A program made the position numbers and the translations under genes. This document shows positions 1 through 64,000 of a stretch of DNA of 64,000 nucleotides, one piece after another (position 1 is the first letter of the stretch; the number at the start of each line of letters is the position of its first letter). Origin of the DNA: Medicago truncatula (taxonomy: Eukaryota; Streptophyta; Magnoliopsida; Fabales; Fabaceae); the NCBI RefSeq assembly GCF_003473485.1, contig NC_053042.1:6905501-6969500 (forward strand). Direction: 5' to 3'. Below the pieces are notes generated by a model. The model did not search any database. It saw only the letters and a program-made list of their open reading frames with translations, and was not told the DNA's origin.

Positions 1-1425
1 TTCCTTCTATTGCAGTAGCCTTGTCATTTTTAAATCTCATCTAGCAGCTATTTCCAAATCACCATGCCTAAGCCAAAGAATTTCCAAAGGAACCACTACT
101 AAAAACCTTTTCACGCCAAGCATCAACATCACCCACCTTCTTGTTCATGGAACCACCTCATCTTTGTACATAGTCTTTCAGGTACAGTCATGTTGTTTTC
201 GCTTTCCGTTCTTTTGCTCGTATTCTAATATTGAGTCCCATTTTCTTTTGAAGAGCTGGCCTTGTCTCAAAGTACTATTACCAGGTTTCATTCTAAGTCT
301 CCCACTCTAGTCCAACTCGTTTTATTGGTGAGATTGGGGTCAAGAAACTTGCTCGTGCTTTCGGTTCAATACAACCTTAGGAATGTCTTGTGAGGAAGAA
401 AAGTGTCTCGGGTAAGGGCTTTTTCCCCATACGTTCTTACTAAGTGCTAGGGCTTTATGATTAAATAGGGGTAGCAATTCTTGTCTTTTGAAAAGAAGAA
501 AACAATTAAAATATTTATATGATAGTTGTGTATGATGTGATGTGGAATGTTAATTGTATTTTATTTTATTATGTTTTTGTGATGCTGAGAAGGACATGTT
601 AGATTTTGATTAATTAAGGAAAAAGGAAAAGAGATGAAAATGTGAGTCTTATTGAAAAGATTGTTTTTGATCATATTCATGGTGTTGTGAGATATATAAA
701 TATTTTCTATGTGGTGCCTTTGTGGCGGGTAAATATCATATTGCATTGTTGTGCCTAAGTGGCGGGTTACTATTATATTCTGTGTGGTGCCTTAGTGGCG
801 GGTTACGATTATATGTGGTGTCTTAGTGGCGGGTTAATATCATGTGCATTTATTTTCCTGATCATGCATGGCATATGCATCTGTGTGGTGCCTGTGTGGC
901 GGGTTATATCCGGATCATGTAGTATTTAAGAGCATGCATTTTACACATCATTGCATTGCATTGAGTCTGTTATACATCTGTGTGTTGATAAATTAAACTG
1001 TTATATATACAAAAGAAATGTGTATGAACTTTACCTTAAAGACTTAAATGTATTTTTCTTATTTCTTTTTGATTGAGAAGTTTTGATACTATCTATTTTG
1101 TGGCATTGTTCTTGTGCTTTAAGTATGAACCAATTTGGATAAGGAAATTGACCCTTACACTAACATTTTAGGTACCAAAGAAGGAATGGTGTATGCTTTG
1201 GTGTGTTTGCTTGAAGTGCGTACGGGGGGAACAAATTGGGTTTTTATTGAATTGTAAATTTTAAAGGATATTTATTTTAGGAATTTTTATTAAATTATGT
1301 AAAGAATTTTGTATAGATTTTGTTAAGAATTTATTATTGATGATAAAAAGAAAATAGTAGTTTTTTTCAGAAAAAGAAAATGATTTAGGCGTAATGTCTT
1401 GGATCAAAAATACGGGGCGTTACAT
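1..1425. mobile_element. Probable LTR-type (gypsy-like) repeat, uncertain ends
   Basis: No convincing coding region lies here. The right part ends in ACGGGGCGTTACA at about 1413-1425, which resembles the 3' end of many plant Ty3/gypsy LTRs. Just beyond that point copia-type coding sequence starts abruptly, so this looks like an LTR-type element inserted into, or joined to, the neighbouring copia relic. The stretch contains a short-unit tandem repeat at 711-905. No left end or target duplication was found, so the family and extent are inference. Confidence 0.35.
711..905 (+). repeat. Minisatellite, about five units built on GTGGTGCCTTAGTGGCGGGT
   Basis: Units begin near 711, 750, 782, 813 and 882. 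Each carries a GGTGCCT(T)(A/T)GTGGCGGGT core followed by an AT-rich spacer of 10-45 bases. Unit spacing is irregular, which suggests an old, decayed array. It lies within the putative LTR-like stretch. Confidence 0.7.
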
Positions 1426-4070
1426 TTTGCTTCTTCAAAACCAGCAGGCACAATGTTGCATCTTTGATAAACATCAGAAAGTAATCTTGTGCCTCTGACA
1501 GGAACGTCATCTACCATTTCATTTTCCCAATCTTCAATGTTTTCATCAATTTTTTCTAAGGTAGGAACCTGGAGTTTTGGAAATTACCTCCATCTCATTT
1601 GTGTCATCCCAGTTCCACTCTTCATCTTCTATAAAATGCACATCTCTACTTACAATAATTTTACCATTTTATGGCTGGAAAATTTTTATAAGCTTTTGCA
1701 ATGGAGTTGTAGCCAATAAAAATGCCTGGAAGAGCTCTTCTGTCTAGTTTATCTCTCTTGATTTTTGGAACATGAGTAAAGCACAGACATCCAAATATTT
1801 TAAGGAAATTCAGGGAGGGTTTATAACCATACCAAGCCTCAAATGGTGTCTTATCCTTTATTGCTCTTGTAGGAAGCCTATTTTGCAAATAAACAGCAGT
1901 GTTTGTCGATTCCGCCCAAAATTGCTTTGGCAAGTTCTTCTCATGCAGCATACATCGGGTCATCTCCAATATAAATCCGTTTCTTCTTTCACTAACTCAA
2001 TTTTGTTGTGGAGTGTATGGAACAATCAATTGATGATTAATGCCAGCGTCATCACAGAATCGATCAAATGCTTCAGAAGTATACTCTTTGTCATTGTCTG
2101 ATCTGAGAGCTTGAATTTTACAACCACTTTCATTCTCCACTCTTGCTTTGAATTTCCAAAATACTTGTGCCACCTCTGACTTGTGCTTCAGAAAGAAAAT
2201 CCAACACATACAGGTAAAATCATCAATGAATATAGCATAATAAAGACTGTCATTCAAAGAAGATGTTCTTTGTGGGCCTGCAATGTCAGTATGAATTAAT
2301 TGCAACTTTTTTGTTGCTCTCCAAGTTGTCTTTGGAAATGGCTTCCTGCTTTGCTTTCCAAACTTACAAGTCTTGCAATTTGAAATATGGTCATCAAGTT
2401 CTGGAATGTCATTTGCCATCTCCTTGGATTTCAATTGCAGCAAACCTTGATGATTATAATGCCCGAGCCTTTTGTGCCATAAGTTTGTGATATTTTCTTT
2501 CATTTGAAAAGCAATTTGCTCTTCCTCCAACGGATTTAGAGCAAAACTTTTTCCTCTCATTTTTACTTTGAAAATGTCTTTGCCATCACTATCTTTAATC
2601 AAGCAGCTTTCATTTTCGAACAACACTTTATAACCTCTTTCAAGTAATTGCCCAACACTTAACAAATTCTGATCAATTTCAGGGACGTACAACACATCAG
2701 AAGTTAACTTTGTACCCGAATAGGTTGAGATTGCTATTGTTCCTTTTCCTTTCACAGCAATGTAATTGCCATTTCCAACCCGAACTTTTGTTGAGTTTGC
2801 ATTGGTTAGTTCCCTGAGCAAATCCTTATTATGTGTCATGTGGTTGGTACAACCACTATCAATCAGCCAATTCTCACTTGATTCGATGCTAGAGAAACAT
2901 GTTGCAACGAATAAGTGATCCTCCTCTTCCTCTTGATCAACAACCTTTGCCTCATCATTATGTTGTTGATTCCTATTTTTACAAATAACAGCTTCATGCC
3001 CCATTTGATTACACTTGGTACACTTAGCATCAGGTCTTCTCCAACATCTAAAGGGTGGATGACCTTTCTTTCCACAGTGTTGACGTGGAGGATAAGATTT
3101 TCTTCGAATTGCATTCTTTTCTGTTGCATTGGCTGATGTTGAGCCCACATTCTGCTACCTGGCTGCTAATGCTCCTTCAAGTGTTGTTTCCTCTCTCATC
3201 AATCTTCTCTGTTCTTGTGCCTTCAATGCATTAAGCAATTCTGCCAAAGAAATTTTTGAGAAATCTTTGGTATTCTCCAAAGTAGTGATGGTTGCTTCAT
3301 ATCTTTCGGGTACAGTTACAAGAATTTTTTCAACAATTCTTGAGTCGGAGAATTCCCGAATAATAATGAGAAGTTTGTAATATTGAGAAGTTTGTCAGAG
3401 TAATCTTGAATCATCTCAAAATCCTTCATTCTTTGAAGTTCAAATTCCCGAATCAGGTTCAGGACTTGCATGCCTTTAATTCTTTCATCACCTTCATATT
3501 CTTTCTTGAGATAATCCCATATATCCTTTGCTGATTTCAAGGACATGATTCTTGTGAAAATAGTGGTTGAGACAGCAGCAAACAAGCAGGCCTTTGCCTT
3601 TGCCTTCTTTGTCTTTTTTTCCTTTTGCATTTTTATTTGTGTCATTGTGGGATTGTTTGGAAGTACAGGAATTTCATAATCTTCTTCCACTGCTTCCCAC
3701 AAATCCAAAGCTTCCAAATATGCCTCCATACGCACTGCCCAAAGTTGGTAGTTGCTTCCGTTGAACACCCGTTGAAGCGATGCCGGAGAGACTTGCTTCG
3801 GTTTCCATGACGCTAAACTCACACAGATCCCTTAGAATAGGGCTCTAGATACCAATTGTTGTTAATTGAACAAGAAACGGTTGCAGAAAATGAACAAGAC
3901 AAAGGAGAAATAACTGCTTTCATTCATATAATTGGTCTGATAATACAAACTGAACATACACACCTCTTTTACATAGTTTAGCAATACTAAAACTTCCAAT
4001 AACTACCACAATACAACACAATTAATTAATAAAAATTGTACAACAGTTACTAAAATAAAAACAGACAACA
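1426..4070 (-). mobile_element. Ty1/copia retrotransposon relic, incomplete
   Basis: Read on the minus strand, parts occur in the usual copia order. A 5' LTR lies at about 3857-4070 (TGTTGT...ACAACA ends). A primer-binding site resembling the initiator-tRNA-Met type lies at about 3841-3856. A UBN2-type Gag lies at about 3822-3316. A CCHC zinc knuckle, an aspartic protease with a WLIDSGCTNHMT motif, the GAG-pre-integrase and the integrase core lie at about 3148-1997, with more integrase at about 1969-1661. Reverse transcriptase, RNase H and the 3' LTR are absent because the element stops near 1425 against a different repeat. It is a fossil with a few breaks and is not complete. Confidence 0.85.
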
Positions 4071-4582
4071 CACACATCAGCAGTCCTAAGCATGATATTT
4101 AACAGATTTGATGCAACAATACTAAATTTATTGCTTTGCTGCCAAGACATAGGAAAAGGAAAAAATACACAAAAGAATGCGCAACTGCAAATTATCAAGA
4201 AAATGTATTTAGAATGACAGTTTCAGCACAAATTACAGGTCGTGTGTTGTGATTGATTATAGAGGATATTGTGACAGGCAAGGATGGATTGTTCTTGTGT
4301 ATGTAATGATAATTATGACAGTATTACAACATAATGGATAAAAAATTGTTGAATTTTTTTTTAAGTTTCATGATCTATTAAACCTGTCCTCCAATGCATC
4401 GATCCCTTTGTTATAAAACCATAGCAGTTCTTTATAAATCAAAAGGCAATAAATAATAATGAAGGTTCTTTCTTAATAAGACAGACCAACACAGACCTAT
4501 AGCTAACACTATCAATTCATATGCATAAGCATAAGTATGACAGGGCATATACTTACTTGACTAAAATAAATAAATATATCTT

Positions 4583-4670
4583 GCTCCCTCCATTCTCAAA
4601 TATAAGCAAAAAATTCATATTTTTTTCAAGTTTATTGAATAACCAATGTATCTAGTTTATCACATGCTAG
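4583..4670. repeat. Half of a Stowaway-like MITE (CTCCCTCC end)
   Basis: A CTCCCTCCATTCTCAAATA-type end is followed by AT-rich sequence that closely resembles the interior of the element at about 41,200-41,316. Only one terminus is present. The CTCCCTCCGTCC terminus is typical of abundant plant Stowaway-like MITEs; the family call is inference. Confidence 0.5.
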
Positions 4671-4729
4671 CTAGCTAGGTTGACAAGGGAGTTATGCTCT
4701 GCAAATACTCATGACCCCATAAACATCTA

Positions 4730-5804
4730 TCATACTTCAATAGAAGTTTGAGATTCGCTATGCAGGTTTCCTTGATCTTCATACGAAGTCAGCAGCTGTC
4801 CAACCTTTCCTCCAAAAACTCGATCGCCATCCTTCCAAAAACCACGTCTGCAACAAGTCCACTCAACCGGTCCAATGTTGTACTTTTTAGCCCACCCGCT
4901 TTGATCCATAATCCAAATTTCCAACTGGATAGGACTAGGAAGATGATACTCCAAAACATAAGCAAGTGAACCCTTGATCTCGGCAATGTTTTCAATAGAA
5001 TGTTCAACAGCAATACGCGGAGCTTTGAGTTCGTGAAACTGATTGTTGCGAAAGTCAAAACAAAGAATGTTTGAAATAGTAAAAAAATTAACGGCTGTAA
5101 TCCAATAATAAACGCAGTTAACAACCGGTGTATAAGCAGGATTATAATGAATTGTGATCCAGTTAAAAGGAGGAGGATGGACAGGGGTCCATGACTGAAT
5201 AAAATTCTGCTCCCGAAGCATAAAGCATCGGCTTCCCTACGACAACGTCATGTTGAAGTCTAACAACTTTGAAATTATTTATATCCTTAAAGGCACAAAA
5301 ACCATACAAGGAATCATCATATTTAGATCAGAGAATGAGGGTGCAGGAGGGGATACGGTGAACTTGTTTAACTGTTGGGTTCCATAGAATCAAGTGACCA
5401 AGATTTGTTGAATGCCAATAAAAAGCTTTTAAAAAGAAAACACCATTGCAATTGCCATATGATTCAATCTTGAGTATGGTTTTATTGTTAGCAGGAAAGA
5501 GGGAGTAGAAGCAGATGCGCTCCACCTCCTCATGGTCGAGGTCGTCACAGGAGAGAAGAGCGATATAGGGAGGTCTGAATTCAATGGGTCTGGGAATGAT
5601 CATGAGACTATGGCCTTTACGGTTTTCAGAATTGTGCAGTTTCCACCTATTCACAAAATATGGAGTTTTGAAAAGAATGTTCCAAGATTTTTCAACAGAT
5701 TTGAAACGCATCAATGATTTTACCGGTAGATGAAATAGTATCTCTATCTGTAAATCTGAGTTTAAACTCGACCAGTTCATTCTCTCTGCACACAAATCCA
5801 TCAC
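4730..5804 (-). pseudogene. F-box protein with F-box-associated domain, broken copy
   Basis: Plant F-box proteins of this type bind SKP1 through the N-terminal F-box and recruit targets to SCF ubiquitin ligases. The first reading frame starts at 5804. An F-box lies at about residues 12-58 (LNSDLQIEILFHLPVKSLMRFKSV), followed by the start of an F-box-associated interaction domain (ILWNPTVKQVHRIP). The frame is closed by TGA at 5328-5330. The same frame continues recognisably after it (YDDSLYGFCAF...DINNFKVVRL) to about 5200. There it must shift by one to join the downstream frame 5221-4730, which carries the rest of the associated domain (ILCFDFRNNQFHELKAP). With one stop and one frameshift in a gene family that is normally intronless, I call a pseudogene. 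A cryptic intron removing both lesions is a less likely alternative. Confidence 0.8.
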
Positions 5805-6728
5805 AAATTGGATACTAGGGTTACGAGCAAGAGGTAGAGAACCAAAGTTTTATTTGTTTTTTTGGTAACAAAAGGGGGAGCAGATTCCCTCCTGTGAAAA
5901 CTTTCTCCAGTTTTCTACCGTTTAAATCTAAACCATTAAATACATTATCTCTCTTCATTTTGACATTTAATTTCTATTTAATTCCTCACATGTATTTATC
6001 ATTTAATGGCTAGGATTCCACCGGACTCTCCATTTTACCCCGGGGTCCAATTATATAAGAGATAAACACCAACGGAAGATTAATGAGACTAATTTTAATA
6101 AGTGAATTTTACTAATAATTGTCGAATTTGTCCAAAAAAAAAAACTAATAATCGTCGAATTATTTATTTATAACCATTCGACAATAAATGGATGGTACAA
6201 GGTTTGAACTTTGTCCCATGAACTTATCTCATTTGTTAAGAACAATGCAAAATGAGAAATCATATTTGTACAAACATTTTATGATAATTTTTTCACAACT
6301 CTCTCTTTTATATACTCACATTATGTTTTTATTATCTCTCTTCTTTTTTCTCTCTCCATTGTTTTTGACCAATAAAAAGAGAGAAAAAGAAAGTTGTCAT
6401 GATAGTTGTCAAAAATAGTTGTTCAAATATCAGTACTCATGCAAAATATATGTAAAGTTTGAAGTTCGACCCCGAAGAAAAAAAAGTTTTTAACTTTGAA
6501 CTCAAACAACAAAGTTATTTTTTAAGGAAAAATGGCAGAATTATCAACTAAATATAAAAACCCTTCAAGAAAAACTAAATATAAAAATTTATTTATACAC
6601 ACAATTCTCACGTGTCTCTAGATTATTGTTTTTTTCCAAAATTTTGGATTTTCAAATTCAGTCTTGATTTTCTCACATTTTAGAATTCGGACTAGTCATG
6701 TTTAGTTTATGGTTTAAACATTTGATTT
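5805..6728. other. AT-rich spacer, no gene seen
   Basis: This is the upstream flank of the F-box relic. It has poly-A/T runs and short ORF shadows only. I see no splice-supported exon, RNA gene or clear repeat boundary. Confidence 0.6.
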
Positions 6729-6815
6729 GTTTTTTTTGGTTTGTGGTGGTCGGAGTTTGAGCTATGAACCTTATATTATGCATTGTCTCTACTAATTGAG
6801 TTAAGCTCACGAGAA
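6729..6815 (-). mobile_element. tRNA-derived SINE, diverged and shortened copy
   Basis: On the minus strand this begins with a CGTGAGCTTAACTCAATTAG A-box-like start and an ATGCATAATATA segment, and ends in an A-rich tail (CCAAAAAAAA at about 6731-6740). The same layout is seen in the better-preserved SINE at 50,586-50,723 and in the copy at 8637-8772. The middle with the B box is eroded. Confidence 0.55.
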
Positions 6816-6830
6816 CTTTTGAAATGAGTT

Positions 6831-7721
6831 TTTTTTTTTTTGGTTACAGAGGCAAAATTACAAAAAGGAAACAAAAACAGAAGAAAAAAAAACAAACAAG
6901 AGACAGACGACTAGGCCCTATAGAAGAAAGTGCATGATGTGTCGCTCCTAATCAGCGCCAACAAGTCTTCTTGAGGCGAATGATGCACTTTGAAAACATC
7001 GTCAGTGGCTGCTCCCATCTTCGCCAAAAAATCAGCACAATAGTTGCCCTCTCTTAGAGTATGATGAAGAGTAAAATTGCGGTTGCTCAGCAGGTCCTTG
7101 ATGTCTTGAAGGAGGACAGCGAAGGTGTGAAACTTCAGAGTGTTTACCGTGATAAGGTTGATGGAGAGGAGGGAGTCTAAATAACAAACCAGGTCATTTA
7201 TTCCCATATCAATAGCCAAGTTCAAACCATGGTAAATTGCAGTGAGCTCCGCCAAAAGGATGCCATTAGAATTGGCGATGTGACCGGAAAAACTGGATAG
7301 GTAAAAACCATGGTTGTTTCTAATGAAACCACCGAAACCAGCTCGAATGGGAGTACCTAAACAACTTCCGTCCACATTAAGGATTGAACCTGAGTGATTC
7401 TGACAGTTCCATTTAACCAACCGCTCCAGAATAGCAGTTCTATCACTTTGTTGAAAAGTCTTAATAATTCCATTAGTCGAATTATGAATGTTATTGGTAA
7501 TGCGGAACAGGGACCATGTTTCGTTGTTAAGGCACATCAAGTTACGGTGACGCCATATCCACCAAAGGGCAGCAAGGAAACACGCACCACGAGAGCTAGT
7601 AGCAACGACATTTACCCAACTGTGAACATTTTGTTCAGAGAAAAAATGAGTATCCGTAAAACCTGTTTTTTGCCAAACATTCTTAGAGAAACTGCAGTCT
7701 CGTAAACAGTGCAAAAGTGTT
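6831..7721 (-). mobile_element. 5'-truncated L1-type LINE, RNase H 3' end, with target duplication
   Basis: The 15-base sequence TTTTGAAATGAGTTT lies on the right at 7722-7736. The left flank (6817-6831) carries the same word running into a T-run at 6829-6841, which is the minus-strand poly(A) tail. That defines one insertion of about 0.9 kb. The open frame enters at the truncated 5' end with the last part of the zinc-binding RT domain (HCLRDCSFSKNVW) and continues to a stop at 6911. It covers a full RNase H-like domain with an NVDGS motif, the AELTAIYHGL helix, a CYLDS motif and HTLREGNYCADFLAKMG near the end. These are the normal landmarks of the C-terminal RNase H of plant LINEs. The frame is uninterrupted and the duplication exact, so the insertion looks fairly recent. 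Upstream residues in the open frame (7722-7807) belong to the flank. Confidence 0.9.
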
Positions 7722-7736
7722 TTTTGAAATGAGTTT

Positions 7737-8636
7737 AAACATTTACTAACTTTTGTTTTATCGTTTTTAATACCTCTTAAAACCAAAAAAAAAAAACACC
7801 AAATCACCTACAATCATTTGCTTTTCATCAAACTCACCTCTAATCCATCACATTTTTTAAGTTTTGAAGATTTAATCAATAGTTTAGTACAACTCTGCCT
7901 ATATTAATTTATTAGTTACTCTTCATCACTTTCTTTTGGTAAATTTGATCTCATTGATCTTTTTTTGGGAGAGAAGATCTTATCTATCTATTGTACTCTA
8001 AACAAAATTGAGTGTTTCGGTACTCTCAAATGTTTGATCAATAAAAGAGCGACATTTCAATTAAATGATCCATGTCAGCATTATTAGAGATTGACAGTAT
8101 TGGTACGTTTGTCTATTCAATTTAACCCCCATGGATTGGACAAATTATTTATTCAGTAATTAATTATTATTTTTTAATTAAAACTAAACAAAATCATCAA
8201 CCGCCATCACAATTTCCTCTTCATCATCTAAACCTTTTTGGGAACACAAAAGTTCATCTATACCAATTTAGTTTCTCACATCTTTAAACAAAACTTCATT
8301 TAATTAATAGCATTAATTCTTTCTCACTATGGTACTACGTTGCTTCGATTCTTTCTCTCCATCAATTTCACTTGAAATGCTGGTACAAAGGAGAAGAAGA
8401 ATTGCAATCAACGAGAAAAAGCTGAATGGAGTTAATTAAATAATTATATCATAAAATAAAAGTCTCAAAGTGCAAAATTCACAAGTTTGGTAGTGCTAAA
8501 TCTGCAATCCAGTCAAACTTACTTGTTCCATGCTGTCAGAAAACTATTGGTCACTTTGGTTTGGAGTATCGATACATATATATATTCAGGTGTACGGTAG
8601 AAGGCGCCAAAAATATGGGATGAAAGTAAATATATC
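7737..8636. other. AT-rich spacer, nothing recognised
   Basis: Only simple A/T runs and short frames are visible. No RNA gene, exon or terminal repeats were recognised. Confidence 0.55.
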
Positions 8637-8772
8637 TGTGTTGGTCAAGTAGTCTCGTACGTAGAAAATCATCTCTGAAGATGAATAAATGAGGTGCCTA
8701 GAGTTCGAACTTCGACTCATGTATATATTATGCAATATCCATGTAAACTGAGTTAAACTCGCATGATGATTT
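8637..8772 (-). mobile_element. tRNA-derived SINE copy
   Basis: On the minus strand it reads GCGAGTTTAACTCAGTTTACA (A-box region), then ATATTGCATAATATA. Next comes a B-box-like AAGTTCGAACTC and a tail matching the right half of the SINE at 50,586-50,723 (GACTACTTGACCAA). It is more diverged than that copy and I found no clear target duplication. Confidence 0.65.
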
Positions 8773-8793
8773 TTATTTTGTTGAGAGGATTAA

Positions 8794-9203
8794 GGGCCCG
8801 TTTGTTACAGATTAAAATAAAAGTGATTTTGACATAAAATAATTTAGAGATTATATTTTAGAGATTTTATAAAAAATCAGAATCTATTTTGCGTTTGTTT
8901 ACCGTAATAAAAATCACTTTTTTTAAACAAATAATCTAGTTTGTTTGGATGCAACTATATAAAAGAGATTTTTTGTTACAAAATTAGTTTAATCTTTTAA
9001 ATAATATTTTCTCTCTCCTCTAAAAAAAATATATTTTTTGAGAAGCTTATCTTAACAGCTTCTCATTTGAAGGTGTTTTTAGATTATTTTTAGATTCTGA
9101 TTTTTTTAAAAAGTTGTAACAAACGGATGCAAAACTCTTAAAAGTGATTTTTTTTTTTTAAAATAAGTGGTTTTTTTCTTAAAAAAGCTATAACAAACGG
9201 GAT
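8794..9203. mobile_element. MITE-like element with GGCCCGTTTGTTACAG ends
   Basis: The left end GGGCCCGTTTGTTACAG (8794-8810) matches the reverse complement of the right end, CTATAACAAACGGGAT (9188-9203). TTAA flanks both sides (8790-8793 and 9204-9207), so a TTAA or TAA target duplication is plausible. A further copy of the terminal motif (GTAACAAACGGATGC) lies inside near 9115. There is no coding capacity. The superfamily is undecided; TAA-type duplications would suit PIF/Harbinger. Confidence 0.7.
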
Positions 9204-9539
9204 TTAAGTAAATATTATCTAACTTTAAAAATATTTGACGAATCAAGTATTTGAGTTCAAGTAATTAATAAATTTCATCAAATGACGAGATGAATCAAGT
9301 TTAATTCTTTATTTTTTTTTTAAGAAAATGAAGTTTAATTCTTAAATAAAATAATTGTTTTATAGACTTTCCTTACTTCACGTATAAACCATGAATTAAT
9401 TCCTTACTTCGCATGCAAACTATGAATTAATAATAGAAAAAATCTCGGTCAAAAAAACCATATATAAGAGAATAAATAAACAAATTTTTGTACCAAAAAA
9501 AACAAACAATAATTGTGTCAAAATATTAAAATAAACAAC

Positions 9540-9700
9540 AATGATACGACAACGTTTAGTATAGGTTAGAACGACGCCGAAAGCTTATAAAACGGCAACG
9601 AAATTCCACAATAGAGCGCCGCTGCACCAAAGCCCAATCCCAAACCCTAATTTCCTCTCACCCCTTATATATACTCCCTCGCTTCACTCACAAATTTCAT
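9540..9700 (+). promoter_or_regulatory. Promoter of the snoRNA cluster: site II, telo box, TATA
   Basis: AGCCCA at 9631-9636 is a site II element (TGGGCT on the other strand). The telo box AAACCCTAA lies at 9642-9650, and a TATA box TTATATATA at 9665-9673. In plants this combination is characteristic of ribosomal protein genes and snoRNA gene clusters. The start site is expected about 30 bases past the TATA, near 9695-9705. A second AAACCCTAG lies in the leader at 9799-9807. Seven C/D snoRNAs follow and no protein gene does, which supports a dedicated Pol II promoter. Confidence 0.75.
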
Positions 9701-10011
9701 CTTCTCATATCACCCTTGTTCTCAAATCTCATTCCTACTGCATTTTTTCTATCATTCTCTTTACTTATTTACGGTTACTCCAATTAGTTTATTTTTCGAA
9801 ACCCTAGATTCAATTTTTTCGATTCTTCATGAAATTCGATTATCAATTGAATTTGTGCATCTGTTTACCCTCTTCAGATCCAAAACGGTAGACTTACCAG
9901 CTCATTGCACAAAAAACTTTAAAAAATTGCAATGGGTCAAATGGATCTACCGAAATCCAAATCAAAAACCCTTTTTTCCGTCAAATTTGTTTTTTTTTTT
10001 TTATGAGGAAA

Positions 10012-10102
10012 GTATATGGCAAATGATGATTAATTTTAACGCTTATTGATATACTGAATAACAAGTGTTGACAAAAACCTCTGACTAACTGATGCCATAT
10101 AC
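10012..10102 (+). ncRNA. C/D-box snoRNA 1, double guide (25S and 18S)
   Basis: A perfect 10-bp terminal stem (10012-10021 with 10093-10102) closes the RNA. Box C ATGATGA is at 10023-10029, box D' CTGA at 10054-10057, a C'-like GTGTTGA near 10065, and box D CTGA at 10089-10092. The guide before D' is complementary to ATATCAATAAGCG near the 5' end of plant 25S rRNA. The D'+5 rule points to the U of CAUAU, about U44 in my numbering. The guide before D is complementary to TAGTCAGAGGT of plant 18S rRNA, pointing to the U of UAGUC. rRNA sequences are from memory, so the residue numbers are approximate. Role: 2'-O-methylation guide in the nucleolus with fibrillarin, NOP56 and NOP58. Confidence 0.9.
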
Positions 10103-10179
10103 ATTTCCTCAATCTTTTAATGTTTTGTTGATTTTTTTTTTCTTCCTGTTTTTGTGTTTTAACGTTGTTGGTTTGTATA

Positions 10180-10269
10180 AGGGTTGGTAAATGATGTTAA
10201 AAATTTGTCATTCTATAGACTGATGTTTTGATGAACAAAAACTCCGCTTATTATCTGATGCCTTCCCTG
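10180..10269 (+). ncRNA. C/D-box snoRNA 2, guide for 25S near U48
   Basis: Box C ATGATGT is at 10191-10197, D' CTGA at 10220-10223, C' TGATGA at 10229-10234, and box D CTGA at 10255-10258. The outer stem AGGG..GG (10180-10187) pairs with CC..CCCT (10261-10268), with a small internal mismatch. The guide before D is complementary to AATAAGCGGAG of 25S rRNA. Its +5 position is the U of CAAUAAG, about U48, four bases from the site predicted for snoRNA 1. I recall 25S Um48 as a known plant methylation, but I cannot check it here. The D' guide has no target I recognise. Confidence 0.85.
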
Positions 10270-10367
10270 TATTAGTTTTATTAGTTTGAAATTAATCTGT
10301 GTATGTTTATCTGTATGTTTTTTAATTGGTATGATAAATGTGAGATTTTTGTGTAATTGTTTATTTG

Positions 10368-10461
10368 TTTGATCAATGATGTTGAAAAGCAGACGGGCGG
10401 ACTGAAATGATGCCATGTTGATTGTCTGCCATTTCCAACTTTGGAATGTCTGAGATTCAAT
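10368..10461 (+). ncRNA. U43: C/D-box snoRNA 3, U43 homologue
   Basis: Box C ATGATGT is at 10376-10382, D' CTGA at 10402-10405, C' TGATTG at 10418-10423, and box D CTGA at 10450-10453. A short bulged stem joins 10368-10374 to 10454-10460. The guide GACGGGCGG just before D', and the following TGATTGTC, match the layout of U43 (SNORD43) of animals and plants. The guide pairs with CCGCCCGUC near the 3' end of 18S rRNA, and the +5 rule marks the first C after the G, the known U43 methylation site. The D-box guide has no target I recognise. Confidence 0.88.
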
Positions 10462-10532
10462 TCAATTCAGTTATGAATTTTATTTCTATATGATTCATTC
10501 TGTGTTTTGAAATGTTTTAGTGAAATTGTATT

Positions 10533-10618
10533 GATACTGCTATGATGATGTTGCACCAATTATGTCTGGACATATGAAGTTTTATTGTGATATAATTTGC
10601 TACTTTCTGAGCAGTATT
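10533..10618 (+). ncRNA. C/D-box snoRNA 4
   Basis: A 7-bp perfect terminal stem (ATACTGC 10534-10540 with GCAGTAT 10611-10617) encloses the RNA. Box C ATGATGA is at 10542-10548, a degenerate D' CTGG at 10566-10569, a C'-like ATGAAG next to it, and box D CTGA at 10607-10610. The D guide could pair with AGTAGCAAAT, a word I recall from 25S rRNA, but this assignment is tentative. The structure alone makes the snoRNA call strong. Confidence 0.87.
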
Positions 10619-10660
10619 ATTACATTTAATCATTTGTGTTTTTTATTTTTTATTTTAATT

Positions 10661-10750
10661 GGCCAAATGATGAATCTTTCAAATCATTGAGACTTAAACA
10701 CTGATTTGAGTTCTGTGAATATTTTATTTGAATAGGAAGATCTGATGCCT
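10661..10750 (+). ncRNA. C/D-box snoRNA 5, target unknown
   Basis: Box C ATGATGA is at 10667-10673, D' CTGA at 10701-10704, and box D CTGA at 10742-10745. Only a short terminal pairing is seen (GGC 10661-10663 with GCC 10747-10749). Size and position fit the regular spacing of its neighbours. Neither guide (before D' or D) matches an rRNA stretch I recognise, so it may be an orphan guide or target a less familiar rRNA or snRNA site. Confidence 0.68.
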
Positions 10751-10860
10751 TGAAACATTAATTTTGTACACCCATTTCGTATTATTTTTTTTAATATTTT
10801 TCTTCAAATGTTTCTGCAATTGTATTTTTAATAATGTAAATTTATTATTTCTGTTACAAT

Positions 10861-10949
10861 GTAGTCTATGATGCATACTTTGTATATGGTTCAGAAATGC
10901 AAGATATTGCATTTGTTGAAAACTTTGAACTAGGACGGTCTGAGGCTAC
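10861..10949 (+). ncRNA. C/D-box snoRNA 6, guide for 18S ACCGUCCUAGU
   Basis: The terminal stem GTAGTC (10861-10866) pairs with GGCTAC (10944-10949) through one G-U pair. Box C ATGATGC is at 10868-10874 and box D CTGA at 10940-10943. The 11 bases before box D are complementary to ACCGTCCTAGT of plant 18S rRNA, and the +5 rule predicts methylation of the U in ACCGU. The internal D'/C' boxes are weak, so this looks like a single-guide RNA. Confidence 0.86.
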
Positions 10950-11025
10950 TAAAATTCATTTTCAACAACTGGTCTTTGTTAACTGTTTTTGAGTAATAAA
11001 TTTATTTTTATGAATTAAGCAATTA

Positions 11026-11106
11026 TGTGGATGATGAGAATAAATTTTTACAGTTATCCCTGTCTGATACTGCAGTGCAGGTGCTGAAAATTTGTAATCT
11101 GACACT
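11026..11106 (+). ncRNA. C/D-box snoRNA 7, guide for 25S ACAGGGAUAACUG
   Basis: Box C ATGATGA is at 11031-11037, D' CTGA at 11064-11067, C'-like TGCTGA at 11082-11087, and box D CTGA at 11099-11102. The terminal stem is short (GTG/CAC). The guide before D' is complementary over 13 bases to ACAGGGATAACTG, a highly conserved part of 25S domain V by the peptidyl-transferase centre. The +5 rule marks the second G of GGG. The D guide is unassigned. It is the last snoRNA of the cluster. Confidence 0.82.
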
Positions 11107-11886
11107 TGTTTGTTCAATTTTATCAATTGATAGTTATATGTTTATTTGTTGTCTTACAATGTTGGCTTTGTTCGCTAGGTTATTATTTTCATGCATTTTG
11201 ATTGTAGCATAAGCACTACTTTAGGACATAATTTATGCCATACAATGAAAACATATGCTAATGTTCCACCAAGAGAAACCCCAAAAATGAGATTGACACA
11301 TCTTCACTCAAAATCTGTTGTATATTGGCCATTTCACATTCATGTTTCTCAATATATACTTTTACTTTCAATGTAAGTTTAACTCACATTACACATCAAC
11401 ACAAGTGCTCCAGATGAGTTTAGAATTGCACATTCTTTGCTAACTGACTGTTCTGATCCGGTCTTCCCATTGGAAGAGAGTCCAGATGCGTAACCGATGT
11501 AGAGAACTTGGGTTTAATGGATATGCAGCAGAGGGTGACAAATTTACCGTGTTCCTTTATGTTTCTGTTTTTTGTTTTGAGCCAACCATGTAAGTGGATA
11601 CAATTGACAAAATACGGTGTTTCTTTATGTTTGTGTATTTTTTTTAATCAGTGTCAATCGTATAAGATAAGAGTAATGAAATTTGCACATGGATTTTGGG
11701 ACAACTCGGTCATTTCACATTTGTTATTTAGGAAGGGCATCTGGGTCATTTCACATTTGATCATGATTCTTATATCGTCGCCGTTTTGATGAATAGAACA
11801 TGTCCAACTAAGTTGCATATATTGCCCGACGATATTCGACACAGACAATCCCTTTTGTATCTCACCGAATGGGTTAATGGAGCTGT
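11107..11886. other. Downstream flank of the snoRNA cluster
   Basis: This probably contains the 3' end of the polycistronic precursor. I see no further box C/box D pair with a closing stem and no convincing protein exon. The ORFs here are short and lack homology. Confidence 0.5.
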
Positions 11887-13345
11887 TAAAAATGGGCTGG
11901 GCTAATGGCCCATTAGCCCGCATAATGGTCGGGCGGGACTAGCCCATTGAGCTTCGGGCCGGTCCAGTATCAATATTTCTATTTGATTTTTTGTTAAAAA
12001 ACACTAAAAAAAATTTGAAAAAATTATCAACTGATTTTAAAAATGGATGAATATAGCTCAAAGTTTTAAAATTCTAAATTTATGAATTTTGAAGGAATTG
12101 ATGTAGTATCAAAAGTAAATATGTTTTTATATCGTCTCCTTGTGGATTATCATTTTAAGTTAGGGATTGATTGATTGTTTATTGTAAAAATTTATAATTA
12201 AGATACGGTAATAAAAACAGCGTTATGATTAGAGTTTGTTAATCAAGCTTCGAATGTTATTCTAGCCCGACAACATCATTCATGTCTAAATAATATTGTG
12301 AGATTAATCGTATCGTTTAATCGATGATTTCTCAATCTATTAAAGGATTTGATAGTAATATGTTCCAATGCTTTGTGTGATTAGAATCATCGTTTTCACA
12401 TATAATCTTTGAAACGTGGTCTCTGGAACTACTTCTCGCCCTCTTGCTTGCCTTTCCGTTGCTGTGGCGAAATCTCGCTCTTTGTGTCGCCATGGCGAGC
12501 TGGATGCTGACATTATGGAAGTACTTATCGCCGTGGCAACTTGGCTCGCTCGGGCGAGTTTTCCTTTGTGATTCTTTCAAGTTTTCTTTCTTTGATTCTT
12601 GTCTTGTTCACTCATTTCCTGCACAATTGGGTCAAGTAAGACATAAAAAGCATAATAAGGCATTTTCTTGCATTTTCATAGCTTTTCCATGAATAACTTG
12701 TGAAACAAGTAATCAAAAGTGCTTAATATATACTCCCTCCATCCTAATTTATAAGAAAAAAACACTAATTCACATTTATTAAAAAACTAATAATTAGTGA
12801 TTTGAGGTATGATTTTTTGTGTTCTCCTTGAAATAAGTTTCATGGAAAGTAAAAATAATTCTCATTGGTTAAAAATTATGGAGAAAATAAAAAGGATAAC
12901 GCATTGAATGCAATTTGCATTTAATTTTAGATTGGAAAAGATGATTTGTTAGAAAAAAACATAATAATAGCATAAAAAGTCTTTTTTGCTTATATTTTGA
13001 GACAAAGAATATGATAATTTTTTGCTTATATTTTAGGACGGAGGGAGTATCCAATTACTACTTCTAGCACTTATAGGAATAAATCTAGAAATTAAAAATT
13101 ATTTACACTTCTATGTCCATCCGATCATATTTTAGCAAAAAGATAGTTGTGACCAACTAATATATAAAAAAATATATTAAAAAAATGAATAAATTTTAAA
13201 AAAAAATAAAAACTAAAACGGACCGGGGACGGGTTGGTCCATGACCCACACAGATCAGACTGGTCTCTAACATATGTGGCTCAGTTACAAATGGGTTGGC
13301 CCGTTTATGTAGTCGGGCAGGGCCGGACCAACCCATTTGACACCT
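11887..13345. mobile_element. Degenerate hAT-like element with GGGC-rich ends
   Basis: The left end (GCTGTTAAAAATGGGCTGGGC, about 11,882-11,902) resembles the reverse complement of the right end (ATGGGTTGGCCC..., closing at TTTGACACCTCTA near 13,348). Both ends are rich in GGGC/GCCC words, typical of a plant hAT MITE family whose termini read (T)AGRGGTGTCAAA. The flanks agree at only 5 of 8 bases, so the copy is old. A Stowaway-like element is nested inside at 12,733-13,047. No transposase frame was seen. Confidence 0.5.
12733..13047. mobile_element. Stowaway-like MITE, 315 bp, TA target duplication
   Basis: The ends CTCCCTCCATCCTAATTTATA (left) and TATATTTTAGGACGGAGGGAG (right) are inverted repeats of about 20 bases. 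The dinucleotide TA flanks both sides (12,731-12,732 and 13,048-13,049). The CTCCCTCCGTCC terminus is a classic Stowaway/mariner MITE signature in plants. The interior is AT-rich and non-coding. It sits inside the degenerate hAT-like element, so it inserted later. Confidence 0.85.
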
Positions 13346-13369
13346 CTATTGAGAAGATAATTTGTTTCT

Positions 13370-13820
13370 TCAAGTTATAAAGTTACAAGGATACTCGCGT
13401 AAAATTGGAGCTTGTGACACTCTTAACGCTGAGATGTGGGACGTTGTACTTGGGCATGAAGCTTGCATTGAGACAGGGTTTCCACCATCTTCAAGTGGAA
13501 AGCGACTAAAAAATGTTGGTTGATATGATCATTGGGACCGTCAACTTCAAGGGTAGAACACCTACTTTGGTGAACCGCATTCAAGAGCTTTTAAAGTTAA
13601 ACTGGCAGGTGCATTTCAATCATACATAGCGGGAGGGGAATAGAAGTGCGGATTGACTAGCTAATTTTAGCTTTTCTCTTGATTCTTTTCAAATTAATGT
13701 TAAAAAGCTTCTTCTAGTGGGATTTCAAGTCTCCTTTTTGATGATATTTCCGGGACTTGGATGTCTAGAAGTGTTCGTGTAAACTTGGATTTTGGCCCTC
13801 TCTCTACCAAAAAAAAAAAG
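13370..13820 (+). mobile_element. LINE 3' end, decayed RNase H domain with poly(A)
   Basis: Plus-strand translation gives RNase H pieces: NAEMWDVVLGMKLALRQGF, then HHLQVESD, then ELLKLNWQVHFNHT, REGNRSAD and LANF. These are the usual landmarks of plant LINE RNase H tails. In-frame stops occur after VESD, after HFNHT and within the REGN...ADxLA motif, so it is dead. An A-run at 13,809-13,819 marks the 3' end. The 5' boundary is unclear. Confidence 0.8.
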
Positions 13821-13822
13821 AA

Positions 13823-14206
13823 TTCATTTTGAATGGGTAAAGTGCTTTGTGAATTAATAATGAAACAAACCAAATTTTGGGTTAAGTGGTTTGTGACCGA
13901 ATGATGAAACAAACCAAAATCATTGCAAAACACACCAAATTTTGTACATTTAAAATACTAGATCACACAAATTGTCGATGTGTTCTAGATCACACAAATT
14001 GTTGGTGAACTCTCGACCACATCACGTTTCGATTCTAAAATCAAGACTTATAAAGTTATCCAAAAGACACCCAAATTTCATAATCCAAACTTGTAAAATA
14101 TCGGCAAGTTTCATAAACCATCAAATTTTTGGTAAAATACTTGTAAAACATTCTAAATGATCCTTTGGAGGGATCCTCTAAGATACACAAGCTAACTAAC
14201 AAACTA
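13823..14206. other. AT-rich spacer with one short duplication
   Basis: The word CTAGATCACACAAATTGT occurs twice (about 13,964 and 13,985). Otherwise nothing is recognised. Confidence 0.5.
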
Positions 14207-14214
14207 GTTTGAAT

Positions 14215-14596
14215 CAGTGGCGGAGCCCTTCATGGGCTGGGGTGGGCCACGGCCCACCCGGAAAAATTAAAAAATCAACGATTATAGGTCTAATTTGCGA
14301 GATTTTATACAATTTTGTATCGGTTTTATGTTTTGGTTGATTCAAATTTCTACAAAGTGGTGTAGTGGCCCACCCGAAAATTTAAATAATTCAATTATAG
14401 ATCTATTTTGTGAGATTTTATACAAATTTATATCGGTTTTAGGTTTCGGTTGATCCAAATTTCTGCAAATTAGTATAGTGGTTCACCCGAAAAATTTAAA
14501 TAATTCAATTATAGGTTAATTTGTGAGACTTTAAACAATTTTTCAATAATTAATTTTAGTGGCCCACCCTGACATTTTTTTCTGGCTCCGCCATTG
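14215..14596. mobile_element. Non-autonomous hAT element, 382 bp, exact 8-bp target duplication
   Basis: GTTTGAAT flanks both ends exactly (14,207-14,214 and 14,597-14,604). The terminal inverted repeat is CAGTGGCGGAGCC at left and CAATGGCGGAGCC when the right end is read inward, with one mismatch in 13. An 8-bp duplication with CA-starting ends is the hAT signature. The interior is made of about 2.7 tandem copies of a roughly 119-base unit beginning GTGGCCCACCCGAAAA and continuing through TTATAGGTCTA and TTTATATCGGTTTT. There is no coding capacity. Confidence 0.92.
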
Positions 14597-14621
14597 GTTT
14601 GAATTATGGTTCCTTATAAAA

Positions 14622-15520
14622 TGAACCCATGAGAATATTGGTCCATGATGGATCAATTTTTTCAACGGTTAGATTAGATGAGCCCCAAAATTTTATCATG
14701 ATCTATAAACATTCAATCTAACCCATCTTCCCTTATCATTTTATAAAAAAATTCATTTTTACCCTTTATAATTATTTTAATTACATATTGTTATGGTAAT
14801 TTTTTTTTCTTGACAAATTTGCAACAGTAATTTTTTTTTGTTGGTGTTTACACTTTTTTTTACGAATTTGTTACGGTAAATGTTGGACAGCTGCATATTA
14901 TTATTTGATTTTATTTTTACGAAAACGTACAAATTCTTTTTTAAGGAGAAAATAATTTTTTTTTACGAATAGGAGAAAGGGTACATGCTATTTTTTTAAA
15001 ATAAGAAAAGGTACGTGTTATTTTTTTTTTTGAAAGAAAAAAATACATGTAAATGTGACCTGAAAAAGTTTAATTTAGTTACCGTTATCAATTATTTATT
15101 TTTTCATTGTTTTTTTAGAATAGTCATATTATCCTTTCCAAAAGACTAATAACAGCAGTAATAATAAATAATACATTCTCTAACCGTTCGTTTGTATCTT
15201 TTATAAAACAAACTTTTTTGTTGCTATGTTTAAGTAAATGAAAATAAATTTTTGTGAGTAAATATTAATTTAATATTATAATATAAAAGATGTTAAATTA
15301 TTAATTCTAAATATTGATCGAAAACGATGAGTTTTTATTGAAAATAATTGAAGATTGAATGTTGAAATTACAGAAAGAAAAAGAAGGCAGAAAAATAGTT
15401 TAAAAAGAGTAAAGGAAATAATTAAACGTGTGAGGTGCATTATGTTATTGTGCACACGTATAATCCAATGGTTATAAATATTGGTCCATTATGGACCAAT
15501 ACTTACACAGGTCCAAGCTA
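14622..15520. mobile_element. DNA element with about 50-bp inverted ends (ATTGGTCCATNATGGA)
   Basis: The left end around 14,622-14,680 and the reverse complement of 15,465-15,520 share ATTGGTCCAT(A/G)ATGGA(C/T)CAA, then weaker similarity through ACGGTTAGATTA/ACCATTGGATTA. The interior of about 0.8 kb is AT-rich and non-coding. The long, imperfect inverted ends fit a Mutator-like non-autonomous element, but I could not settle an exact target duplication. Confidence 0.6.
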
Positions 15521-16255
15521 AATGCCACCTTAAATTATACAACCAATACTTCTTAATTTAAAACTAACGAAATTCACCACCCATATTTCGCTTCACAATT
15601 TTTATGAACAGGTCTGCCAGTTGGTTTTACGTAGGACAATACTTAGCACTTAACTTGTTCTTGTTGACGTAATTTCTAAGAAAAGAGTTAGTGATTTTGG
15701 AAACAATTATGTCAAAATAAATGCTATAACAACATAGTGTGAATATGATTCTCACGTGGATCTCATCCTCTATGCAGCTATTATCATAGTCTTGTATTTC
15801 AGATTTTATAATATGAAACGCTCCGGTACAAATTAGGAAGAGTTTATATACACATTACCTTTGCAGTCAGACGAAAATGATGATGTTTACACCCCTTGAT
15901 GATTAAATTGCTACTCCAAATTATATCTTCCCCGCTTTTTTTAAAATGCAGGTTTTTTCGGAATATATAATCTGAAACAAGTAAATAACTTTCAGATTAT
16001 ATATTCTGGATGTTGTTACACCCTACTATTGTCAAGGATGCAAAGCAGACATGATTGTTTTGAGGTTTTGAATGGTTTCAGATCTTATAATCCTAAAACA
16101 GTTCGAAATTTAAAATCCAAACTAAAGTAAAATTGTAAAAACCAAAAAAAAAAAAAAAAAGGGCGGGAGAATGATATAGGATGAGAAAAGTAATAATCAG
16201 ATAAAAAACACATGACAGGGCCCACATAAACATGAAAAAAAACAATTAAATAATA
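15521..16255. other. AT-rich spacer with a hairpin
   Basis: No gene is seen. It includes a perfect 17-base inverted repeat at 15,961-15,977 and 15,990-16,006, listed separately, and an A-run near 16,143. Confidence 0.5.
15961..16006. repeat. Perfect 17-bp inverted repeat (hairpin), 12-base loop
   Basis: GAATATATAATCTGAAA at 15,961-15,977 is exactly complementary to TTTCAGATTATATATTC at 15,990-16,006. It could form a strong stem-loop in either strand. It may be the remains of a small MITE; no flanking duplication was seen. Confidence 0.8.
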
Positions 16256-16710
16256 TAGTAAATTACACTCATCTTCCCTCTAAGATGCTTGAATTAAACT
16301 TCCCTCTCATTTTATGTTAAAATCTACAATCCCATCCCCTCTTATTCAAAACATATTAGAAAACTTTTCACACCCTCTCCTAAGAGAAGCTTGAGTTACA
16401 AAAGACAATAAAATAAGGTTATTTAAAAGTTAATTTTATACTCTAAATTATAAAATCAATAGTAAAATGATCAAATTTAATTATCATTGACATTTAAATT
16501 ATAAAGAAATGAATAATTTTTTCTTAAATGGTTCGAAATTAAAATATATCATACAAATATTAATATTAATTTATGTTAAATAGATTCAAGTGTAAATCAT
16601 ATTTAATGATTAAGGGAGGGTTGTAATTCAAACATGTTATAAGGGAGTGGGGTATAAATTTTACTTTAAAGGAGTGTGTAATTGCACGAGGATGAGAGTG
16701 TAATTTACTC
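16256..16710. mobile_element. Mutator-like MITE, 455 bp, exact 9-bp target duplication
   Basis: TAAATAATA flanks both ends (16,247-16,255 and 16,711-16,719). The ends are inverted repeats: TAGTAAATTACACTCATC at left and GAGTAAATTACACTCTCATC when the right end is read inward. A 9-bp duplication is the hallmark of Mutator-like elements. The interior is AT-rich with no transposase. It lies just upstream of the NRPC2 relic. Confidence 0.88.
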
Positions 16711-17130
16711 TAAATAATACTATTAACAAATAACACGCAGCCACTTTCACACTCACGCGCCTCCACCCTTGCCCTATCCTCAAGCCGCCGCGTTGTGAGT
16801 CATTCCGGCAACCGCACCAGAAGCTTGTTTATCCAGTGACTCAGTAAGCTTTCTCTGTTTACGCCTCTGCTTTTCCTCATTATCTAATCATGTTCTGTTC
16901 AGTTCACACCTTACTAATTTTATGTTGTTGAATAATCAATTGTGTTTTCTTGTTATTTAATGAATTTTTTCAGTATGTTGTTGCTGCTATTAGAAAATTC
17001 TTTATGCTAATCCGTTTGTTAGGGTAAGAGACGACTTACTTTTCTTTTAAGTTACTGGCAGTCTTGCACACTATAACATGTTTTTTTAAATAAATTGTGA
17101 TTTAATTATTATTCTATTTCTTTTTTTTTT

Positions 17131-17361
17131 AGTTTTAAATATGATTTTAGACACAATATTTGGTTTTAGTCTCTGCAAGTTTTTGTTTGTATTTAGTTCT
17201 GCTAATTCAAAATTTATAGTTTTAGTCTATAATGTTAGCTTATTGGTTCACATGAGAGATTATATTGGGCACATATGATGTTAGAGATAAACAACCATTT
17301 TTTAATTTGCAGGGACTAAAAACTTATGGGGACTAACAGGGACTAAAATCATATTTAAACT
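17131..17361. mobile_element. MITE with TTAAATATGATTTTAGTCC-type ends
   Basis: The left end AGTTTTAAATATGATTTTAG (17,131-17,150) matches the reverse complement of the right end (CTAAAATCATATTTAAACTT, about 17,343-17,362). Inside each end are GGTTTTAGTCTCTGC and GCAGGGACTAAAAA, again inverted. It lies in the presumed 5' leader or first intron of the NRPC2 relic. The family is common in legume introns in my experience; the class is uncertain. Confidence 0.65.
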
Positions 17362-18800
17362 TTTTCTAAAATATCAAAATATAGACTTAGCGCTCCAAAA
17401 CTCCTCCGAATCAGACCCTTAATGTTGTTAGATATCTTGTGTTTGGTTAGATTCCTGTTTGCCAGTGTTTGTGTTGTGTTAGATTTTTCTGTTGCTGCTG
17501 TTTGTTTTTCTATGTCGTTGTTTGTTTCCTTTGATTTAATTTTGTTGCTGCTATTTTTTTCTTGTTGGTACCATTTTCACTCTTAGAAGTTAGAAATTGA
17601 GTTGTCTTATTCCAATATGAATGCAGGTCACATTGAAGAGACCCTGTAGGGTATAAACTCGCATTTTGTGTATTTGTGATAAAATACTATGATATTTTGT
17701 GATTTATAGATTTATTTTAGTTAAAATCCGACTTACAAGTACGAGTATAGGTACTCAGGTACACAGAGGGTACATGCACGGGTAATAAGATTGCTATCCA
17801 CGCGTGCATGAGTTCTGATAGAGTATTTTTCCAAACTGCGGGTACAGAGGCGGGTACTTTAGTACCTACCTACCCATTGTCTTCGCTAGTTATAATCCCA
17901 AGCCCAAACCCCTTGTTTTTGAAGCGACTCATCATTCACTAAAACAATAAAACTCTGCAGCTTCATCTAAACAAAAAAGCTTTCCCGCTGCCATGAAACA
18001 TAAGTTTGAGTCGCGAGACAAGTTTGAGTCGTACACACATATCTGCCCTTGTGTAAGAAACACAAGTTGGAGCAGCTCAATCTTTTTCTGTATACAATTG
18101 TGTTTAACAAAGGGCAATACTTTTACAGATTCTATCATGGATCAAGAGTTTCTAACTGCTCCTGTGAATTCTGCTGTTGACAAGTTTCAACTTATTCCTG
18201 AGTTCCTCAAGGTAACTAACTCGTTCGTTAGCATTCTTGTTTGCGTCATGACGATTTCAGAGATAATAATGATACCAATGAATGAATAGTTTTCACTAAC
18301 CGATGATTCTCACTGAATTCAATTTTTTTAGGTTAGAGGATTGGTGAAACAACATTTGGATTCTTTTAACTATTTCGTGAATACTGGCATCAAGAAAATT
18401 GTTCGTGCAAATGATCGTGTCGAAGCTACTAGGCACCCATATATTTATCTGAGGTATGGATTATGTCCTATGCTACTTTTTGTTATGACTGTATTGTGTT
18501 TGTTTGATTGTTCGTAAAGTTACTTGTTAGAATGAGAAATTTAAATTCACATATTTGGTACAAGTTTTCAGAAATTATTATTATTATTATTGATTCCCGA
18601 GAAAATTATATTTCAATGCTGTTAGCCTATTTTCATTAGGAGAGGGTGGTAGCAGGAGTGGATGATACATGTCATGAAAATTAACTTCCACTCCCATCAC
18701 TGTCTCATCTTTTGAATTTTGAAGAATATTCCTATATCGATGTTAAATGTTAATGAAACATGTTTCTGAATTTTTCTGGGAATAACATTCTTATACATAG

Positions 18801-21800
18801 TATTGAAAGATAATAGGTTAATACTTTGGTGATTTATTCCTCAGCCAAAGGCTGGTTTTTATAGAGAGAATACAATTAATGTTCTCTTAGACTAGCCTAG
18901 AAAATTGTTACATTGGAAAAATGACAATGGAATTCTCTAGATTTGACTAGAAAATAATATCATAGGGAACAATAACATAGGAAAATCAACTACTGATGTA
19001 TTTTCCAACACCCCCCCTCAAGTTGGTGCATAGATATATCTATCATGCCCAACTTATCTATCAAATGCTCAAAGGTGGGTCTTGCCAAGCTTTTGGTCAA
19101 GATATCTGCAGTTTGTTGACTCGAAGTAACAAAAGGTAGACATATTATTCCAGCATCTAACTTCTCCTTTATAAAATGTCGATCAATCTCAATATGCTTG
19201 GTTCTGTCATGTTGAATGAGCTATGCTAATAGCGGCTTTACTGTCAGAGTATAACTTTAATGGAAGCTCAATTTTCATCTTAAGTTCTTCTAGGACTCTA
19301 TGGATCCATAATCCTTCACAAATACCTTGAGCCATAGCTCTGAACTCAGCTTCTGCACTACTTCTTGCTTCAACTCCTTGTTTCTTGTTTCTTGCTTCTC
19401 CATGTCACAAGATTACCCCAAACATAGGTACAATATCTCGAGGTTGATCTTCTGTCTGTGACTGAACCTGCCCAATCAGCATCGGTGAAGATAGACACAT
19501 TTCTTTCACTAGTCTTCTTAAAAAATAAGCCTTTTCCGGGATTTCCCTTCAAATATCTCAGTATCCTATAGACTGCCTCAAGATGTTCCTCGAAAGGAGA
19601 ATGCATGAACTGACTTACTACTCTAACTGAGAAAGCAATATTAGGTCTGGTGTGTGACAAATAAATCAATTTCCCAACCAATCTCTAGTATCTTCCGGTA
19701 TCAACCGGAACACTACCTTCTCCCCAAAGCTTAACATTAGGATCCATAGGGGTATCTGCTGGACGACATCCACTCATTCCTGTTTCTTTTAATAAGTCTA
19801 AAATGTATTTCTGCTGTGAAACCACAATACCCTTCTTTAATCGTGCAACCTCCATACCAAGAAAATATCTCATGGATCCCAAGTCCTTGATTTCAAAGTC
19901 TACTGCTAATTTCTCTTTTACTCTTGCCATTTCTACTGTATCATCTCCAGTAAGGACAATATCATCAACATAAACAATCAGGACAGCGATTTTTCCATCA
20001 TGGGAGAACTTTGTGAACAAGGTGTGGTCAGCCTGTCCTTGAATGTACCCTTGTTTCTTCATGGATTGAGTGAATTTTTCAAACCAAGCTCTTGGAGACT
20101 GCTTTAATCCATACAAAGACTTATTTAGTTTGCATACATTTGATCCAAATTTCTTTTCAAAACCAGGAGGAATGTCCATATAAACCTCTTCTTCTAGATT
20201 GCCATTGAGAAAGACATTCTTAACATCCAACTGATGTAGAGGCCAATCCAGATTAGCAGCAAGAGACAAGAGAATTCTGACGGAAAGGCATTCTTAACAT
20301 CCAACTGATGTAGAGGCCAATCCAGATTAGCAGCAAGAGACAAGAGAATTCTGACGGTGTTCAATTTTGCAACAGGAGCAAATGTCTCAGAGTAGTCTAT
20401 ACCATAGGTTTGAGTAAATCCCTTAGCCACCAAGCGAGCCTTGTACCTTTCAATTGACCCATCTGAATTATACTTCACAATGAACACCCATTTGCATCCA
20501 ACCGTCTTCTTGCCATCTGGTAATGTCGTGACACTCCAGGTTTTGTTCTTTTCAAGAGCTTTCATCTCCTCAAATACGGCTTCCCTCCACTTTGGAATTT
20601 CTAGAGCAACCTGTACATTTTTTTGGAATTTCTAAACTAGACAATTTTGAGGTGAAGGCAGACAAGGGTGAAGACAAATTTGAATATGATATAAAATTGG
20701 ACATAGGGTGTTTAGTGCAAGATCTAACAGGTTTTCTAATGGCAACAGGATCATCTATATCAGGATACAAAATATGACTCTCAGAAACAGAGATAGATTT
20801 ACCTTTCCTTTTCTTAGGAGGTTGATCATTCCCCGGTTCAAATTCATGACAGTGTTGAGATGTGGACTCATCCCTTTCTTTGTGGTGCTTTTTCACAAAA
20901 TCCTTCCCTTTCCAAATTCCGTTTCCTAGTTCAAATCTGTTCTCTGTAAGTGACTCATTATTTTGTGGCATTTCAATTAGATCATCATTATCAAGTGCTT
21001 CAAGATTCTCATTGTTTTCTACATGAGAAAATGTAGGCTCGGATTCACCAAGTTCCTTACTCATAACAGGAGTAGGATCAAATAAAGAATCATGTCCATT
21101 TTCTATTGGTGCAGAAGTATAAGTCTTAGAACTTTGTGATACAGGCAAAGACAATTTATTTGAAAAACTCATGTCCTCAGTTTGAAACGAGTCTTCCTTT
21201 ATATCCCCCCCTTGAAGATGAGTGTTATAAAAAAAAAATTATTTTCAAAGAATGTAACGTCCATAGTGACAAACATTTTCTTGTTTTTTGGATCAAAACA
21301 TTTATATCCCTTTTGGGTTGGAGAGTATCCAACAAAAACACATTTTATAGCATGTGGTTCAAGTTTTCCAACATTTTTATGTTCATGAACAAAGGTTGTG
21401 CAACCAAAGATTTTTAATGTCAAACCAGTTGAAACAGGAGTACTAGGAAAACATTCTTTGAAAGTATTAATCGGGGTTTGAAAGTTGAGAACTTTGGAAG
21501 GCATTCTATTAATTAAATATGCAGTTGTTAAAACAGCTTCGCCCCACAAGTAGTTTGGTACTTTACTTGAGAAAAGTAAGGCTCTAGCAACCTCCAATAA
21601 ATGCCTATTTTTTCTTTCAGCAACTCCATTTTGTTGAGGAGTATTGGGACATGAACTTTGATGTACAATCCCATTTTTAAGAAAAAAATCATCCAAAATA
21701 GTGTTAAAATATTCTTTGCCATTATCACTTCTAAAGACTTTAATATTTGTTTGAAATTGGTTTTGCACCATTGTAATAAAATCCTTTACAGCCTGACAAA

Positions 21801-23520
21801 CATCGGATTTCCCCTTTAACAAGTACACCCAACATACTCTTGAATGGTCATCTATAAATGTGATAAACCATTTTTTGAGTGAAAGTGTACTTGTACGGTT
21901 AGGGCCCCAAACATCACTGTGAATAATAGAAAAAGGTTATGATGGTTTATAAGGCTGTATTGGAAATTGGGAACGATGATGCTTTGCAAATTCACATGCT
22001 TCATATTTAAACAAAGAAAAGTTCTTATTATGAAATAACTTAGGAAACAAGTGTTTTAAGTAACGAAAACTAGGATGACCTAATCGTAAATGCCACAACA
22101 TAACGTCGTCATCATTATTATTCAAAACAAGAAAAGATTCAAAGCAAGAATTTATTGGTTTTGAAGGTAGTTGTGATGCAGATCCAACGTCAAGGTAGTA
22201 GAGTCCTCCACTCTTCTTAGCACCGCCAATAATCTTCCCCAAGTTCAAATCCTGAAAGACACAGTGAGATCGGAAAAAATTAGTTTGACAATTTGCATCT
22301 TCGGCTAATTTACCGACAGACATTAAATTACATGATAATTTTGGAACATGAAGAACATTTTCAAGAGATAACTCTGGAGACAACACAACCGACCCTTTAC
22401 CTGCAACGGCTGAAAAAGAGCCATCTACAATTTTTATTTTTTGATTATCTGCACATGGACTATATGAAGAAAACAAAGTGGACCCACCTGTCATGTGATC
22501 AGAGGCACCTGAATCTACTATCCAAGCATGACTGGGACTGACACTAAGAAAAGCAGAATTATCTTTTGTTGCTATAGAGCAAGAAAGAGTTGGAGACTCG
22601 AGGAGTTTGTACAACTTGTCTAGTTGTTCCGTAGTGAGTTGAAGCTGAGTTGAAGAGGATTGCTGCCCTTGATCAGAATTACTAGCCTCAAATGCACAAT
22701 CACCTTTCTTCTTCCAGTTAGGTGGTTTGCCTTTGAGCTTCCAACAATTTTCACGCGTATGCCATTCCCGTTTACAGTAATCACACCAAGGATTGTTTGA
22801 CATTTTATCATGAATAACCTCTGCCATCTTTAAAAGAAGAGAGCAACAAACAGCCACCAAAGCCAAATTGCTGGCAAATTATAATCAACACTGTAAATCA
22901 AAGAAAACTAAAAAACCAAGTGTCTCCAATCTGAATTTTGACCGCTCAAATAGAACAGGAAAGCGCCGATGAAGAAACTGATGTAATATGGCGAGAAACG
23001 GCAGTCTGGAAGGCGGCGTGTGGTACGCACGCGACGGCAACGTTGCTGCGAGTAGACCTCACACGCCGGTATAGAAGAAGCGCGTGTAGCAGTGAACGAC
23101 GGCGGGATTTTCGGCGTTTGACTCGGTTTTTTTCTTTTCTGGTTCTGATGGTCTGGCCAGTTATTAGCATAGAATGGTGATCGGACATACAGTGGTGATA
23201 TACTTGGTAATAGAGGTACAACACAAGTACCTATAATTACAGTGGCTTAATTAGAGTTTTTTTTTTTTACGCGGAAGCGAGACCCCCAAACACCGGGAGC
23301 TCTGATACCATATTGAAAGATAATAGGTAAATACTTTGATGATTTATTCCTCAGCCAAAGGCTGGTTTTTATAGAGAGAATACAATTAATGTTCTCTTAG
23401 ACTAGCCTAGAAAATTGTTACATTGAAAAAATGACAATGGAATTCTCTAGATTTGACTAGAAAATAATATCATAGGGAACAATAACATAGGAAAATCAAC
23501 TACTGATGTATTTTCCAACA
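18801..23520 (-). mobile_element. Ty1/copia retrotransposon with two LTRs, in an NRPC2-relic intron
   Basis: Two 210-base LTRs (18,801-19,010 and 23,311-23,520) bound a 4.72-kb element, flanked by the 5-base target duplication CATAG (18,796-18,800 and 23,521-23,525). A primer-binding site (TGGTATCAGAGC on the minus strand) adjoins the right-hand LTR, and a purine-rich tract the left-hand one. On the minus strand the order is CCHC zinc knuckle and protease (AWIVDSGASDHMTG) at about 22,866-22,000, integrase at about 22,000-21,199, reverse transcriptase at about 20,640-19,685, and RNase H at about 19,681-19,100. A clear full Gag was not recognised. The LTRs differ at about 3 of 210 positions, so the insertion is young, probably within about a million years at usual plant rates. 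The coding part carries several breaks and it is a fossil. Confidence 0.93.
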
Positions 23521-24233
23521 CATAGTATTTCCAAGAATATAATGCATGGTAGTATATATTGAAATTAACACCTCCAAACGTATTCTACACTGGGTTTGGG
23601 AATGGAGAAATGGAGTCAAGCGCTTAGCTTATGACTAGCTCCTCTTATTTTCTTAATTTTTTAATTTTGATAAATCATGATAGTTAATTTGAATTGAAGA
23701 TGACTTTTTCAATCTTTCTTTATTCGAGACTGATGTACAACATGACCTATTCTGCAGGTTTTTCAACGTCAAAATTGGTAAACCGTCAATAATGAAGGAT
23801 GGTAATTCTGATCTCATTAGCCCACAGACATGCCGACTATCTGATCGAACGTAGGAATCGTTTCCCTTAGAATCATGATCTAATGTTTTTAATTGGACAC
23901 TGCTGGGCTATTGATAGAATTCTAATATTGCTCAAAAGTATTCTCTTAATTTGCTTGTGAAGTTCTATGATGTTTCAATTTCTTTTAGTTTACTTATACT
24001 ACTAATTGGAAGTTGTAGCCTGACCAAATGTTACTTGTTTTTGTTGTTCCTAACATGTTGTGATTTATGCTTCAATTTGTCTAATAAAAAGGTACGCGGC
24101 TCCGATAACCGTTGATATTGAATACACTCTGGGAAGTCCTGATAACCTAAGAAAAGAAACAAGGGTAATCAACCATTATTATTATTATTATTATCATCAT
24201 CATCATCATCATCACCATATGAGTTCGACAAAT

Positions 24234-24240
<7 letters not shown>

Positions 24241-24294
<54 letters not shown>
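24241..24294. repeat. (TA)n microsatellite preceded by (ATT)n and (ATC)n
   Basis: It lies in an intron of the NRPC2 relic. ATT units and ATC/ATG units at about 24,176-24,215 lead to a TA run of about 24 units. Confidence 0.95.
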
Positions 24295-24295
<1 letters not shown>

Positions 24296-26092
24296 TATTA
24301 ACTGCTAACATTTTTTCCCCGCAGCCTGAAGTTAATATCGGAAGTATGCCTATTATGTTGCGGAGCTGTTGTTGTGTTTTGAATAATAGAGATGAAGACG
24401 AGCTTGCAAAACTTGGTTCGTTTTATTCGTTTAACCGCTTTATTAATCTGTTGCGTTTCTCATTCTTTTAAATAAAATCTAACCTTTAGTTTTTCTTTGA
24501 TTAGGCGAGTGTCCCCTCGATCCTGGAGGATATTTTATAATCAAAGGGAACGAGAAGGTGATATTGTGATTCTAAATACTTCTCGATGTTAGAGACGCTA
24601 CATGTTATTTAATCTCCTCGGGACCCATTGACTTGGGCATAAAAAACAAATTAATATGAGTTATTTGTTGGATGGTTAGAGAAATAGTGTTAGAAATAAT
24701 TGATGAATATCATTACAAGAGATCAGAATGTGTATCAAAATTGATACACATTTTTGGTTGACTTGTTGAACTTGTGAGATCAGATGTTTTACTAAAGAAT
24801 CCTTGATGATATCTTTTGTTTTGTTTTCTTCTTCTTTTTTCTGTACAAATTTTGTTTTGTTTTCTTACTCATCGAAATATGGCTCTTTTTATCTTTCTTC
24901 TATATAGTTTTCAATGATTTTATTTACAAAAAAACTCCACTAATCCGTTTCAGGTAATTTTAATACAAGAACAACTTTCGAACAATAGAATGAATAATTC
25001 TAGGCACTGACAACAAAAAAAAGTAAGTAATTCTTTCTGATATGATGAAGGCTTCTTCTTCTTCTTCTTCTTTTTGCTATGCATATACATATTGACATTT
25101 ATGATTTTTGTCCTCCTTGCTTCCCATTTTATCATACCTGGTAAGCAAGTAGGAGTGTTTTTGGACGTTCTTTGCTCTCACATTAGATATTGTTGTGTTT
25201 TCAGAATAATAATTATAAGATTCTCTAATAATTTCTCTTTTCTCTATCTAAAAAGGCTGTTGAGTGAATTATTGTTAGCTTTGTATGTGGTTGTGCATTT
25301 ATCCCTCTATGTTAGATAATTAGATTACCAGTGTCCTATTTCATATTATTTAAAGTATATTTTGGTTCCTATTTTGGCAGCATTACTGCATCTGTTACAA
25401 GCAGTACAGAGAAAATAAAAACAAAAACTACCATTTTGATGGAAAAGGAGAAGATGTGGTTAGAATTTAATCAATTTCCAAAAAAGGTTTTCACTTGGCC
25501 TTTCTTTCATTCTGTCTTATTCACTTTTAGCCATTTGATTGCATTATAATTAGGTTTTGGAGATTTTTATTTCTTCTTTTTATATCCAATAGGTTCCTCT
25601 TATGGTTGTAATGAAAGCTATGGGGATGGAGATCGACCAAGAAGTTGTACAGTTGATTGGAAGAGATCCTCGTTACAGTTTTCTACTTATGCCATCCATT
25701 GAGGTAATTGTCATACAACTTTGGATATGAATGTGTTCGGATAAACTACTTGTTACTGTTTCGTTCACTCTGCTATTTTGGGGAGATTAAGCTAAACAAT
25801 TATTATTAAGCTGCGGCAATTATTGTAATAAGCTAAAACAACGTATGTATTAGATGTTTTTTTGACAAGATGGATACTTCATAAAATATTTTTATAACTT
25901 CCAAACACCAAAATAAATACTTATGTTTTGAGATAGGTCCAAATAAATTATAGATTAGCTCTTCCAAATACCTCCTATGTTAAATTTAAAAATTCTTTTG
26001 CACACATTAAATTATAGAGTACGGTAGAAGCTAGTGGCTTGTATAATAGTTACATACTTATCTGCTCTTTCTTAGCTTAACAAAGCATATTG

Positions 26093-26126
<34 letters not shown>

Positions 26127-26281
26127 TATGCTATCTCTGATCTGTTAAATATGTTTTGCCCTCTAATCAGGAATATATAAACTGTCGTGTATTTACACAA
26201 GCCCAAGCATTGGAGTACCTTGATTCAAAAGTGAGTTGTCTTTCTTATAAAGGATTTCTCTCCGATTTCTTTTTTCGCACT

Positions 26282-26594
26282 GTTGGAAATTCCGCCTTCA
26301 TTGCGGTCTGCCCCTAATCGCCTAATTGCAGCATTTGGGTTGCCCTCACTGCAGCCTCCAACACCTTCATTTTGTTGGGTTTGAAGGGGTGGATTTAGTC
26401 CCACATTACTTAGAGATATGGCCTGTGCAGTGTTTATACAATCTGAGACACAATTTATCCAATTATAGAATTTGTCTGTCGATGCTGCTCTTACCTATGT
26501 AAATCCTCCTAATGCTTTTTAACCAACTAAATGGTCTAACTAGCTAATTGACTAGCTGTTTTCCTTATTCTGTCCTAATGATACATCCTAACAA
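26282..26594. other. Repeat-like block, possible solo LTR or TRIM (weak)
   Basis: It begins TGTTGG and ends CTAACA, and contains TTTAGTCCCACATTACTTAGAG, a word that recurs in legume repeats in my experience. It sits in intron 10 of the NRPC2 relic. No target duplication was found, so this is only a suggestion. Confidence 0.3.
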
Positions 26595-26768
26595 ATATCA
26601 ACTTGAAAGAATTTTGCGGCATGTTTGCTTGATCAACATTGTACAGTGGTGATTTACATACATGTAGTTAACATATATTTTGGTTTCTAATTTATTTCTA
26701 ATGGCACGTGTGCACATCAGGCAAAAGGTCCCCGTTTTTCTAACATGGCAGCTGAAAAGGTTTCAAAA

Positions 26769-26802
<34 letters not shown>

Positions 26803-27310
26803 CTGTCTGTCTGTCTTCAACAACTTTCTGACTTTTTGTTATTTTAACCTTTTATGTAGGATGGAAGAGCATTTAATATCCTAAAAAATGAATTTCTTGC
26901 AAACGTACCAGTAAGTTTTCCTCGAATCATAAGTATATTTTGAGTATTGAGGGCTTATCTTTTTTTTTTTTTCTGACAGTTTCATCATTGCACAACTTGA
27001 TTTCATTCTATCGTAATACATTTAATTTTCCTTTAGCCATGTTAAGTTTGGTTTGATTAACTGCTTCATCTGTTGTCGTTAGATGCACGGAGATAATTTT
27101 CGGCCAAAATGTATATATCTGGCTGTTATGATGAGACGCATAATGGATGCAATTCTAAATAAGGATGCAATGGATGACAAGGTAATATCTTTAACATTAT
27201 AAAGTTTGAAGGAGTAGAGAGAGACATATCTTTTTGATCTAACTAACTTTCTGGATCTAAATTCTGATTTCATTGAATGAAGAATTCTGTTACATTTCAT
27301 CTTATATAGA

Positions 27311-29360
27311 TGAATTCAGGTAACCTGTAATAGCAGGTCAAGTGTAAGGCTTAACTTACACTTGCCAGTTACAATAAGACTAGGCTTAGATACAAATACT
27401 CTATGCTAAGCTTATCTTAACAGATACTCTAATACACCCCCCTCAAACTCTGTGGGTTTTCTTCAACATTGAGTTTGGTGCGCATCAAAAGAAACTTAGC
27501 AGTTGAGAGAGGCTTGGTGAGGACATCCGCCCATTGGTCAGTTCCAGGAATGTGAACAACAGATAGTTGTTTAGCTAAAACCTACTCCCTAACAAAGAAA
27601 AGATCTATCTCCATATGCTTGGTCCTGGTATGAAGGATAGGATTGTGTGCAAGCAAAACTGCTGATTGATTATCACAAAAAATGGTAGGAGAAGTGAAGG
27701 GAACTGTGAGTTCTTGTAGTAAAGTTTGAACCCAAAGTACATCAGCAGTTGCTTGAGCAAGAGACCTATATTCAGCTTCAGTGCTGGATCTTGCAACAAC
27801 TGGTTGTTTTCTAGACCACCAGGAGATAAGATTTGGACCAAAGAAAATAGCAGCACCAGAAGTAGATCTTCTGTCATCAGGGTCTGCTGCCCAGTCAGCA
27901 TCACAAAACACTTGGAGAGGGAGAGGTTTATGAATAGGGGCAGGGAACAACTTCAGACCATAGTTGAGAGTACCTTTGAGGTATCTGAGTATCCTTTTAA
28001 CAGCAACCCAGTGAGATTCTAGAGGTTGAGACATGAACTGGCATACTTTTTTGACTGAGTATGCAATCTCTGGTCTGGTAATGGTGGCATACTACAGGGA
28101 ACCAACCACTGATCTGTACAAAGAGATGTCATGAAAAATATCTGAACCCTGTCTAGATAGCTTGCAGCTGGACATCATAGGAGTATTTATGGGATTACAT
28201 TCAAGCATGTTAGTTTTTGAAAGCAGATCCTTTATATATTTACTTTGAGTAAGAAGTAAAGAGTGATCATCAAGGTGTTTGACCTCAATTCCAAGAAAGT
28301 AGCTTAGAGAGCCAAGATGTTTTAGGCTAAAACAGAGTCCAGTTTGTGAACCAAAGTGTTAACAAGATCAGAAGAACTGCATGTGATGATAATATCGTCA
28401 ACATACACAAGAAGATAAACCACTTGTTTTTGTTTTGCATAGGTAAATAGTGAGGGATCACACTTATTGGCCTTAAACCCAAACTGAATTAGAGCAGTTG
28501 TTAACCGGTCAAACCATTGTCTAGGAGCTTGCTTGAGGCCATAGAGAGCCTTATGAAGCTTGCAAACTAATTGTGTGTCACTGCTTTCAAAACCTTGAGG
28601 TTGTTGCATATACACTTCTTCCTCATGGATGCCATTTAAGAAGGCATTATTAACATCCAGCTGTTGAAGTGGCCACTTGTATGAGATAGCAAGAGTAAGA
28701 ATAATTCTGATAGTTACAGGCTTCACAACAGGAGAGAAAGTTTCATTAAAGTCAAATCCTTGAAGTCGATGAAAGCCTTTAGCAACTAAGCGTGCTTTAT
28801 ACTTGTTAACAGTACCATCAGAATTTTCTTTTATCCTAAACACCCATTTACAACCAATAGCTTTTCTGTTGGGTGGAAGGGGCACAAGTGACCAAGTATG
28901 ATTTTTCTGAAGGGCATTAAATTCTTCCTTCATAGCAGCATTCCATTGGGGATCTGCCAGAGCTTGTTTTACATTCTTAGGTTCAGTGTGCATAAGTAAA
29001 AGGGTGGGATTGAGACGAGGAAGAACAATACCAGATTTGGATCTAGTTTGCATAGGGTGTTGGTTGACAGGAGGGGCAGTAGTGAAAGAGGAACTAGAGG
29101 AAGACTCAGAGGCAGATTGAGAGATAATCGGAGATTGGGAGGACTCTGCAGAAGGAGAAATTGCAGATGCAGGGGACAAGATAGTGGGAGTAGGTGAGTT
29201 GGGTAAAGTTGATGTAGGTAAAGGTGAGGTATGTAAAGTTGATGTAGATGTACTGATAGTACTGGTGTCTACGGGTAAAGAGGATAAAGAAACATCCTTG
29301 ATAGGATTTAGAGGGTCATGCGTAATAAGGTCAACCGTGTCAAGTATTATGGGACGGAGG
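27311..29360 (-). mobile_element. Ty1/copia fragment (3' half) in NRPC2-relic intron 13
   Basis: Read on the minus strand, it holds part of a Pol linker ([15 protein letters not shown]) and reverse transcriptase at about 29,179-28,060 ([23 protein letters not shown]). RNase H follows at about 28,034-27,440 (SSTEAEYRSLAQ). Next come a purine-rich tract and a 126-base 3' LTR (27,311-27,436, TG...CA). No matching 5' LTR is in the window and the 5' half is absent. The right border is ragged, against a Stowaway-type CGGAGGGAGTA end near 29,350 and more copia debris. It is a fossil with a few breaks. Confidence 0.85.
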
Positions 29361-29640
29361 GAGTATCAAATAACAACAACACATTTGATAACACGAGGTT
29401 CAAGTTGTAAAACTCTAGTTAGCATGTGGTTGGGGGTGGGGGGTTGGGACGTTGGGTAGCTTAATTGGTTTGAGTTAAGGGATAAGGACTTGGATGTCCT
29501 GGGTTCAAACCTGAACGAATAAGTATATACTAATCTAATAACTAACTACTAACATTTGTCATTTAAAAAAATAAAATAAATTTGGCATGCCGTTAATTAA
29601 ATGTGCAGTAGTGAAAACCACATCACCCCATAATTAATTG
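29361..29640 (-). mobile_element. Second copia remnant (integrase end) split by a SINE-like insert
   Basis: Minus-strand words TTAHLINGMP (about 29,580-29,620) and LEPRVIKCV (about 29,375-29,410) are integrase C-terminal landmarks of copia elements, in the right order. Between them, at about 29,430-29,575, lies the tRNA-like sequence listed separately. It is a fossil fragment only. Confidence 0.6.
29440..29577 (+). mobile_element. tRNA-derived SINE-like insert
   Basis: A-box-like TAGCTTAATTGG (about 29,457-29,468) and B-box-like GGTTCAAACCT (about 29,502-29,512) are spaced as in tRNA promoters. They are followed by an A-rich end (TTTAAAAAAATAAAATAAA). It interrupts copia integrase debris. 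It differs from the SINE family at 50.6 kb. No target duplication was confirmed. Confidence 0.6.
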
Positions 29641-30607
29641 TTAGGCTTTGATTTTGAGAAACTCAGAATTTTATTTTAAAGATATATGTATTACAATTGA
29701 AAATTCATTTAATTTTGGTTTTGTGAATAATGAAAAAACTTCGTAAATTTTATAGTGGCTGATGTTAGTTTTCCCTTTTTACACAGGTCTGTGGAGCGTG
29801 TGGGTTGTTAGGATATTACAACCATAAGTTGAAAGCTGGTACTTGTTCATCTTGTAAGAATGGAAAGCAGATTTCTAACGTGAAAGTACCATATGCATGC
29901 AAGCTCTTGATTCAGGTAATGCAGTGGAAATTATAATATCTTAGATATTAATCACTATAGTAGGAATGGCATATATTTCATGCTGATAGAATCAGTTGCT
30001 ACCAATATTAAAATTGCAAAACCAAACTGGTTTCAAACATATCCTTTTCAAATTAGTCTTTTATCTTCAAAAAAATTTACATTTTAAACCAACTTTTATT
30101 CTTACTGTACTTCTGTTACAAATGTGTACATGATAATTGAATGATAAACTATAAAAAAATGTTTCTCTGCTCATCTCCACAGTTAGACTCCCTTTGACAA
30201 CAAGGTCACAATCTTCGATAATAACTAAGATCATGTTAATTTTGACGGAATCGACACTGTAATTTAAATTTTTTAAATGGCCAAATAAGATTTTTGGTAA
30301 CATACGTAGATGAAAAATGAACTTTGGTCCAACATTGGTGTTTTTAAACATAAAATATTAACTTAATGTTAAAAGGATAAAGGACATGTTTCAAACTTTA
30401 TATTCAGTGAAAGGGTTGATGTAGTTTTGTCTATTAAAAACTATTTTAGAATAGTTACATGAGGAATTATTTTACTTATACAATGAAGAATTTATTATTA
30501 TTGTTTACCTGTGTATGTTGATCAATTTGATCTCTATTTCAAAATTTCAGGAACTCCAATCAATGAATATTGTTCCACGCTTAAAACTAGAAGATACCAA
30601 AGTTTAA

Positions 30608-32011
30608 GAGATGATGCTATTATGAGAGTGCATGCAGCTTTCAAGTGAATACAAAGTAGAATTTTTGTCTCTTCGATGTTAGAACTTAGAACCCCTTTAA
30701 ACATTTATTTTACCATAGAAACAATGTTGCAGGGTTATTTTGATGATTCACGTTGGAAAAAGAGAAGTTATTTTGACTTATATGGTTTCATTTTTATGTT
30801 GAAATTGAATTTCACTTATGGCGAAATGGTTTACTCAAGAAGCTAACGGTGCTCTAATCTTTTACTCAGGTTAAAGTGGTACAAATGGAGAGATAATTAA
30901 ATCATTTTAACAGCTAATAACCCTAAAACATTAATTTGCGGAGGAATCTACTTGCTACCCCTACAACTATTCTCTAACCCTCCAAAAAATTGTAAATATA
31001 CTGAAATGCTCTTTAAATCTATGAAAATAACAATTTAAAACTCCCTAAAAATTAAAAACTTGTTCCATTCGTAATACCAAGCAATCAAAACGTTCCAATA
31101 TTTTGTTTGGCAGTGTTAAATAACTGCAATGCTTTTTATTTAGGAAATTTCATCTTTTTAAAAAACTTGGAATGGGTTATTTTGGTGGGAAATTTCCTTT
31201 TTAAAAAAAAAATCAATGTCAACAAACATCCAATCCAAATATGAAGAGGTGCAGTTTGGCATTGGCAAGGTTCTGGTAGCTGAAATGTACTCGCCATAGT
31301 GCTTCTGGTAGCTGAAATAAATAATAATAAGCCAAGGTTGAACTACCATGAAATGGAAATATCGACATTGCGACTCCGGTAATTTCAGAGAAAACGCGAT
31401 GTTGATGTTCTAAAAAAGATTGGCTGATACAGAAAAACAACCCTAATGCTGAAAAAATGTGAACATCTTTCAATGATAGTTAGAAACTTGAAAAACACTC
31501 TCGATAGTTAGCAACTTGGTGGTTTTGAACAAGTTCACCAACAGTGATATGTACGTTAATTGCAGAAACGAGCTAGAACAAACATTCACATTTGGTAGTT
31601 AAAGACGATATATGTTGAGCTTGAATGGTTATGCGAATCTGCGTTTTGAGCAGAAAATGTTGATCACAAGAATGCAATTATCAGCCAATAAATTGGCATT
31701 GCAATTAGGTAGTAGCAATTTTACTATTTAAAACAATTACCAGCAATAGTTGATTCAACCATTATTACCATTCAGATGCATAGTTGAAATTTTTAAAATG
31801 AACATTAAACTGAATTGCGGAAAATATCGCAGTCTCTCTTCATGACGAATCGTCAAAGAACCTAAATTAACAGTCTGGGTAGGAAATAAATAAAAATCCC
31901 AAGTCCAACAAAAGCATTTACAGTTTACGACCAAAATGTATGTACATCTACTGCAACAACTTCCTGCATTAATCTTATCTTAATCTTAAATCTTCTGCAT
32001 TAACCTTGTCT
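30608..32011. other. Intergenic space between two convergent genes
   Basis: This lies between the end of the NRPC2 relic and the stop codon of the GYF gene. It must contain both 3' untranslated regions, the GYF one just above 31,860-32,011. No other gene or repeat boundary was recognised. Confidence 0.6.
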
Positions 32012-35000
32012 TTAATCTTCTACAGTCTGGATCTCACCCATCATGATCCGGTTGCTCACAACATTAAATCCCAAAACTAAAGGGCTAACCTTTTTCCCCT
32101 TTTTGCCTTTCTTCTTTCCACCACTTGCTTTGGAGGATCCTTCAGTGTTGTCCACATCCTGTATATCTGCATTAACTGATGCCTTGACAGCAGCGCCAAG
32201 CCCGTTAACTTTCTTACCATGCCTACTCTGGAAAGCTATGTCCAACACATCTGATGGTAGCATATCCTTGTAATTGAGGAATTTATCAATGAATTGATGG
32301 TTAGGGTCAAATGATCCAAGGTTTTCTATAAGAAGCATCTCGGCTTCTGATCTGGATTGCTTCAAGCAAAATTCAAGGAAACTTGTATCTGCCATTCCAC
32401 CAAAAAGAGTTGAAGACGCTTAATTGTGCATCAAAAATAGCATGCTCTAAACCATAAACATCAAATGGCAGGATTTTGCAAATGATAATAATAAACAAGC
32501 ATACATCTCATACTCAACCTTAAAACATGGCATCATATTCAACATTGCAAATAAGTATCATATAAGCCGGTAAATATTTAATTGTTGAACTTTTAGATTA
32601 ATGTGGCTTGACTCTTGAAACTAGGGAATAACAGCCAAAAACTGAAATGGTACACGTACCTTTTGTCCCAATAAGCCTAACACACTCATTCTCACACCAA
32701 TCTCTGAAGCCCGTGGCCTCTGAAAATTTAAACAAACAACGGATCAGTAATTTAGAGAATCATCAATTGATCCAGTTAAGTGGATCAGACAAAGGAACTC
32801 AATTACATGGAACTAAGAAAGTGGAAGCAATGTATCTTCTTACCAGATTGCTTAGTCATAGCATCTTTTTTCAGTTTCAGTGCTGATTGAGACGAGGCAG
32901 GTGATGATATAGGTCGCTCAGTTGGTTTGCCACTTGCTGATTTCTGCCGGGTTAATAATCCCAGGGAATTACCTTTCAAGGGTACATTTTTAGATCCCCA
33001 GCTTCCCTGGCTAGCCAGCTGAGGAAAATCTGACCTGCTTACAAATACAAAAAACAAATCAATCATGGTGCATTAACTATCTCCATCAAAACCGACAATG
33101 ATTAGCCACCTACTTTCGATTGATATTTGGCTTCTCTATAGTGAGTAGTTAATGGTGAGATATATTATCAACCAATGATTTGTTTATCTAAGATTAATAT
33201 AAAACTCACTTTACTTTCTAAAGTAAATTGCTCACTTAATAAACAAAACCATGCATGCATAATTGATAAAACATCAGAGAGATAGAAGTCATACTGCTTG
33301 GTTTCTTGCTTAGATTGTTCAATTGGACCCCAGAACAAGTCATCATCCCCTTTATATTTTGATTGCTTAGAAGCATGCGAGTTTATCGGAAGTGGAGAGG
33401 CAGCTTTCGATGGAGAGGAAGCTGAAATTGACTGTGAAGAAGCACTGCTCCAATTAGCCTGGGAAGGCTGTGATTTCTGAGGCGTAGGCACTGGGATCGC
33501 AGGCACAGCAGAAGAAGTTTTTTTCCCCTGCTCCTTCAGGATGTCCCTTAAAGAAGCCGGTTTAGGAACCCTACCAGAATCAGTAGACCATGCTGGAGAA
33601 GGAGATGTGATAGGTTGCTCTCGCTCTCCTTTCCAAACAACAAAGTCTCCTAGAGAGGGTCCTGCAGGGATTGAAGGCAACACTTCTTTTTCCTGCTGTG
33701 CAGATCGGGAACTTTTACCTTTTTCAATAGGGCTTGAAGATATAGGTACTTCCGCAGACGCAACGGGGACTGGGGCTTTAACTCCTGAACCCTTTGATTT
33801 TGCCGACTTCTTGCGGCTTCTTTTAGTTTCTTTTGCCTCAATGAAGTTATTATCATCTATTGATTCTGAATGCACAGCAATATCATGCAAAGGCAACATG
33901 CTATCTGGAAGGTCTACATATGTTTCAATAGACTTCTTCAAAACTTCTTCAGCTAATAGATCATGCAGCGGACTTTTCTTGTTCTTCAGATTCTGAGAAG
34001 TTTGAGAATTAAAAGTAGACTCTGTAGATACTTTAACAGAGTCTGGATAGGACGCAACCCCAGCCCAGGGCGTCGCCAGACTCACGGAATTGACAGAAGC
34101 AGCAACATCAGATACAAGTGTTTCTGTCTGTGCACTTCTCTGTTCTTCCTGTTGAATTTCTAATAAAGATTTTGCCTTGACACTTGGAGCAGGTTTCCAA
34201 GCTCGTCCAGCAGGAACTTCGACATTGTGTGTAGAAACAGAACCAATTGCCTTAGAATCGTCTGCAAGGAACTTCTCGGTAATGTTTCTAGAAACACCAG
34301 CAGCCTGGCCACTGACATCATGATGATCAGCTGTCTCTAGGACAGCATTTTCTTCAATTTGACTTACCTTACTTCTTGTTTTTTGCAGATATGTTTCATG
34401 TGGTTCGTTGTTGTTTGTTTCCCCCAACTCATTAAAATTTGGTGGTACTTCAACTTCTGACTGCTTTGATGGCTGCAAAGTTGTATTTTTTGGCAATGCT
34501 TTTGTTTGGTCAGAGGACTGTTTGTTAGATTTTTGCTTCTTAGATTTCTTCTCGGTAGCCTTTTTGGGTTCATGTGTTTCAACATGCACAGCACTGGAGC
34601 TGTCTATTCCAGCCAGCTGCTCTTGATGTGAAATATCAGATCTGATCTTCACATCTGAACCACGATGACTAGCTGGGGGCAACTCAATCTCACTATATTC
34701 TGCTGAAGATTTATCAACAGCAGGTGCATCACACTGTAAATGTACAGATGGCATAGAAATTGTCGGTATGGCAACACCATCATGTTTTAAGACGTGCTCC
34801 AATGACTTAGCAGTATAGTCAAAAACAGAATCATGAACAATGTGGGGTTCCTCTTTGGATCTGTTCAGATCATGCAAAACTGAACTATCAACATGAGGAG
34901 CTTGAGTTTCCTTTCTATGACTTCCATTAATTTGCTCAGCAAGAGTAGTAGGAGCCCAGTTATTTTGGGGAGTTGTATCCCCAAATAACTGGTGAGGCAG

Positions 35001-38000
35001 GCGCATAGGAGAAGCTTTACTGTTAACTGTATAACTTGAATCTTGGCTGACATTAAGATGCAAATTCATAGAGTCGGTACTAAGTTCATTGTGCACACTA
35101 GGAATTGGTGTCTGGGAGCTCATGGGAAAAATCTCTTGCGGGGGTTGAAGTTGAGAAGGATCCACACGTAAATTTCCCATTGGTAATGAACTTTGCAACT
35201 GTCCATAAGATGAATTGCCAAAGAGCTGGTTAGACTGTTGGTCCTGCAACATTTTTGAAAGCAGTTGTTGCTGTTGTTGCCGCAAGAGCAGCTGCTGCTC
35301 TTCCTGCTTCTGCTGCTGCTTCATCAACAGGAGTTTATCTAACAGGGGCAGCTGCGGTGCTGAAGCAGCTGCTTGAGAATGCAACTGCAACAAGTATTGT
35401 TGTTGCAACAGATTCATTATTTGTGGATCTTGCGACAAACCAGAAGAAAGTAGCTTCTCTGCTGTCAAAGAACTGGATGGGTTATCCGCAGCTGGAGCCA
35501 GTAAATTGCTTAAAGACAACTGATTTTGTGGGGTCAGCCTTTGTTGCTGAATTCCAAATGGCATTTGAGGGAAATTCTGATCATGAAGTGGGTCAATTTT
35601 ATTCTGAAGGAGATCCAATCCCCCTTGTAAGGGATTATTTGGCCATCCAGCAGTGCCATTATTTATGCCAGCAGATGTCCTGTCAGATAATCCTTGGATT
35701 ATCGACAACAATTCAGAATTTTGAGACTGAGGTTGACGTGAATTGTCACTCACTGAAGACAAGAGCTTTGAATGCAGTGACACATCTGAGACATCTGATT
35801 TTGGAGCAAGGGATGCTACATCCTGCCCTGGCCAATAAGGATATGAATTGGGTAAGGACATCTGGCGTTCAAGTTCCATCCTCTTGGCAAGCAAGTAAAT
35901 GTTGTTTCCACTATCAACTCCAGATGGGCCCAGATTACTTGAAGTATTTCCAGCAAACCCTTGAAAACCTGAATAGCATATAACATAAATGTTGTCAAAC
36001 CTCATTCCCTCAACACGTAGTACAGTGTGTAGAAGAAAAGAAAAGAATTTTTTTTTCATCATATGGAAATAATTTGAAATCAACATAATCAAAAGAAATG
36101 AAAAAATAATTAAGCATAACAGGTAATAACCTTCTGATAATGCCAGGTTGTTAAGTGTAGGACTGTTCCTGTTACCAGACATGAGTGACTCCAGATACCT
36201 ATTTTCAGCTCCGGCATCAGAACCCTGCCGATGTCTAGAATCACTTTTCAACATCTCAACCTCATTCAAGCTAGTAATGGTATTTCCAAATGTAGTAGGA
36301 TTTTGGCGGCCAGTTAGATCTGCCAATTCATTCGGTTGTGGTGCAGAAAATCCCGGTGGTGGTCGAGCTTTAGCTCGCAAATGTGGCATGACATCACCAA
36401 GAGAAAACCATGGTGAGTCAACTGCTGAATTTTCCAAACGAACAGGTAAATCAATACCAAAATATCCAGCCTCAAACCATCCTATAATATCAATTCCTTT
36501 AAATGGACCTTGGATTAGACCCTTAGGATCTTTATACAAAAGGGATAAATCCTCCGGAGCTGTTGGAGGAACTCTTCTGGTTCCAAGTTCACTTTCCAAA
36601 ACACCAGATAGTTGCCTCTTAACAAAGGGATCTTCACTAGTGTGCCACTTACCTACTTCTCTGGAGTCGGATACAAAACCAAACTTGCTTTCCCATTCAC
36701 TGTGAGGATCTTTTGGCTGTTGTGAACTCGCATCTGATTTCTTTGGTCTAACATCACTAGGTACATCTCTGCTATTGTGCAAGAGAGAACTTGTATGATC
36801 ACCTGCTGGGTTGGCTCGCCGTGCAGCACCAGGATGAACAGAACTATTTCCTTCAAAGGATGAATCTCTATTGCTTGTCAACTCATCAGCAACTTTGTAA
36901 GAACCTCCATCTTCACCTCTATCTGTGCATAAAAGTTTTTAGAACAACTCGCAATATGTGCAGGAAAAGGAAATTATATTTATGAGATGCCAAAAACAAA
37001 TTATAGCACATAAGCAAGGCTTGTTTTTATTTGATTTCAACACATGGATGAGGAAGGGAAGAATCAATAGCAACTTGATAATGTAATAAAACACTAAAAC
37101 ATGATGGACACAGGAGGGGAAAAAAAAGTAGAGAGAAATTCATCAACTAAGCTTATTTGTGGCAAACTCAAAAAAACATGATTATCTTTAAAATTGAGAT
37201 TTTCTCGTTTTGCACTATATTATGAAATAAATGACGCCTTGAAATTAAGATAGAGACATAACTGACATACTGTTTGATGATACCAAAAATACCCTAATTT
37301 CAAGATTTTATTATCACCAGTCCTGCATTAATTTTTAAGCTTTTGGAGGATATCTTTGATGCTTGTATATTTTCAAATTAGTTAGGGAGCTATAACTGAC
37401 CAATTCATATAAACAATTTAACAGTATAATGAATGACAGATTATAGCAGCAGTGAAAAATCCACAGTATAAATATTGTGGTGCGGCCTATGGCAGATGTG
37501 TGGTGGATATAGCAGGCATTGCAGAGGTACACAATCCGCCCTGTCATAATGTGATGGTGCTACTTGGCAACAATTCAACAACACTGAAACTTAAAAAACC
37601 ACAACCATAATCTCTGAAATTATCACCAGAGCAAACCAAAACAATTCATTTCAGACAGTGTTGTTAAATAGCAGCTGTGGTGGCACTATTATTTTGTTAT
37701 ACGCTGTTTAGTAGAAAGTGCTGTCAAGTAGGGGCTAAAGTGGCACATTAGCTGTATAGCAGAATGTAATTCAACACCGGAAACTATCTATAAGTACATA
37801 TCCAAAGTGTACCTTGGAGAGGAGTGATTCCAGGCTTCATTCGTCTAGTATGAGCAAAATCTGTTGATCCCCTTCCTTCTTTGGTCACTTGAGGCGCACC
37901 ACTACTAATTATTTCTCCTTTGTCAATGCCATTTAAGACAGACTGTTCAAACAGAAAACCAGTATATTAAACCACAAGAAAAAATGATGGAATCCAGTAT

Positions 38001-40449
38001 AATACAAACAAAGAGACTACGTACCAGTTCCTCAGAACTTGGTGTCATAAGAGCAAGAGGCTCCAATGGCTCATCCTGTGTAAGATTCGGAACCTGCACA
38101 AAATCATCGAGTTTTCTATGTCTACTCATATTAGTCACTCTGTACACGTCAAGCAATTTTGTCCTGTTATATCTGAAGGGGTAAGGTTCTTCATGTCCAC
38201 TTTCGACTTTGTCCAATGCAGTTCCAGTATATGTGCTATTCAAAGAGCTACCGCCACGGCCGTGTCCAGGACTGAAAACTGGTGGAGGTGTATTCTCCCC
38301 ACGACCACGACCATAGGAAAATGTAGAGGCTTGTTTGTTCGGCGTTGTGCTTTGGGAATGACCAGGCTCTACCCTACCACGTGCATAGCTAGGTCTCCAT
38401 GGTCGAACATGATCTTCCTTCTCATCCTTCCCATGAGACAAACCTTTATCCAGATGTAAATCACCATCTTTTCCTGAGTCACTCCATTTTTCACGAAGAC
38501 CTTCTGGCTCCTTATCATTAGGACCCCAGCGTGTGTTCCACTTGCTCTCACGCCGCTGATCAGTGTTAGCTTCTCGGTTTCCCGAATCATTCCATCTCTG
38601 ACCATCAGATGTAACACGACGTGCTTCTCCAAAGTTCTTTGGAGCTGGATTTTCTCCCCATCGGTCCCCCTTGCGAGAATCACCTAGGTCTTTGTCCCCG
38701 TCCCTCCAACGATCCTTACGTACGGAGGACTTAGTGTCTCTCTCAGTGTCTCTCTCTTCATCTCGCCATCGATCACGACGTCCACTTTCCGAGTCAAACA
38801 TGGATGGCCTGAAGACATCCTTTCTCTTCTGTGCATCCTCTCCGTCACCAGGTGTCTTAACAGTCTCTGAGCGACTGCCATGTGATGGATTCGAGATCCC
38901 ATGGTTTTCCTGAATCATAAGAGACATAAGGAAAAGGAGAAGCAAAAAACTTAAAATCAATTATAAATTATTTTTTAGAATGCTATGGCTGCACTGCACC
39001 CAAATCTTATTTACAGAAAAACACTTCACAAAATTATAGACAGACAAAAACAAGCATCCAGAAGTAGTCAATACAAACCATAGGTCCTGTTCCAGATTTA
39101 CTATCCCCTGGCTTTGACAGAAGCCATTGTGGTGAAAGTGGAATCGGATTGTCAGAGCCTTGGACATCTGTACAAAAGGAAGAAAAGTTTTATTAGTTAA
39201 TAAAAAAATTGACAGAAGCTAATGACTGTTTCAGCGAGGAAAAAAAATACATATGAAGCATGTATAACCTAATAATATAGCCTTTGACCATTACAAAAAG
39301 AAAACTTTCAGCATTTGGCAGAAAATAACCAATTAAATGCCCTCGGTTCTGTTCTAATACACACCCCTAACCCAGTATCATACCATGAAAACAGAAAGAA
39401 AAAAACAAATTTTTATAAAAAGATGAACCTTCATAGAAAGAAAACAAATTTTAGGCATTGGTAGCTTCTAGCAGTAAGAAGCTGAAATCAACTAGTTGAA
39501 TAGGATCAAGACAATGGATGTTGATTACGCGGGGTACAGCATTAACACTAACAACGTGGAAAACGTTCCAATGCCTAATAACAATCAAGGTATACAGAAA
39601 CAGGAGTTGACATCTAGTCAAAAAGAAGCATAAAACATCCAAATACTTATCGCTACATATTACAATAGTTTTCTAATTTCAAACTTTAAACTTCAAAATC
39701 AATATATTTGAGAAATCACAACTATTAAAATAGTTTCTTCTATTTGTTAACCTGAATTCTGAAAAAACAACGTAATCAATTGAGCTAAAAAGACTGAGAG
39801 TGAGAAGTGAAGCAACACTACAATCATAATCAAAGATATTTTTTTTTACATTATTTTCCTAAACAAACACGGTTATAACTCAAAATACCAAATATTTTTC
39901 AATTTCAATCCTGAGAACCAAAATACAATCTGAAGTTCCAGGCAGTGAAATCCATCAGGTAAAGATAATATTTTTATTCGTTATTTTGGCAAACAAACGC
40001 GATAATAACTCAAAAAAATCAAATATTTTCCAATTTCAATCATAAGAAACTAACATCCCTAAAAATACAATGAAATCTATAACTTCAACAAAAAAAAAAA
40101 ATCCAAAAACAGTGACGTTCACTTCATCGTAAAGGCGTAAACTTGCAGACCTCAATCATATAAGAAATGCAGCAAATACGAAAATAAATTCAAAAAATTT
40201 TAAAAAAATTACAAAACCCTTGAAAGGCGAGGAATTTACAAAACCCTAAAAAAACACGAAGACGGAAAAATAAAGCGCATTTGGGTTATTGAAAATCCAA
40301 AACCCAAAGTTGATTACGAGAGCTAGGGTTTAGTAGGAAACGGAAATGAAAATCGAAAAAAATGAAGGGGTAAAACCTTTGGAGATCTGCAATGGAGATG
40401 CAGTGTGAACGGGACGAGAATCGGAAGATGAGTTTTGAGGAGCCGCCAT
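32012..40449 (-). CDS. EXA1: GYF domain protein, EXA1/MUSE11 type
   Basis: Nine exons, high to low coordinate: 40449-40377, 39167-39079, 38909-38025, 37942-37813, 36922-36131, 35968-33295, 33034-32844, 32719-32660 and 32418-32012. The sum is 5,301 nt, about 1,766 aa, close to the Arabidopsis EXA1 length as I recall it. The N-terminus has SDNPIPLSPQWLLSKPGDSK and a long Arg/Asp/Glu-rich region. YNRTKLL near residue 325 matches the eIF4E-binding pattern Y-x4-L-hydrophobic. The GYF domain at about 515-575 has the GPF...GWFEAGYF core that binds proline-rich peptides. A Q-rich coiled stretch lies near 865-890. The conserved C-terminal part includes FRDWCENECVRLIGTK and FLEFCLKQSRSEAEMLL, then a KKKGKKGKK patch. 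EXA1 relatives act in translational repression, NLR-protein control and potexvirus accumulation. All exon phases agree, so the gene looks intact. The 162-base intron 5 happens to be open in frame, so a naive ORF would read through it. Confidence 0.93.
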
Positions 40450-40620
40450 TGAAGAAGATTGATCGAAGAACGATAGAGTGAACACTGAGCGAAGATGAAA
40501 GGGTGTGTGTGGGTGCGTGCGTGCGTGCGTTAGAGGGAGAAAATGTAGGTTAAGGTTGAGATTACAATATAAATGGGGTAGTGTGGAGGATAAGAATTTG
40601 TAACCATCTATGCGCACGTT
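40450..40620 (-). promoter_or_regulatory. 5' leader and promoter-proximal region of the GYF gene
   Basis: This is the untranslated leader upstream of the ATG at 40,449. It includes a CACGCACGCACGCACGCAC microsatellite (minus strand) at about 40,503-40,530. No clear TATA box was seen. Intron 1 (40,376-39,168) is long and starts 73 bases into the coding region, as is common in plant housekeeping genes. Confidence 0.45.
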
Positions 40621-40756
40621 AGTGTGAGGGTATGTAATTTTATTTTTATTTTTGTGTTTTTTTTTGAAGGAATTTTTATTTTTGTGTTAACTCGTCAATT
40701 TTGAGTTCCGATCGGAAAAAAAAAAAAGTTTTAGTAGTTCAGGTTCGATCGATAAA

Positions 40757-40912
40757 ACTAGGAGTGTTATGAACACTCGTTTTATAACACAGTATCTAAC
40801 ACTCATTTTTTATTGTGTGAAATACATATGGTACAACACATATGAGTTTCATCCAATATGAGAGTTAGAGAGAGAATTAGAAAGAGAGTGTTCATTGCAT
40901 TTTTCTAGTAAA
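40757..40912. mobile_element. Small MITE with ATGAACACTC inverted ends
   Basis: TGTTATGAACACTCGTTTT near the left end resembles the reverse complement of GAAAGAGAGTGTTCATTGCA near the right. CTAG occurs outside both ends. It is AT-rich and non-coding. The boundaries are approximate. Confidence 0.45.
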
Positions 40913-41197
40913 ATAAAGTGTGACACAAAATTATTTCACGATTAATCAAATTAAGATTTAGGTTCATTTGAAGAATTCGTTCTTATTGACATATAAATTT
41001 AGTTGTTTGATTAATGAGTTAAGATTTTCTCCATTTACGAGAAGTAAATAAATAATGTGATAGATACAAAAAATATGTAATGGGTCCCATTAATATTAAT
41101 TATTTTTAAATTTTTTTGTGTCTTTATCTCTGCAAATGGAAAAAATTTATAGATTGATAAATTAATAGGATTTTGACTCTTTGATTAATATATATTT

Positions 41198-41318
41198 TCT
41201 CTAGTCATATTTATTAGCAAAAAATAATTTTTAAATTTATCGAATAATTAATGTATCTGAATTAGTTATTAAATGAATTTAAAAAATTATGTTCCACCTA
41301 TAAATATGACCGGAGTAT
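41198..41318. repeat. Short MITE of the CTCC..ATAAATATGACCGGAG type
   Basis: The left part CTCTAGTCATATTTATTAG and the right part CTATAAATATGACCGGAG are roughly inverted. The interior (AAATTTATCGAATAATTAATGTATCT) matches the half-element at 4583-4670, so both belong to one Stowaway-like family. Confidence 0.55.
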
Positions 41319-41741
41319 ATATGATTTTATTTTAAGATAAATTTAAGGGAAATGTTAACGAGTGCCTTTGAGATACTCTTTAAACACTTTAAATGATAAA
41401 TTTTATATGAAAAGTTATGTAATGAATGCATTTGAAATTGTAATAGTTGATTTTTTTAAAAAAGATCCTAAATTTAATCTAACACGCGTTGTAGTGTTGA
41501 CCGTGTCTAACACGGTATTGGATTTGGATGTTCGTGTTTTGCACGCTCGTTGGGGGTGTGTGTGAGAGGAATATTTTCCTTGTGTTAGATTTTTCCCTCG
41601 TCGATTGTTTTTGTGGTGCTCCCATTTCTACTTTAACAATTTGTTTTTGAAATTCAAAGGTTCTGATTCTATCCTTTGCAAATATATGCCTACTAGTTTT
41701 TTTTTTTTTTTTTAGGAAAATGACCTAGTTAGTTTTTTTAT

Positions 41742-42012
41742 GAGCAATGCTATATATTAAGAAAGATTTTTTTAAGAAAATTTCAAGAATGACATGGCAG
41801 AATAATCACCCTTAGATTTTATCAAGAAATAGTCCTGAAATTAATGTTAACCAATAAAATCTCAGCCTGGCCGGAAATCATGGGGTGGTGGGTGTTATGT
41901 ATCTTTTTTTTATGAAAGATTAATAAATGAGACTGAAATCTAAAGGTGAATATTATGCCATGTCATTCTTGAATTTTTCTTATAAAATCATTCTTGATAT
42001 CTAGCATTTTCC
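41742..42012. mobile_element. Mutator-like MITE, 271 bp, long inverted ends, 10-bp direct flank
   Basis: The two ends are inverted repeats over about 70 bases (left GAGCAATGCTATATATTAAG; right, read inward, GGAAAATGCTAGATATCAAG). Both then run through TTCAAGAATGACATGGCA and a CACC(C/T)TTAGATTT block. GTTTTTTTAT flanks both sides exactly (41,732-41,741 and 42,013-42,022), fitting a 9-10 base target duplication. Such long inverted ends and duplication size fit Mutator-like MITEs. As RNA the whole element would fold into a long hairpin. Confidence 0.87.
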
Positions 42013-42022
42013 GTTTTTTTAT

Positions 42023-43120
42023 AGAGGATTAACCCGGTTAGTTATAAATGTTGTTTAAGGTTTCTTTATATAGATTAAGATAATTTTGTTTTACTTTGTA
42101 ATTCCCTCTTGTCTTGTTCCTTCTTTCCTTTTTGCTTCTTTAAGAAGGTTTTGGTCTATCCTCTCATTCTTCTTTTTTTCTTGTTTCTTTTTAAAGCAAT
42201 GTTATTCTTTACTAAGAATGCACCACAAGAAAAGCAAGAATATCACTTCAAATAACAAACAAAAAAAAATAAAATTTGTTAATTTGCCAAAAGTCATGTG
42301 CGGTTATTATTGTGTTAAAATCAACGTATCAAATATTTTTGTGCCTTTCTTGTGTCAATCCTTTGTAAAGTTGAGCATTGTCCTTCTTTGTATCTATGTA
42401 TTTTTATGGTGTTATGTTAAATGAATATGGTAATAATTGACATATTTATAAAATAAATTTAATTAAAAAATATTTAACATTTTCAATTTTGAAGTATTTT
42501 TTTCAGTTGTGTTATATGTTGATCTCATAAAATGTGTTGTATTTGTTTTGTGTGTGATTTTTAATAAAATTATTAGTTTAGTACAAACATAATATTAAAT
42601 TCATATTTTAAAGTGATGAATTATTATTTTTTTTAGAGAAAAGTGATGAATTTCTTAAAATATATGTATCTCATTAAAATGGTTTTGATATGATATGAGG
42701 AGGTCAGTAGAGTCTTTGAAGTAGTTGGCAAAAATGTATGTATCTCAATTCATCATGACTCACATAACGCATAAGAGTTCAACTTATTAAATTAGACAAG
42801 AAGAAATCAGATGAAACTCTAAGCTCATTTATGGATCATTTTAATGAAAAAACGTCCTAAATAACAAATCTAAATCCAATCGTGGAACTACACACCAATA
42901 GCTATATAAAAAAAATAAAAATTATGCATTTTCTACTAAAGGAAAGTAAACTAATCAAAATCCATATGATTGAGCAATTGAACGAATAAAATGGACAACC
43001 TTCTTAAAATAAATAAATAAATGGACAACCTAGAGATAATACAAAATTCTATTTACTATGATCAACACAGAAACCACAATTGAAATGAACACACACTTGT
43101 GCTCACAAATTATCCCATCA
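42023..43120. other. AT-rich intergenic region
   Basis: Short frames only. It lies downstream of the LIKE-COV gene (its 3' UTR is near 43,000-43,120) and upstream of the MITE cluster. Nothing else was recognised. Confidence 0.5.
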
Positions 43121-44362
43121 TTATACTTTTGATGTTGCAAAGGATATGGGGATTCTTGAGGCAAGTTTGGCATGAGCATCTCCAGTAGTCATTACTTGAG
43201 GTATTGACATGCCACCAGATATAACAATTTCTGTATCAACACATGAGAACAAAAATTATTAACGAAAATCGAAAAACTTTGGTGGGAATAACAATACAAA
43301 ATTATTAACCAGATATAACAATTTTAATACAAAAGTTTTGTTTACCAAGTATTATGTGGCAAGGAACTTTATACATACCTATTCCTTCACGAACAGAGAG
43401 ATTAGGCCTCAAAATATCATTTGGGCTAACGAGAAAAATATCTCCAAGGTACAGGTGATTGGTGGGAATATAAACACAATAAAGCTCTTCTTCATCTCTG
43501 CTCTTTCGTAGTATAACTGTAGATGTGATGAATCCTAATGCATACTCTCCAATACGAGGATGTCTAACAAGGGCCACTTCCTTGAAAGCATTAGAGCTTT
43601 GATCTGGAAGTAGGTAAAAACCTTATAGTATCAAACAAAATCATAACTATGTCTAATTTGTACAAGTAAGTCAGTCTTGCACTATGCACATGTTTATTTT
43701 CACCATTGAATCAATTAACGATCTAATGATGGAAATAAATTTTCTGTTTGCAAAAGCTAAAAATGATTTGCTAAAAAACTCGCTAGCACAAGGCATGCTA
43801 AGCGAAGAAAATTACAGTCAAACATGATCCATTGGTGTAACACTATTGACAACGGTTCTTTACAAACAAAAACAAATAGCGTGTGCAATACTTTTCACGT
43901 AAGCACCATAGAATTAGCCCAAAAATTTATGTGAGGTTTGAGTTGAATATATACATGGAAAATGTGGCATAGACCGATACATCAACAACACATATGGTTG
44001 CATTGAATTACTGTATTTTCTCGAATTATTATTGATGCCAACATAGTGATTAATGATTAAGATGGAAGAAAATATAATAAGTTAGGAGAATACATTTAAA
44101 AAATATACATACCCGGTGATATTGCAGCACTAATTTGCTTGGAGGCAGCATATATGTAGCTTACAAGAGGCATTTTCTTGATGAACAATTCACCTAAGGT
44201 AAGGACAGAAGCTCCTAACCATGATGACATAAAAATTCCAACTAGGAAGATGAAAGTGATGGATGTAACAAATCCGAGACCTGCCCAATTAATCAAATTT
44301 TGTAACATATGATATGATATTTCTTATTTTTTTGCAAGAGATATATATTTGTATTCAACCTT

Positions 44363-44435
<73 letters not shown>

Positions 44436-45842
44436 ATTCAAGTTTATCAAATGAATCTATGCCGCTTGATTTTGCAAGGGATATATGGTGCTCAGCGACC
44501 ACATGCTTTTTATTATGCTTTGCTTCAAATGAAAAGAAACAACATATATAGTGAAAAATTCTTTTGAGAATTAAATATTTTCAGACGATTATATCAATCA
44601 ATTAGAAAAATGCATTGGCATTGGCCATGAATTATATGCTCCACCCCAAAAAATATGCAATTTTTAAAATCCAAATGGTGATAGTTTATTATCCTAATTA
44701 AAGCTATACTGTTCCAATATGAATTTTATAAAACTTAACCTATACATTAGAGTCTATTAAATCAATGTCCTCTTAAAGCTATAACCAAGCACATGACGAA
44801 ATACTTTAACAATTAACCTGTCTCCCGAGGTATCACTTGGTTGAAAGTTTCTCTCTTCAACCTCGAGAAACTCGGTTTGAAACCCGACAGCCAGATACTT
44901 TAACAGTTAAGCTTAATTAAACAATGTAAAGAAAATGGCTCGTATTCATAAATCAAAATGCAAGAAATATAGACATGAACTTACCAAAAACATTGATCCC
45001 AAGATGATTATACACAGGGGAGAAAAAACCATCAACAAACCGAACAAATCCCCATGTGATATAGAATGTTATTGCAATGGGAAGAAGGATCACACTGCAT
45101 ATTACGTCACATTGTTAATATTTCCACCAAAGAATGGTAACAATCAGAACAATCTTCATGAGTGTTGCTATAAAAAACTTCATAGAAAATCACCTAGAAC
45201 CTCTACCAAAATTTTCATGTACTCTCAACCATTTGGACCATAAAAGTTTAGTGGTTCAATTTGTCTTCTATTACCACCATGTCACTATGTGAACCTCTCT
45301 AACCATGTATATCTCAATAGAATGCATTCATTGGCAAAAAAAAAAACGTAAAAGATAAATTCAATCATGAATTAATATATAGTATCAAATCATATCTTAA
45401 AAAAACAAGAAAACTTATGAGTGATCATCCAAATAAACAAAGATGTATACGTACCATCCTGTCATAAACTTCTTTGAGGCCCAGCTTCGAATCACTTTAG
45501 AAAATGCCTGAAATAATTAAGTGAACAAAGAAATTTCATTTTGTCAAGTATAATAAATAACAAAGTGGAATTAAAGAAGAAAAAGAAATGCCACGATTAA
45601 ATCAATTATGACATTTTACATTTTCATCAAATTAAAGAAGAAAAGTCGGTGTAACACTAACAAATGTTACATGTAATTTGATCTCTTATCGTATATATGA
45701 ACGTTACCTCCTGGCCGGAGTGATGTTGGGTGGAGAGAACCATTCCACCCGGTGACGAAGAAGTTGATGATGATTTAGAGCCTCCATTTTCAGGAATTTT
45801 TGACACTGGAATGAGAAGCTCCAGATCTCGTGAAGCAGACAT
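43121..45842 (-). CDS. LIKE-COV / CONTINUOUS VASCULAR RING family membrane protein (DUF502)
   Basis: Six exons: 45842-45708, 45507-45455, 45094-44985, 44280-44113, 43603-43379 and 43230-43121. They sum to 801 nt, a 266-aa protein, the usual length for the family. The Ser-rich N-terminus is followed by KVIRSWASKKFMTG. A first membrane segment is CVILLPIAITFYITWGFV, and FVDGFFSPVYNHLGINVFG follows. A second membrane segment is LGFVTSITFIFLVGIF. Then come SWLGASVLTLGELFIKKMPLV and YIYAASKQISAAISP. The soluble domain has ALVRHPRIGEYALGFITS, CVYIPTNHLYLGDIFLVS and RPNLSVREGIEIVISGG. COV1 and LIKE-COV proteins are Golgi/endomembrane proteins needed for vascular patterning and for myrosin cell and vacuole trafficking in Brassicaceae. 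The exact paralogue cannot be set here. All phases agree and the gene looks functional. Confidence 0.93.
44366..44431. repeat. (TA)n microsatellite in a LIKE-COV intron
   Basis: About 32 TA units lie in the intron between exons 3 and 4, flanked on both sides by similar TTTGTATTCAA words, which suggests local duplication. Confidence 0.95.
44818..44892 (-). mobile_element. Short tRNA-like insert with near-exact 16-bp flanking repeat (SINE fragment?)
   Basis: ATACTTTAACAATTAA (about 44,802-44,817) and ATACTTTAACAGTTAA (about 44,893-44,908) flank a 75-base segment. On the minus strand the segment contains a B-box-like GGGTTTCAAACC. The flanks differ at one base. This fits a truncated SINE, but there is no A tail. 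Confidence 0.4.
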
Positions 45843-46480
45843 CCTCTTTCTTATTCTCCCTACTATTGTTACTTCTCTCTTTCAGGGTCTAGGAACGAGG
45901 GATATTCGGAAACATGCAACAGAATGTTAATTAACATTTTTTTTTAACAAAAATAATGTTAATTAACATAAAATTTGACCAATTATCAAGCTTAACAACA
46001 TCCTCTTGTGTTGTTTGTGCATGTGCACTTTTGTTTTTACTTAGTAATTGTGACATGTCATGTTTTAATTTGGAGAAGTGGTCATAAATAAACGAGAGTG
46101 ATTCTATTTTACCCTTTGTGAGCCATTTGGCATCCTATTACTTACGCAATCACTTTTGTTAGAATATTAGCTCATGAATATCACCATTCCTTTTGACACA
46201 ATTGAAATAATTTGTATTGCTAAAAAAATGAAATAATTTGTGTATAAGCATCCCTTTGTGTCTAATTTTGACTATATTTTTATAAGAAGTGGGAAGCAAA
46301 TTCCATTATGTGCTTATGGTCTTTTTTTATTGAGCAATATTTTTCATATTATTACCATTAGTCCATGCATATACACTACGGTTTAAAAATATGATAAGTT
46401 TTTGTACCAAAAAAAATGTGATAAGTTTTGAATTGATCAAGATCTGTGGAAGAACACTTGTGTACCAAATTGAAAAGATA
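45843..46480. other. Upstream region of the LIKE-COV gene
   Basis: AT-rich 5' flank and leader. No clear TATA or named element stands out, and no gene was seen. Confidence 0.5.
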
Positions 46481-46489
46481 ACATAACTA

Positions 46490-46703
46490 AAATTTTCGTT
46501 GAAATATTGGATTAGCTTTGCGAGCTTGAAGAATGCTTTTCCAATGTTTTATCAATTATGTTTTATCAATTATCAGAGGATTTGGAAGTCTTTATTGCTG
46601 ATATGGGACAGTGGAGGGATGGAGTTTAGGTGTGGAATTTCAAGGTGGGTGAATAAAACTTTATCTCCTTTAGGTAAGGGTGTCGTTCATTGCTTGTTTT
46701 GGT
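46490..46703 (+). mobile_element. LINE fragment, left half (interrupted by an hAT element)
   Basis: The translation FASLKNAFPMFYQLCFINYQ...IWDSGGMEFRCGISRW resembles the region of plant LINE ORF2 just before the zinc-binding RT domain. It stops at the GTTTTGGT duplication of the hAT insertion and resumes at 49,073. Confidence 0.6.
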
Positions 46704-49064
46704 CAGAGGCGTCCCTGAGGGGGTGCAAACAGCTCAAACGAGTTGGGCCTCCCTCAAGGATGGGCCTCAAGAGTGGGGGTTCCTCATGATTGATTTTGGT
46801 GTTAAGCGGGGGTTCCTCGTGTATATGGCTAGGGTTGGGAATAGGCCAAACCGGCCTACAGGGGCCTATGGCCTGGCCTTTTTAAGTCTGGCCTGGCCTG
46901 GTTTGTTTATTAAAAAGGCTAGGCTTAGGCTTTTTAAAAAGCTTATTTAAGTAAATAGGTCAGGCTTAGGCTATCAAAAAAGCCTATGAAGCCTAATAGG
47001 TCGGCCTGTTTATGCATGTTAGGGTTCACAGTGGACCTTTTAAATAGGCTTTAAAGTTTTATAGTGAAATAAGTTTTTAAGGCTTTATAGTAGTGATAGA
47101 CAAGTCTTACACTGAAATAGGCTCTGAGGCCTACTAAGTCTATTTAAAAGTAGATAAAATGAAATGTTTAGTGACTTTAATAGTAAGTAGGCCTGTAAAT
47201 ATGCTTTTAGGTCAGGCCAGGCTTTTAAATAGGCCAGGCCAGGCAAAAAAAAAGGCTTATGAAAGGCCATAGGTCAGGCTCAGGCCTGCAAATTTTTTCG
47301 TAGGCCAGACTCAGACCTATCAAAGCCTCATGTATATGGCTAGGGTTGGGAATAGGCCAAGCCGGCCTACAGGGGCCTATGGCCTGACCTTTTTAAGTCT
47401 GGTCTGGCCTGACTTGTTTATTAAAAAGGCTAGGCTTAGGCTTTTTAAAAAGCTTATTAATGTAAATAGGTCAGGCTTAGGCTATCAAAAAAGCCTATGA
47501 AGCCTAATAGGTCGGCCTGTTTATGCATGTTAGACTTCATAGTGAACTTTTTAAATAGGCTTTAAAGCTTTATAGTGAAATAAGTTTTTAAGGCCTTACA
47601 GTAGTGATAGAGAAGTCTTACACTGAAATAGGCTTTGAGGCCTACTAAGCCTATTTAAAAGTAGATAAAATGGAATGTTTAGTGACTTTAATAGTAAGTA
47701 GGCCTGTAAATAGGCTTTCAGGTTAGGCCAGGCTTTTAAATAGGCCAGACCAGGCCAAAAAAATAGGCTTATGAAAGGTCATAGGTCAGGCTCAGGCCTA
47801 CAAATTTTTTCGTAGGCCAGACTCAGACCTATCAAAGCCTCATGTATATGGCTAGGGTTGGGAATAGGCCAAGCCGGCCTACAGGGGCCTATGGCCTGAC
47901 CTTTTTAAGTCTGGTCTAGCCTGACTTGTTTATTAAAAAGGCTAGGCTTAGGCTTTTTAAAAAGCTTATTTATGTAAATAGGTCAGGCTTAGGCTATCAA
48001 AAAAGCCTATGAAGCCTAATAGGTCGGCCTGTTTATGCATGTTAGACTTCATAGTGAACTTTTTAAATAGGCGTTAAAGCTTTATAGTGAAATAAGTTTT
48101 TAAGGCCTTATAGTAGTGATAGAGAAGTCTTACACTGAAATAGGCTTTGAGGCCTACTAAGCCTATTTAAAAGTAGATAAAATGGAATGTTTAGTGACTT
48201 TAATAGTAAGTAGGCCTGTAAATAGGCTTTCAGGTCAGGCCAGACTTTTAAATAGGCCAGACCAGGCCAAAAAAATAGGCTTATGAAAGGCCATAGGTCA
48301 GGCTCAGGCCTGCAAATTTTTTCGTAGGCCAGACTCAGACCTATCAAAGCCTCATGTATATGGCTAGGGTTGGGAATAAGCCAAGCCGGCCTACAGGGGC
48401 CTATGGCCTGACCTTTTTAAGTCTGGTCTAGCCTGACTTGTTTATTAAAAAGGCTAGGCTTAGGCTTTTTAAAAAGCTTATTTATGTAAATAGGTCAGGC
48501 TTAGGCTATCAAAAAAGCCTATGAAGCCTAATAGGTCGGCCTGTTTATGCATGTTAGACTTCATAGTGAACTTTTTAAATAGGCTTTAAAGCTTTATAGT
48601 GAAATAAGTTTTTAAGGCCTTATAGTAGTGATAGAGAAGTCTTACACTGAAATAGGCTTTGAGGCCTACTAAGCCTATTTAAAAGTAGATAAAATGGAAT
48701 GTTTAGTGACTTTAATAGTAAGTAGGCCTGTAAATAGGCTTTCAGGTCAGGCCAGACTTTTAAATAGGCCTGGCCAGGCCAAAAAAATAGGCTTATGAAA
48801 GGCTATAGGCCAGGCTCAGGCCTGCAAATTTTTTCGTAGGCCAGGCTCAGGCCTATCAAAGCCTGGCCTGGCCTAGCCTATTCCCAACCCTATATACGGC
48901 AATCATTTTCACCTCTGGATGTACCGCATATATACGATACTTTGTATTTATCTTTTAAAAAATATAAATAGAACATTGCTCTTTTAAAAAAATACGTTTT
49001 GATTTTATCACTGACCTCTTTTCATTCTCAGAACCGAGCCTCCGAATTTTCAAGGACGGCCCTG
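46704..49064. mobile_element. Outer hAT element, exact 8-bp target duplication GTTTTGGT
   Basis: GTTTTGGT at 46,696-46,703 and 49,065-49,072 flank ends that are inverted repeats: CAGAGGCGTCCCTGAGGG at left and CAGGGCCGTCCTTGAAAA when the right end is read inward. An 8-bp duplication and CAG ends indicate hAT. Without the inner array (46,830-48,892 plus its duplication) it would be only about 0.3 kb, a MITE. It is inserted in a LINE fragment and itself hosts the tandem hAT-like array. Confidence 0.87.
46830..48892. mobile_element. Inner hAT-like element amplified as four tandem units of 511-512 bp
   Basis: Units start with TATATGGCTAGGGTTGGGAA at about 46,822, 47,333, 47,845 and 48,357, so the period is 511-512 bases. 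The left end TAGGGTTGGGAATAGGCC and the far right end (TAGGGTTGGGAATAGGCTAG read inward) are inverted. TATATGGC (46,822-46,829) and TATACGGC (48,893-48,900) flank the whole block, a 7/8 match to an 8-base target duplication. Each internal junction repeats the left flank TGTATATGGC, so the copies arose by tandem duplication after insertion and not by new insertions. The interior is full of GGCCTG/CAGGCC words. Open frames here are by-products. Confidence 0.88.
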
Positions 49065-49072
49065 GTTTTGGT

Positions 49073-49390
49073 AATAAGATAGCTCTAAAATTACTCGATC
49101 ATATTTGTCAATTAGATCTTACTTACAGTCCCATAATCTTTGAATGGTTGATCAAAATATTGACTCTTACTTGAAGAGTATAGTACCCTTAAAGCTTCTA
49201 TCATTTTATTTTTGGAGATTACTATTGGATAAAATTCATACAAGAACTGCCTTTGCTAGCAGAGGAGTTTTATAAATAGCTTTGGTAGTAGAGAAGTCTT
49301 GTATTTTCTATGATTCTGATGAGAACTCTTCACATTTATTTATTGTGTGCACTAATCACATTTCCTTTCAAAAAACAAAATTAACAAAAT
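49073..49390 (+). mobile_element. LINE fragment, right half with zinc-binding RT domain
   Basis: The translation WRLLLDKIHTRTAFASRGVL, a stop, then IALVVEKSCIFYDSDENSSHLFIVCTNH shows the zf-RVT pattern (W..L...I.TR..L..R, C..C-like spacing, E...HLF..C). It is the continuation of 46,490-46,703 after the hAT insertion. It carries stop codons and is dead. Confidence 0.78.
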
Positions 49391-50136
49391 TTGGTTAATA
49401 TTAATGCTTGAATTGGCTTTTCTATTAATAAACTTGAAACAAACACACCCTTAATTTTAATTTTATTTTGGGGCTTCATTTTTGTCGTTAACGGTTATAC
49501 CAAAATTCCCTTAATTAAATAAAAACAGTTATAGCAAAATTGCCTATCTCATTGCTTATGTATCATCATAACATTCCATTTTTAGTGATGTAGCAGAGTG
49601 TCTCATGCTTTAGCAATAATTTCTCAACAAGTTAAGTTTACCTATAAAAGATGACAAAATTCTAAGAAAGAAAAACATCATATTATTTGAATAACTTGGA
49701 TATCAAGATTTCAATAATGACTCAACAAACATACATCATAGAAAATGCACAGCTTGCTTCTAATAGAGACATTAAAAACGTTAACAGAAATAGAGGAGGA
49801 GGAAGACCCTCCTCTGCACAGACACCACTCTTTTATTTCCGAGCACTCTTCAAACCAAAACATTTTTTTAACGATAATTAATAAACAATAATTAAAAGTT
49901 AAAACAACAAAAATAAAAATAGCATCATCCTTTATCTACTTTCTTGTTTTTTAGGTTATGCATTCCCTCCAGTATAAATACAACTATTATAACCTACAAA
50001 ATAAACAAAGCATATATTGTAAAGTGAGCATTCAATTTAGTAAAATAATCAAAGTAGTTCAATCGTCTAGAAATTTAAAATCATATCTTCCACACTCTCA
50101 ATTGCCAAAATCTAAAGTGATAAACAAGACAAAAGT
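49391..50136. other. AT-rich spacer
   Basis: No gene recognised. The right edge (about 50,109-50,136) is the left copy of the flanking repeat of the next LINE tail. A terminal X8 exon for the glucanase gene was looked for here and not found. Confidence 0.5.
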
Positions 50137-50368
50137 CATATAACTTTCAGAAAACACTTCCACTTTTGTTTTTGAAACTCAGATGTGGTGGTCAAGTCCT
50201 ATGGTTTGTTTGGGCTTTGGCTAATCACCGGAGGTTGTTTCCTCTTGACTTTGTTACTGTGTTGTTCTCTTTGTGTTGTTGTTAGTGGTCTTTTGGCACA
50301 CCTTGTGCGAAGAGATTGCTATCGCTTTTGGTAATATAATTTCATTTTGGCTTGTTCAAAAAAAAAAA
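50137..50368 (+). mobile_element. LINE 3' tail with poly(A), flanked by a direct repeat of about 28 bp
   Basis: AATCTAAAG(T/G)GATAAACAAG followed by ACAAAAGT occurs on both sides (about 50,109-50,136 and 50,369-50,396) with one mismatch in the core. Between lies TTTGGGCTTTGGCTAATCACCG...TTGGCACACCTTGTGC...TTTTGGTAATATAATTTCATT, ending in an A-run (50,359-50,369). This is the typical 3' untranslated tail of a plant L1-type LINE, heavily 5'-truncated. Confidence 0.75.
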
Positions 50369-50585
50369 ATCTAAAGGGATAAACAAGACAAAAGTTATTA
50401 GAAAATGGTGTACCAAGTCAGAACCAATTTGCCCCACTAATAATCAGTTATTACCTAATTAATAGAGAATACAAAAGACCCTAATATAGTATTGTCTAAA
50501 AGGAACTTGCCTACTATAAAATGAGCTATCCATGGATAAAGTAAAAATCTACCATTGATTATTGACAAGAAAATCAATTGATGTT

Positions 50586-50723
50586 TTTTTTTTTTGGTCA
50601 AGTAGCCTAGTGGCCAGAGCTCACACAATTTAATTGTGGAAAAGTGGAGTGTCCGGGGTTCGAACCTCGGCCCCTGCATATAAAATGCAATATCCCTACC
50701 AACTGAGCTAAGCTCACGGGGAT
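50586..50723 (-). mobile_element. Well-preserved tRNA-derived SINE with exact 14-bp target duplication
   Basis: AATCAATTGATGTT flanks both sides (50,572-50,585 and 50,724-50,737). On the minus strand the element starts CCCCGTGAGCTTAGCTCAGT, with an A box TAGCTCAGTTGG and a B box GGTTCGAACCCC at tRNA-like spacing. It ends in a poly(A) tail seen as the T-run at 50,586-50,595. Copies at 6729-6815 and 8637-8772 are older relatives. It lies just past the last recognised glucanase exon. Confidence 0.92.
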
Positions 50724-50833
50724 AATCAATTGATGTTGTTATTCAAACACATTTTATAATTTGTTATAATTTTGCACATACTATGTTTTATGGTTGAGAT
50801 TATAGCTTTCTCACTATAGAAAAATTGAATTTC

Positions 50834-53800
50834 TCAAAGATCGGAAGATAGGATATAAAAAAATGTCGCGCAAAAACCGCATGAGAACTTACTTGGGTTA
50901 TTTGATGTTAGTGTGGCTGTTTGTGAAAAATCACAAGTTAATGGATTTTGCCCAACAGTGTGATAGAAGAGATTCATGGCGTATGCAGCATGGTTAGCTA
51001 ACGTGTTAGGTTCAAAACAAGCACCTCCTGGTTGGATTAAGCTACAATCAATCCCCTGCCCACAAGCATAATCCAAATTTGCTTGTAGTTGCACATCAGT
51101 TAATCCTGCTTTTGGCACACACCATGCTATGTTACTATTATACGGCGTTGTTGGACTTGGAACTTTTGGCGTTGAATTCATAGGAGATTTTGACACATCT
51201 TGATTAATCTTCAATAAAATTCAGAATTACAAAATGTTATACACTACTAGAACAACATTAAGATAAGATATGTGAGCATGATTAATGATTGCAAAATGCT
51301 GGCTTCATGTCCGTTTAAGAATTCCGCTTTGTTTGGTGTATGATTGTGGCCTTTTGGTGTAGAACTTGGGCCTGTTGGTGCTGGAATCACTGGAGTTTTC
51401 GATACTTCCGGAGTCTTCAATCAAATTCAAAAATACATAGTTAAGAGCAAGTACTCTAGAACAGCATCAAGATGAGAGCTATGAAAATGATGATACTTGA
51501 TGGTAGAACTTGAAGGTTCATGGTTTATGCCCATTAAACTATTTGAAGTCCGTAATCATTAATCAACGACAATATTTAATGAATGATGATGTAATAATTT
51601 AATAAAGAGATAGAATTCATACCGGGGAGACCACGGGGCTGCTAGTAGGTGTAGGAGTAGTGCTTTGTTGCTTAGAGAGGCCAGCGTCATAGATCATCGA
51701 TTGATCAGTGTTGTAAAGCCCAAAGGCTTTCTCAGAACCAGCTCCAGGCTTCAAGTCCTCATCATACAAGGCAAAGATGTATGTGTCCACTGATTTTCCT
51801 GGCATCAGGGGTGTCCCAACCTTAGATCGCAGGTGCTTAATCAGATTACCGTTGTAAGCCTTTGCATTCTCAATGCTCGGTCCAGCCTCGTCGTTATCTC
51901 CTTTGTAAGGCCACCCTGTCTCCGCAACCACAATCTCAACATCCTTAAAACCCATAGAATCTAGTGCAGATCTAACAGCATCCACCTGCACAATACACAC
52001 AAAAAGATGCATTTTAGACATCAAGATTACCATGAGAGCTAATGTATAACTTTTTTGCTCAAAAATAAGAGTTATATTATTTAACTCCATAGTACACGAA
52101 ATATTCTCAAATATGATTATTTCACAGGATCATCCCTAGTGTGACAACTATGAGTTTAATGGTTATGTGCCGGTGCGGTGCCGACCATGTTTTTTTCATG
52201 TATATTCAATCGTATTCATATCTTCCATGATGTCAGTTTGATAAATTATTTAACTCCACAAATATATGTATTGTGAAGTATGATGGGATGCTAGTGTAAA
52301 TTTCTTTTTGCACTGACGCCAGATAGCCTTTAAACCCAATAACTATACACTAGATAGTCTTTAAGCTCAATAACCATACAGTTTCTCAAATCATATAGCA
52401 GTATAATAGAATAGATTAAATAAAACCTGACATTTATACGTAAAATGTGCAGTTATATTTTCCTTAATTCTTATTCTTATGTCTTCAAAGTTGTTTATGA
52501 ACCATAAAGCATGAACACCGCACACACCGACAAAATTTTAAGAAAATGACATAATGTAATGTAACGGACACTTGGACACACCTTCCATCACAAGTGTCGA
52601 TGCTACATACTAGTTGTCTAGTTTAATCTTTTACGAATACAAAGTAAACTAAATAATAAATTATCATTATAAAACTATATAAACAAGGAATTTAGCTTCT
52701 GCAAAAAAAAAAAAAACTATATAAACAAGGAATTAATCAGAATTGATGTTTGGACTAACCTGAGCATCAAACATATTCATGTAATTGAGCTTAGTATTTG
52801 CATCAACCCGACCGGCATTCGGTTGGAAAAGGCAAAAAGCTAAATTATCAGCCCTTCCAGGATCACTTTTATAAGCAAAATAAGGATAAGGATTAATAGC
52901 AAAAGGAGAACCAGTATCCTTATTAAACGACAACAAACCCTGCAAAACGGTACTATATTCATCATGAAAACTTCCAGCAGAAGGTGGCTCCGAGTTTTTC
53001 AAAACCGACATCGTATGAACAGTAGAAACCCTAATTTTACCACCAAGAGAAGCTTCATCAAGCGCTTTTTGAATGTTCTGTATAGCTGGTAACATTCCGT
53101 TTATGAGATTTGTATCATTTGAAGTGATGACTTCGTTGCCGACGGTGATGAGGATGATGTTGCTGGCGGGATAGTAAGGGAGGACGTTGGTCGATATCCA
53201 GGTTTTGGCGAAACTTGGATCGGAAGCGAGGGAGGGAATGTCGCCGTTTGCGGCTCCGATTACGATTCCGATTCCGGTGTTTGCGAGGGATTTTATTATG
53301 GCGGGATCGGTTCCGTATAGTCGTACTTTTTCAAAGGCGGTGGTTTGGAGGAGTTTTGCGGTTGCGGATGCTGGTGGAAGGTTGTCGGCGACTTGGCCAT
53401 AGTTCACTCCGAGGAATGGGTCAGATTCTGCAAACAACAATAAACTGTGTAAATTTTTTTAACAAAAAATAACGTTAGTAATTTAAAAAATTAACTTTCT
53501 AAAGTAAATTTTTTGTTTAATTATATTTTGCATCCTAGTTTTTTCAATGAATTGGTCCTCTCTTTAAAAATTCTTCTCAATTTTCGTCAATTTCTAAAAA
53601 TTCTTAGGCTAAAAAATGATGTTTTGGTATATGCTTCAGATGATATATGATATATAAATTGATATATAATAATTTAGATAATTCAATTAGATTAGTTCGG
53701 TGGGATTGGTTTGGGACCTCAGCGGGTAAAATTCAGAGTTTAAGAAGTTTCAAAATTAAGCCAATTTTTTTTTTTTTTAATTCTCAGTTTTTGATATTGA

Positions 53801-54370
53801 AAGAGGCCTTGACCCGAAGACTATAAACACTATAAAGTTTGACTAAGAAGTAATCAAGGAAATGAAATTTTACAAATGATTCCTTCAATCATGATTCAAA
53901 AAGAGGTTCTTTGTAACGATTCAAACTCATTCACACATAGCTTTTGATTTTTTTATCAAGTAACTCTCGTAATTATTATAAGCTCAGTTTAATTCATAAA
54001 ATTAGAAATTATGGACTATTTCAAACAAAAATAGAAACTTCACTTTCCTTTTTCCGTTTAGAACAAATTTAAAAGAGCGGTAAAAGTAAACAAATGAAAA
54101 GATGCTAGCGGTTAAAACATCTTCAAAATTAAAGGATATGTAAAGAAGAATTTAAGATTTAATGAAACAAAGAAACAAGTGAATCATGAAACTTCAGTTC
54201 AGTTCCGATCTAAGGAAAGGTTTTGATCTAAGGAAAGGTTTTGACTTTAGAGTAAAACAAAAGTTTCATGTGTAAGTGTAACTGAGATTGAAAGAAGGGT
54301 TGTGAGGAAACTTACTTGCAAGGTTGAATGCCAGAAAGAGCAGAAGAAAGCTAGAAACCATTTTTGTCAT
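50834..54370 (-). CDS. Beta-1,3-glucanase (GH17) with C-terminal X8/CBM43 domain, 3' end unclear
   Basis: Exon 1 (54370-54316) encodes a signal peptide (MTKMVSSFLLLFLAFNLA). Exon 2 (53427-52760) starts KSDPFLGVNYGQVADNLPP and holds the acid/base residue in ILITVGNEV. Exon 3 (51985-51623) holds the nucleophile in VVAETGWPYKGD and ends in a Ser/Thr/Pro linker. Exon 4 or 5 (51208 leftwards to about 50,892) encodes most of an X8 domain (WCVPKAG, DYACGQGIDCSLIQPGGACFEPNTLANHAAYAMNLFYH, CDFSQTATLTSNNPS). The enzyme cleaves callose at the wall or plasmodesmata. The usual last X8 cysteine (YGxC) should follow the GTAAGT donor at about 50,891, but no such exon is visible before 49,400. If there is no splice, translation ends at 50,834 with unrelated residues. 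Another possible terminal exon, about 51,418-51,250, gives a hydrophobic GPI-like end. The core enzyme call is firm; the C-terminus is open. Confidence 0.88.
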
Positions 54371-56971
54371 GTTTACGTTGGGAAGACTTTGAAACTGCAC
54401 TTAAAACCAAAAGGAGTAACGGAAATATATAGCAAGTCATCAAAGGGTAAACCTGTAAATTAACAAGGGTTAGGTTTTTATTTTGACAAAGCATTATTTT
54501 ATAAAGCACACACTTAAATTTAAAATTTATAAAGTAAAGTAATGTATGTGGCTACTTAATATGCATTTCAAAAAGTGAACATTTGAGATTCAATAAAAAA
54601 AAGTTAACATTTGAATAAAATCATTAGTGAAAACTTTTTGTTTTGTTTAATCCATTTAGTTTAGCAGTAAAACTTGTACACGCTAGACTGTAAGTGGAGT
54701 ATTAAGTACAATTTACATGAGTTTGAATTTACTCAAGTTGTTTCGAGTTTTTGTTGTGTTTAACTTTTTTAGACCGATGGATGTATAAATGTATTTAGAC
54801 ACCCTCATTGTTTAAACTAACTTTTAAAATAAGATACAAGATTATTTAATATGATTATTTTATTATTAAAGTGAGGTTAAAAATTGTTCCGGTTTATAAA
54901 TTGTTGGTGTGTAAATGTGTTTGAATATTCTTATCATTTAAGTTAATTTTTAGTTAGAGATCGGTTCAATTTAGCAAAACTCACAATCTAGCAAATCAAA
55001 TTTTTTAGAGGATTAATTAAAAAAATCATTTGTGTAAACTCCATAGGAATCAGTTATGCATTACCTAGTAGCTATTCCTTGCATGTTAAACAAAGAACAT
55101 TCTCGCAGTCGAACACGAAGTCACGTAATAGCATAAAAGTGAGACGGTTTTGAACGACGCATAAAGTAAAGGTAGCATTTTATATTTGATCACGTCCTTG
55201 ATCAAAAGCAGCGCTTAGTGGAATGTTTTTTTGCTTCCAGGAGCAAGTAAGGACTAAGGAAACTTTGGCAAGGTTGGCACAATCCATGAGCAAGCAATCT
55301 TTTTACGTTTTTAATAGTTTAATAAAAATACCACCATCAGTCAGAGAAAAAAAATCACAAATAGCACACTTTTTTTCTTACCAAAATAATTTTTACGAAG
55401 TTAAATAACAATGACAATTTATGTCGATGAATCAAGGTGGATTATCCCTTTTCAACCGGATTTTTTCATATACTTTTGTTTTTAACTTTTACCATATTAA
55501 TAACTATATTTTATTAAAAAAAATACCATGATATTTTTAGGATTATGAATAAAAATATAAATGTTACCTAATTTTTCAGGCCAATGATAATTAATTAATA
55601 TATAATATTAGACGATGGCTTAAATAAAACCAAGAATTTTTTTTCTTTCTCGAATACAGTCTAACATTTAATTAGACCTTTAAAAAAAAACATTCAATGG
55701 ACTTGTTTATTTTTTGTAACATGCCTAGTTAAACTTTTTGATCATGTAGGCGTGCTAGGATATATCTTCGAGCTTAGGTCAATTGAACTCGATATGAAAC
55801 TCATTTAGACTCATGTAGGTGAGTCAAGATGCACCGTCTATTTATCTGGGCCTCATATAAGATTAGTGCAAAATTCTTTGGACTAACTCATCGAAAATAT
55901 TACGGAGATAAATCAAACATAAAATCTTAAAATAAACACATTCCAAAGTTTCGCGTGAACGTCATCGAACCAATTCAAATAGGTTTTGAGAGATGGTAAT
56001 TTTAGTTAGTATACTTAGATTTTATCACTAAAAAAGGATGAGGCAACTTAGGCAGTGCCATCCAGACACATCCATCCTTTCAAAGTTTCAAACCAATGTG
56101 CTAGGGTAAACTTTGTACATTCTTTTGGCAAATACTTGCTGTGAGGACCGAATTCAGCACTTAACACCTCAATTATTTCCAAATAAACGAGTTGGTGTTG
56201 CCAAGTATTATAACAAACGATTCAAATTCAAATATAAGGTCAAAAAATAGTGCTTTATAACAAAAGTAAAGCAAATACAATAAAGACGTGTGATGTGGGT
56301 GCTTGTTTCCTCTTTTGGCTTGGCTCCACATTCAAAGTTAAGCAAAAATCTAAGTTAAATTGCATTGTGGCTTTTAATGAGAAAGTAGTGTTGTGGGAGT
56401 CGGACGAAGGGGTAGGCCACGGCCTCCACTTTCGCTAAATAATTGTTCATATTCATATCCCTCTACATCAACAATTCTCATTTCTTAGTTCGTAAGTTAC
56501 CCAACAAAACATGACTAAATTATTTCAACAGTGTAAGTGTAACAGTATATTTGAGGAAGCATGTTTCTCGTGTATGTATCTATAAATTTAATTTAATAAT
56601 GTTAAATGGGTTGGATCATCATATTCATTTTAGGATGATATCAAAACACATTTAACATAGTATTAGAGTCGTAATAAGAATTGTAATGTGAGAATCGTAC
56701 TCAAAACTCAGGTTAGGTGTGTGAGCAAAGCGTGAAGGTAGGTATTGAAATTCTAAGTTGCTATGTTTTTTTGGGATGTTTGGTGTATAAATACGTTTTG
56801 AGATAAATTCAAGCTAATTTACTGCTTATACATCTACTATAAGAAAAATGATTATCATTGTAATCCCTCAATTGGACTCGCTAAATCTTTTGAAATGACT
56901 ATATCAGCGGGGTTGCCACCTAACCTAAGCATCACTCATTGACAAAAATCTTTCGATTTTGAAGTTGATCA
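54371..56971. other. Long AT-rich intergenic region
   Basis: This includes the promoter and short leader of the glucanase gene (a TATATAG/CTATATA word near 54,425-54,432, minus strand). The remaining 2.5 kb shows only short frames, and no coding or RNA gene was recognised. Confidence 0.5.
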
Positions 56972-56988
56972 AGAGACCTCTACATTTT

Positions 56989-57091
56989 TAACCAAGTTGC
57001 TTGGGCTCTAGTGCGCATGCCTTTACGCACAAGCCGGATTAGTCGCCCACCTTTGATGGATCGGAAACCGGTGCGAAAGCAAAAAAAAAAA
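56989..57091 (+). mobile_element. Short SINE with exact 17-bp target duplication and poly(A)
   Basis: AGAGACCTCTACATTTT flanks both sides (56,972-56,988 and 57,092-57,108). The roughly 103-base body (GCTTGGGCTCTAGTGCGC...CACAAGCCGGATTAGTCGCC...GGATCGGAAACCGGTGCG) ends in an A-run at 57,080-57,092. The body contains tRNA-like words but no perfect A and B boxes. It differs from the family at 50.6 kb, so it is either a 5'-truncated SINE or another family. Confidence 0.85.
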
Positions 57092-57404
57092 AGAGACCTC
57101 TACATTTTAATTAATTAAGTGAATAACAATATTGTGAGTAAAAATTATCAAACCAACTAATGAAGTTTGACTCAACTGCTGAGGTGTGACTCACTCAATA
57201 AACACGGGTTTAACTACCACTCCTAACATGCATATCTTTTTGGTAGGTGACTAGAACCCAACTCATCTAAATTTTTATTTAAGCAAAATAAAAAATTGAA
57301 TCACATCACATCGGTCACTCGTGCTTGCCACACTAATATATATTAGTGGGTGCAGAAAGTGTTTCTTACATTAAAAAAAGAAAGTATTTTATAGGTATCA
57401 TATT

Positions 57405-57530
57405 ATGGAGGCCCATTGTCTAAGCCCATGAATACAAGCTTCCGTCTCCTTAAAATTTTACAACAAACCCTAATTGCTATTCCTTCACTTGCCGCCACTT
57501 CTCTCCCAGCAGCTCCAACCTCACAGGTAC
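57405..57530 (+). promoter_or_regulatory. eL13 promoter: two site II elements and a telo box
   Basis: GGCCCA (about 57,411-57,416) and AGCCCA (about 57,424-57,429) are site II elements. AAACCCTAA at about 57,464-57,472 is a telo box near the likely start site. No strong TATA is seen. This is the classic promoter layout of plant ribosomal protein genes and mirrors the snoRNA cluster promoter at 9,631-9,673. An intron in the leader runs from about 57,528 to 57,629. Confidence 0.75.
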
Positions 57531-57635
57531 CGCCGTTTTCTAGTTTCTAGATCCGTTGCTCTATGAATTTATATTTCATTTCTTTTGCTGCTTCAAAGGC
57601 TTGTTGTGATTTTGTTTTTGATTTTTAGGTAAGCC

Positions 57636-60240
57636 ATGGTGAAGCACAACAATGTTATCCCAAATGAACACTTCCGTAAGCATTGGCAAAACTATGTCAA
57701 GACATGGTTCAATCAACCAGCAAGGAAGACCAGAAGACGTTTGGGTAAATAACTACGTCTTTTTGCATTTTTACAACACAACTATGCTAATTGATCTGCG
57801 TTAGTTCTATATTTGAAATTGTTATTTTGAATTATAGCATTGAAAGGACTGAATTTCTTTTGATAGTCTGTGTCTTAAATTGTTAGTTCGATATATGGAA
57901 TTGCTTTTGATTAAATTATCATGCTCTTGTAGAACCAGGGCTGGTTTGGATTGGCTTATTTATGAAAAATTGCTTGTGCAAATAAATGAGCTTTCATGTT
58001 AATTCATAAACTAATTTGACAAGTTTAAGAGTATTGCATAAAAGTGTATTTATTTGCATAAGTCGTTTTGCATAATCTCAAAAGTAAGTCAATCCAAACA
58101 GGCCCCTCATTTTGCTAATTATTATATTTTATATATTTTTTACCTTGTTGATTTGAATTTTAGTAGTATTGTTGTTGGATTGAGTTTTTTTTTTAGATGT
58201 GCTGTGTTTTTAATTGTTAATTTAAATTATAGTATTGTTGTATGATTCATTTATTTTGATATGTTATGTTGGATTATTGTAGCCCGCCAAAAAAAGGCCG
58301 TTAAGATTTTCCCCAGGCCAACTGCTGGACCTCTTAGGCCAATTGTTCACGGTCAAACTGCCAAGTACAACATGAAACTTCGTGCCGGGAAAGGATTTTC
58401 TCTTGAAGAGTTGAAGGTAGAATAGCTTGCTGAACTCTTAGTTGTGTCATATGTTCTGCGTAGTTGTTACAAATCACGGGTTTGTAGATTTTTATTAGGT
58501 ATCCTGCTATAGATTCACTTTTCAATTATAGTTTTTACGCTAAAAATTAAATTGGAATATTCTATGAAAAATAAACCTCCCTGCATTAATTATATCTAAT
58601 ATAATTCTTGTTGTGGAAGAACTTATAATCTGTGTTTTCTTTTCTTTTACTTTGCTAGACATGTAAACGCTGATTTTTTATTTCTTCTTCATATGGCTAA
58701 TTTATTTATGGGAATATTTACAGTTGTTGACTGTCTGACATTCATTTGTGCCTGAATATTTCTTAAACTGCAAAAAGGAATGTATGGCTTTTATAGTCTT
58801 CAATTTTGTACTAAAACCATGTTTAATAACTTGAAGAGTAACAAATCATTTAAGAGTAACATATAGTTCTTGTAATGGGTAAACTCATATTATGTCTTTA
58901 TTATTCTGCTTGACACTTTTACTTCGAGTCTTTGCACATGTCACTTAATTGATGGGTTTATACACATGAATGATGAGTTTTTACATATGGCTCAACACTT
59001 AAACGATGGGTTTTTACATATGACTAGACACTTAATTGATGGGTTTACATATGGTTTGACACTTTAATATCCGGTTTTTACATATGGATGATGGTTTTTA
59101 CATATGGTTCTGGTGTGGACAGTAGGAACAGCGCTGCTGTTTTTACCTGTGCTGCTGCCTTTGTTGTGTCAGCAGATGAGCTGCTGGTTTTCTGTTTTGG
59201 GGGTCTGGGCTGCTGCATCGGGATCAGGTGGGGGAGTTTTGTACTTGGGTTTTTTTGGAATTGAGGCGGTGGTATGTGTGGTGGTATCAAGTATATCTCA
59301 GCCTCAGTGAGCGAGGCCCTGCAGTTTTTTTCGGGTTATTTTTTCTGGTGTGGTTGTGTTCCGTATATAAGCGGCACCGTGTTGTAGTTTTCTTTCCTTT
59401 TCCGCGAGATTTGTGCGTCTTGCATATACTCGACGAGAATAATGTTTGCCATTTCAAAAAAAACTTATGGCTCAACACTCAAATGACGGGGTTTTACATA
59501 TGGTTCAACACTTTAATGATTGGTTATACATATGGCTTGACAAGTTTTTATATATGGCTATTTGATTTCTTGGAATATTTTCATAAGTAATTAGTAACAA
59601 TTCAATTGTTCCTGAATAAAACTTGGAACTCTAGAAAACCTCAAGACTTTTATAGTCTTCAACTATATATCCATAAATTACATATTATAACTTCTTGATT
59701 AGTGACCTACTTGTTTTTATGACAGGCTGCAGGTATCCCCAAGAAGCTTGCTCCAACCATCGGCATTTCTGTTGACCATCGCCGCAAGAACCGTTCTTTG
59801 GAGGGTCTGCAAGCTAATGTGCAGAGGCTGAAAACATACAAGGCCAAGTTGGTTGTTTTCCCAAGGCGCGCACGCAAGACCAAGGTAATATAAAAACTTC
59901 AATGATGCGTTTAGTTTATATATTAGTTCCCTTAACTTTGATACCATCATTGCTGCTAGAGTTTAAATAGGAAGTTTTAATCGGACAGTCAGCTGAATTA
60001 TTATTTATTTGTCTGCAGGCTGGTGACTCTACACCTGAGGAACTTGCTAATGCCACACAAGTCCAAGGATCATACTTGCCAATTGTGAGGGAGAAGCCAA
60101 CTGTTGAACTTGTTAAGGTTACAGATGAAATGAAGGCATTCAAAGCTTATTACAAGCTTCGCCTTGAACGCACCAATAAGCGTCATTTGGGAGCTAGGCT
60201 CAAGAGGGCTGCTGAGGCAGAAAAGGAAGACAAGAAGTGA
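57636..60240 (+). CDS. RPL13: 60S ribosomal protein eL13 (RPL13)
   Basis: Four coding exons: 57636-57744, 58283-58416, 59726-59884 and 60019-60240. They sum to 624 nt, 207 aa, the usual plant length (about 206). The start [21 protein letters not shown] is the conserved eL13 N-terminus. Basic stretches follow: [45 protein letters not shown] and [18 protein letters not shown]. The C-terminus has [20 protein letters not shown]. The protein sits on the solvent face of the large ribosomal subunit near expansion-segment rRNA. All splice sites are canonical and the frame is intact. The first coding intron holds a MITE; the second holds a minisatellite with a LINE insertion. Confidence 0.97.
57937..58106. 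mobile_element. MITE in eL13 intron, GGTTTGGATTGGCTTA ends
   Basis: The left end GGGCTGGTTTGGATTGGCTTA and the right end (GGGGCCTGTTTGGATTGACTTA read inward) are inverted repeats of about 22 bases. The inside also folds back on itself (AAAAATTGCTTGTGCAAATAAATG against CATTTATTTGCATAAGTCG-type words). There is no coding capacity and no sure target duplication. Confidence 0.65.
58912..59560 (+). repeat. Minisatellite of about 33-bp units in eL13 intron, split by a LINE
   Basis: Units of the type CACTTAA.GATGGGTTTTTA followed by CATATGG.T occur about six times at 58,944-59,110 and about three more at 59,465-59,560. The array is interrupted by the LINE insertion at about 59,111-59,464. Confidence 0.82.
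59111..59464 (+). mobile_element. LINE 3' tail inserted inside the eL13 minisatellite
   Basis: GC-richer sequence (CTGCTGTTTTTACCTGTGCTGC...AGCGGCACCGTGTTGTAG...GCATATACTCGACGAGAAT, then AATGTTTGCC) ends in an A-run (59,456-59,463). It sharply interrupts the AT-rich repeat array. This is the typical 3' end of plant L1-type LINEs. Flanking ACATATGGTTC and ACTTATGGCTC may be a decayed target duplication or just two array units. Confidence 0.72.
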
Positions 60241-60566
60241 TGACCTTGAGAAGTCCGAGTTTATAATCCATTCATATAGTTGTTTCATGACAATTTTGTT
60301 CCAAATTAGTTTTCTTATGAATATGCGAAGTCTTAAATTATGGATCTCTTTGCTTTACTATTATTCTGTGTACCGTTACTTAAGTTTGTTGGTTTTGCAA
60401 GTGCTATGTTCTGTTTCTGATTCCAATGCTTACTTACACCTTAATTTATGTTCATGTTCTGACTAATATGAATTATCCATTCACGTGTTATCTAAAACTT
60501 AGAAGAAAATTTGTTGCTCAAGTTTTGCGAGAATAAAACTGGTATATTATGCACTTCACACCCTTC

Positions 60567-60680
60567 AAATTTTTGTTCAATTTACTTTGTGTTCTTTGAG
60601 AAAAATGTCGAGGGAGTTTGAAACTTTTGTTCAATTTAATTTGGGTTCTTTGAGAAAAATGCCGAGGAAGTTTTAATTTA
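60567..60680 (+). repeat. Two tandem units of about 58 bp downstream of eL13
   Basis: TTTTTGTTCAATTTACTTTG plus TGTTCTTTGAGAAAAATGTC recurs as TTTTGTTCAATTTAATTTGG plus GTTCTTTGAGAAAAATGCC, each followed by GAGG(G/A)AGTTT. Confidence 0.85.
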
Positions 60681-61034
60681 TTTTTGCCGTAAGAGTTTAC
60701 CCATCCTTTATCAATATTTTTTTTTTTGGGTAGATAGACGAGAATATCAATAAATTATTTTACTAGTACTGAAACTTGAAATTGAAATATTTACTTTGAA
60801 TATGAAACTTGTATGGTACAAAAACTTGTAATAATTTTTTCTTTCTTTCATTAGCTGATCAAGGTTGTTTACTGTTTAGTTCAGTGTTTGTTAAAACTTT
60901 CAAAAGAGTAACGAAGATGTTTTTTATGATGGGAAACAAAAGAGTAACTAAGTTGTTTGGAATATTCTCAATAATGTTTGTTGTATGTTCTTTGTTTAAG
61001 TGAAGTTCAACATAAGCCCTACACACCAAAGCAC

Positions 61035-61490
61035 TTTGTAAAAACTACATATCCACGTACCCCTCTCATCCCACAAAACTCCACAGCCATGTCACCATTC
61101 TGATCATCATATGTCCCCGGATTCCCCTCCACTGATGCTGCAGATTAACTGCAAAAAACACCACCGTGGTGAGAAGCATCCACCATGACATGTTAAGCCA
61201 AATACTCATCGCAATCGGACATACAATATGGTTTCTTTGACATCCCTGCAGCGATAACACGCTGTTGTGCTTAGCTGCATCTTACCTAGTCTCTGATTTG
61301 TTAACAACCTTAACGACTACACAAAGCAACGAATTTTAGGTGCTCAGCCTTCCAAAATGCTAATTTGCTCTTGCTCTACATGGTAGATAAGCTCTATCAT
61401 AGTATCATGTTAGCCTTTAGGTGCTTTCCCCGTGAGAGGGACACCCAAGTATTTCCCTAACTCCTTAGTCTCATTACAGCCCGAAATATT
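61035..61490 (-). mobile_element. LINE relic, C-terminal reverse transcriptase region
   Basis: Minus-strand translation gives KELGKYLGVPLTGKAPKG, then short pieces (MIELIYHVEQEQISILEG; LLTNQRL; RVIAAGMSKKPYCMSD) separated by stops and shifts. GKYLGVPL is the landmark at the end of the RT domain of plant LINEs. It is heavily decayed. The 61,066-61,260 segment shows little beyond this. Confidence 0.68.
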
Positions 61491-61499
61491 GACCAATAA

Positions 61500-62530
61500 A
61501 ATCTCTAATGAATTTTATACAATCAATAAAAAATACTTATTATTTATATTGAATATTGAGACAAAATAGTACATTGCTTTAATATTTAGAATGTTTTCAA
61601 ATATATGAAATTTTGAGACAATTCAAAAACATTAAACATAGTGTATGGATTCAGTTAAAAAAAAAAAAACATGGTGTATGGATGAAAAGAAGAAGAAGAT
61701 CAAGTTTAAAATAGTAAACGCAGAGAAAAATAAAAAAGCTATCTTCCACAGTAAAAATAAAATCACAAGACACGTGATATCCTTAACTCCGTACACACAC
61801 ATTATGATGTGAGGTCATACTATGCATATTTTCTGTAATGCGTCAAAGAGTTGACTTCACACTGTAATATAGGAAATAAGAATGTAGACTCATATAAATA
61901 AGAGAAAGCTAAGGAAATTAGACATGAAATATATGTGACGAAATTCTTCTTCCCTCTCTTATACTTTGTACTCTTTCCGCAAGTTCTTAGCTTATACACT
62001 GGGAATTGGATTGATTGTGATCATATTCAATACAATAGCAACATTTGTCTTCATTACAATTTGATCCATTACATTCTGTTTAGAACATATGGGTCACCAT
62101 ATTAGAATAGATCACGGACACCCCCTTAATATATACTTATGTAGCAAGTCTTTCATAGTCACAAAATTATGACACGATTCTTAAGCACACTCCTAATGAT
62201 GTCCAAAGTGTGCTTCAGGTGTGCAAAATGTGTGATTGGTCGTAACTGGTAAGATGGCTGCCTTTGATAAAAGTTTGGAAAAAGGGGAGGGGGGTACAAA
62301 TATAAAACTCCCACTGGTACTAAGCAGCAATTTAAAGCCAATATCAAACAGTATTAGTTTATGGGCCTTCCCAAAAGCTTAAAAAAAATGAAAAACACGT
62401 CTCAGACAAAAATATCTTGTCATCATTATCGAGAACCTTCTTTTCCTTAAACCGCCTAACTAACTTAATCAATCTGGACCGTTGATACAGTTGTTACCAA
62501 CTAATCTCAGCTGTTTATTTTCTCCACAAC
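61500..62530. other. AT-rich intergenic region
   Basis: This lies between the LINE relic and the putative promoter at 62.5 kb. Short frames only; no RNA gene or clear repeat boundary was recognised. Confidence 0.5.
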
Positions 62531-64000
62531 TAACTTTATATAAACACCTCCTAAACCATTTCTTACCTTCACCTCGTCTAATTTTTGCCGCGTGAAAAAT
62601 CGCTTTATTATTATCACCTTTTGTCCTTTTCTCTCCAATTTTCAGCTCCATTTTTCCTCAATGGAACCTCGATCTGTTTCTCAACGATCGATTACTTGTA
62701 AATTTTCTCCTTCGATATCGATTTCGTTGAGTCGTTGAAACTCTCTCTTTTGATCTCGATTTCTTTCACTTTGATCGTGAGTCGAATAAGGTTAGCTGAT
62801 TTTCTACTTTTGAATTTCAATATCTGTAGTAGCTCTATTTGAATTTCGTTTAATCGATTCTGTTGTTTTGTTTTGTAGATCTCCGTGGATCTGTTGATGA
62901 TCGTGGTTATTTTCCACATCGCGGTGATACGGATGCGAGATTTGCGTTGAATCAAAGCAATTAACACAAAATTAGTTGAGTTTTTTTGTAACAATTATTC
63001 TTTAGTAAGTGATTATGTTTTGTATCGCTTTCGAATTCAGAAATTTTTGGTTGATAGAGAGAGAAGGTAGTTGTTGAGTTTGTGTGATATTTGTGAATGG
63101 ATCTTTGCCATGTCAGGTGCGCTTGCATGGCAGATCCGAAAAAAGTTAATAAAATTGCAGTTATTTTGTTTTGAGAGGGAAGAGAGAGATTGGTTTGGGG
63201 ACAGTTTTTTTATTTGCCCCCCCTCTCTCTCTTCCTCTGTTGTGTGTGTCTTGCCTCTTGCGTCTCTTTTTCTATTCTGTTGCTTTTCTTTACTCTACTA
63301 TTATGCTCGGCGCGTACACTATTACAAGAATTTTAATTAACAAAACCTAATTCAACAAGCAATCCGCAACACATTGAGGTATGGCTGCAATTGAACTTTT
63401 TGATATGTTATTGATTACGCTCCATTTTGTTTACGATAAGTTATTTTATTGTTTACATCCATACACTACGAAGCACGGACACAGACACAGACACAGCACA
63501 CACAAACACTGAAAAACCTCTGGTAGAAATTTAATAAAGTGATATAATTGTAAATAATCACAAGTTTTGGTGTCGGTGGTCTCTATCAGAAGGGTCGCTA
63601 CATAGTCTATATATTACCTCCGTCTTTATTTTCAAGACTGTAAAACAGCCGCTATTTAAAACAAATCACTTCTGTTCCAGGATCCGTTGTTTAGAACAAA
63701 GTAGTCAAATAGCCGCTATTGTTGTGTTATAGCATAGTGAAATTGGAGCAAATTGCATTTGTTCCACTATCTGCAATTGACAACTCTATCGCCAGCTTTT
63801 CATTTCCATCCAAAAATCTTTGAATCTGCACAGTCGAATTGGCCCTGAATCATCTAAATTATCTTCCCGAAGAGGCAGTTAACTTATTGGTGAATACAAT
63901 AAATTAAACACAATGCATTTATTTGTTGCCTTATGACCACTTGGACTGTGATGCGTAAAATCTCAACTTCTTATTTGCCAATTTTATTTGATTTTTCCAG
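62531..64000 (+). other. Probable 5' leader of a plus-strand gene leaving the window
   Basis: A TATA-like TTTATATAAA at about 62,533-62,542 is followed by a C/T-rich segment (TTCTTACCTTCACCTCG, then CCTTTTGTCCTTTTCTCTCC) typical of plant transcription starts. Possible splice sites are a donor AAG/GTTAGCTG near 62,790 and an acceptor TTTGTAG/ATCTCC near 62,879. The last bases, TTGATTTTTCCAG at 63,988-64,000, look like a 3' splice site. No conserved protein exon is visible before the edge, so the main coding exons probably lie outside. The gene is not recognised. Confidence 0.5.
63480..63508. repeat. (GACACA)n microsatellite
   Basis: CGGACACAGACACAGACACAGCACACACA-type short tandem repeat inside the putative leader region. 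The adjoining 63,640-63,770 segment (CAGCCGCTATTT, AATAGCCGCTATTG) resembles 37,660-37,760 and is a diverged interspersed repeat. Confidence 0.6.

Follow-up and report, generated by a model that had tools for sequence, protein, structure and literature searches.

Polycistronic snoRNA genes that carry a telo box and a site II element are well known from plants (PMC4660826, PMC9175010), and in the account given in PMC4660826 both motifs, site II being defined as TGGGCY, lie upstream of a TATA box. Among the clusters listed in PMC5122169, snoR16 and U43 stand together in Arabidopsis (snoR16.1-U43.1) and in rice (cluster 66, U43a-snoR16), and U43a is called restricted to the BOP clade there. Methylation sites of Arabidopsis snoRNAs are given in Table 1 of Wu et al. 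(PMC8053127), with SnoR120 assigned to U44, SnoR16 to U48, SnoR14 to U803, SnoR38Y to G2816 and SnoR64 to U2884 of the 25S rRNA, and SnoR20.1 to U1013, SnoR166 to C1219 and U43 to C1645 of the 18S rRNA; for U803, a low-score site, the text of the same paper names SnoR30 instead. Additionally, a SNORD72-like Arabidopsis RNA was proposed to methylate position 1219 of the 18S rRNA, written G1219 in that source (PMC7464842).

We analyzed a stretch of 64,000 nucleotides from Medicago truncatula (the window), in which seven box C/D units follow one another in one orientation on the + strand. Judged from its sequence, the cluster most probably represents a polycistronic RNA polymerase II snoRNA gene of seven units with its own promoter, to which we assign a probability of about 0.93. 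Compared with the telo box/site II genes as described in the sources above, nothing fundamental differs: the same motifs precede a TATA box, and several snoRNAs lie on one strand. As in the Arabidopsis and rice clusters, snoR16 and U43 are clustered here (adjacent, as units 2 and 3), and finding U43 beside snoR16 in a legume extends the known arrangement. Five further units flank this pair in the window, while the Arabidopsis cluster was compared by the pair only. The suggestion of an earlier, sequence-only reading that the combination of members may be new is therefore weak, the snoR16-U43 core being already listed for Arabidopsis and rice (PMC5122169). The locus is real, well supported and ordinary in kind.

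The units were identified by two approaches. At curated cut-offs, Rfam returned five RNA matches in the 64-kb window, all of them C/D snoRNAs and all inside the stretch that the sequence-only reading had claimed, so that five of the seven units reached the cut-off of a covariance model (snoR16 at 10015-10099 and again at 10183-10265, snoR64a at 10671-10748, snoR20a at 10864-10946 and snoR38 at 11023-11109). Scanning for box C and box D with a closing stem recovered all seven units, with eight box C starts between 10000 and 11120 since unit 4 has two overlapping box C motifs. The same scan gave three other candidates in the remaining window, both strands included, and 2,000 dinucleotide shuffles of the region yielded 0.15 candidates on average and never more than three. 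Rfam at E up to 1 found no extra units in the cluster beyond the known ones, and ARAGORN found no tRNA in the window.

Box C starts at 10023, 10191, 10376, 10542, 10667, 10868 and 11031 in units 1 to 7, and box D at 10089, 10255, 10450, 10607, 10742, 10940 and 11099. Box D reads CTGA in all seven units, and box C reads ATGATGA in four, ATGATGT in two and ATGATGC in one. With a span of 68-79 bases from box C to box D, every unit shows the box C/D pattern (RUGAUGA and CUGA about 60-90 nt apart). Distances between successive box C motifs are 168, 185, 166, 125, 201 and 163 bases. D' boxes to which a guide could be assigned are CTGA at 10054, 10402 and 11064 and ATGA at 10574. Closing stems had been claimed for most units; the perfect stems of 10 bp in unit 1 and 7 bp in unit 4 are indeed present, but "most" is overstated because units 2, 3, 5, 6 and 7 have 2-4 Watson-Crick pairs (G-U pairs uncounted).

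Unit 1 (10012-10102) matches the snoR16 family RF00296 with 48.8 bits (cut-off 45), yet its guide addresses U44 of the 25S rRNA and not U48, so that it does not qualify as snoR16 itself; we treat it as a diverged relative with the predicted target of Arabidopsis SnoR120. Unit 2 (10183-10265) is snoR16 by the same model (61.8 bits). The two units align over most of their length, in an alignment run without control, and are probably tandem relatives, with present predicted targets that lie four bases from each other. Unit 3 (10369-10460), recognized by the box scan and its guide, did not match any Rfam model at E up to 1, and its identity as a U43-type snoRNA is taken from the guide to 18S C1645 and not from an Rfam match. 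Unit 4 (10534-10617), likewise from the box scan and with two possible guides, scored below cut-off with SNORD91 (30.5 bits) and SNORD72 (29.8 bits). Unit 5 (10661-10749) is snoR64, barely at the cut-off of RF01163 (45.3 versus 45 bits), unit 6 (10861-10949) is snoR20 (RF01193, 45.5 bits) and unit 7 (11027-11105) is snoR38 (RF00213, 65.9 bits).

A search of the assembly did not find an exact 25S 5' end. In order to place the guides, we therefore took rRNA letters from a decayed 25S fragment of the same genome (L015), an 18S stretch (L013) and eight contigs carrying eukaryotic large-subunit (LSU) sequence (L017-L024). Neither a 111-base query nor a 30-base exact pattern found intact rDNA in the assembly, but the search skips very common words, and this non-detection does not show absence. 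The decayed 25S fragment lies in the nuclear genome at C2:5028566-5028645 and around (L015 1480-1900). The eight contigs are bacterial MAG contigs with a eukaryotic large-subunit rRNA word, several of them also with 18S words, and this looks like contamination. L013 (IMGVR_UViG_3300029287_000002) comes from a viral collection; by eye, its 18S stretch (about 3785-4543) follows phage-looking sequence, and the contig is possibly a chimera. The predicted targets hence derive from protist rRNA, the decayed 25S fragment or the presumed plant rRNA sequence.

Complementarity to rRNA upstream of box D or D' was found for units 1, 2, 3, 4 (D'), 5 and 7, and only in part for the guide of unit 6 and the D guide of unit 4. 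The D' guide of unit 1 (10040-10052) pairs over 13 bp with 25S U44 and the D guide of unit 2 (10243-10252) over 10 bp with 25S U48, both in L015, with the numbering counted from what we take to be the plant 25S 5' end. Targets of the D guide of unit 1 and the D' guide of unit 2 could not be placed; Arabidopsis SnoR16.1 is assigned to 25S U2456. The D' guide of unit 3 (10392-10400) forms 9 bp with the region of 18S C1645 in all five contigs that hold it. For unit 7, the D' guide (11051-11063) forms 13 bp with 25S G2816 in all eight LSU contigs. The D guide of unit 5 (10732-10740) forms 9 bp with CTCTTCCTAT in L019, L021, L022 and L024 and 8 bp in L017 and L020, and none was found in L018 and L023 among the two best matches listed. 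G2816 and U2884 are 68 bases apart, and exactly this distance separates the site of unit 7 from the site of unit 5 downstream of it in L017, L020, L022 and L024, though not in L019 and L021. The D guide of unit 5 thereby points to 25S U2884.

The remaining guides are less firmly placed. That of unit 6 (D guide, 10929-10939) is predicted to address 18S U1013, which corresponds to the U of CGTCGTAG at position 1009 of L024. L024 has CGTCGTAG at the site where the guide requires CGTCCTAG; the latter is presumed to be the plant 18S sequence, on which the letters of this duplex are based. Less certain is the D guide of unit 4 (10595-10605), for which 25S U803 is a candidate: L020 contains 8 matching bp near the expected position of U803, the longest matches fall where the 25S could not be placed, and the assignment otherwise follows the plant 25S sequence as we presume it to be. 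The D' guide of the same unit (10559-10571) forms 12-13 bp, including one G-U pair, with the 18S rRNA in L013 and L024, and this duplex is absent from L017, L019 and L020, the other three of the five contigs with 18S sequence. Counting in L024 puts the site at 1215 and the equivalent of C1645 at 1641, so that the target would be C1219 in Arabidopsis numbering if there is no indel between them. The weak likeness of unit 4 to SNORD72 in Rfam is paralleled by PMC7464842, which ties a SNORD72-like RNA to 18S position 1219. The target bases of units 1 and 2 lie four apart in L015, in agreement with PMC8053127, and all eight predicted sites are present in Table 1 of that paper.

A second cluster, with the seven units in the same order, is located about 3 Mb away on the same chromosome (C1:3855084-3856095). 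Three further snoRNAs at its 5' end extend it to about C1:3855084-3857261 on the - strand (L005), and its units 3, 4 and 5 are broken. The two clusters share the units, their order and the kind of promoter motifs. Five units are 82-99% identical between them (83/85 columns for unit 1, 76/88 for unit 2, 76/86 for unit 4, 71/87 for unit 6 and 80/81 for unit 7), compared to 20-61% for the six spacers (50/83, 61/109, 51/83, 23/53, 22/112 and 43/106 columns), which supports constraint on the units rather than on the spacers. Homology begins at the closing stem of unit 1. For a common origin of the two promoters, the best local alignment reached a score of 28, compared to at most 27 in 300 shuffles, and most of it falls on the motifs present in both. 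We read the second cluster as a partly decayed copy of the first.

A larger segmental duplication was considered and rejected, since a comparison of the window with C1:3825001-3885000 (partly masked) gave, besides the cluster, four matches of 58-221 bases. A six-frame comparison of the same two regions matched one pair of ORFs inside the cluster. The other six-frame matches were two adjacent ORFs, which by their letters resemble parts of retroelements, and a single pair on the strand opposite to them.

Copy number was examined in the whole assembly. A pattern of box C and the exact U43 guide occurs once in 430 Mb, in the window, and its reverse does not occur, although an exact pattern would miss a diverged U43. 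Unit 3 as a DNA query matched only itself in the window and, in the paralogous cluster, its 3' half. A genome search with the snoR64 model reported the window copy alone, at 30.4 bits and below cut-off, with 71 of 83,238 first-look candidates scored; the statement of a single copy is weaker for snoR64 than for U43.

Unit 4 has a 68-base match of 97% identity at C5:43101987-43102054 (L006 3988-4055; L033). This copy keeps box C, stops just short of box D, continues into an A-rich tract and is flanked by a 13-base direct repeat, TTTTGCTATTTAC, and looks like a retroposed, 3'-shortened, A-tailed snoRNA. Its 5' end would sit 4-7 bases upstream of box C, which is also the start of mature C/D snoRNAs. 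The 5' flank somewhat resembles the native flank of unit 4, so that part of the 13-base repeat may be coincidence. As such, the copy would indirectly indicate that germ-line cells at one time contained a unit 4 RNA. Among the paper titles listed for retroposed snoRNAs (20 of 135 and 15 of 279), none dealt with plant snoRNA retrocopies, from which we do not claim their absence. Two other sites that show a pattern like unit 4 (C1:32277134 and C3:56395703) were dismissed as chance, having no CTGA in the following 100 bases and no Rfam match at cut-off. A third further place with a pattern like unit 4 is found on C8, and the reversed pattern matched two places.

The promoter elements proposed upstream of the cluster are all present, 346-381 bases before unit 1: a site II element at 9631-9636 (TGGGCT on the - strand, AGCCCA on the + strand) and, on the + strand, a telo box AAACCCTAA at 9642-9650 and a TATA box TATATATA at 9666-9673. 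Another telo box, at 9799, lies within the presumed transcribed leader (9700-10011, + strand), whose start is inferred from the position of the TATA box. The combination of TATAWA with a telo box and a site II element 10-120 bases before it is found twice in the 64-kb window, here and near 57393 on the - strand. A query with promoter and leader (9500-10010) had no match in the assembly besides itself.

That no protein gene is involved agrees with the Pfam search, which was run on seven of the 15 listed ORFs overlapping 9560-12692 and gave no domain at E up to 0.01. With this coverage, the locus presents the picture of a polycistronic gene: units on one strand, one telo box/site II/TATA promoter and no protein gene. 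Pieces of an F-box gene (F-box and F-box-associated domains; 4730-5849, - strand) and a reverse-transcriptase-like/RNase H fragment (6914-7807, - strand) lie upstream of the cluster.

Intronic snoRNA clusters exist in plants, and the units might instead reside in an intron of a coding or non-coding host gene and be freed by splicing. The leader of about 300 bases before unit 1 could hold a non-coding exon. Against such a host gene stand the Pfam result for seven of the 15 ORFs, the promoter elements directly upstream of the cluster and the homology to the paralogous cluster, which starts at the closing stem of unit 1, so that no upstream exon is shared with it; we regard splicing from an intron as improbable.

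Even less likely, in our estimate, is that the window holds a decaying and no longer expressed duplicate of the other cluster. It does lack the three 5' snoRNAs found there, but box C and box D are kept in all seven of its units, whereas three units are broken in the other copy. Promoter motifs are present at the window cluster as well, and neither U43 nor snoR64 was found anywhere else.

The reading as a polycistronic C/D snoRNA gene, by comparison, is supported by Rfam, the shuffle-controlled scan, the constraint seen against the paralogous cluster, the guides and the promoter motifs. The boxes, their order, the promoter motifs, the constraint on the units and the complementarity of the guides of six units can be read from the DNA itself, from which we infer transcription, processing and methylation. 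We propose that transcription from the telo box/site II/TATA promoter (about 9630-9675) would yield a single precursor with the units arranged as U44-guide, snoR16, U43, C1219-guide, snoR64, snoR20 and snoR38. Cleavage between the units would release the snoRNAs, which would then be trimmed to their box C/D cores and associate with fibrillarin. In the resulting particles, the fifth base upstream of box D or D' would select its rRNA partner for 2'-O-methylation. In Arabidopsis numbering, the predicted sites are U44, U48, G2816 and U2884 of the 25S rRNA, with U803 as a possible addition, and U1013, C1219 and C1645 of the 18S rRNA.

At least two guides, among them that for 18S C1645, were found nowhere else in the assembly, yet annotation based on ORFs would miss this region. 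Guides present in a single copy allow clean knock-out tests. Together with its paralogue, the cluster illustrates, within one genome, a way in which the members of a polycistronic snoRNA gene may be divided between the copies once it has been duplicated.
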